A model generated the notes under the pieces. The model was given only the letters and a program-made list of their open reading frames with translations, had not been told where the DNA came from and made no database searches. 34,301 bases of DNA from Prevotella sp. (lineage in GTDB: Bacteria; Bacteroidota; Bacteroidia; Bacteroidales; Bacteroidaceae): positions 1-34,301 of the forward strand of contig JAFYZT010000030.1 in NCBI GenBank assembly GCA_017548605.1. The letters run 5' to 3'. Made by a program: the position numbers and the translations under genes. Below, piece after piece: positions 1-34,301 of this stretch. Position 1 is the first letter of the stretch, and each line of letters starts with the position of its first letter.

Positions 1-140
1 CCCTCTTATAACTTCCCTCCCAAACAGACATTTGTCCAAACTCCCAAACTCCTAAACTCCCAAACTCCCTCTTATAACTTCCCTCCCAAACAGACATTTG
101 TCCAAACTCCCAAACTCCTAAACTCCCAAACTCCCTCTTA
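1..140. repeat. 66-bp tandem repeat upstream of GH13 gene
   Basis: Two perfect 66-bp copies (1-66, 67-132) are followed by the first 8 bases of a third (133-140); the GH13 start codon lies 5 bases later. Each unit contains shorter degenerate repeats of the type AAACTCCC or AAACTCCT and is almost free of G on the plus strand. Each copy also carries GACATTTG (27-34, 93-100), one base away from the TAnnTTTG promoter element. The array may continue upstream of the window. Confidence 0.9.
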
Positions 141-145
141 ATATT

Positions 146-2035
146 ATGAAAAGATTTTGTTTGTTTATATGCTTTTTGTTAAGTATGAATGTCGTGATGA
201 AAGCAGCTGTGAAAGTTGACCGCGTGGAGCCAGCTAATTGGTTCGTGGGCATGAAAAACCCGTCGTTACAGTTGATGGTCTATGGTCAGGGTATCAAGGA
301 TGCCGAGGTCAGCACCGACTATCCCGGTGTGCGCATTGACAGCGTGGTACGTCTTGAATCACCTAATTACCTTTTGGTCTATCTTAACCTGTCAGGTGCC
401 CAGGCTGGCACCATGAACCTCACGTTCAAGGTGGGCAAGCAGACCAAGAAAATAGCCTATCCCTTGCTCTCCCGTGAGATGTCTGGAGAACGGCGCACAG
501 GTTTCTCCAATGCCGACGTGCTCTATATGCTCATGCCCGACCGTTTCGCCAGTGGCAGCACGGCGAACGACCAGATTAAGGGCATGCGGGCCTATAAGAA
601 CGACCGTTCGCAGCCGTCACTCCGCCATGGCGGTGACCTTGAGGGACTGCGCCAGCACCTCGACTATTTCAACGAACTGGGTGTCACGGCATTGTGGTTC
701 ACGCCCGTGCTTGAGAACGACTCACCCGACACCGATAATGGCTTCAGTACCTACCACGGCTATGCCACGACCGACTATTACCGGGTTGATCCGCGCTTCG
801 GCACCAACGAAGAATATAAGCAACTCATCAACGAGGCTCACCAACATGGTCTGAAGGTGGTCATGGACATGATATTCAACCACTGTGGCTTCCACCACCC
901 GTGGGTGTCCGACATGCCGTCACGCGATTGGTTTAACCTGCCGGAGTGGCTCGATGGCAACCCCGAGGGAAGGGAGAATGACCGTTTCCTGCAAACATCC
1001 TATAAACTGACGCCGGTGATGGATCCCTATGCCTCTGAGGTGGATATGAAAGAGACTGTCGAGGGATGGTTCGTAACGTCTATGCCCGACCTGAACCAGA
1101 AAAACCCGCATGTGATGACTTATCTCATCCAGAACAGCAAATGGTGGATAGAGACTGTGGGCATCGATGGCATCCGTATGGATACCTATCCTTATGCCGA
1201 CCGCGAGGGCATGGCACGGTGGATGAAGGAACTCGACGAGGAATATCCCAATTTCAATACCGTGGGTGAGACATGGGTTACCGAGCCGGCCTATACGGCG
1301 GCATGGCAGAAAGGGTCGCGGTTGTCCGACAGTAACAGCTACCTTAAGACGGTGATGGACTTCAGTTTCTTTGAGAAACTATCGCAGGCGAAGAACGAGG
1401 AGACCGATGCGTGGTGGAACGGATATAACCGCATCTATAACAGTCTGGTCTATGACTATCTCTATCCCAATCCATCGAGCGTCATGGCATTCATCGAGAA
1501 CCATGACACCGACCGATTCTTGGGCAATGGTTGCGACACGCTGGCACTCAAGCAGGCACTCGCTCTCTTGCTCACCATCAACCGCACACCACAGCTCTAT
1601 TATGGTACGGAGATTCTCATGAACGGCACTAAAGAGGTGACCGACGGTAATGTGCGTAAGGATTTCCCCGGTGGCTTCCCGGGTGACAAACACAATGCTT
1701 TCACTGCGGAGGGACGCACGAAGGCGGAGAATGCGATGTTCAACTGGCTCAGTCGTTTGCTCCATTGGCGACAGGGCAACGAGGTGATTACAAAAGGTAA
1801 GCAGACGCAGTTTATCCCATATCAGGGTGTCTATGTCATCGCCCGTCGTTATGCCGGACGCACGGTACTTACCATTCTCAATGGCACCACGCAGACTGCC
1901 GTTATGCCCGTGAAACGCTATGCTGAGGTCATCGGCACCACCACCGTCGCCAAGGATGTCATCACTGGCCGCAACGTCCGTCTCGACCACGACCTCAACC
2001 TGCGTCCCCGCCAAACCCTCATCATTGAGTTCTAA
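146..2035 (+). CDS. GH13 alpha-amylase family enzyme, SusA/neopullulanase-like
   Basis: Probable periplasmic enzyme that cleaves alpha-1,4 glucans, cyclodextrins or pullulan, similar in layout to Bacteroides SusA. The 629-residue protein has a signal peptide (about 1-20), an N-terminal beta domain like that of cyclomaltodextrinases (about 22-110), a TIM barrel and a C-terminal beta domain (about 545-629). All GH13 signature regions are visible: DMIFNH at 241-246, GIRMD with nucleophile D346, GETW with acid/base E375, and ENHD with D454. MPDLN at 313-317 matches a further conserved region. Length fits SusA-type enzymes (about 620). The start is the first ATG and gives a clean signal peptide. 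No lipobox is seen, so it is soluble rather than surface anchored like SusG. No SusC/SusD genes are in view, so its regulon is unknown. Substrate is inferred from the family. Confidence 0.9.
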   Translation: MKRFCLFICFLLSMNVVMKAAVKVDRVEPANWFVGMKNPSLQLMVYGQGIKDAEVSTDYPGVRIDSVVRLESPNYLLVYLNLSGAQAGTMNLTFKVGKQTKKIAYPLLSREMSGERRTGFSNADVLYMLMPDRFASGSTANDQIKGMRAYKNDRSQPSLRHGGDLEGLRQHLDYFNELGVTALWFTPVLENDSPDTDNGFSTYHGYATTDYYRVDPRFGTNEEYKQLINEAHQHGLKVVMDMIFNHCGFHHPWVSDMPSRDWFNLPEWLDGNPEGRENDRFLQTSYKLTPVMDPYASEVDMKETVEGWFVTSMPDLNQKNPHVMTYLIQNSKWWIETVGIDGIRMDTYPYADREGMARWMKELDEEYPNFNTVGETWVTEPAYTAAWQKGSRLSDSNSYLKTVMDFSFFEKLSQAKNEETDAWWNGYNRIYNSLVYDYLYPNPSSVMAFIENHDTDRFLGNGCDTLALKQALALLLTINRTPQLYYGTEILMNGTKEVTDGNVRKDFPGGFPGDKHNAFTAEGRTKAENAMFNWLSRLLHWRQGNEVITKGKQTQFIPYQGVYVIARRYAGRTVLTILNGTTQTAVMPVKRYAEVIGTTTVAKDVITGRNVRLDHDLNLRPRQTLIIEF

Positions 2036-2070
2036 CCTTCGTCTAGAATTCCCTTTACAGCTATCATATT

Positions 2071-2184
2071 TTCCCCCTCTTACAAGTGAGGCTAGGAGAG
2101 GTTTCCTTGAAAAAGGAAACCTCTCTCCCTTTCCGAAGTAAGCTAACTTCTCCACTCCATAGGAGAGGTTAGGGGGAGGCTATC
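2071..2184. repeat. intergenic palindromic element with GAAA-loop hairpin
   Basis: The gap between the GH13 gene and the next convergent gene is filled by an imperfect palindrome rich in CCCCCTC and GAGAGG. Its core is a 13-bp perfect stem (2096-2108 with 2113-2125) closed by a GAAA loop. The outer arms pair loosely (CCCCCTCTTAC near 2073, GGTTAGGGGGAGG near 2168). It could act as a two-way terminator or mRNA-stabilising hairpin. No T-run follows on either strand, so a repeat element of the REP type is equally possible. Confidence 0.6.
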
Positions 2185-2550
2185 CTAATGTGCCGCTCTG
2201 GTTCCGATTTTCTTACCCTCTTTGTTCCATATGTAAATCCAGGAGCCGAGGCGGCTAGTGAACGTCTCGCCCGTCACGGCCACTACCTCTCCAACGGTAC
2301 TTACACTCATGGTCTTTATTTTGCTACCTTTGGCATCATAGATATAGTACCATGAACCGTTCTTTACCACGAAGAGAGAGGCACTGTAGCCTTGCAACTC
2401 GCCGATGTTAGTGGGGAGCGTCTTCACTTTCTTGCCATCTTGGTCGTAGATGTAATACCACGACCCCGAGGTCTCAATATAACTGATACTTTGTGCTTGC
2501 ATTGTCATGGCAGCGAACAATAATAGAATGGATGTCAGTAGTTTCTTCAT
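2185..2550 (-). CDS. small secreted protein with three GSWYYIYD-type repeats
   Basis: Function not recognised. The 121-residue protein starts with a signal peptide (1-19, ending MQA) and then carries three repeats of about 37 residues, each with GSW-Y-IY/IW followed by a D/N-x-x-GKK turn (GSW at 29-31, 65-67 and 102-104). The repeats look like short beta hairpins related to the SH3-like fold of the upstream protein. An upstream in-frame ATG at 2586 is rejected because the promoter element TATATTTG (2575-2582, minus) lies inside that extension. The ATG at 2550 gives a normal signal peptide. It is probably exported; no lipobox is present. Confidence 0.75.
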   Translation of the reverse strand: MKKLLTSILLLFAAMTMQAQSISYIETSGSWYYIYDQDGKKVKTLPTNIGELQGYSASLFVVKNGSWYYIYDAKGSKIKTMSVSTVGEVVAVTGETFTSRLGSWIYIWNKEGKKIGTRAAH

Positions 2551-2574
2551 AATATGTCTAGTTAGATTTTTCTG

Positions 2575-2582
2575 CAAATATA
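2575..2582 (-). promoter_or_regulatory. -7 promoter element of the 2185-2550 gene
   Basis: On the minus strand this reads TATATTTG, an exact match to the Bacteroidetes -7 element TAnnTTTG, 24 bases before the ATG at 2550. No clear TTTG -33 box is seen at 19-21 bases upstream. Confidence 0.6.
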
Positions 2583-2690
2583 GCATTTTTCCCTGAAACA
2601 GCCATCATCTATCGCTGTTTTTATGACTTACCGCTGATACTATTGTCTCTTTTTTTGTTCGTCATTCGTCACTCGTCACTCACGCATCCA

Positions 2691-3206
2691 TCATTCCGCA
2701 TAACTGACATCCTTGCTAATCCAATACACTTTACCTTCGTGTGACACTTTATACCAGTTGCCCTGTTCGCCAAGGTATTTGAATGAGTCTTCAAAGTAAG
2801 CACGCCGTCCACTATCTTTGCCGCCTGGACCGAGACGCAGTCGCACGCCGCCATCATTGGCAGAAGACACGGTCACCCAGTCCGGCGTTTGTTTGGTACT
2901 GCGCTTGGTATATTGTGAAGGAATCCACACATATTCCTGACCATAGTCAACCTCATACCATCCGTTACGTTGATCTGACACTTTCAGACGATCTCCTTTG
3001 TTGAAGGGACAGTCTATCTCCGTGCTTGCTGAGTTGGGATCCCAGCGCGCTTTGAAGTTGGTGGCTGTGATTTCAACGTAGAATCCCTTGTCTTGTTCCA
3101 CAGTCTCCACACCATTGAAGGGGGCGTTAACTGGTGACGCGAAAATCGGCATCACGAGGGAGAGAGCAATGGCCATAACGGCCTGAATTATCCAATTCTT
3201 TTTCAT
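2691..3206 (-). CDS. secreted protein with two SH3b-like domains
   Basis: Exported protein of 171 residues, cell-wall or periplasmic role inferred from SH3b folds. It has a signal peptide (about 1-24). The first SH3-like domain (about 40-100) has GDRLKV, NGWYEV and EYVWIP, the usual strand-turn-strand pattern. The second (about 110-168) has VRLRLGPG, FKYLGEQGNWYKV and KVYWIS, close to the typical R-x-R-x-GP ... WYKV ... GWI pattern of SH3_3 domains. No catalytic domain is attached, so it may bind peptidoglycan or protein rather than cut it. Start: first ATG, giving MKKNW and a hydrophobic core. The gene lies 140 bases upstream of the small repeat protein on the same strand and the two may have related roles. 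Confidence 0.8.
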   Translation of the reverse strand: MKKNWIIQAVMAIALSLVMPIFASPVNAPFNGVETVEQDKGFYVEITATNFKARWDPNSASTEIDCPFNKGDRLKVSDQRNGWYEVDYGQEYVWIPSQYTKRSTKQTPDWVTVSSANDGGVRLRLGPGGKDSGRRAYFEDSFKYLGEQGNWYKVSHEGKVYWISKDVSYAE

Positions 3207-3225
3207 CTTTATTGCTTTTTATTTG

Positions 3226-3481
3226 TGTCCGCTAAAAAAATCAAGCCCATTTAGAAATATCTGTTTTGTCGGACAGCCGATGTATTAGACATATAGATAG
3301 CCTATTTCAGGGTTAAAACCTCAGGAAAAGGCTCAAGAAGTGCAAATAAAGCCAAGTTTCATAGCTTCAACGTAAAATACAAAGCCCTTTTTTAGCGGAC
3401 AGCCGTTGATGGAGTTCAAAAGGGGGGCTTGTCAAGCGGATAATCCTGTAAATATGGAGGGTGAAATAGGTTTAGCGGACA
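3226..3481. repeat. 256-bp gap element with 11-bp terminal inverted repeats
   Basis: The 315-base gap (3207-3521) has no credible gene. It is bounded by TGTCCGCTAAA (3226-3236) and its exact reverse complement TTTAGCGGACA (3471-3481). A third copy of the latter lies inside (3391-3401), and a variant GTCGGACAGCCG occurs near 3268. ATTGCTTTT is found just outside both ends (3211-3219 and near 3487), which could be a target duplication or chance. A MITE-like element or a set of regulator sites are both possible. Confidence 0.45.
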
Positions 3482-3521
3482 GTAATAATTGCTTTTATAA
3501 ATTGATACAGTTCTTTTTGTA

Positions 3522-3767
3522 TCAGAAAGAACTATTTTTGAATTGTAGAAATAAAAGAAAAAAACCTTGAAATAAGGCTAACCAGCCCCAATAACGTGTA
3601 TAACTTCCTTTTCTTCGTAAGTATGGAATTATAAAAGTGATGAGAAAAAAGGCAAATTCTGCCCCTGCACCAACGAGATAACTTCTCGTGGTAATGGCAA
3701 AAGCATCAATACCTATCGATATAATAAGCCAAATTAATGAAATAATAAAACGTATAAATCCTTGCAT
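3522..3767 (-). CDS. small membrane protein
   Basis: Not recognised. The 81-residue product is strongly hydrophobic with about three membrane segments (roughly 4-24, 32-50, 61-76) separated by short basic loops such as RRKGSYTR. It starts with ATG and is the last gene of the minus-strand lipoprotein/membrane cluster, 87 bases after the preceding gene. Base composition is AT-rich like its neighbours and unlike the efflux genes. It could be a real small inner-membrane protein; the lack of any recognised family keeps confidence moderate. Confidence 0.55.
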   Translation of the reverse strand: MQGFIRFIISLIWLIISIGIDAFAITTRSYLVGAGAEFAFFLITFIIPYLRRKGSYTRYWGWLALFQGFFLLFLQFKNSSF

Positions 3768-3854
3768 TTTATGTTCTTTTTTCGTCTTATGAAGTTTATT
3801 GTTAAAGTTGTTTCTGACTGCAACCAGAATAGATTGCAGCCAGAAAACAAATCA

Positions 3855-4598
3855 TTATAATCCCAACGCCCTTCTTGCATCTTCCATGCCTTGCTGCATC
3901 TGTTTTCTTGCATCTTCCATACCTTGTTGCATCTGTTGACGCACCTCTTCTTGTGCCTGTTGCATTTGTTGACGTACATCTTCTTGAGCCTGTCTCATTT
4001 GACTGCTCACCTGTTGTTGGGCTCTTCTCATCTCTCTTCCAAAATCCCCGGCACTGGGAATACTCGGCACATCGCTTGATGTTTCGTCGTTATATTCTCC
4101 TTCATCTGACGAACTGCCGCTTTGGGCTGTTGACGGGCTATAATGTCTACCACCTGCTCCTTCATTCACTTTAAAAGTGCTCCCAATTTTAAATGTTTCA
4201 CCACCTTCTTCCCGTACATCAAACTTTATGGAAGCCGTTTCGTCAACGCCAAGAGCCATTATAGCTTTTAATTCATCGCCATCTAATATGTGGTCAGTTT
4301 CATCTTTATATATGACATCCCCCTTGTCGTCTCTAATTTCAATGGTAAATTGTGGTTCATATCCATTCGGCCAACCGTATTCAATCCCTTCGTGCCATGG
4401 CGCAGGTAATCCTTCCTTAATGCGTCTTATTTCAACATTGATGTCATGTCCTTTCAGCATATACTCCCTGTCAACAACTTCAAAATAGTCACTTAGGGGA
4501 CCAGTAATTTTAACTTGTGAAGGTTTCATTCCTCCTCCTCCGCATGATGATAAAACCATGGAGCCAATAATAATTGCAAAAAATGATAGTCTTTTCAT
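3855..4598 (-). CDS. lipoprotein with C-terminal 11-residue coiled-coil repeats
   Basis: Uncharacterised lipoprotein of 247 residues. The signal peptide ends in a lipobox (LSSC, C19) followed by GGGG. Residues about 27-145 form a beta-rich domain (VKITGPLSDYFEVVD through ASIKFDV) of a kind common in hypothetical Bacteroidales lipoproteins. A Ser/Glu-rich linker (about 150-180) leads to five tandem 11-residue repeats at 191-245, each of the form QQ-A/G-x-E-D/E-x-R-x-QM. The period of 11 predicts a straight, slightly right-handed coiled coil rather than a heptad coil. The repeats are also visible in the DNA as 33-bp units (3864-4028), so copy number may vary between strains. It lies 97 bases downstream of the zinc-ribbon gene on the same strand. 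Confidence 0.8.
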   Translation of the reverse strand: MKRLSFFAIIIGSMVLSSCGGGGMKPSQVKITGPLSDYFEVVDREYMLKGHDINVEIRRIKEGLPAPWHEGIEYGWPNGYEPQFTIEIRDDKGDVIYKDETDHILDGDELKAIMALGVDETASIKFDVREEGGETFKIGSTFKVNEGAGGRHYSPSTAQSGSSSDEGEYNDETSSDVPSIPSAGDFGREMRRAQQQVSSQMRQAQEDVRQQMQQAQEEVRQQMQQGMEDARKQMQQGMEDARRALGL

Positions 4599-4695
4599 TA
4601 CGATTATTTTTTATTATTGCCTACTGCCTTTTTTCCTTCGCTTTGCGAACTTTAGATTGATGGTTCAAGCGCTTCGGCTTTTCTTGTTTTGTCGG

Positions 4696-4836
4696 TTATT
4701 TAAATATGGGTAAATCGTTTCTCAGTTTCCTAAGAGGTTCCCATTGTTCACAATAAGGACAACTCAGAAAGATACGAGGTTTCAAATGACCGCATATTTC
4801 ACATCTTATACAAGGATATAATGTTAATATTTTCAT
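4696..4836 (-). CDS. 46-residue zinc-ribbon-like protein
   Basis: A short gene that is easily missed. The product starts MKILTLYPCIRCEICG and carries CxxCxxC near the N-terminus (C9, C12, C15) and CPYC at 26-29, i.e. paired CxxC knuckles 11 residues apart, the spacing of a small zinc ribbon. A basic C-terminal tail follows. Its ATG (4836-4834) overlaps the TGA of the upstream membrane protein as ATGA, the standard arrangement for translational coupling, and this strongly supports it as a real gene. Zinc binding is inferred from the cysteines; partner and role are unknown. The coupling suggests it acts with the four-helix membrane protein. Confidence 0.75.
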   Translation of the reverse strand: MKILTLYPCIRCEICGHLKPRIFLSCPYCEQWEPLRKLRNDLPIFK

Positions 4837-5531
4837 GTTTGAACTTGATTTAATTGTTCTTCTTTCTCTTCTGTGATATGGTTCAAAGCATTGAAGTTTT
4901 CTACCATTATTGCAGCCCTATGTATGTCTGCAATGTCTCTGATGTTATTGTTTATGGTGGCCATCAATCGCATTCTTTCTGAGATATAACGTGTAATGAA
5001 AATGATGCCGTAAGAAATGAGTACTGTGGATAGCCAGAGCGGAATGAGAGATAAGAAGAGTATAAGCCATGTCCCATGTCTGTACATGTGTACATCATCA
5101 ATGATTTCTTTATTGGTCGTTGCCAACAAAAGATATAGGAAAAAACTTGTACCGATTACCAACAGACAGAATAAAATGGCACCAATCTCCCCACTACTTT
5201 TAATGTTGTCGGCAAAGAGGGGAATAGCCACGGAGTCATCCCCTGGCTTTATTTTTTTTTCCAAATTGTTGGATCGGTTCCACCATAGTGCAAAGACGAA
5301 GATAGATACCGCCAATAAATAAATAGTATAAAGTATAAGTACAATATACGCCAGAGTTCCGTCGATTCGCCTGAAAAATTTTAATCCAGGAATGATGGAG
5401 ACGATTAGTATTGGTAAAATGAACGGAGGTATTCCTTTCAGACGATAAAACCATTTTGTCGGTTTGATGAGAAAGTTACCATCATCAATAAGTTGAAGAA
5501 ATTTGTAAAAATATAGTTTAATTATATCCAT
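4833..5531 (-). CDS. four-helix integral membrane protein
   Basis: Not recognised. The 232-residue product has no signal peptide but four clear membrane segments (about 34-52, 60-84, 115-137, 154-181), a polar loop (85-113) and a cytoplasmic-looking C-terminal tail of about 50 residues (182-232) rich in N, E and Q that may form a helix. It starts with ATG 25 bases after the stop of the upstream lipoprotein gene. Its stop overlaps the start of the zinc-ribbon gene (ATGA). The order lipoprotein, membrane protein, zinc ribbon, lipoprotein suggests an envelope complex, but this is inference only. Confidence 0.75.
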   Translation of the reverse strand: MDIIKLYFYKFLQLIDDGNFLIKPTKWFYRLKGIPPFILPILIVSIIPGLKFFRRIDGTLAYIVLILYTIYLLAVSIFVFALWWNRSNNLEKKIKPGDDSVAIPLFADNIKSSGEIGAILFCLLVIGTSFFLYLLLATTNKEIIDDVHMYRHGTWLILFLSLIPLWLSTVLISYGIIFITRYISERMRLMATINNNIRDIADIHRAAIMVENFNALNHITEEKEEQLNQVQT

Positions 5532-5556
5532 GGTTAGTTGTTTTCTTCATTTATAG

Positions 5557-6402
5557 TTAAGGTTGTATTGCTTGTAACGAACGAACTAATAAATTGTTGA
5601 GCCGAGTTAATTGCGCTTGAGACATGTCTCCTTTACAGGCATCTAATCTGTTTGCTAAATCTTCCGCTTGTTCTGCTAATCTTGCATTTTCAATAATTGC
5701 AGCATGATCGCCATTGTGGATTCTTCTCGCTAAAGATGCACTCATATTGATATATCTCTCATAGGCATCTAACATGGCATCAATATTTGATGAACTGCCT
5801 CTGCTGGCGCCTTGACTGGTAACTGGCTCATTTACTTGTTCATAGCCACTTGATGGTGGCATGCTCTGTGGTGAGTTGGGAACCCCACTATAAGGAGGGC
5901 CTTCATAACCGTCATTGTCCTCATAGTCGTAGAGGAAACCACGACCTTGACCGTCACCAGTGACATCTTCCACATCTTTTACAACAATCTCAAATGACAT
6001 TTGTTGACCTCGGAAATTTACAAAAACGCCTTTGTAGCCATGCCCAAAGCCGTATCTTCCATCAAAATGACCCGTTGGCTGTCCTTGGTTGTTTACCTCA
6101 TGAAGTTCCAAATGGCCGTCATCGTTAAGAACACCATTCAGTTTCAATGGGCTATTGGGGCCTTGACTGTGGTAATAGTAAGTTCCCGACACCATCTGCC
6201 CCTTACACTCAATAGACATTTCTATACCATAGCGGCCATCAATGAGACCCGATAAGATGGCCTTTTGATCAACTTCCTTGGGTTGCGCTTTTACTTCGGT
6301 CTTCTCTTTTGGCTCTTCTGATTCACCTGCCTTTTCTGCTTTTTGGGAGCAGGAGGCTGTAGTGATCAGTACAAATAAACTAATATATAATGCTATTTTC
6401 AT
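5557..6402 (-). CDS. uncharacterised lipoprotein with C-terminal helical domain
   Basis: Lipoprotein of 281 residues: signal peptide with lipobox TASC (C18), a charged Lys/Glu linker (20-45), a beta-rich domain (about 50-150, with the strand pattern DGRYGIEMSIECKG, VSGTYYYHSQG and GHFDGRYGFGHG), a Pro/Ser/Gly-rich low-complexity segment (about 155-205) and a helical C-terminal domain (about 208-280, SNIDAMLDAYERYI through LNNLLVRSLQAIQ). The last domain resembles the helical tails of other Bacteroidales hypothetical lipoproteins. Function unknown. It sits between the small acidic lipoprotein (50 bases upstream) and the four-helix membrane protein (25 bases downstream), all co-directional, so co-transcription is likely. 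Confidence 0.75.
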   Translation of the reverse strand: MKIALYISLFVLITTASCSQKAEKAGESEEPKEKTEVKAQPKEVDQKAILSGLIDGRYGIEMSIECKGQMVSGTYYYHSQGPNSPLKLNGVLNDDGHLELHEVNNQGQPTGHFDGRYGFGHGYKGVFVNFRGQQMSFEIVVKDVEDVTGDGQGRGFLYDYEDNDGYEGPPYSGVPNSPQSMPPSSGYEQVNEPVTSQGASRGSSSNIDAMLDAYERYINMSASLARRIHNGDHAAIIENARLAEQAEDLANRLDACKGDMSQAQLTRLNNLLVRSLQAIQP

Positions 6403-6452
6403 TTTTTGACGGGTTTGTTTAACACTTTATTTAAATACTGAAATTATATCAA

Positions 6453-6815
6453 TCATTCATCGTCGTCCTCCTCGTCATTGTCCTCCTCGTCATCACTATC
6501 AACGATACGGGTTCCTTTGGTCGCTCTTTCTAACCTTCGAATTTTTCTTTGGTTATTTCTTTTCTCCTTTCTTATTTCCTTCTTGTCTCTGCCGGAAAAG
6601 TCACATTCTTTTTCCAATTGTTCTAACTCGTCATTCAATGCGACACATTTTTTTGCTTTCGAATCGGAAACACTAATGGAGCCGGATTTCGTTATCTCTT
6701 CAAGTAACTCTATATAGTCCTCTTGAAGACTGACATATTTCCTTTCCTTGGATTGACATGCAACAATCATAATTGTAAATAATGTCGCTGTAAGTACATA
6801 AATAGTTTTTTTCAT
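6453..6815 (-). CDS. small lipoprotein with acidic tail
   Basis: Uncharacterised 120-residue lipoprotein. The signal peptide ends IVAC (C20). A helical, strongly charged middle (about 25-100; ELLEEI, LNDELEQLEKE, KKEIRKEKRNNQRKI) probably forms a coiled coil. The last 15 residues are almost all Asp/Glu. The ATG at 6815 is preferred over an upstream in-frame start at 6854 because it gives MKKTIYVL and a proper signal peptide. It is the first gene of the cluster running to 3522. The nearest exact promoter element lies far upstream at 7150-7157, which would give it a leader of about 330 bases. Confidence 0.75.
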   Translation of the reverse strand: MKKTIYVLTATLFTIMIVACQSKERKYVSLQEDYIELLEEITKSGSISVSDSKAKKCVALNDELEQLEKECDFSGRDKKEIRKEKRNNQRKIRRLERATKGTRIVDSDDEEDNDEEDDDE

Positions 6816-6859
6816 AATTTTAAGTGTTATTTTTACATATAAATTATTATCCAATAATT

Positions 6860-7145
6860 ATTCCACACAACGAAGGTGTGAGCCTTCCTTGCATCCTTTG
6901 CTGGAAGGTTCTGGAATACCCGTGAAAGAAAGAATGAAATCAGCTCACACCTGTAGGAATATATATGCCATCCATGCAACAGCATGGCAGCGCGATATAA
7001 ACGCTACAGGAGAAGCAGCCTTCAGACTTTTGCCCCTTTCACATGTATTTGCCGTAGCAAATCCATCATAAGAATTTTCCAGATTCTCCAGCGGGTTAAA
7101 GTTTTTAGCTCTCCTCGATGTCTGCTGCCCCTTTCTCAGGACGGC
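6860..7145 (-). ncRNA. candidate structured RNA or long 5' leader
   Basis: This minus-strand stretch follows an exact TAnnTTTG promoter and is dense in perfect stems. They are: ATTTGC/GCAAAT with a TACG loop (7047-7062); CCATGC/GCATGG with a 4-base loop (6972-6987); 7 bp pairing 6950-6956 with 7004-7010; 10 bp pairing 6874-6883 with 6943-6952; and inside the last, CCTTCC/GGAAGG (6883-6888 with 6903-6908). The 7-bp and 10-bp stems share bases 6950-6952, so they compete or stack. No T-run ends it, so it reads as a leader of the lipoprotein cluster (ATG 6815). It matches no riboswitch class I know. A free small RNA is the alternative. Confidence 0.45.
7059..7083. repeat. 25-bp direct repeat, copy 1
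   Basis: Begins AAATCCATCATAAGA and matches 9076-9100 in the same orientation at 23 of 25 positions. The two copies lie on either side of the AAA ATPase gene, about 2.0 kb apart. Copy 1 is inside the structured leader. Confidence 0.7.
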
Positions 7146-7149
7146 GGTA

Positions 7150-7157
7150 CAAAGATA
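7150..7157 (-). promoter_or_regulatory. -7 promoter element for the structured leader
   Basis: Minus-strand TATCTTTG, an exact TAnnTTTG match. Transcription would start near 7144, just before the run of stems. A second exact match, TATGTTTG, lies upstream at 7262-7269 (minus). Neither has a clear -33 TTTG. Confidence 0.55.
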
Positions 7158-7272
7158 GAGATTTTTCTTGAAACTGTCATCATCGTGAGCTGATTTTTTT
7201 CGGTTATAGTTGTGTTTGCGCACACAAGGGACACCATGTCCTTACGCGCCAATAGTTTCTGCAAACATACGT

Positions 7273-7311
7273 CATTTTTCGGGGGAAAAGAAATGTCACG
7301 CCCGAAAAATG
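7273..7311 (-). terminator. 11-bp inverted repeat downstream of the AAA ATPase gene
   Basis: CATTTTTCGGG (7273-7283) pairs perfectly with CCCGAAAAATG (7301-7311) across a 17-base loop, about 130 bases after the ATPase stop on the minus strand. The A/T-rich outer stem could act as a terminator, but no clean T-run follows. The rest of 7158-7440 holds a second -7 element (7262-7269) and a short GTGTTTGCGCACAC palindrome; I see no gene in it. Confidence 0.35.
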
Positions 7312-7440
7312 CCAAAGATGGATGAGATGGATGAAGATTTTGAACTCTGAACTTAATGAATTCTTCGTCTATCTCGTAGGAGCAAGACCGTAAACGCCAG
7401 TTGGACTCCAAATGCAGGAAACCAGAATAGTCTATTGTTC

Positions 7441-8862
7441 TCAATCCCTGATCAGGTCTGCAGCCGTGACTTCTTTCTGGATGTCGCCCCAATGGGAATT
7501 GTGGAGCAGACCATAGGTCGTAATCATAGTCAGGTGGAGTGCCTTTCGGCTGTTCGTCTCTTCTGAGAAACGCGCTTTACGATAGCGCAGTTTTTCTGCC
7601 TCATCTTTATCCAAGCGGTACTCACGCGAAGAGAACTTCATCTCGCAAATGTTGATTACATGGTCGGCACGGTCTATCAGCAGGTCTATTTGCACGCCCC
7701 TCGTCCCCTCCTTCTGGCTTTTCGACTGCCACGCATATACGTTCGCTGCTATACCATCGATTCCCAGTGCCCGTTTAATCTGCGGTATATGGAGCAGACA
7801 AACCCTCTCGAACGCTAATCCACACCATGAGTTGTAGATAGGCGTATCAATGTGATGAGTCCAGAAATGCGGGTCGTTCTCCTTGTTGTTCGCCAAATAC
7901 ACAAAATAGAAGACCGAGAAGTTGTCAATGAGTTGATAGATGGTATCGCGAACTCTCTTGCCGATAGAGTGGTAGGCACGGATGAATCCGCTGTATTCCA
8001 AGTCTTGAAGAACACGTGTCAGTTTCCCGTTATCTGTAAGGCAACGGCTTGTTGATACCATTTGCTCGCGCGTCATTCCACCTTTCTTCTTGCCAAGTGC
8101 ATTGATGACATCAATATAGGGCTCAGGATGCCTGAAAAGCGAAGCGTACAACTCATCGAATTCATATCGCAAACAACCGTTTTCTGAAAAGAACAATGCA
8201 TCGATATTCTGATCTATGCTCATTCCGCGCTGCAACTGCGACCAATAGAAAGGTATGCCGCCCAACACCATATATCCCAGCAATAGTTGATACCGTGACA
8301 TATCCAAATGATGCTGCTCCACATATTGCTCACACTCATGGAGAGTGAAAGGCGAGAGGTGTATGCGGCGAGTAACACGGTTGTGCAATCCACCATGGTT
8401 TTTGAAGATATTGTTGACAATCCAAGAAGTGGCTGATCCGCAGATGATGAGCAATACATCCTTGCGGGCTGAAGCCCACCCATTCCAGAAATGCTCCAAA
8501 GCCATGACAAATTTAGAACGGGGTGTATCCATCCATGGCATTTCGTCAATAAAGATGACTTTTCTCTTGTCCTTCGATGATTTGATGACCTCTTTCAACA
8601 ACCCGAAAGCCTCAAGCCAATTCTTTGGCTTACGCCTCACTTGTAATCCTGCTTCTCCAATGGAATCAACCCATGCTGCCAACTGATCGGGCATGGACGA
8701 GTTGGCCAAACCGGAATGTTGGAATGTCAACCGATTGCTAAATGTCTCTCTCACGAGGTATGTCTTTCCTACACGTCGTCGACCATACACTGCTACAAAT
8801 TCAGGATTAGTAGATGTATATGCTTCAGACAAAACCTTTTGTTCTCTCTCGCGTCCTATCAT
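7441..8862 (-). CDS. AAA ATPase with C-terminal DUF234/nuclease-like domain
   Basis: Member of the bacterial/archaeal ATPase family that pairs an AAA module with a DUF234-type C-terminus. The 473-residue protein has Walker A GRRRVGKT (27-34), Walker B VIFIDE (102-107), a sensor-like IICGSATSW (139-147), a helical or winged-helix middle (about 170-310) and a C-terminal domain (about 340-450). There QIDLLID (391-397) and CEMKF (406-410) give D393 and E407-x-K409, the pattern of PD-(D/E)xK nucleases. The family is common in Bacteroidetes; its biological role is not established, and links to mobile or defence functions are inference. The start ATG at 8862 lies 23 bases after an exact promoter element. 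It is a single-gene unit with tandem palindromes upstream. Confidence 0.85.
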   Translation of the reverse strand: MIGREREQKVLSEAYTSTNPEFVAVYGRRRVGKTYLVRETFSNRLTFQHSGLANSSMPDQLAAWVDSIGEAGLQVRRKPKNWLEAFGLLKEVIKSSKDKRKVIFIDEMPWMDTPRSKFVMALEHFWNGWASARKDVLLIICGSATSWIVNNIFKNHGGLHNRVTRRIHLSPFTLHECEQYVEQHHLDMSRYQLLLGYMVLGGIPFYWSQLQRGMSIDQNIDALFFSENGCLRYEFDELYASLFRHPEPYIDVINALGKKKGGMTREQMVSTSRCLTDNGKLTRVLQDLEYSGFIRAYHSIGKRVRDTIYQLIDNFSVFYFVYLANNKENDPHFWTHHIDTPIYNSWCGLAFERVCLLHIPQIKRALGIDGIAANVYAWQSKSQKEGTRGVQIDLLIDRADHVINICEMKFSSREYRLDKDEAEKLRYRKARFSEETNSRKALHLTMITTYGLLHNSHWGDIQKEVTAADLIRD

Positions 8863-8884
8863 GATGATAATGATTATGTTTCGG

Positions 8885-8892
8885 CAAAGTTA
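8885..8892 (-). promoter_or_regulatory. -7 promoter element of the AAA ATPase gene
   Basis: Minus-strand TAACTTTG, an exact TAnnTTTG match, 23 bases from the ATG. The -33 position would fall near 8912-8916, inside the left arm of the first palindrome, so a protein bound there would meet RNA polymerase. Confidence 0.7.
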
Positions 8893-8903
8893 CAAAAAAA
8901 TCA

Positions 8904-8952
8904 TTATAACCTGCGACAACTCGAAAAAAAAATGATTTGGCGCAACTTATAA
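8904..8952. promoter_or_regulatory. imperfect palindrome, tandem copy 1 (candidate operator)
   Basis: Arms TTATAACCTGCGACAA (8904-8919) and TTGGCGCAACTTATAA (8937-8952) are reverse complements at 13 of 16 positions and flank a 17-base A-rich spacer. The left arm overlaps the expected -33 region of the ATPase promoter. Confidence 0.65.
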
Positions 8953-8986
8953 TATGTAATTTCTGTTTTTTTAGGTCTAAAATTCA

Positions 8987-9035
8987 TTATAACCTGCGAC
9001 AAGTCGTAAAAAAAGCGAGTTGGCGCAGCTTATAA
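8987..9035. promoter_or_regulatory. imperfect palindrome, tandem copy 2 (candidate operator)
   Basis: Arms at 8987-9002 (identical to the left arm of copy 1) and 9020-9035 (one base different from the right arm of copy 1), again with a 17-base spacer. The copies are 83 bp apart. A partial third right arm, TTAGTTGGCGAAC, follows near 9047. Conservation of arms and spacer length, but not of the sequence between copies, points to protein binding or RNA structure. Confidence 0.65.
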
Positions 9036-9075
9036 CGGTTTTTCTTAGTTGGCGAACTGATTCTTAGTTGAAAGA

Positions 9076-9100
9076 AAATCCATCATAAGAGTTTTTCAGA
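9076..9100. repeat. 25-bp direct repeat, copy 2
   Basis: Matches 7059-7083 at 23 of 25 positions, same orientation. It lies directly beside the terminator hairpin of the FISUMP operon. Confidence 0.7.
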
Positions 9101-9101
9101 C

Positions 9102-9143
9102 GGTAATCGGGCGGAAACATCATCCGGTTTCCGCCTGATTACC
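9102..9143 (-). terminator. 17-bp stem hairpin after the small KxYxxP gene
   Basis: GGTAATCGGGCGGAAAC (9102-9118) pairs with GTTTCCGCCTGATTACC (9127-9143) across an 8-base loop, with a single G-T wobble. It begins 3 bases after the stop of the 9147-9347 gene. No T-run follows, so it may be a 3'-end stabiliser rather than a classic terminator. Confidence 0.6.
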
Positions 9144-9146
9144 ATA

Positions 9147-9347
9147 TCACTCCCAAACACTTATGGTTCTATTATCACAATCATCATTTCCTTCAGAATC
9201 AGAGGATTCTTCATCATAGTGATGCTGAGGAGCCCACTGGGTATCAGTTTCAGAGTTCGCTATTATCACAAGTATCTCCGAAGCATCTACTTGTGCTATT
9301 TTAGTCTGGGGCGAGGTGTATTTACGTTTTTCCATGTTAGAATTCAT
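9147..9347 (-). CDS. small KxYxxP protein, acidic tail
   Basis: Product of 66 residues, unknown function. The N-terminus has EKRKYTSPQTKI, then a hydrophobic stretch (ILVIIA) and a tail rich in Asp, Glu and Ser ending SVWE. The ATG (9347-9345) overlaps the TGA of the upstream secreted FISUMP protein as ATGA, so the start is well supported and translation is probably coupled. The gene at 29095-29292 encodes a clear relative (KKEYLEPKSKI) that also follows a large secreted protein. No signal peptide or lipobox is visible. It may be a partner or processing substrate of the neighbour; that is inference. Confidence 0.7.
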   Translation of the reverse strand: MNSNMEKRKYTSPQTKIAQVDASEILVIIANSETDTQWAPQHHYDEESSDSEGNDDCDNRTISVWE

Positions 9348-10456
9348 TTTATTAAGACTTTTTTCCCGTTAATAATATTAAGACCTTTCGCAGGTTGAGC
9401 AATGCGTTGACCATAAATATTGTATATCGCTGTTTGCGTAGTATGAGGTCTTGTCAAAATTTGCTCTACATCTGTTGCTTCATCGAACAAGAATGTAATA
9501 ACATTGACGTTTGCTTGAACTGCATCTATAGGCAAAAAGGCCTTATGCGCACCAAGCGTCGTTCCCTTATAGAGATAGAACCCCATTATACCATTGAGAG
9601 CACTTAGCACATACATACTGCGAGGCTCACACGAGGTTTCCTCATCATAGCCGAGAAGATCTCCTTTTTCCACGGTCGCATTCTCTGTTGTAGGAGTTAG
9701 CGTAACAGGTGTCATATCTGACTTAATGATTACGGCCGTAGAAGCGGGTATCACATTGGTGCCCGTCTCTATTAGGATAAGTTCACTTCCTATTACCTTT
9801 CCGGTATATGCTGTTGAGCCTTCAGGTAAGGTGTAATTACGGTCGCTGCTGAAGAATGTGGCGTAATAGTCGGACGGTGCTTCTGGATCGGGGTGGGCAT
9901 CGATTTCAACCATCTCGATGTTGCCGTCGCATACTGGGCGTACAGGGAAAGAAAAATAACTGAGCGGCCAATAATAGGCACTGTCATCATCTTGCTGAGG
10001 GCTGTTGGCTGCCAAGATCCAATGTGCATCACTTTCACCATAAGGCGTATAAGTCCAATACTGTCCTCCTATGCCGACGTTAAAGGGACCCGAGGATGAT
10101 TGATAGTATCCTGCGAAAGGCAGGAATATGGAATTGCCATTGCTTCCCGTATATCTTGCTCCCATTACTCCATTGACGTATTCAACAGAATACGTACAGT
10201 TTTGTGTGAGTTCATCACGCTCCTCCTTTGTCGGTGTGCGCCATACTTCGTCCCAATATCCCTGAACGGGATTGTTTGCCCAGTTGTAATACGTTCCGAA
10301 TTGCTCGGGGCTGTCGGCTCCGATGTTGCATGATGCCCATAGTTTTCCACTGGGCAAGTTGAGGTCAACCGCTTCTCGGTTATTGACAAGGTTATCTTGT
10401 GTGAATGCTGACAAACCTATATGAAGGAAAATGAAAAAAGAAAAGAATCGTTTCAT
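9344..10456 (-). CDS. secreted FISUMP-domain protein with C-terminal sorting-like tail
   Basis: Exported protein of 370 residues. Signal peptide 1-19 (MKRFFSFFIF...). Residues about 28-180 form a FISUMP domain (Fibrobacter succinogenes major paralogous domain): VDLNLPSGKLWASCNIGA, TYYNWA, WRTPTKEE and IFLPFAGYY are its typical signatures. A beta-rich region (about 205-330) resembles the C-terminal part of the LRR protein at 25765-29007. The last 30 residues (IYNIYGQRI ... GLNIINGKKVLIK) match the pattern of type IX secretion C-terminal signals. The ATG at 10456 is chosen over an in-frame TTG three codons upstream. It is translationally coupled to the small protein downstream. Ligand and role unknown; surface location inferred. 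Confidence 0.8.
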   Translation of the reverse strand: MKRFFSFFIFLHIGLSAFTQDNLVNNREAVDLNLPSGKLWASCNIGADSPEQFGTYYNWANNPVQGYWDEVWRTPTKEERDELTQNCTYSVEYVNGVMGARYTGSNGNSIFLPFAGYYQSSSGPFNVGIGGQYWTYTPYGESDAHWILAANSPQQDDDSAYYWPLSYFSFPVRPVCDGNIEMVEIDAHPDPEAPSDYYATFFSSDRNYTLPEGSTAYTGKVIGSELILIETGTNVIPASTAVIIKSDMTPVTLTPTTENATVEKGDLLGYDEETSCEPRSMYVLSALNGIMGFYLYKGTTLGAHKAFLPIDAVQANVNVITFLFDEATDVEQILTRPHTTQTAIYNIYGQRIAQPAKGLNIINGKKVLIK

Positions 10457-10507
10457 GTTGTACAATTGTAGGTCCTGAAAGTATCAACTTATTTGGGAGT
10501 GGAGAAG

Positions 10508-11059
10508 TTAGGAGTTAAGATGGATGAGGGTGATGCCTCCTTCTATGCCGCCGGTGTAACTGCCGATGTCCTTGCCCTGGCGGAAGAGGCGGCGGACGAT
10601 GAATGGTTGGCTGGCGACAATCATGGGCACGTCGAGCATATCGCCTACCATGAGTTTGCCGCCACTCACTTCCTCCACGCGGCAGAAACCATCAGACATG
10701 GTGGTCAGCACCACATGGCGGCGCGGCTCGTAATTGACGGTGATACGGGTGTTAGCAGGCAAGTCGGGAGGATAGAGGGCACCGTTGTCGCCGTCAATCT
10801 CGGAGTTCTTGCCCGCGGCGCTTTTGCAGAGCAGTCTCCAACTGCCATAGCCGAGATAGCGGGCTATGGTTTGGAACGTCGATTCGGTGGGCTTCACCTC
10901 CGGCAAGAGGCCGAACAGACGTTTGAGGGTGTTCACGCCGATACGTTCGCCGGTTCGCGCTTCGATGTCAAGGGCCAGGGCATCAAACTGTGAGGGGCGT
11001 GACAGGTCGCACGCCATGCGCTCACGGATGAGTTTTTGGATGTATGGGTCTAATATCAT
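10508..11059 (-). CDS. two-domain protein, probable DNA-binding, in AraC-kinase operon
   Basis: The 183-residue product has a helical N-terminal domain (about 1-75; LSRPSQFDALALDIE, GVNTLKRLFGLLP, STFQTIARYLGY) that looks like a helix-turn-helix module found in many Bacteroidales hypothetical proteins. The C-terminal domain (about 95-183) is beta-rich (TRITVNYEPRRHVVL, GFCRVEEV, VGDMLDV). No enzyme motif is seen. It starts with ATG 42 bases after the kinase stop and is the third gene of the AraC-kinase operon, so it is a candidate kinase target or co-regulator (inference). The gap to the next gene (10457-10507) has degenerate CTCC/AACTT repeats and no strong promoter, so transcription may run on into the FISUMP gene. 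Confidence 0.7.
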   Translation of the reverse strand: MILDPYIQKLIRERMACDLSRPSQFDALALDIEARTGERIGVNTLKRLFGLLPEVKPTESTFQTIARYLGYGSWRLLCKSAAGKNSEIDGDNGALYPPDLPANTRITVNYEPRRHVVLTTMSDGFCRVEEVSGGKLMVGDMLDVPMIVASQPFIVRRLFRQGKDIGSYTGGIEGGITLIHLNS

Positions 11060-11101
11060 GGTTGTAATGTATAATGATAATGTCGTTGATGAAGGAAGGG
11101 G

Positions 11102-12304
11102 TTATGGGGCACCCTGCATGTCTCTGTCACCGGCTTGTGGGGCCGACAACTTCAACCACACCATCGACTTGTCCACATTGTCGTCTATTGTGTAAACCTC
11201 CATTTCGGCACTGAACATGTATTCGTAAAGATTGTCGGACTCGGGAACGAGAATGCCTATATCGGTAATGGATCTGTCGACGTATGAGTCGTCCCTAATC
11301 TGTAGGCCCATCGATTTCGGCAGCGTCTGGATGCGGTTCCTAAACCAGTCGGTCGCCCCAGTTGTCAGGTTGTGAAGTACTACCGACACATAGTGGCCGA
11401 TTGTATTCGTGTGCGCACTCGACAGGTCGAGCCTTATCGTCCGGAATCTCGAACGCTCGGTATTCCAATCCGACGGACTGATGTCTGCCAAATTAGTGAA
11501 ACCGTCGTTGGTGCAGATTGCCGTGTTGTCGGCGGTGGAGTAGTCTTCTAACACCCACCATGAAAGGCCGCCGAGCAACAGCAGGAAGAGTAAGGCTGTC
11601 GTTGCCAGCCACGGGGAACGTGATTTCCTCATGGCTTTGGCCAGTTTGTCGACACTTTGGTATCTTTCGGCTGCGTCAGCACTGAGGCATCTGTTCACCA
11701 CAGTTTTGTTTCCGATGCCCAAGTCGCTGAAGATTCGTCCCAAGGAATAGATGTCGCTGGCGGGAGTCTTCTCCTCGTCGGGAGCGGAGTAGTCGGCTGT
11801 GCCGCCCGTGGTGAACGGGTAACTGTCTTGGTAGCAATATCCCAGGTCGATGAGTTTCACATGGCTGCCTATGCGCGTGATGAGGATATTGTCGGGCTTG
11901 AGGTCGAGATGGAGCACTTGGTGCTGATGGAGGTATGCCACGGCCGAGAGCAACTCGTCGGCAAACTGTCGCGCATGTTGCCTTTTCCTAAAGTAGCCAG
12001 GGTGCTGACGCAGGAATTCGGTCAGCGTCACGCCGTCCACATATTCCATGAGGAGCCAGTCGTCGTGACATTCCAGATAGCGCGGGATGTTGGGGTGGTC
12101 AAGTGGGAAACCCACCTCGAACTCCTTTTCCAATGCCTGACGGTGCCGCTCATCATGGGCGAAGGCGGGCAGCAACTGTTTCTTCAGCAACAGCCGTCCG
12201 TGCTTTCGCAGCAGGTAGCAGGCGCAGGTACCTCCGCTGGCCACGAAACGTTCTTCCTCGCGGGGCTCTTCTTCATGTGGTGATATGATGGATGGCTTCG
12301 TCAT
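11102..12304 (-). CDS. Hanks-type Ser/Thr protein kinase, membrane anchored
   Basis: Eukaryotic-like kinase of 400 residues. The kinase domain (about 18-225) shows a glycine loop (VASGGTCACYL, 21-31), a lysine pair K41/K42, catalytic loop HLDLKPDN (132-139, D134), DLG (153-155) in place of DFG, and SAPDE (173-177) in place of the usual APE. GGTADY precedes the latter, and DIYSLG (184-189) matches the D-x-x-SLG motif. One membrane segment (about 232-252) leads to an extracytoplasmic domain (about 253-400) with no recognised fold, presumably a sensor. The key catalytic residues are present, so activity is likely. Its ATG overlaps the TGA of the AraC gene by ATGA (12301-12304). The coupling suggests that kinase and regulator act in one pathway. 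Confidence 0.88.
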   Translation of the reverse strand: MTKPSIISPHEEEPREEERFVASGGTCACYLLRKHGRLLLKKQLLPAFAHDERHRQALEKEFEVGFPLDHPNIPRYLECHDDWLLMEYVDGVTLTEFLRQHPGYFRKRQHARQFADELLSAVAYLHQHQVLHLDLKPDNILITRIGSHVKLIDLGYCYQDSYPFTTGGTADYSAPDEEKTPASDIYSLGRIFSDLGIGNKTVVNRCLSADAAERYQSVDKLAKAMRKSRSPWLATTALLFLLLLGGLSWWVLEDYSTADNTAICTNDGFTNLADISPSDWNTERSRFRTIRLDLSSAHTNTIGHYVSVVLHNLTTGATDWFRNRIQTLPKSMGLQIRDDSYVDRSITDIGILVPESDNLYEYMFSAEMEVYTIDDNVDKSMVWLKLSAPQAGDRDMQGAP

Positions 12305-13212
12305 CGCTCGTAGTTCGTCATTCGCATCTGCGTCGGGGTGACACCGAAATGTTCCTTGACATATTTACCGAAGAACGAGGTGTTAGGGAACCTGAGGCGC
12401 ACGCAGATTTCTTTGATGCTCAGGTCTGTGGAAACAAGGAAATAGCGGATGTCTTCCATCACATGCTCGGTAATCCATGCGTTGGCGGTCTTGCCAGAAT
12501 ATTTCTTGCAGATAGTGGAGAGATATTTCGGCGTAACACACAACTCGTTAGCATACGATTCCACCGGACGGTGCTTGACGGGGGTATTTCCCAACAGTTC
12601 GATGAATCGCTGGAAGAGACGGTCGGAGTGTCGTCCTGTGGTCGCGACGGTACCGTCGCGGGTGAGTGCAATGGTCTTCTGCAAACCACACAATGCAAGG
12701 AAACCACCGCGTAGCAGCGAGTGGAGGACGTCGATTTTGTAAGGATGCTCCAAATCGCTGTTGATGACCATGACCAGCAACTCGTAAAAACGGGTAAGGA
12801 ACTCGATGTCGGTGGCTCTTAACGTAACGACATGTAACTTGTGGATATAGAGCATATCGGTCCAGACACTCATCTTCTCGCGCAGGAAACGTTGCATCAT
12901 GCGGTTTGATACGAAGATGGCCTTTATCTCGAAGTCGGGACTGAGCATAAAATCACTGATGAGCACATTGGGGGGACTGATGAGCAGTTCGTTTTCGCTT
13001 AGGCGGAGGTTTTGTCCGTTCATATCTCCCTGTGCCTTGCCCTTGGTACAGAACACCACGGCATTCATCTGAAGACGGGTGGGGCTGGCTTCGCTCAGTA
13101 GGCGCACATTGTCTATCAGGATAATGTCCTCATCAGAATAGCCCACCTGGACGTCTGCTTCCACGTGGGGACTGATGGCTATCTGGCTCAAAAGGGGGGC
13201 ATCAATGCTCAT
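12301..13212 (-). CDS. AraC-family transcriptional regulator
   Basis: Regulator of 303 residues with an N-terminal effector/dimer domain of cupin type (about 30-170, including FCTKGKAQGDMNG) and a C-terminal AraC DNA-binding domain (about 205-300). The two helix-turn-helix motifs are ANELCVTPKYLSTICKKYSG and SIKEICVRLRFPNTSFFGKY, followed by the signature HFGVTPTQMR. The ATG at 13212 (MSIDAP) is preferred to a TTG 13 codons upstream, because that extension would overlap the likely promoter. It is divergent from the RND efflux operon with 185 bases between the start codons. It is thus the obvious candidate regulator of the pump. The kinase gene downstream is translationally coupled. Confidence 0.88.
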   Translation of the reverse strand: MSIDAPLLSQIAISPHVEADVQVGYSDEDIILIDNVRLLSEASPTRLQMNAVVFCTKGKAQGDMNGQNLRLSENELLISPPNVLISDFMLSPDFEIKAIFVSNRMMQRFLREKMSVWTDMLYIHKLHVVTLRATDIEFLTRFYELLVMVINSDLEHPYKIDVLHSLLRGGFLALCGLQKTIALTRDGTVATTGRHSDRLFQRFIELLGNTPVKHRPVESYANELCVTPKYLSTICKKYSGKTANAWITEHVMEDIRYFLVSTDLSIKEICVRLRFPNTSFFGKYVKEHFGVTPTQMRMTNYER

Positions 13213-13239
13213 GAATGTCCTTATTTGGTTTGTGCGATG

Positions 13240-13247
13240 CAAATATG
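13240..13247 (-). promoter_or_regulatory. probable -7 element of the AraC-kinase operon
   Basis: Minus-strand CATATTTG, 7 of 8 to TAnnTTTG, within CCATATTTGCATCG. The efflux-side element across the gap has almost the same context (CCATCTTTGCATCA). It lies 28 bases from the ATG at 13212. Confidence 0.4.
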
Positions 13248-13288
13248 GCAATAAAAAATGAATTATTCATGACCTAAAACGCTTTTTT

Positions 13289-13347
13289 AATGTTCTATTT
13301 TGTATATTTAGGAAAAATTTATGATTCTAAAGTCAAAATAGAACATT
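13289..13347. promoter_or_regulatory. 14-bp perfect inverted repeat, candidate AraC operator
   Basis: AATGTTCTATTTTG (13289-13302) and its exact reverse complement CAAAATAGAACATT (13334-13347) flank a 31-bp spacer; the arm centres are 45 bp apart, about four helical turns. It lies between the divergent AraC and efflux starts. The right arm touches the expected -33 region of the efflux promoter. Confidence 0.6.
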
Positions 13348-13367
13348 TATAATTGAGAAATATTCTC

Positions 13368-13375
13368 CATCTTTG
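13368..13375 (+). promoter_or_regulatory. probable -7 element of the RND efflux operon
   Basis: CATCTTTG, 7 of 8 to TAnnTTTG, 22 bases before the ATG at 13398. A weak TTTA sits at the -33 position (13346-13349), overlapping the end of the inverted repeat. A weak promoter of this kind would fit one needing an activator. Confidence 0.45.
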
Positions 13376-13397
13376 CATCAAATTTCCTGATAAACGA

Positions 13398-14528
13398 ATG
13401 AAAACAAGAATCTGTCTTGCCTTGTTGGCGGTGCTAACTATTACCGCCTGTGGCAAAAAAAGCGAGAAAAAGGAAAAAGCACCTATCAAGGTGAAGACCG
13501 AAGTGGTGAAGCCATCCTATGATGGTGCCGGACAGACGTATGTGGGCATCGTCGAGGAGAGTGAAGCCACGGCAGTCAGTTTCACATCGATGGGCGTGGT
13601 GCGCAGAATCTTCGTTAACGAGGGACAGACGGTGGGGCGCGGTCAACTCCTCGCAGAGATGGATCCTACGACCATGAGCAATGGGGTGACGGCGGCACAG
13701 GCCACTACCAGTCAGGCCCATGACATGGTAGCACAGGCGCAAGCTACATACAACCAGGCCAAAGATGCCTACGACCGTATGAAACTGCTCCATGACAATG
13801 GTTCGCTGCCCGAAATCAAATGGATTGAGATGGAGACGAAGCTGCAGCAGGCGGAGACCATGCTCAAGTCAGCGCAGTCGAGCGTACGCTCGGCCACAGC
13901 CACGGAGCGCATCGCACGCAAAGGACTGTCAGACACCCGCCTTATCGCTCCCGTGAGCGGCATCATAGGTAAACGGCAGGTGAGTGCCGGGGAAACGGCG
14001 ATGCCCTCGCAGGCGGTGGTCACCATCCTCAATATCAATACGGTGAAGGTGAAGGTGTCGGTGCCCGAAGCGGAGATGGCTGCCATCAGCGAAAACACAC
14101 GGTCGCTTATCCGTGTCGAGGCGGCGGGACGACAGGTTCCGGGCGGCAGGATAGAGAAAGGCGTGGCGGCGGATGCCATGACACACACCTATGATATCCG
14201 CGTCAATGTGCCCAATGGTGACCATAAACTGCTTCCGGGAATGGTGGCCGATGTCAGTCTGTACACGGGCTATAAGTCGAACGCCGATGCGGCGACACAC
14301 TCCAGCACCTATACTTTGCCTGTGACGGCGGTGCAGCGACGCGCCGACGGCTCACTCTTCGTGTGGACGGTTGACCAACAGAACAAGGCGCATCGCACCA
14401 CGGTAACCATAGGCCCGACCGAAGGTAACCGCGTGTTCATCACCGACGGTCTGTCTGAGGGACAGCGAGTGGTGGTCGAAGGCTACCAGAAACTCAGCGA
14501 AGGAACGAAGACGGTTCAAGAACACTAA
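13398..14528 (+). CDS. RND efflux periplasmic adaptor lipoprotein
   Basis: Membrane fusion protein that links the inner-membrane pump to the outer-membrane channel. The 376-residue product has a lipobox (TITAC, C18), a barrel-sandwich/lipoyl half (VVRRIFVNEGQTVGRGQLLAEMD, about 73-95), a helical hairpin (about 100-180, with repeated Q, A and E) and the second lipoyl half (DTRLIAPVSGIIGKRQVSAGE, about 190-210), then beta-barrel and membrane-proximal domains to the end. The ATG at 13398 is chosen because it begins the lipoprotein signal; an upstream in-frame TTG at 13353 precedes the promoter element and is rejected. It is the first gene of an adaptor-pump-channel operon facing away from an AraC regulator. 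Substrate cannot be told from sequence. Confidence 0.92.
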   Translation: MKTRICLALLAVLTITACGKKSEKKEKAPIKVKTEVVKPSYDGAGQTYVGIVEESEATAVSFTSMGVVRRIFVNEGQTVGRGQLLAEMDPTTMSNGVTAAQATTSQAHDMVAQAQATYNQAKDAYDRMKLLHDNGSLPEIKWIEMETKLQQAETMLKSAQSSVRSATATERIARKGLSDTRLIAPVSGIIGKRQVSAGETAMPSQAVVTILNINTVKVKVSVPEAEMAAISENTRSLIRVEAAGRQVPGGRIEKGVAADAMTHTYDIRVNVPNGDHKLLPGMVADVSLYTGYKSNADAATHSSTYTLPVTAVQRRADGSLFVWTVDQQNKAHRTTVTIGPTEGNRVFITDGLSEGQRVVVEGYQKLSEGTKTVQEH

Positions 14529-14548
14529 ACATCCAATACCCACCCCGT

Positions 14549-14565
14549 CCCTCCCCAAGGGAGGG
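14549..14565 (+). repeat. GC-rich hairpin after the adaptor gene
   Basis: CCCTCCC (14549-14555) pairs with GGGAGGG (14559-14565) across a CAA loop, 20 bases after the adaptor stop. No T-run follows, so it may tune the adaptor to pump ratio rather than end transcription. Confidence 0.5.
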
Positions 14566-14585
14566 TGTCTGAAGGAGCAAGGAGA

Positions 14586-14751
14586 AAGGAGCAAGGAGCA
14601 GGGAAGATTTAATAATTAAAAAATTAAAAGATTAAAGGAGCAAGTGGGCTGTTGTCTAAACTCCCAAACTCCCAAACTCCCAAACTCCCAAATTCTTAAC
14701 TCAATAACTCATCATCGCGTAGCGACCATTCAACATTCAACACTCAACATT
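14586..14751. repeat. about 165-bp repeat, left copy (inverted partner at 21541-21704)
   Basis: Order of parts on the plus strand: AAGGAGCAAGG-rich purine tract, ATTAAAAGATTAAA tract, GGAGCAAGTGGGCTGTTG, a run of AAACTCCC units, TTCTTAACTCAATAACTC, then ATCGCGTAGCGACC and short ATTCAAC units. The reverse complement of 21541-21704 has the same parts in the same order at roughly 90% identity, differing mainly in the number of AAACTCCC units. The copy ends 3 bases before the pump start codon. Confidence 0.88.
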
Positions 14752-14754
14752 TCC

Positions 14755-17700
14755 ATGCAAGAAAAAATGAATTGGCTGAAATGGCCGCTTGAACACTATT
14801 CCATCACCATTTTGTTGGTGGGTATCTTGTTCGTCTTCGGCATCGTGGGCATGGACCTCATGCCCAAGGATGAGTTCCCTGCCTTCACCATCCGTCAAGG
14901 GGTGGTGGTGGCTGTCTATCCAGGCGCCACTACCGAGGAGGTGGAGGAACAGGTGGCCAAGCCGCTGGAGCGTTACCTCTTTACCTATGGCGAGGTAAAC
15001 CGTACGAAGACGACCACCACGGCGCAAAACGGAATGTGTCTGGTGATGGTGCGCCTCAACGACAACGTGAAAAACAAAGACGAGGTATGGAGCAAAATCA
15101 AACATGGACTGGCGCTCTTCAAGCAGAGTCTGCCCGCCGGTGTGCTGGCACTCGTCGCCAACGATGATTTCGGGAAGACCTCGGCACTGCTCATCGCTAT
15201 AGAGAGCCCTGAACGTAGTTACCGCGAATTGCACGACTACAGCGACCGCCTGAGCGACCGTTTGCGGCGCATACCCTCAGTGGCCAATGTGCGTGTGTAT
15301 GGAGAACAGAAGGAACAAATAAGCCTGTATGTTGACCGCCAACGGCTGGAAGCGTATGGCATAGGACAACAGCTGTTGTTGTCGCAGTTGCAGCAGCAGG
15401 GTATCACCACCATAAGCGGCAGTATCAGCAACGATAGCCAGCAGATACCTATTCATATAGAACCAACCCAAAGAGGTGAGGAGGAGATAGCCAACCAAAT
15501 TATCTTCAGCGACCCTGTCACGGGAAAAGTGGTACGAGTGCGCGACGTGGCTCAGGTGGTGCGTGAGTTCGATACGTCGGGCGGATTTATCGAACAGGAC
15601 GGCCATCCCTGCGTGCTCCTGTCATTGGAGATGACACCCGGTAATAATATCGTGAAATATGGTGACGAGGTGGATGAGGTGCTTGACGATTTCCGTGAAA
15701 ATATCCTGCCCGACGATGTGATCATCACGCGCATTGCCGACCAGCCCAAAGTGGTGGCCATGAGTGTGAGGGACTTCCTGCGCGACCTCCTCATTTCGAT
15801 GGTCATCATCATCCTCGTGATGATGGTGCTCTTCCCGCTGCGCTCGGCCATCGTGGCTGCCATCACCATACCGCTCTCCACCTTCATCTCCGTGGGTATC
15901 ATGTGCATCGCGGGCATCGAACTGAACACCGTGACCTTGGCGGCACTCATCGTCGTGCTCGGCATGGTGGTCGACAATGCCATCGTGGTCATCGACGGAT
16001 ATCTCGAATACCTGGGCAAGGGACATGAGCCAAAACAGGCGGCCATAGAGTCAGCACGACAGTATTTTATGCCTATGATGCTGGCTACGCTATGTATATG
16101 CGTCATCTTCTTTCCGTTGTTGCTCACCATGAGGGGGGAGTTTCGCGATGCCATGGAGGCTTTCCCATGGACCATACTTATCAACCTGATGGTGTCGCTT
16201 TTCCTCGCCGTTACCGTCATCCCCTTCCTCGAGGTTCTCATCATCAGGCCCGACAAGGTAAAAACGGGAGGCAATGCCATTACCAACTGGGTGCAACGGA
16301 CATATAACAAGGTGTTGGATCTTACCTTCGCCCATCCGTGGATGACTATTTTCGGGGGTATAGGACTGGTTCTGCTTTCAAGTCTCATTGTGCCGACGCT
16401 GAAGATACGTATGTTCCCATACGCTGACCGCGAACAGTTCGCCATGGAGATGTTCCTGCCCGACGGAAAGGGTATCGACGATGCACGGCAGGTGGCCGAC
16501 TCCATGCGCCACGTGTTGGCCAAGGATGAACGGGTGACGGGCATCACCTCGTTCATCGGCTGCTCGTCGCCCCGCTTTATGACGTGTTATGCACCTCAGG
16601 TGGCGGGGAAGAACTTCGCGCAGTTCATCGTCAACACCTCGTCGCATGATGCTACGCTCGAATTGCTGGCCAAGTACCAACCGGCTTGGAGCGAGGCTTT
16701 CCCCGATGCTTACGTGAAGTTCAAACGACTAGATTACCTTTCAGTGCCGGAACTGGAATACCGGTTCTATGGGGAGAACATCGATTCATTGAATGCTGCG
16801 GCTGAACAACTCATGGCGCGGATGCGTGAGATGCCAGAGGTGGAGTGGGTGCATACCGACTTCCTGCAGCCGTTCCCGATGGTGAGCGTAGAACTCGACC
16901 CCGTGGCGGCGGCACAATTAGGCATCAGTCGTACTACGGCGGCACTGTCGCTCACAGCGGCGGCCAACGACCTCACCGTGGGCTCAATCTGGGAAAACGA
17001 CTACCAGTTGCCCATCGTACTGAAAGATAGCAGTGATGTGACCTTTTCAGATATAGAAAACCTGGGACTGGCATCGCCCGTGACGATGATTTCAGGGGCT
17101 GCGAACGCCACCACATCATCGGTGCCCCTTCGTCAGGTGGCCAAAGTGCAGCCGAAATGGAGCGAGAGCCGTATCATGCATCGTGGTGGTGAACGCTGCA
17201 TGACGGTGACGGGGCAGTTTGCCCAGGGTGTATATGCCGCACCTGTAGAGAGTCATATCGCCGACATCATGCTCAACGAACTGCATTTGCCTGAAGGGGT
17301 GCGTGCCGAAGTGGGCGGCGAAGTGGAATATGATGCCGAGTCGTTCCCGCAGATATTCGGTGGTGTGGGTATCGCCTTGGTCATCATCTTCTTCTTCCTG
17401 CTGTTCAACTTCAAGAAATACGGTATCACCTTGGTATGTATGGCAGCGCTCGGTCTGATGTTACCCGGGGTACTCATCGGTCTGGGACTGATGAACCGCA
17501 CATTGGGTCTCACCTCGGTCATGGGTGTCATCACGCTCATGGGTATGATTATGCGTAACGAAATCCTCATCTTCGAACACGCCATCGACCTTCTCAGGGG
17601 TAAACGGGAATCATTACCGACCGACGAATACAACGAGGCGGTGCGACAGGCGGCATACGATGCTGGTAAGCGGCGTATGGTGCCCATCTTCCTTACCACG

Positions 17701-17871
17701 GCGACGACGGCGGTGGGCGTGGTGCCGATGATTATCGCCGGCTCATCGTTCTGGATGCCGGTGGGTGTGACCATCTTCGCCGGTGGCATCGGTTCGCTCA
17801 TCATGGTGGTCACCATGCTGCCTGTAATCTATTGGAAAGTGTCGTTGAAAGGTAAAAGGGTAAAAAGGTAA
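14755..17871 (+). CDS. RND efflux pump, inner-membrane permease subunit
   Basis: Proton-driven AcrB-type transporter of 1038 residues, usual length for the family. The first membrane helix (about 12-32) is followed by the first periplasmic loop (with FPAFTIRQGVVVAVYPGA), helices 2-6 from about 343, a second large loop and helices 8-12 near the C-terminus. TM4 has GMVVDNAIVVIDG with D407 N408. TM10 has LMGMIMRNEILIFEHA, with Arg where AcrB has its relay Lys. The start at 14755 (MQEKMNW; 14767 is also possible) is chosen because an upstream in-frame GTG at 14644 would translate the repeat element. Operon partner of the adaptor upstream and TolC-like channel downstream. Drug, bile or other amphiphile export is likely but the substrate is unknown. 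Confidence 0.93.
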   Translation: MQEKMNWLKWPLEHYSITILLVGILFVFGIVGMDLMPKDEFPAFTIRQGVVVAVYPGATTEEVEEQVAKPLERYLFTYGEVNRTKTTTTAQNGMCLVMVRLNDNVKNKDEVWSKIKHGLALFKQSLPAGVLALVANDDFGKTSALLIAIESPERSYRELHDYSDRLSDRLRRIPSVANVRVYGEQKEQISLYVDRQRLEAYGIGQQLLLSQLQQQGITTISGSISNDSQQIPIHIEPTQRGEEEIANQIIFSDPVTGKVVRVRDVAQVVREFDTSGGFIEQDGHPCVLLSLEMTPGNNIVKYGDEVDEVLDDFRENILPDDVIITRIADQPKVVAMSVRDFLRDLLISMVIIILVMMVLFPLRSAIVAAITIPLSTFISVGIMCIAGIELNTVTLAALIVVLGMVVDNAIVVIDGYLEYLGKGHEPKQAAIESARQYFMPMMLATLCICVIFFPLLLTMRGEFRDAMEAFPWTILINLMVSLFLAVTVIPFLEVLIIRPDKVKTGGNAITNWVQRTYNKVLDLTFAHPWMTIFGGIGLVLLSSLIVPTLKIRMFPYADREQFAMEMFLPDGKGIDDARQVADSMRHVLAKDERVTGITSFIGCSSPRFMTCYAPQVAGKNFAQFIVNTSSHDATLELLAKYQPAWSEAFPDAYVKFKRLDYLSVPELEYRFYGENIDSLNAAAEQLMARMREMPEVEWVHTDFLQPFPMVSVELDPVAAAQLGISRTTAALSLTAAANDLTVGSIWENDYQLPIVLKDSSDVTFSDIENLGLASPVTMISGAANATTSSVPLRQVAKVQPKWSESRIMHRGGERCMTVTGQFAQGVYAAPVESHIADIMLNELHLPEGVRAEVGGEVEYDAESFPQIFGGVGIALVIIFFFLLFNFKKYGITLVCMAALGLMLPGVLIGLGLMNRTLGLTSVMGVITLMGMIMRNEILIFEHAIDLLRGKRESLPTDEYNEAVRQAAYDAGKRRMVPIFLTTATTAVGVVPMIIAGSSFWMPVGVTIFAGGIGSLIMVVTMLPVIYWKVSLKGKRVKR

Positions 17872-18003
17872 AAAAGTAAAAGGGTGAAATAGAAAAAGGT
17901 AAAAGAGTAAAAAGGGAAAATCTATTGTCCCTATTGCCACTATAGCCTCTATCATATCTATAATTTCTATTGTATCTATAGCTTCTATAAAAAAGAATAA
18001 CTC
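17872..18003 (+). repeat. simple-sequence spacer between pump and channel genes
   Basis: The first part is degenerate AAAGGTAAA units (about 17849-17918, which also encode the pump's last residues KGKRVKR). The second part is degenerate 9-12-base units such as CTATAGCCT and TTCTATTGTAT (about 17925-17990), running nearly to the channel start codon. No promoter or terminator is seen. Confidence 0.7.
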
Positions 18004-19356
18004 ATGAAAAAGATAATACTTGCCATTGCACTGTTATGGTCGCTCCATGGAGCGGCTCAAACCTATACCGTCGAACAACTCGTCGATTCGGCACTCGCCA
18101 ATAACTATGCCACACATAGTGCCCAATTGAGTATCGATGCAGCTGAACAACAGCGCAAAGAGGTGTTCACAAAGTTCTTCCCGGTGGTGAGTGCCACAGG
18201 ATTGTGGTTCAATGCCGACAAAGGAATGGCGAAGATGGAGCTGGACCCGAAGGACTTCGTGCCGCAGGAAATGCAGCAGACAATGGCGGCCTATGCCCAG
18301 ATGTTGCCGCCGGAAATCATCAGTGCACTGACACCGCTGGCCAGTCCCATCAGCCTGTCGATGATGAAAAACGGCACCATTGGCAGTGTGATGGCCGTCC
18401 AACCGGTGTTTATGGGTGGTCAGATTATCAACGGACATAAATTGGCCAAGGTAGGAGAAGAAGCGGCACAGCTGCAACTGCGTCTGTCGGAAAATGAGGT
18501 GGTGCGTACTACCGAGCGGTATTTCTGGCAGTTGGCATCGTTGCAGGAGAAGATGAACACCATCGCAGTCGTTGAGGAATTGCTCAGTGGCATCAACAAA
18601 GATGTGACATTGGCGGTACAGGCGGGACTGACGTTGCGCAACGACCTGCTGCAGGTGCAACTGCGACAGAATGAGGTGGAGAGCCAAAAAGTGAAACTGC
18701 AAAATGGCATCGCCCTGTTGCGCATGACTCTGGCGCAGTATTGCGGACTGAAGAGCACGGAATATGAACTAAGCTACGATGCGCAAGCCGCCGCATCGCT
18801 CATCCAACGTCACGACCATCAGACGGCACTGGCCAACACACCTGAATACCAGCTCCTCGGCAAACAGGTGGAGGCGGCTAAGCTGCAACGACGCATGGAG
18901 GTAGGCAAGAACCTGCCAAAGGTGGCAGTAGGAGCAGGGTATAACTATCACAATCTCATGGACCGCGACCATACCTTCGGCATGGTGTTCGCCACGGTGA
19001 GCGTACCCATTTCCGACTGGTGGGGTGGCTCACATGCCATAAAACGGCGTAAGATAGAACAGCAGAGGGCAGAGGAACAACTCGAAGACAACTCCGAACT
19101 GTTACGCATCAGGATGCAAAAGGCATGGAATGATGTAGAGGAGGCGTACCAACAGTTGACCATCGCCGACCGCAGCATCGAACAGGCATCGGAGAACCTG
19201 CGTCTGAACCGTGACTACTATCGCGCCGGTACCTCCACGATGAACGACCTGCTACAGGCGCAGTTGCTTTATCAACAGGCCATGGACAAACGCACCGATG
19301 CCTTTGCCGACTACCAAAACCGCATCATCGACTATCGTCAGGCTATAGGAATGTAA
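18004..19356 (+). CDS. TolC-family outer-membrane efflux channel
   Basis: Outer-membrane factor of 450 residues that forms the exit duct of the RND pump. Signal peptide 1-18 (ends GAAQ). The two halves each carry long amphipathic helices and strands typical of OEP repeats: first half about 22-235 (VEQLVDSALANNYATHSAQL), second about 255-445 (TPEYQLLGKQVEAAKLQRR, then ERDRS-like helices ending YYRAGTSTMNDLLQAQLLYQQA). The phrase Y-R-A-G-T-S-x-x-x-D-L-L-x-A-Q is the family hallmark. No lipobox. Third gene of the operon; its stop is 7 bases from the stop of the convergent nuclease gene. Confidence 0.92.
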   Translation: MKKIILAIALLWSLHGAAQTYTVEQLVDSALANNYATHSAQLSIDAAEQQRKEVFTKFFPVVSATGLWFNADKGMAKMELDPKDFVPQEMQQTMAAYAQMLPPEIISALTPLASPISLSMMKNGTIGSVMAVQPVFMGGQIINGHKLAKVGEEAAQLQLRLSENEVVRTTERYFWQLASLQEKMNTIAVVEELLSGINKDVTLAVQAGLTLRNDLLQVQLRQNEVESQKVKLQNGIALLRMTLAQYCGLKSTEYELSYDAQAAASLIQRHDHQTALANTPEYQLLGKQVEAAKLQRRMEVGKNLPKVAVGAGYNYHNLMDRDHTFGMVFATVSVPISDWWGGSHAIKRRKIEQQRAEEQLEDNSELLRIRMQKAWNDVEEAYQQLTIADRSIEQASENLRLNRDYYRAGTSTMNDLLQAQLLYQQAMDKRTDAFADYQNRIIDYRQAIGM

Positions 19357-19363
19357 GGCAAAA

Positions 19364-20398
19364 TCACAATCCCCACTTACTCACATCGAGATTGCTCTCT
19401 ACCTGCTCTTCTATGTCGTCAGGTAGGTTACAGAAGAAATCGATGCCTGTCCTCTCTTCTAACTCATCGATGCTGATGGCATAGTCGGCCAGATTGGCGT
19501 TCTTAATCGATTTGTTTTCATGCTTGGTCCAGAAGGCCAAGGCTTTATACTGGTTGTTCTTCAGACATAGAACAGCCATATAGAAATATTGCGGAACGGG
19601 GATGCCCGATGCCGTATATTGCATAATCTGGTCGTCGCGGATAGTGCCCGCCTTCACCACATACAGTGTGTCGCGGAACGAAGATTTGTCCCAAGTGTTG
19701 GTAATCTGCTGCTCCATCTTGGCCCAGAGCACACCGTTATGGTTCTGGTATTGCGGGTGCATATTGCTGTAGTAAAACGTCTGCTTGTTCTGCTCCACTG
19801 TTGTCTGACGGTCCGACGAGGGACACATGTGGCCGCGCGAGAAGCCAGAATTCTTATAATCGCTATTGTCAGTCTGGTACTGCGAGGGGATGTTGGGGTC
19901 GACGGACCAAGAGTCATTGCGACCCACATTGTTGTTGGGCAGTCCGTTGTGCATCTGGTAGCAGGTCCAACGCTGGGCACGTTTCGAACAGTCCCATTCC
20001 AGGGAATAGGTGATGCCCAGTTGCTGGGTGGAAGGCTGTGAGATGATATTCATGGCATCGCCCATGAGATGAGGAAATTCCAGTCCCGTGGCACGTCTGT
20101 CGGTATTTTTGTTGATGTTGTTGTCAAAGGGCTTGACGGCTGACGGGTCATAAACAAATACCACGCTGTCCAACTGACTGAACAAGATACTCACGTTGGG
20201 CTCGCCATCATTGAAAATGTTGTTCCAACCGATGGTACCCACACGTTGTAAGCGGTCGAGTCGGTACATAGGCACGTCGTAGATGGTGCCGTCATGCAGG
20301 TAGTAACGCAGCATGTTGGGAGTCTCGGTGTCGTTATCTTGGGCATGGAGCGTCATTGCCATGCAGAACAGTAGGAGGGTGGACAGGATTTTTTTCAT
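19364..20398 (-). CDS. secreted DNA/RNA non-specific endonuclease (NUC1 family)
   Basis: Exported nuclease of 344 residues. Signal peptide 1-20. The first 100 residues are a Bacteroidales-type N-terminal region (LHDGTIYDVPMYRLDRLQRV). The NUC1 beta-beta-alpha-metal domain follows (about 105-340): SRGHMCPSSDR at 187-197 holds the catalytic H190 (SRGH in place of DRGH), and SNMHPQYQNHNGVLWAKME at 211-229 holds the metal-binding Asn. No inhibitor gene is next to it, consistent with an exported enzyme. The ATG at 20398 is preferred to a start 18 codons upstream. It begins 19 bases after the CHR gene stop on the same strand and is probably co-transcribed. Nutrient scavenging or degradation of extracellular DNA is inferred. 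Confidence 0.87.
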   Translation of the reverse strand: MKKILSTLLLFCMAMTLHAQDNDTETPNMLRYYLHDGTIYDVPMYRLDRLQRVGTIGWNNIFNDGEPNVSILFSQLDSVVFVYDPSAVKPFDNNINKNTDRRATGLEFPHLMGDAMNIISQPSTQQLGITYSLEWDCSKRAQRWTCYQMHNGLPNNNVGRNDSWSVDPNIPSQYQTDNSDYKNSGFSRGHMCPSSDRQTTVEQNKQTFYYSNMHPQYQNHNGVLWAKMEQQITNTWDKSSFRDTLYVVKAGTIRDDQIMQYTASGIPVPQYFYMAVLCLKNNQYKALAFWTKHENKSIKNANLADYAISIDELEERTGIDFFCNLPDDIEEQVESNLDVSKWGL

Positions 20399-20417
20399 AG
20401 GAGTAACGGTTAATTGG

Positions 20418-20993
20418 TTAGTAGAGGAGTAGCAGACCGGCAAAGGCTGCATAGCCTATCATTCGTATGGGGTTGATTTTTAAGAACATTGTTCCGAAGA
20501 ATGTAGCTGCGAACAGGGCCACACTGATCCAGAAATGCCAGGGGTTGATGCTCGGCGTAGAAAAATTCTCGCTGTTCATGAGCAGGAGTGTAGCGGCGGC
20601 GAGCAATCCCACTACTGTGGGACGGAGCACACTGAAGATGTCATTCACGATGGGCGTGTTCATATATTTCATGAACATCTTGGCGATGAGAATCATCAAG
20701 ATGAACGATGGCAACACCAGTGCGAAGGTGGCAGTTGCACTGCCCAAAATAGCCCAGCCTTCGCCCATCCCGGCATTATGGATGGCCGAATAGCCACAGT
20801 AGGTGGCCGAGTTGATGCCGATGGGTCCGGGAGTCATCTGGCTCACAGCCACGATATTAGTGAACTCAGCCGTCGACACCCAGGCATGGTGGTGTACCAC
20901 TTCGGTCTGGATGAGTGAGAGCATACCGTAGCCGCCACCGAACCCGAAGAGTCCGATTTCAAAAAACGTGATGAACAGTTTGAGGAATATCAT
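20418..20993 (-). CDS. short CHR-family (chromate) transporter, second subunit
   Basis: Inner-membrane protein of 191 residues with a single CHR domain: FGGGYGMLSLIQTEVV, AEFTNIVAVSQMTPGPIGINSAT and GYSAIHNAG, then several hydrophobic helices. Short CHR proteins work as unlike pairs, and the gene overlaps its partner by ATGA (20990-20993). The family includes chromate exporters, but many members have other or unknown anion substrates, so chromate resistance is not certain here. Followed closely by the nuclease gene. Confidence 0.9.
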   Translation of the reverse strand: MIFLKLFITFFEIGLFGFGGGYGMLSLIQTEVVHHHAWVSTAEFTNIVAVSQMTPGPIGINSATYCGYSAIHNAGMGEGWAILGSATATFALVLPSFILMILIAKMFMKYMNTPIVNDIFSVLRPTVVGLLAAATLLLMNSENFSTPSINPWHFWISVALFAATFFGTMFLKINPIRMIGYAAFAGLLLLY

Positions 20994-21535
20994 GACTCGG
21001 TGGGTTTGATGAGTTTACTGTACAAATATCCTCCCAGACCGGCACCCAGGATGACGAAGATGGGGTTCACGCCCAACAGCCAAATCAGGATGGCACACAG
21101 GATGGGAATCCAACAGTTGGTAAGGGTAATCTTGGCTCTTCTGGCCATGTTGAACGTGGGAACGGCGATGAGAGCCACCACGGCGGGACGGATGCCATTG
21201 AACATGGCTGCTACCACCTTATTGTCCTTAAACTGCACGAAGAACATGGCGATGAGCAGGATGATGAGGAACGAGGGCAGGGCGGTGCCCAGTGCAGTGC
21301 AGAGCGCCCCTTTTATCTTACGCAGCTTGTAGCCAATGAACACGCTGATATTAATGGCGAACACGCCGGGACAGCTTTGTGAGATGGCAATGAGGTCGAG
21401 AAACTCTTCCTTCGACACCCACCCATGCTTCTCTACCACCTCGCTTTCGATGATGGGTATCATGGCATAGCCGCCTCCCAAAGTGAAGGCACCTATCTTC
21501 ATGAAGGTCTTAAAACAGTCCCAATATATGTTCAT
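20990..21535 (-). CDS. short CHR-family (chromate) transporter, first subunit
   Basis: Partner of the preceding entry: 181 residues with one CHR domain (LGGGYAMIPIIESEVVEKHGWV, LIAISQSCPGVFAINISVFIGY) and about five to six membrane helices. The motif order matches its partner, as expected for proteins that assemble with opposite topology. ATG at 21535. The region directly upstream is the right copy of the 165-bp repeat; no TAnnTTTG element is seen in it, so expression may depend on read-through from purL, which lies upstream on the same strand. Confidence 0.9.
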   Translation of the reverse strand: MNIYWDCFKTFMKIGAFTLGGGYAMIPIIESEVVEKHGWVSKEEFLDLIAISQSCPGVFAINISVFIGYKLRKIKGALCTALGTALPSFLIILLIAMFFVQFKDNKVVAAMFNGIRPAVVALIAVPTFNMARRAKITLTNCWIPILCAILIWLLGVNPIFVILGAGLGGYLYSKLIKPTES

Positions 21536-21540
21536 GTTGG

Positions 21541-21704
21541 ATGTTAAGTGTTGAATGTTGAGTGTTGAATGGTCGCTACGCGATGAAGAGTTATTGAGTT
21601 AAGAATTTAGGAATTTGGGAGTTTAGGAGTTTAGACAACAGCCCACTTGCTCCTTTAATCTTTTAATTTTTTAATTTTTTAATCTTCCCTGCCCCTTGCT
21701 CCTT
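21541..21704. repeat. about 165-bp repeat, right copy (inverted relative to 14586-14751)
   Basis: Minus-strand order of parts equals the plus-strand order of the left copy. It starts inside the 3' end of purL, supplying its last codons and stop (21679-21704), and ends 5 bases before the CHR start codon. Fewer AAACTCCC units than the left copy. Confidence 0.88.
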
Positions 21705-24700
21705 CCTTCTCAATCCACTTTCTTGCATTGACGAAAGCTTCAATCCAGGGTGTCACCTCGTCATTGCGACGGCGTTCGGGATACCAGCCGCACTGCCAGG
21801 GGAAGATGGCACGCTCCAGGTGGGGCATCATCGCCAGGTGACGGCCGTCGGCAGAGCAGATACCTGCCACGCTGTGATCCGAACCGTTGGGGTTACCGGG
21901 ATAGTCGGCATATGCGTATTTGGCCACCACATGGTATTTGTCTTCAGACTCGGGCAGGTGGAACTTACCCTCGCCGTGGGCTACCCAGATGCCTAAACGG
22001 CTGCCGCTGAGCGAGCCGAACATCACGCTCTTGTTCTCGGGAATGTCGAGTCCCAGGTAGGCACTCTCGAACTTACGAGAGTCGTTGTGCAACATCTTGG
22101 CCCGTTGTTCATGTTCGGGGTTGATGAGGTTCAGTTCCACCATCAGTTGACAGCCGTTGCAGATACCCAGCGACAGGGTGTCCTTGCGGGCATAGAAACG
22201 GTCGAGGGCTTCCTTGGCCTTGGGGTTGTAGAGGAAAGCTCCCGCCCAGCCCTTGGCAGAACCCAACACGTCGCTGTTGGAGAAACCGCCACAGAACACA
22301 ATCATGTTCACGTCGTCGAGGGTCTCACGACCGCTGATGAGGTCGGTCATCATCACATCTTTCACGTCGAAGCCGGCCAGATAAAGCGAATAGGCCATCT
22401 CACGCTCACCATTCGTACCTTTTTCGCGGATGATAGCAGCGGTGATACCGCTACGCTTGTTGCGGTCGGCACTGAGGTGGAACTGCGACAGGCGACCACT
22501 GAAATGGCGGTTCAGCACGATGTCAACAGGCTGCTGTTTGTAATTGTCGAAACGCATACGGGCACGGCCGTTGCGGCTCTGCTTGCGGTCAAGGAGGTAG
22601 GAGGTGCGATACCACACGTCGCGCAGTGCATCGATGTCGAACGAATGTTCGAAGTCGCCTTTCTTCACGGTCAATGTGCGCTCCTTGGGGGTGGGGTAGC
22701 CAATCTTGGCATAGCCGATACCCAATTCCTCGAAGTAGGCCCGCAACTCGTCTTTGTGCTTGTCGGACACTTGGATAATCACGCCGGGGTTCTCGGCCAT
22801 GAGAATCTTCACGATGTCGCCATTGATGTCGTGCAGGTTGATGTGAATACCACCCGTGGTATTTGCAAAGCACATCTCCAGCAGGGTGGTCACCAAGCCG
22901 CCGGCACTGATGTCGTGACCGGCCATCACCCACCCACGACGGATAAGGTCTTGCACGGCCTCGAAGCACTCAGCGAAGTAGTCGGCATTGGCCACGGTGG
23001 GCACGTCATCGCCCACCTTACCCAGCGACTGGGCGAAGGCGGAACCGCCGAGGCGCAGCTCATCGAAGCTGAAATCGATATGATAGAGCGACGAGTTCTT
23101 GTCGTTGACGATGACGGGCGACACTACCTTGCGGATGTCGCTCACCTCACCACCGGAGGTGACAATGACAGTGCCCGGGGCAATGATTTTGTCGCCGTTG
23201 GGATATTGCTGACTCATGGAGAGAGAGTCCTTGCCTGTGGGGACGTTCACCTTCAACTGGCAGCAGAAGTCGCTCAGGGCTTCCACGGCACGGTACAGAC
23301 GGGCATCTTCACCTTTCTGTGAGCGGCAGGGCCACATCCAGTTGGCTGACAACGACACACCACGTAGTCCATCAGCCAAAGGTGCCCACACAATGTTGGT
23401 CAAAGACTCGGCTACGGACAGCACACTGCCTGCCTCCGGGTTGGCCAGGCCGGCCTGCGGGGCATGTCCGAGGGCGGTGGCGATGCCTTTCTTGCCACGA
23501 TAGTCGAGAGCTACGACACCGCAGTCGGAGAGGGGCAACTGCAACTGTCCCTGACACTGTTGACGGGCTATCTTGCCAGTCACGGAGCGGTCAACCTTGT
23601 TGGTGAGCCAGTCCTTGCAGGCCACGGCCTCCATCTGGAGCACACGCTCCACATATTCATCCAGTTTCTCAGGGTTCTCTGCACCCTCTGCATATTTCAC
23701 TTCTTCATAATGGCGTTCTACGGTCTCGTCGCGCATGATAGTCTTCGGAGAGTGACCGAACATCTGGGCCACATCGAGGTCGAAGGGCTTCACACCGTCG
23801 GCTTGCACGAACGAGAAATGGGCGTCACCGGTGGTCTCGCCCACCACGTACAGGGGAGCGCGCTCACGCTCGGCAATTTTCCTGACATGTTCGATATGCT
23901 GCTCATCGATGAGCAGACCCATACGCTCCTGACTCTCGTTGGCGATAATCTCTTTGGCCGAAAGGGTCTTGTCGCCAATGGGCAACTGGGCCATGTCGAT
24001 GCGACCGCCGCAGTCCTCTACCAGTTCGGAGAGACAGTTTAGGTGACCGGCTGAGCCATGATCGTGAATGCTCACCACGGGATTCACCTCTTCCTCGCAG
24101 AGGGCTCGCACAAGGTTATAGGCGCGTTTCTGCATCTCGGGATTGGCGCGCTGCACGGCATTCAACTCGATGCCGTTGCTGTAACGTCCGGTATCCACTG
24201 ACGACACGCTGCCACCTCCCAGACCGATGCGGTAGTTGTCGCCACCGACGACCACAATCTTGTTGCCTTTTTGGGGCTCACGCTTCAGGCAGTCGCGACG
24301 AGTGCCATAGCCCACGCCGCCAGCCAGCATGATGACTTTGTCGTAGGCGTATTTCTCTTCGCCCTCCTGATGCTCGAAAGTGAGCACGGAGCCACAGATG
24401 AGCGGCTGGCCGAATTTATTGCCGAAGTCGGAGGCTCCGTTCGACGCTTTGATGAGTATCTGTTCGGGTGTCTGATATAGCCATTGGCGAACTGGGAGAA
24501 TGGCTTCCCAGTCGCGCAGGATGATGTCATCGCCCGCATCGTCTTTCAACCGGGGATAAGCGGTCATATAGACAGCCGTGCCGGCGATGGGCCAGGAACC
24601 GACACCACCGCCCATGCGGTCGCGTATCTCGCCGCCCGTACCGGTGGCCGCGCCGTTGAATGGCTCCACGGTAGTGGGGAAATTATGGGTCTCGGCCTTC

Positions 24701-25431
24701 AGTGAGATGACGCTCTCCACCTCTTTTACCTCAAAGAAATCGGCGGTGGACTGGTCTTTAGGGGCAAACTGCTCCACCTTCGGCCCACGGGCGAAGGCCA
24801 CATTGTCCTTGTAGGCAGAGAGGATGCGGTTGGGGTTTTCCTTTGTCGTCTTCTTGATCATCGCGAAGAGCGACGATTCCTTTTCTTCTCCGTCGATGAT
24901 GAAGGTGCCGCCGAAAATCTTATGGCGGCAGTGCTCGCTGTTAATTTGAGCGAAGCCGAATATTTCGGAATCGGTAAGCGGACGGCCCAACTGCTGTTCA
25001 ATATGGTGCAGGTAGTCAATCTCCTCGGCAGAGAGAGCCAGGCCCTCCTGTTCGTTGTACGCTTCCAAATCATCCACCTGACGGATAGGCTCGGGCTGGC
25101 GATGGGTGGTAAACACCTCTTGGTCCAGACCTCGGTACATGCGTTGGAGCATCGGGTCATGGTCGGCGTCCTCGCTGCTCACAGGGAAGAATTCCTCGAT
25201 GCGGCTGATGCCGGTGATTCCCATGTTTTGGGTGATTTCCACGGCATTGGTACTCCAAGGGGTTATCATCTCGCGACGCGGACCGATGAAAAAACCTTCC
25301 ATCGTCTCGCTGTCAATAACCTGCGCTTCGCCGAAGAGCCAGCAGAGTTTTTCGATGTCATTTACGTGGATAGGCTGTTCCGAACCTACTCCTATAATAC
25401 TGTCAGAGGGTGTTTTAAAAAAACGTATCAT
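21679..25431 (-). CDS. purL: phosphoribosylformylglycinamidine synthase, long form
   Basis: Purine biosynthesis enzyme converting FGAR, ATP and glutamine to FGAM. The single 1250-residue chain carries all domains, as in enterobacterial PurL, instead of PurS/PurQ/PurL pieces. Motifs: INSEHCRHK (163-171), AETHNFP (246-252) and GAATGTGGEIRD (260-271) of the first ATP-binding half, a related second half, then a class I glutamine amidotransferase domain with GICNGCQ (nucleophile C1091) and MPHLER (H1204, E1206). Cytoplasmic. Start ATG at 25431 follows a full consensus promoter. The last residues (EGARGRED) are encoded by the 165-bp repeat, so the natural C-terminus may have been replaced without touching the active site. 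The CHR genes lie 143 bases downstream on the same strand. Confidence 0.97.
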   Translation of the reverse strand: MIRFFKTPSDSIIGVGSEQPIHVNDIEKLCWLFGEAQVIDSETMEGFFIGPRREMITPWSTNAVEITQNMGITGISRIEEFFPVSSEDADHDPMLQRMYRGLDQEVFTTHRQPEPIRQVDDLEAYNEQEGLALSAEEIDYLHHIEQQLGRPLTDSEIFGFAQINSEHCRHKIFGGTFIIDGEEKESSLFAMIKKTTKENPNRILSAYKDNVAFARGPKVEQFAPKDQSTADFFEVKEVESVISLKAETHNFPTTVEPFNGAATGTGGEIRDRMGGGVGSWPIAGTAVYMTAYPRLKDDAGDDIILRDWEAILPVRQWLYQTPEQILIKASNGASDFGNKFGQPLICGSVLTFEHQEGEEKYAYDKVIMLAGGVGYGTRRDCLKREPQKGNKIVVVGGDNYRIGLGGGSVSSVDTGRYSNGIELNAVQRANPEMQKRAYNLVRALCEEEVNPVVSIHDHGSAGHLNCLSELVEDCGGRIDMAQLPIGDKTLSAKEIIANESQERMGLLIDEQHIEHVRKIAERERAPLYVVGETTGDAHFSFVQADGVKPFDLDVAQMFGHSPKTIMRDETVERHYEEVKYAEGAENPEKLDEYVERVLQMEAVACKDWLTNKVDRSVTGKIARQQCQGQLQLPLSDCGVVALDYRGKKGIATALGHAPQAGLANPEAGSVLSVAESLTNIVWAPLADGLRGVSLSANWMWPCRSQKGEDARLYRAVEALSDFCCQLKVNVPTGKDSLSMSQQYPNGDKIIAPGTVIVTSGGEVSDIRKVVSPVIVNDKNSSLYHIDFSFDELRLGGSAFAQSLGKVGDDVPTVANADYFAECFEAVQDLIRRGWVMAGHDISAGGLVTTLLEMCFANTTGGIHINLHDINGDIVKILMAENPGVIIQVSDKHKDELRAYFEELGIGYAKIGYPTPKERTLTVKKGDFEHSFDIDALRDVWYRTSYLLDRKQSRNGRARMRFDNYKQQPVDIVLNRHFSGRLSQFHLSADRNKRSGITAAIIREKGTNGEREMAYSLYLAGFDVKDVMMTDLISGRETLDDVNMIVFCGGFSNSDVLGSAKGWAGAFLYNPKAKEALDRFYARKDTLSLGICNGCQLMVELNLINPEHEQRAKMLHNDSRKFESAYLGLDIPENKSVMFGSLSGSRLGIWVAHGEGKFHLPESEDKYHVVAKYAYADYPGNPNGSDHSVAGICSADGRHLAMMPHLERAIFPWQCGWYPERRRNDEVTPWIEAFVNARKWIEKEGARGRED

Positions 25432-25463
25432 GTAAATAATGTATATGTTTGCTTATTTTTTGG

Positions 25464-25494
25464 CAAAGTTACGAATAAACGGGAGCAGAACAAA
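25464..25494 (-). promoter_or_regulatory. purL promoter
   Basis: Minus strand: TTTG -33 box (25494-25491), 19-base spacer, TAACTTTG -7 box (25471-25464), a full match to the Bacteroidetes consensus, 32 bases before the ATG. I see no purine-riboswitch-like fold in the short leader. Confidence 0.8.
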
Positions 25495-25643
25495 AAAATA
25501 ATCGATTTATTTTTATTGGAAACGTAGTCCGATTGATGCTTTTTCACCCCCCAATCAGCACTCTTTATACTGTTTTCCACCTATTATATAACCAATTAAC
25601 ACATATTAACAGTATGGGTAGGGCTCTTCGAATGGATTTGTAT

Positions 25644-25651
25644 TAATTTTG
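25644..25651 (+). promoter_or_regulatory. -7 promoter element of the LRR protein gene
   Basis: TAATTTTG, exact TAnnTTTG match, 113 bases before the ATG at 25765. No -33 TTTG at the right distance. The 333-base gap 25432-25764 otherwise holds the purL promoter and, from about 25709, G-poor degenerate repeats (AACTTACA, AAACTTAT, AACTCACA) running into the start codon. Confidence 0.5.
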
Positions 25652-25764
25652 TCGCGCAATTGAGATAGTGTACAAAAAACATACATGTAACAACTGTTCA
25701 TTTTATCTCTCAACCTAACAACTTACATATTCTGAAACTTACAAACTTATTAACTCACAAACTT

Positions 25765-28700
25765 ATGGAAAATATGAAAAAACTACTCTCCGTATTATTC
25801 TTCGGATTGCTGTTCGGGGGTACAGTGATGGCGGAAAACATCATCGTAAACGGCGATTTTTCCGGCACCGACCTGTCGGCATTCTATAAGGTAGCCAATA
25901 GTGTATTAAGCGGCTTGACCAGCGACGACATCGCTGTGATATCGAATAATCCATGTGCGACCATCGTCTCTGTAGATGATGCTGAGAGCAATTGGGACAC
26001 CCAGTTTTTCGTCGTTCTGCCCCAAACGTTGACGGAGGGAACCAGTTTCAGGTTTACCATGCGGGCAAGGGCCACCAGAGATGTGACCATCGGAAGTTGG
26101 CTTGAACCTGAAATGGGAAGGTATGAGACTTGGAAAGGGGTGGGAGATTTTGACCTGACCACTTCTTGGAAGACGTTCGTCAGTACGGGTGTCGTAGATA
26201 GCGATATGGCTGGGAAACAGGTCATCGCTTTCAATTTAAGCGGCACTGCCACCTATTATTTCGATGACTTCACTTTCGAAACGTTAATACCAGCCACGCC
26301 GGAACCTGTGGAACTGGTGACGAACGGTTCATTCACAGGAACAGACCTCTGGCTTTTCTCCAAGAGTGTCGGCAATGGTCCGGAACCCATAAGTAGTAGC
26401 GACATCGTTACCCAGTCGGGCAACTCATTTGTGAAAATCGTGTTGATAGATAATTCCGATGATCCAGACGGTAATGCATGGGATACCATGTTCTTCATCA
26501 AGTTGAACGATGAGGTCAAGGTGGGTGACAGTTACACTTTCTCCATGCGGGCCAAGGCCAGCAGGGCAGCGAGTATTTCCAGTCAGTTCCAACGTGAGCC
26601 CGGCCAGTATATTTACTGGAATGCGGTAGGAGATATGAACCTTACCACCGAATGGCAAACGTTTACCTATACGGGAACTCTTACTCAAGAAATGTTGAAT
26701 GGTTCGGACTTTGGCAATCCACAGACCATCGCTTTCGAATTGAATGTAGATCCAAACTCGAACACATATTATTTTGATGACATCAGTTTCATGGTGACGA
26801 GGCCTATAGAAACGGATTTGTTGTCACCAAACGTGGTTGACGGTCTGATATTCAGTTATGACGACCAGACGAACGAGGCTGCCGTGACAGCGTGTCCGCG
26901 TACGGGCGACGTAACCGTACCCGCCACCATCGTCAAAAATGAACTTCTGTTAGGCACAGGTTGGTATCAGACCGATACCTATTCTGTGACAAGCGTCGAC
27001 GATGCAGCATTCCAATACCAAAAACTGACAAGCGTGTCGCTACCCAATACTATCAAGAGTATCGGTAGCTACGCTTTCGCGAACAATTCACTGACAAGCA
27101 TCACCCTGCCGACAAGTCTGGAGACCATCGGGGATGGAGCGTTCTGTTACAATGACATCAAACACGTATCGTTCCCCAACGGACTGAAAACCATCGGAGC
27201 GAATGCATTCAGTTTCAACATGAATCTGTATGACTTGTGGATCCCGTCGAGCGTGGAGAGCATCGGAGAAATGGCCTTCTTCTTGTGTCTGAGATTAGGA
27301 ACCATCATCTGCAAGATGCAGACACCCATCGACTTGCCCGCAAACGTATTCTTCACGCCATTCAAACCAATCGACCTCTTTGTACCAAGTGGATGTAAGG
27401 AAGCCTTCGAGACGGCGGCAAATTGGGGCAATTTAAATGTCTCGGATGATAACGTGACGTACATGACCAGGAGCGGAATACGTTACCTGCATTATGTTGC
27501 CGATGACCACTTGGAGGTGCTGCCCGACGACTATTCCGGCGTCATCACCATACCACAGTTAGTTCTTGAGAGAGATAGAATCACGGGTAACGTAACTCGT
27601 ATGCCTGTGACGGCCATACGCGACATGGCATTCTTTAATTGCGGCGATCTGACAGGTATCACCTTTAGTAGCACCTCGAGTTCGCCCTCCAATGTGACAA
27701 GCATCGGTATGATGGCGTTCGATTCTTGCTTAGGACTGACCAGTATCACCTTCCCCGCTTCCTTGACCACCATCGGCGACGGCGCATTCCAAACTACAGG
27801 ACTGACCAGCGTGACCATTCCCCAAAACGTGACAAATATCGGTGTGGCACCCTTCGCATTCTGTAATAATCTGACATCAATAGAGGTCGATGTCAATAAC
27901 CCCAATTACGACTCACGCAACAACTGCAACGCTATCATACAGAAGGAGGGAGATGTTCTCATACAGGGATGCCCAAACACTATCATTCCTAACAACGTGA
28001 CAATAATAGACAAAAAGGCTTTTTACGACTTCTCCGGCCTGACAGAGATAAACATCCCCGAAAGCGTGACAGTCATCGGCGAAAGTGCCTTCATTGGGAC
28101 GGGCCTGACGGAAATAACCTTCCCAGAAGGGTTGCAGGTGATAGGAACAAGCGCGTTCTCATATTGCGAAAACTTGAACACAGCTATCATCCCATCGACG
28201 GTGATATACATCGGTGACAATGCGTTCTACAACTGTTCGAACCTGACAACGGTGTATAGCTATGCTATGACACCACCGGAAATCAGCGGGAATACGTTCA
28301 GCAATGCTGCCAACGCAACATTGTATGTGCCGTATGGTTCGAAGAGAACGTATCAGGCGGCTCCCTATTGGCAAGACTTCGGGAATATCGTATCAATAGG
28401 TGATGTCACCGATGTGACCCTTACTATTGGCAATGCGGAAGTAGGCACCTTCGCCAGCCCTTACGACCTGAACTTCTCGAATGTCACGGGCATGAAAGCA
28501 TATATTGCCAGCGGATACAACCACGATACGGGTAAACTGCTGCTCACACGTGTCACTGAGGTGCCTGCGGGAACGGGCCTCTACGTAAAGGGTACGAAAG
28601 GAACTTATACCATTCCTGTGCAGGAGACGTCGATGTATCTGCACAACATGCTTGTGGGCGTGACGGGTACCACTGTCGTAGTATATCCCACCGATGCCAC

Positions 28701-29007
28701 CGGCGATTATTCCAACTATATCTTTGCCAGACAGAGTGGTAAGGTAGGTTTCTACCCGGCGTCACCGAGCGGGACAGAAATTCCAGCAGGAAAAGCATAC
28801 CTCACGATACCCACATGGGCGGTGTCTGCTCAGGCTGGTCCCATCTTGCTGGAATTTGATGATGAGGAGACTACAGGAATTACGAACACTGAGTGTCTAT
28901 CACCGAATGAAGGTACCTGGTACACAATCGATGGTCAGAAACTTGATGGCAAACCGACGCAGAAAGGTGTTTATATCGTGAACGGAAAGAAACAAGTAGT
29001 AAAATAA
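25765..29007 (+). CDS. BspA-like leucine-rich-repeat surface protein
   Basis: Large exported protein of 1080 residues. Signal peptide 1-23 (an inner ATG at 25774 is an alternative start). Two related beta-sandwich domains (about 25-172 and 182-344) share NGxFxGTDL near their start, MRA(R/K)A in the middle and YYFDD(F/I) near the end; they resemble carbohydrate-binding modules. TpLRR (LRR_5) repeats form two blocks (about 405-545 and 610-860), with units such as LTSITLPTSLETIGDGAF. A C-terminal beta domain (about 885-1035) resembles that of the FISUMP protein. The last 30 residues (WYTIDGQKL ... GVYIVNGKKQVVK) look like a type IX secretion signal. BspA relatives act in adhesion and host or community contact; the role here is inferred. 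A small KxYxxP gene follows. Confidence 0.9.
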   Translation: MENMKKLLSVLFFGLLFGGTVMAENIIVNGDFSGTDLSAFYKVANSVLSGLTSDDIAVISNNPCATIVSVDDAESNWDTQFFVVLPQTLTEGTSFRFTMRARATRDVTIGSWLEPEMGRYETWKGVGDFDLTTSWKTFVSTGVVDSDMAGKQVIAFNLSGTATYYFDDFTFETLIPATPEPVELVTNGSFTGTDLWLFSKSVGNGPEPISSSDIVTQSGNSFVKIVLIDNSDDPDGNAWDTMFFIKLNDEVKVGDSYTFSMRAKASRAASISSQFQREPGQYIYWNAVGDMNLTTEWQTFTYTGTLTQEMLNGSDFGNPQTIAFELNVDPNSNTYYFDDISFMVTRPIETDLLSPNVVDGLIFSYDDQTNEAAVTACPRTGDVTVPATIVKNELLLGTGWYQTDTYSVTSVDDAAFQYQKLTSVSLPNTIKSIGSYAFANNSLTSITLPTSLETIGDGAFCYNDIKHVSFPNGLKTIGANAFSFNMNLYDLWIPSSVESIGEMAFFLCLRLGTIICKMQTPIDLPANVFFTPFKPIDLFVPSGCKEAFETAANWGNLNVSDDNVTYMTRSGIRYLHYVADDHLEVLPDDYSGVITIPQLVLERDRITGNVTRMPVTAIRDMAFFNCGDLTGITFSSTSSSPSNVTSIGMMAFDSCLGLTSITFPASLTTIGDGAFQTTGLTSVTIPQNVTNIGVAPFAFCNNLTSIEVDVNNPNYDSRNNCNAIIQKEGDVLIQGCPNTIIPNNVTIIDKKAFYDFSGLTEINIPESVTVIGESAFIGTGLTEITFPEGLQVIGTSAFSYCENLNTAIIPSTVIYIGDNAFYNCSNLTTVYSYAMTPPEISGNTFSNAANATLYVPYGSKRTYQAAPYWQDFGNIVSIGDVTDVTLTIGNAEVGTFASPYDLNFSNVTGMKAYIASGYNHDTGKLLLTRVTEVPAGTGLYVKGTKGTYTIPVQETSMYLHNMLVGVTGTTVVVYPTDATGDYSNYIFARQSGKVGFYPASPSGTEIPAGKAYLTIPTWAVSAQAGPILLEFDDEETTGITNTECLSPNEGTWYTIDGQKLDGKPTQKGVYIVNGKKQVVK

Positions 29008-29055
29008 CCAAAATATCAATAAATAACCAATAAAACAATGCCCAAAATACCTTTT

Positions 29056-29071
29056 CTCCCCTTCGGGGGAG
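29056..29071 (+). repeat. UUCG-loop hairpin between LRR and small protein genes
   Basis: CTCCCC (29056-29061) pairs with GGGGAG (29066-29071) around a TTCG loop, the very stable C(UUCG)G type. No T-run follows, so it may protect or separate the transcript rather than end it. Confidence 0.6.
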
Positions 29072-29094
29072 TTAAAGAGGGCTTTTAGAAAACA

Positions 29095-29292
29095 ATGAAA
29101 AAAGAGTATTTAGAACCGAAATCTAAAATTTGCTTGTTCTATCCATCATTGATGGATGATGAAGGTGCAGAAACGACCTCTGCAGGCGTATATGACGAGC
29201 CAATAGGTAGTGAAGCTGAGATATTAGGAAACTCCAATAGTTTATGGGAGGAAGAGACTATTTCTAATCCTAATCCATTCTCAGAGAACTGA
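29095..29292 (+). CDS. small KxYxxP protein, acidic tail
   Basis: Product of 65 residues, unknown function, beginning KKEYLEPKSKI and continuing with an acidic Ser/Glu/Asn-rich tail containing SLWEEE. It shares the pattern K-(K/R)-x-Y-x-x-P-(K/Q)-(S/T)-K-I, the acidic tail and a late Trp-Glu with the protein at 9147-9347. Like that one it directly follows a large secreted protein with a GKK-V-(V/I)-K tail. No signal peptide is visible. The ATG at 29095 is the only sensible start. A strong hairpin closes the unit at 29333-29368. Confidence 0.65.
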   Translation: MKKEYLEPKSKICLFYPSLMDDEGAETTSAGVYDEPIGSEAEILGNSNSLWEEETISNPNPFSEN

Positions 29293-29332
29293 TTCTCAGG
29301 AATCACCTCTAACCCTCAGATCATATTTAAAC

Positions 29333-29368
29333 GGATTGCATGAGTCCATCATCGGATTCGTGCAATCT
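29333..29368 (+). terminator. hairpin terminator after the LRR / small protein unit
   Basis: A 15-bp stem (29333-29347 with 29354-29368, three G-T pairs) with a 6-base ATCATC loop, followed by a T-rich stretch (GTTTTGTCTTTT). Confidence 0.7.
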
Positions 29369-29379
29369 GAATTGTTTTG

Positions 29380-29424
29380 TCTTTTAATCTTCTAATCCTA
29401 TAATCTTTTAATTTTCTAATCTTT
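29380..29424. repeat. TAATCTTTTAATTTT-type simple repeat
   Basis: Degenerate 8-10-base units (TTTTAATCT, TCTAATCC, TATAATCTTTTAATTTTC). The same units occur at 30430-30498 and, in reverse orientation to each other, inside the two 165-bp repeats (about 14609-14638 and 21655-21685). Confidence 0.75.
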
Positions 29425-29462
29425 CCCCTTCTTGGTTAAAAATCTATAATCTGCACACCTGT

Positions 29463-29495
29463 TTTGCGGTTTTCTGCGTTATATGTGTACATTTG
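29463..29495 (+). promoter_or_regulatory. promoter of the OmpA-like lipoprotein gene
   Basis: TTTG -33 box (29463-29466), 21-base spacer, TACATTTG -7 box (29488-29495), 36 bases before the ATG at 29532. Full match to the Bacteroidetes consensus. Confidence 0.8.
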
Positions 29496-29531
29496 CAGCG
29501 AAACAGATTATCAACCAACAAAAATTGAAGT

Positions 29532-30365
29532 ATGAAAAAGAATGTATTTATCATGTCGTTGATGGTAGGTGCCATTGCACTCAGTGGCTGCTCCAGTAGC
29601 AAAGAGTTGCTGGCATGCCAGGAGGAGAACAGAACCATCATGAACAATTTCCAAGACGCGAAAGAACAGCTTGCAGCGGCTACCACACGTGTGGCCAGCC
29701 TCGAAGAACAGCTGGCACAGGCAAAACGTGACTATGCACGACTGCAGCGCACACTTGACCTGAGCCTGACCAATACCAGCCAGAATAATGTGAGCATTGA
29801 CAAATTGGTCGATCAAATTAATGAGTCGAACCAGTACATACGTCACCTTGTGGAGGTGAAGAGCAAGAGCGATTCTCTTAACATGGTGCTTACTAACAAT
29901 CTTACACGGTCGCTCAGTAAGGAGGAACTGCGCGAGGTGGATGTGCAGGTGCTCAAAGGTGTGGTGTATATCTCGTTGGCCGACAACATGCTGTTCCGCA
30001 GTGGTGGCTATGAGATTAACGACCGCGCGGCAGAGACCTTGAGCAAGATTGCCAAAATTATCATGGACTATAAGGACTACGATGTGCTCGTAGAGGGTAA
30101 TACCGATGATGTGCCCATCTCACGAGAGAACATCCGTAACAACTGGGACCTCTCCTGTCTGCGTGCCTCAAGCGTGGTTCAGTTCCTGCAAAATAATTAC
30201 GGCGTAGACCCGAAACGTCTAACAGCAGGTGGACGCGGTGAATATAACCCGCTCACCGACAACAGCACCGATGTGGGCCGCCAACGCAACCGCCGTACGC
30301 AGATTATCATCACGCCGAAACTCGACCAGTTCATGGAACTCATCGAACAGGCTCCTGAGAGTTGA
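29532..30365 (+). CDS. OmpA-family peptidoglycan-binding lipoprotein
   Basis: Outer-membrane lipoprotein of 277 residues that should tether the envelope to peptidoglycan. Lipobox LSGC (C20); a long coiled coil (about 25-120; repeated EEQLAQAKRDYARLQ-like segments); then an OmpA C-terminal domain (about 135-270) with VEGNTDDVPI, LSCLRASSVVQFL, RLTAGGRGEYNP and RQRNRRTQI, which contain the Asp and Arg that bind diaminopimelate in the family. The layout (lipid anchor, coiled coil, OmpA domain) is typical of Bacteroidetes. Single-gene unit with its own consensus promoter and a terminator directly after. Confidence 0.92.
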   Translation: MKKNVFIMSLMVGAIALSGCSSSKELLACQEENRTIMNNFQDAKEQLAAATTRVASLEEQLAQAKRDYARLQRTLDLSLTNTSQNNVSIDKLVDQINESNQYIRHLVEVKSKSDSLNMVLTNNLTRSLSKEELREVDVQVLKGVVYISLADNMLFRSGGYEINDRAAETLSKIAKIIMDYKDYDVLVEGNTDDVPISRENIRNNWDLSCLRASSVVQFLQNNYGVDPKRLTAGGRGEYNPLTDNSTDVGRQRNRRTQIIITPKLDQFMELIEQAPES

Positions 30366-30387
30366 TGTCCCCTTGCGGAAACTCCAA

Positions 30388-30427
30388 AAAAAATCCCAAT
30401 AGACATTCCTACCTATTGGGATTTTTT
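30388..30427. terminator. bidirectional terminator between OmpA-like gene and cysE
   Basis: A 15-bp perfect stem (30388-30402 with 30413-30427) with a 10-base loop. The stem ends in an A-run on one side and a T-run on the other, so it works for both converging genes. Confidence 0.88.
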
Positions 30428-30429
30428 GC

Positions 30430-30498
30430 TCTTTTACCTTTCTAATCTTTTAATTTTCTAATCTTTTAATCTTTTAATTTTTTAATCTTTTAATTTTA
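30430..30498. repeat. TAATCTTTTAATTTT-type simple repeat
   Basis: About eight degenerate units of 7-10 bases reaching the cysE stop codon. Same family as 29380-29424. Confidence 0.75.
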
Positions 30499-31395
30499 TC
30501 ATATTCCTGCTCCGTCGGTGAATGACACGTCCTGCGCCTTGCTTTGTAACAGGCGCGAATGGGGAGCCACACTGTGAGTAAGCCACACGTTACCACCTAT
30601 GATGGTATCGTGGCCGATAGTGATGCGTCCCAGCAACGTGGAGTTGGAATAGATGGTTACCCGATCTTCGATGATGGGATGGCGCGGAGTGTCGTCGTCA
30701 CGACGTAAGGGGTCGCCTTGGATGCTACGTGCTCCCAGTGTGACACCTTGGTATAAGGTCACGTGGTGGCCGATGACGGTAGTCTCGCCAATGACGACAC
30801 CAGTTCCGTGGTCGATGGAAAAAAACTCACCGATGGTGGCACCGGGGTGGATGTCAATGCCAGTGGCGGAATGGGCCATTTCTGTGATGATACGGGGCAA
30901 CACGGGCACGTCCATCACATGTAACTCGTGGGCCATACGGTAATGGAGCATAGCCTGTACCACGGGGTAGCAGAAAATAACCTCGCTCATTGTATGCGCT
31001 GCAGGGTCGTTGTCGAAGATGGCGCATACGTCGGTATACAGCATCCGCTTTACCTCGGGTAGACGATCAATAAAACGCAAGGCTTTCTCTGCAGCCATGT
31101 CTTTCATACATGCGCAGTCGGATTGAAGGAAACGTAGGGCAAACAATATCTGCTCTTCAAGAAGGGTACACAGTCGCTCCAACTTTACGCCGGTGTGGTA
31201 CTGACGCATGGCTTCCTGATCCTGGCGCTGGTCGAAATAACCAGGAAAGACAAGCTCACGCACCAATCCAACAATGGCGGAAAGGGTCTCCACCGACGGC
31301 AATGACGTGGTAGCACAAGGTATGCGCTCCGCCTCAAATGGTGCATCCTGTGATAAAATGGACACATTCTTTTCGAATAATTCTCTATCAGTCAT
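30499..31395 (-). CDS. cysE: serine O-acetyltransferase
   Basis: Transfers acetyl from acetyl-CoA to L-serine, first step of cysteine synthesis; cytoplasmic. The 298-residue protein has a helical N-terminal part (about 1-170) and a left-handed beta-helix of hexapeptide repeats (about 178-275). IDIHPGATIGEFFSIDHGTG (180-199) holds the catalytic D195-H196 pair; VIGETTVIGHHVTLYQGVTL and IGHDTIIGGNVWL are further hexapeptide turns. The long N-terminus matches the epsilon-type form of Bacteroidetes. ATG at 31395 is preferred to an in-frame GTG at 31419. The gene lies 30 bases after the aspartic protease gene on the same strand and is probably co-transcribed with it. No cysteine synthase gene is in the window. 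Confidence 0.93.
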   Translation of the reverse strand: MTDRELFEKNVSILSQDAPFEAERIPCATTSLPSVETLSAIVGLVRELVFPGYFDQRQDQEAMRQYHTGVKLERLCTLLEEQILFALRFLQSDCACMKDMAAEKALRFIDRLPEVKRMLYTDVCAIFDNDPAAHTMSEVIFCYPVVQAMLHYRMAHELHVMDVPVLPRIITEMAHSATGIDIHPGATIGEFFSIDHGTGVVIGETTVIGHHVTLYQGVTLGARSIQGDPLRRDDDTPRHPIIEDRVTIYSNSTLLGRITIGHDTIIGGNVWLTHSVAPHSRLLQSKAQDVSFTDGAGI

Positions 31396-31425
31396 TTGTA
31401 TCTTGAAATTCTTCGTCACTCATCA

Positions 31426-32595
31426 CTACCTCACACTCACTACCTCATGCAGTTGTCCTTGCGTATCACGCACCAAGAAGGTGTGTTCCCTGCCCTCGAT
31501 AAAGGGATAACGCTGGAATTCGGAAAACGAACGGATGGGACGTCCGTCAATCTGTACTATCACATCACCTTGACGAAAGCCGTTACTGTAATGGATGCTG
31601 CCTTCCCAAACCAGACCCACGCAGGGGAGACCGTTCTTGGGCACGAAAGCGATGTCCATCTGTTTGTTACTCACCATCACGGCTTGCTCGCCATTGTAAG
31701 GTTGGAAGGTGAAACGCTTGCGCCTGGGGTTGACGATGAGACTGCCATAGCGGAACAGCTCGCCACCTATGCGTGAATAACCCTGAGTAGTCATCGTATG
31801 GTAATCGTTGAAAAAGTAATCACCCAACTGAAAACCATCGAGCCACAGAAAGGATACTTGGTCGGCACGCTCGGTTCCGAAGGTGCCGATGGCACGGTGA
31901 CCATGACTGCGACCTTCCACCTGGCTGGCAATGGCGGGAACCTTTTCCTCGAAGAGAGACAGACTGCGGCTACCCATTACATACAGACGACGGCTGCCAG
32001 TGTCGAACAGGGCTTCATCGGAACAGCCGGGGTAGGGCGTCAGACGGACATTGGGTACAAAGCGCAGTAATCGGTATTTGAAACGGTAACCAGACTCCTG
32101 GTCGAAAAAGTCGCGTATGTCGGTTAGGATAAGATAGCCCTGACGGGTGTCAATCTTGGCGTTCAGCCCTTTATTGAACAGGTCGAAACCGATGCAGGCA
32201 TCGTATTTGGGATGAGTGGTATGATGACGAAGCAGCGAACCGCTGTAACCTCTGATGGTGAGATGGCCGATGCGGAAAGTGGGGAAGGACACTGCCTGGA
32301 TGGTGTCGATATGGCCATTGGCATCGCGCGACTGTACCTTACCCAACACACGGCCGTAAGGCATGTCGCCGTTGGAATAAGCAATACCCTGGCTCGAACC
32401 GGTGTCGAGGTTAAACCGGTAACGCCGACCGTCGATGATGGCACTGATATATACCTGATCGTCCTCAAACTCGATGGGGATGGTGTCAACAAAATGCTGA
32501 GCCGACAGTTCGAAGTCGAGGTTGTAACGGTACATCTGTGCATGAACGGGCAGCATACCGCCAAAAATGATAAGTAGAACGAATAAACGTTTCAC
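31426..32595 (-). CDS. exported two-lobe aspartic protease-like protein with PDZ domain
   Basis: Secreted protein of 389 residues. Signal peptide 1-20. Two retropepsin-like lobes: LDTGSS at 63-68 with ACIGFDLFNKG near 133, and FDTGSR at 197-202 with RIGGELFRYG near 275. Two DTG(S) motifs in one chain give the layout of pepsin-type enzymes, in which each lobe donates one catalytic Asp (D64, D198), but the sequence is of the bacterial gag-asp family. A PDZ domain follows (about 305-385; FRQGDVIVQIDGRPI). Related clan proteins with PDZ domains are common hypothetical proteins in Bacteroidetes. The start is GTG (32595-32593); no nearby ATG would keep the signal peptide. Proteolysis is likely but substrate unknown. 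Confidence 0.82.
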   Translation of the reverse strand: MKRLFVLLIIFGGMLPVHAQMYRYNLDFELSAQHFVDTIPIEFEDDQVYISAIIDGRRYRFNLDTGSSQGIAYSNGDMPYGRVLGKVQSRDANGHIDTIQAVSFPTFRIGHLTIRGYSGSLLRHHTTHPKYDACIGFDLFNKGLNAKIDTRQGYLILTDIRDFFDQESGYRFKYRLLRFVPNVRLTPYPGCSDEALFDTGSRRLYVMGSRSLSLFEEKVPAIASQVEGRSHGHRAIGTFGTERADQVSFLWLDGFQLGDYFFNDYHTMTTQGYSRIGGELFRYGSLIVNPRRKRFTFQPYNGEQAVMVSNKQMDIAFVPKNGLPCVGLVWEGSIHYSNGFRQGDVIVQIDGRPIRSFSEFQRYPFIEGREHTFLVRDTQGQLHEVVSVR

Positions 32596-32599
32596 CTTG

Positions 32600-32607
32600 C
32601 AAAAATA
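32600..32607 (-). promoter_or_regulatory. -7 promoter element of the aspartic protease / cysE unit
   Basis: Minus-strand TATTTTTG, exact TAnnTTTG match, ending only 4 bases before the GTG start at 32595. If used, the mRNA would be leaderless or nearly so. No -33 TTTG is seen. Confidence 0.4.
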
Positions 32608-32699
32608 CTTTTTTTTTGCGGAAAAGTGTTAAACCTTTATTATTTTTTGCTAACTATGGATAAGTTACTATATCTCGGAATAAAAAATAAGCAGCTTAT

Positions 32700-32730
32700 T
32701 TTGTTCTTCACTCGATTTTCCGTAACTTTG
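32700..32730 (+). promoter_or_regulatory. promoter of the YARHG protein gene
   Basis: TTTG -33 box (32700-32703), 19-base spacer, TAACTTTG -7 box (32723-32730), 26 bases before the ATG at 32757. Full consensus match. Confidence 0.8.
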
Positions 32731-32756
32731 CACAAAACAACCAATCCTTACTTGAT

Positions 32757-33950
32757 ATGAAAAAGTACTTGCTTGCAGGGGTAATGACAGTGGTGATGAT
32801 GTGTGTTTCATCAGCTATCACGGCACAGGTGTCGGGAAGGGCTGATCGTGCTACACAGATACAGTGGAGCCAGCAGTTCGCGCAAATAGGGGATCTTTCT
32901 GACGCTTTCATCGCCTCACAGACAATGTGGACCGACGGCTTTTATGTCTATGTGCTTCAATCAACAGAAGGTAAGATATACCTCGAACCCATCAGCATGC
33001 AATTGCTGCCGGAAAAACAACCGCAAACCATAGAGTTGGTTAGGAAAAATGGCAAACTGACGGAGAAAAGTTCCAAGGACGTTGTGAGCCATGAGATTAT
33101 TGGAGGGTGGGACTTGTTGGTATTCCGTGACAAAAACCAGAAGACGAAAAACACTTTCGTGAGCTTTACGGAAAAAACGGCTTCCTTCGACAAAATGGTG
33201 GAACGCGACATTCATATCGTCTATGACGGTGTGTATGAGCTCTTTTCTGTGGATGAAGGGGAGGTTGCCTATCCAAACACACTCGCTCCTATAGGGTCAA
33301 AACTGCTGTTCGGAAGCAATATCTATGGAGAGAGTGTGGAACGGGGCACTGATCCCGGTGAGTATTCTTTAGATGGTAAAAGCATATTCTTCGGTGATAG
33401 TCGTATTAAACAGGTGAGGATGCCTTCTCTGAACGTGGAAAAAAGAGCGGGAAAGGATGTGTTCCTCGTTGATGGACGTGAGGTGTCGGAAAAGGAATTC
33501 CAACAGGCACGAGAGGAAAGCATGCAAAGGGGAAGGGGTGGACATGCCTCATTGCCTGGTCCTACACAGTGGGATGTGTCCTTGCGTGAACAGGGACTGA
33601 CCGTGGTGGCTCACCTCCATGAGGGTGTGGCTTATAATCCTTTCTGCGGATCTTATTTTACACTCACCAAGGTGGACGACGGCTACCCTGAACTCGACGG
33701 ATTCTATAGCTTCGCATCGGTGGTGCCTCTTACACGGGGTATGCTCGAGCGATTTCCGAAGAACGCGCTGCGACTGATGCAGTGGGAGATGTATGCACGG
33801 CACGGACTGCCCATACGCGACCCGGCATACAAAGATTATTTTAATAACCGTCCGTGGTATAAACCAACGGGGTCGCATACACTCGACATGACAGACCTCG
33901 AGGTTATCAACTTCCGACTCATCCAAACCGTCGAGTTTGAGAAAAAATGA
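32757..33950 (+). CDS. exported YARHG-domain protein
   Basis: Secreted or periplasmic protein of 397 residues. Signal peptide 1-23 (ends ITAQ). The main body (about 30-330) is beta-rich with no recognised catalytic motif. The C-terminus (about 345-392) is a YARHG domain: MYARHGLPI, YFNNRPWYKP and LEVINFRLIQ are its signature pieces. YARHG is an extracellular domain of unknown function, often at the end of peptidase-like or envelope proteins in bacteria. Single-gene unit with a consensus promoter and its own terminator (34013-34041), so it is probably regulated alone. A role in envelope maintenance is a guess. Confidence 0.85.
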   Translation: MKKYLLAGVMTVVMMCVSSAITAQVSGRADRATQIQWSQQFAQIGDLSDAFIASQTMWTDGFYVYVLQSTEGKIYLEPISMQLLPEKQPQTIELVRKNGKLTEKSSKDVVSHEIIGGWDLLVFRDKNQKTKNTFVSFTEKTASFDKMVERDIHIVYDGVYELFSVDEGEVAYPNTLAPIGSKLLFGSNIYGESVERGTDPGEYSLDGKSIFFGDSRIKQVRMPSLNVEKRAGKDVFLVDGREVSEKEFQQAREESMQRGRGGHASLPGPTQWDVSLREQGLTVVAHLHEGVAYNPFCGSYFTLTKVDDGYPELDGFYSFASVVPLTRGMLERFPKNALRLMQWEMYARHGLPIRDPAYKDYFNNRPWYKPTGSHTLDMTDLEVINFRLIQTVEFEKK

Positions 33951-34012
33951 AAGGACCCTTTAACATCCAAGCGAAGCGATAATATCTATTAATATAATAT
34001 AAGGTGAATAGG

Positions 34013-34041
34013 AAAGAGACTGTTGCATAAACGGTCTCTTT
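34013..34041 (+). terminator. intrinsic terminator after the YARHG gene
   Basis: AAAGAGAC (34013-34020) pairs with GTCTCTTT (34034-34041); the stem extends by TGTT with AACG (one T-G pair), leaving a 5-base GCATA loop. An unbroken T-run follows. Confidence 0.9.
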
Positions 34042-34170
34042 TTTTTGTCCATTTTATCGCCCTTTTTTACTAATATTCTCTTTTTTGAATGAAAATGATG
34101 ATGCGAAAACATGAGTTTTGTCAAAAAATCCGAAAATTTTTGCCGTTTTTGAAAAAAAAGTGCAAGAAAA

Positions 34171-34202
34171 TTTGGTTGTGGTTAAAATTGGTTGTACTTT
34201 TG
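34171..34202 (+). promoter_or_regulatory. strong promoter, probably of an rRNA operon
   Basis: TTTG -33 box (34171-34174), 20-base spacer, TACTTTTG -7 box (34195-34202). A-tracts upstream (34124-34170, with runs of 5-8 A or T) could act as an UP element. The gap 33951-34301 holds the terminator above and this promoter; no gene. Confidence 0.8.
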
Positions 34203-34207
34203 CATCC

Positions 34208-34301
34208 GCTTTCGGCCAAAATTTGGGTTCCGGGGGCGTAATGAAGGAGTTCTTTGAAAGGATTACATGAAGACAGAGAAGTAGTACAGGAAGCCTGTCT
34301 C
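34208..34301 (+). other. probable 16S rRNA leader, cut by window end
   Basis: GTTCTTTGAAAGGATTACAT (34250-34269) and AGTAGTACAGGAAGCCTG resemble, from memory, the leader that precedes 16S rRNA in Bacteroidales operons; TTCTTTGAAA may be the boxA-like antitermination site. The mature 16S 5' end is not reached. The identification rests on recall of this leader and the strong promoter. Confidence 0.65.

Follow-up and report, generated by a model that had tools for sequence, protein, structure and literature searches.

The minus strand of positions 6860 to 7157 in a 34,301-nt contig of Prevotella sp. (JAFYZT010000030.1, assembly GCA_017548605.1; this whole stretch is the window in what follows) carries a large structured RNA, also found before many unrelated genes in other Bacteroidota of the gut and rumen. 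By a modest degree, we favor its being a cis-acting leader of a non-Rfam family in which one hairpin (Z) would stop transcription, a central duplex (Y) would permit it, and an upstream segment (A) would block Z. Its conservation, covariation, sense-strand folding and position before genes are established here, as are the complementarity of A to segment B, one strand of Z, and the tendency of A to occur together with a further promoter element.

A first-pass annotation of the window had judged that known riboswitch classes do not fit this region, and the Rfam comparison that it recommended bears this out, returning zero family matches in the window. Rfam 15 (4227 families) gave no match at the RNA between positions 4000 and 10000 at E values up to 5, and none at the RNA when the whole window was searched at the gathering thresholds. 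Forty member loci, 20 searched at E values up to 0.1 and 20 at up to 0.5, likewise gave none at the RNA, and the window holds no tRNA or tmRNA. No description of the element occurs in the literature searched, which took in portions of PMC2864571, PMC7366714, PMC9723704, and PMC8040213 and did not extend to supplementary lists of candidate RNAs.

The recommended search of Prevotella found DNA matches in 30 of 150 genomes. GTDB contigs scanned with a sequence pattern returned 71 stretches, mostly labeled Prevotella, Prevotellaceae, or Bacteroidales and many from rumen, with a few labeled otherwise (e.g., an Erysipelothrix and an Anaerolineae MAG). Xylanibacter ruminicola D31d (L077), which can be cultured, is among the carriers. 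After removal of 12 that were cut or had no usable promoter, 5 that were irregular, and 3 that failed trimming, 51 pattern loci and the window formed a 52-row alignment (A2). Model R1, built from A2, found 2 copies in the window's own genome and members in 86 of 301 genomes of the family (17 of 30 genera), 22 of 295 of the order, and 3 of 395 of the phylum. Model R2, built from 28 diverse members, reached 103 of 295 genomes of the order (72 of 184 genera) and 37 of 395 of the phylum. The own genome is included in every tally, and copy numbers are lower bounds because few candidates were scored per genome. A third own-genome copy lies at C38:48446-48670 (58 bits); the gene after it (L239, 2051-2869) resembles by eye the first gene at L071 (710-1342). 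Viral contigs gave no exact match to the one pattern searched. A coding sequence was considered and is ruled out by indels that do not come in threes and by covarying stems. The annotation had named in advance confinement to one strain, lack of covariation, and a preserved reading frame as grounds for abandoning its proposal; we found conservation far beyond the strain, covarying pairs, and no sign of a reading frame. The parts of the element, in window coordinates, are as follows.

7262 to 7269, minus strand: possible distal −7 element TATGTTTG, at an unusual spacing of 73 nt from A's start
7184 to 7196, minus strand: segment A, 13 bp complementary to B
7150 to 7157, minus strand: proximal −7 element TATCTTTG
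7123 to 7147, minus strand: hairpin H1, with 8 of 8 pairs changed on both sides (52 rows)
7108 to 7116, minus strand: E, outer 5′ strand of hairpin X, the weakest helix (z −5.6 in 55 members, −2.9 in 13 new ones)
7093 to 7100, minus strand: F, inner 5′ strand of hairpin X (z −10.9 in 55 members, −4.5 in 13 new ones)
7072 to 7092, minus strand: S2a, comprising the P1 5′ strand (7086-7092) and conserved core (7072-7085), from covariation
7043 to 7066, minus strand: TACG hairpin, a lineage-specific insertion, from the alignment and inverted pairs
7036 to 7042, minus strand: P3 5′ strand, from covariation and alignment-free tests
7027 to 7036, minus strand: F′, partner of F, from alignment-free tests
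7009 to 7019, minus strand: E′, partner of E, from RNAalifold and alignment-free tests
6950 to 7010, minus strand: hairpin P4, from the 52-row structure
6941 to 6951, minus strand: B, partner of C or of A, from complementarity and alignment-free tests
6930 to 6939, minus strand: G, inner 5′ strand of hairpin Z, from alignment-free tests
6900 to 6928, minus strand: S2b, comprising P3′ (6922-6928), conserved core (6907-6921), and P1′ (6900-6907), from covariation
6892 to 6898, minus strand: G′, partner of G, from alignment-free tests
6875 to 6884, minus strand: C, 3′ strand of hairpin Z, from alignment-free tests
6863 to 6874, minus strand: tail after C, in which a local complement of C replaces the T tract of distant members
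6453 to 6815, minus strand: first downstream gene, lipoprotein-like by eye

Comparison of 31 diverse members suggests the order H1-E-F-S2a-F′-E′-P4-B-G-S2b-G′-C-pyrimidine tract-gene. The exact −7 element and the perfect inverted pairs of 6 to 10 bp on which the annotation had based its proposal are present. The pairs include one of 10 bp (6874-6883/6943-6952), two of 7 bp (6950-6956/7004-7010 and 6910-6916/7077-7083), and two of 6 bp (6900-6905/7087-7092 and 6972-6977/6982-6987), and bases 6950-6952 are indeed common to the 10-bp pair and the first 7-bp pair. The region holds 21 inverted pairs in total, and most of the short ones are plausible by chance. The TACG loop that it had seen is a 4-base loop on the minus strand (7053-7056) capping arms 7043-7052/7057-7066 that are 90% complementary; this hairpin occurs in only 2 of the 52 A2 rows (the window and L072) and is an insertion specific to their lineage. 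Over the whole element, the minus strand folds better than 200 of 200 shuffles (z −3.95), and the opposite strand also folds well (z −3.41) because the element is quasi-palindromic.

The covariation check proposed in the annotation found covarying pairs, both in the 52-row alignment and in alignment-free tests on 55 and 13 members. A 54-pair structure on A2 is paired in 94.4% of cells, and 29 of its pairs vary on both sides. Its covariation score of 0.291, compared to 0.036 to 0.071 for slid partners, was reached by 0 of 500 shuffles; the structure was drawn after the alignment had been viewed and is therefore at an advantage against the slid-partner controls. Against a tree-simulated null, the best four column pairs all fall in duplex Y (E = 0.000, 0.05, 0.44, and 0.90), so that only two are significant at an E value of 0.05. 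Among paired cells, 151 are G-U and 26 are A-C (44 of the G-U cells come from one near-constant pair), and the minus strand is therefore the folded strand. RNAalifold, given 15 sequences, picked X, P4, and B:C and missed Y.

In the alignment-free test, each member's own partner strand was compared with foreign partners, each pairing separately. A search set (A6) of 91 matches, 88 with both anchors and 87 kept, yielded 55 nonredundant members. The helices of Y scored highest (P1 z −22.1, P3 z −21.9), followed by G:G′ (−12.0), F:F′ (−10.9), B:C (−9.7), E:E′ (−5.6), and C:D (−5.3), with the controls F:G′ and P1:P3′ at −1.3 and −1.1. The pairing F′:G, initially meant as a control, reached −5.6. 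A set of 25 of 27 further matches (2 on the reverse strand were dropped) ranked the helices as the 55 members had; it included near-copies, three loci already in the first set (L214, L216, and L217), and F and E windows shifted by 2 nt. The test was then repeated with the windows used for the 55 members on 22 new members, 13 after dropping those more than 80% alike: P1 gave z −8.8, P3 −8.9, G:G′ −5.3, F:F′ −4.5, B:C −4.4, C:D −4.5, and E:E′ −2.9, with controls at −1.1, 0.1, and 1.0. F′:G was weak in both later sets (−1.9 in the 25 members, −1.8 in the 13), and the control F:G′, at −3.1 in the redundant 25-member set, fell to −1.1 and −1.6 in the new-member retest. The B match in A2 is partly by construction, since the search pattern fixed B, and B:C was judged on members found otherwise. 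Hairpins X and Z and duplex Y are thus each supported, E:E′ least, and the F′:G link was unconfirmed in new members.

Two folds are suggested by these helices. In the first, S2a would pair with S2b as the central duplex Y (P1, conserved core, and P3). In the second, hairpin X (E/F with F′/E′) would hold S2a in its loop and hairpin Z (B/G with G′/C) would hold S2b, followed in most distant members by a T-rich tract. The covariation of competing helices supports the fold switching suggested in the annotation, as a predicted switch; energy models favor one fold, Y, which they prefer by about 7 to 22 kcal/mol in all 14 members modeled. In three close members (the window, L107, and L063), the models leave Z absent even with Y forbidden. 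Mutual exclusion of Y and the X-plus-Z arrangement is something we infer, as X, Y, and Z have no common bases; the F′:G pairing, if real, would make it direct.

These same observations would suit a different structure, in which X, Y, and Z, all supported and free of common bases, coexist as one interlocked stable fold that yields mainly a terminated small RNA, with read-through by leakage. The tail after C is consistent with such termination in distant members. At least 7 T in 11 bases follow C in 51 of 62 distant members versus 6 of 20 of the window's clade, and a T run of at least 4 in 43 of 62 versus 1 of 20; the window itself has no T-rich tract of the distant kind. This count was made with a motif list on 82 members (4 rows that were duplicates or decayed and 2 lacking a motif were left out), an earlier count from the duplex ends having been uninformative. 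Even so, genes follow the RNA closely without a TAnnTTTG of their own, and a complete duplex joining two loops that are already closed would make a knot. We therefore favor alternative folds and regard the interlocked structure as improbable, although a short terminated RNA is possible as one product of the element.

The position of the RNA is constant. Counting frames on the RNA strand, 63 of 68 close loci (4 further loci were too short) have a co-directional frame beginning shortly after C, as do 37 of 39 distant loci shortly after the RNA, and TAnnTTTG occurs in only 1 of the 63 close-locus spacers. The annotation had left open a cis-acting leader or a free small RNA; a structured element of this kind is supported, and the leader is favored because co-directional genes start just after the RNA and the spacers rarely hold TAnnTTTG. 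In the window, the annotated downstream cluster stands by eye as far as lipoprotein-like and membrane genes are concerned, but its zinc ribbon was not found by Pfam in the 10 window proteins scanned (other small frames fell outside the scan). Among close first genes (58 of 63 scanned), 9 encode BspA-type LRR, 5 SRA, 3 CD225, 2 FtsK, and 2 LEM-3-type GIY-YIG domains. Distant first genes (36 of 37, a near-copy omitted and L177 represented by its next gene) include 4 LRR_5, 3 Zn_ribbon_3, and 3 TonB_C, and later genes (57 of 83) include 6 Zn_ribbon_3. A constant defense partner was rejected, as PADLOC matches are scattered (at most 5 of the same 58 close first genes). A constant upstream partner was also rejected: one helix-turn-helix cluster (by eye) occurs in 10 of 19 context loci, and other upstream genes vary. 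An rteR small RNA (RF04181; L238, 41-123) shares a 3-kb stretch with one member, suggesting that conjugative elements carry some of the family.

Of 52 close loci, 40 have a segment A upstream of the proximal −7. In 35 of these 40, TAnnTTTG occurs within 60 nt upstream of A, at 14 to 21 nt, with 1.4 expected from shuffles, compared to 1 of 12 close loci without A. The window has A, with its nearest TAnnTTTG 73 nt away and none within 45 nt of A. An inverted repeat, GGACATGGTGTCC, is visible by eye at window positions 7222-7236 (minus strand), between A and the possible distal −7. In all 9 close loci where B has C instead of T, A has G, and differences between A and B comprise four G-U and no A-C (co-change p = 2.6e-6, kinship ignored). 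Across the 55 diverse members, A:B complementarity gives z −8.4; a core of at least 9 bp is found in 32, the shortest cores lying within chance, and its sequence is quite different in L192, L174, L179, and L206. A clear A is missing in the other 23. The upstream element accompanies 18 of the 32 members with a core versus 1 of the 23 others.

It is conceivable that a single regulator binds A, B, and C as DNA sites, so that A is an operator, the B match reflects protein specificity, and the RNA fold is a separate matter. The three motifs do change together (as in L019, L020, and L027), helix-turn-helix genes lie near relatives, and repeats lie upstream of the distal element. However, the close-set A:B differences are of the G-U type (a small asymmetry), among 520 A:B core pairs 83 are G-U, and the parts of B matched by A and by C differ; we consider this explanation unlikely. 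Far less likely is that A and B, which are inverted copies, are the repeats of an invertible promoter. Recombinase-like genes (tyrosine or serine, by eye) do lie just upstream of the RNA in L172, L177, L176, and L183, but the repeats differ by G-U-type changes, pieces of single loci from the genus DNA search all lie on the same strand (0 inverted), and P1, P3, F:F′, and G:G′ covary independently.

Several features upstream of the element deserve mention. Direct repeats spaced by 10 bp (AAAAGGAC type) lie upstream of the distal element in many Prevotella loci, and repeats of 10-bp period (AAAAGGACAGAAAAGGAC and variants) occur in L061, L062, L068, L107, and other close loci. The latter sit just upstream of the distal promoter element, roughly 100 nt before the proximal −7, and their two half-sites vary together between loci. 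A helix-turn-helix gene, often with a kinase, is near many Prevotella members, and the pair is often directly upstream of the RNA. In the window, a small protein at 10508-11059 (minus strand) resembles the relatives' helix-turn-helix proteins by eye and adjoins a protein kinase (Pkinase) at 11102-12304 (minus strand). As a guess, the helix-turn-helix protein or kinase and the direct repeats control the distal promoter.

Returning to the leader with alternative folds, we propose that formation of Z would stop transcription and formation of Y would let it pass, and that a factor bound at the conserved core could shift the balance. Transcripts from the distal promoter would carry A, which may pair with B before C is made, preventing Z and causing read-through; proximal transcripts, without A, would depend on the switch. 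Our confidence is restrained because energy models favor Y and the F′:G test is weak. In the window's clade, where the T tract is mostly gone, control is therefore expected to be weaker or to act at another step. More tentatively, A may be a 5′ tag found only on transcripts from a separately controlled upstream promoter and complementary to the terminator strand B, so that promoter choice sets fold and read-through in a module reused before diverse accessory genes across the phylum.

The core (AATCTGGA..AATTC and GGGYA..CCAGARCC) is near constant while the flanking stems vary, and therefore something probably binds there. A riboswitch with a new aptamer, in which the core loops bind a small molecule or second messenger that stabilizes Y, with A:B secondary, is a reading that we take seriously without expecting it to be correct. 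Messenger-type riboswitches occur in several copies per genome before unrelated genes, as this RNA does. Yet the downstream genes share no common pathway, and A:B covariation is unexpected from a riboswitch alone.

With about a third of the order's sampled genomes (103/295) carrying it, often in several copies, a large structured RNA that Rfam lacks would close a considerable gap in Bacteroidota gene control. Its presence also points to possible common control of surface, envelope, and conflict-related genes. If the proposed role of the A tag holds, a built-in antisense segment would tie the choice of start site to folding, an arrangement not known to have a close precedent.

Among known Bacteroidetes RNAs, Rfam includes the motifs Flavo-1, Bacteroidales-1, Bacteroides-1, Bacteroid-trp, and 6S-flavo (listed in PMC2864571). 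These too are structured RNAs and come from the phylum of the new RNA; the loci scanned gave no match to any of them. The DUF805 RNA (RF03081) has matches at L159 1738-1803 and 2702-2770, the first adjoining the member directly downstream as a separate, nonoverlapping match. Transcription attenuators with competing terminator and antiterminator helices include trp-type leaders, the T-box, and transcriptional riboswitches. The new RNA resembles them in its leader position, its putatively competing helices, and the T-rich tract that follows a stem in most distant members. It differs from them in that a 60-nt strand of the competing duplex lies inside its terminator-like stem, it has the upstream tag A, and the tract is largely lost in the window's clade. 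Second-messenger riboswitches, such as the c-di-GMP types, differ from it in that the new RNA has another architecture, no Rfam match, and at most a hypothetical ligand, but they share with it multiple copies in a genome, placed before genes that are unrelated and often surface-related.
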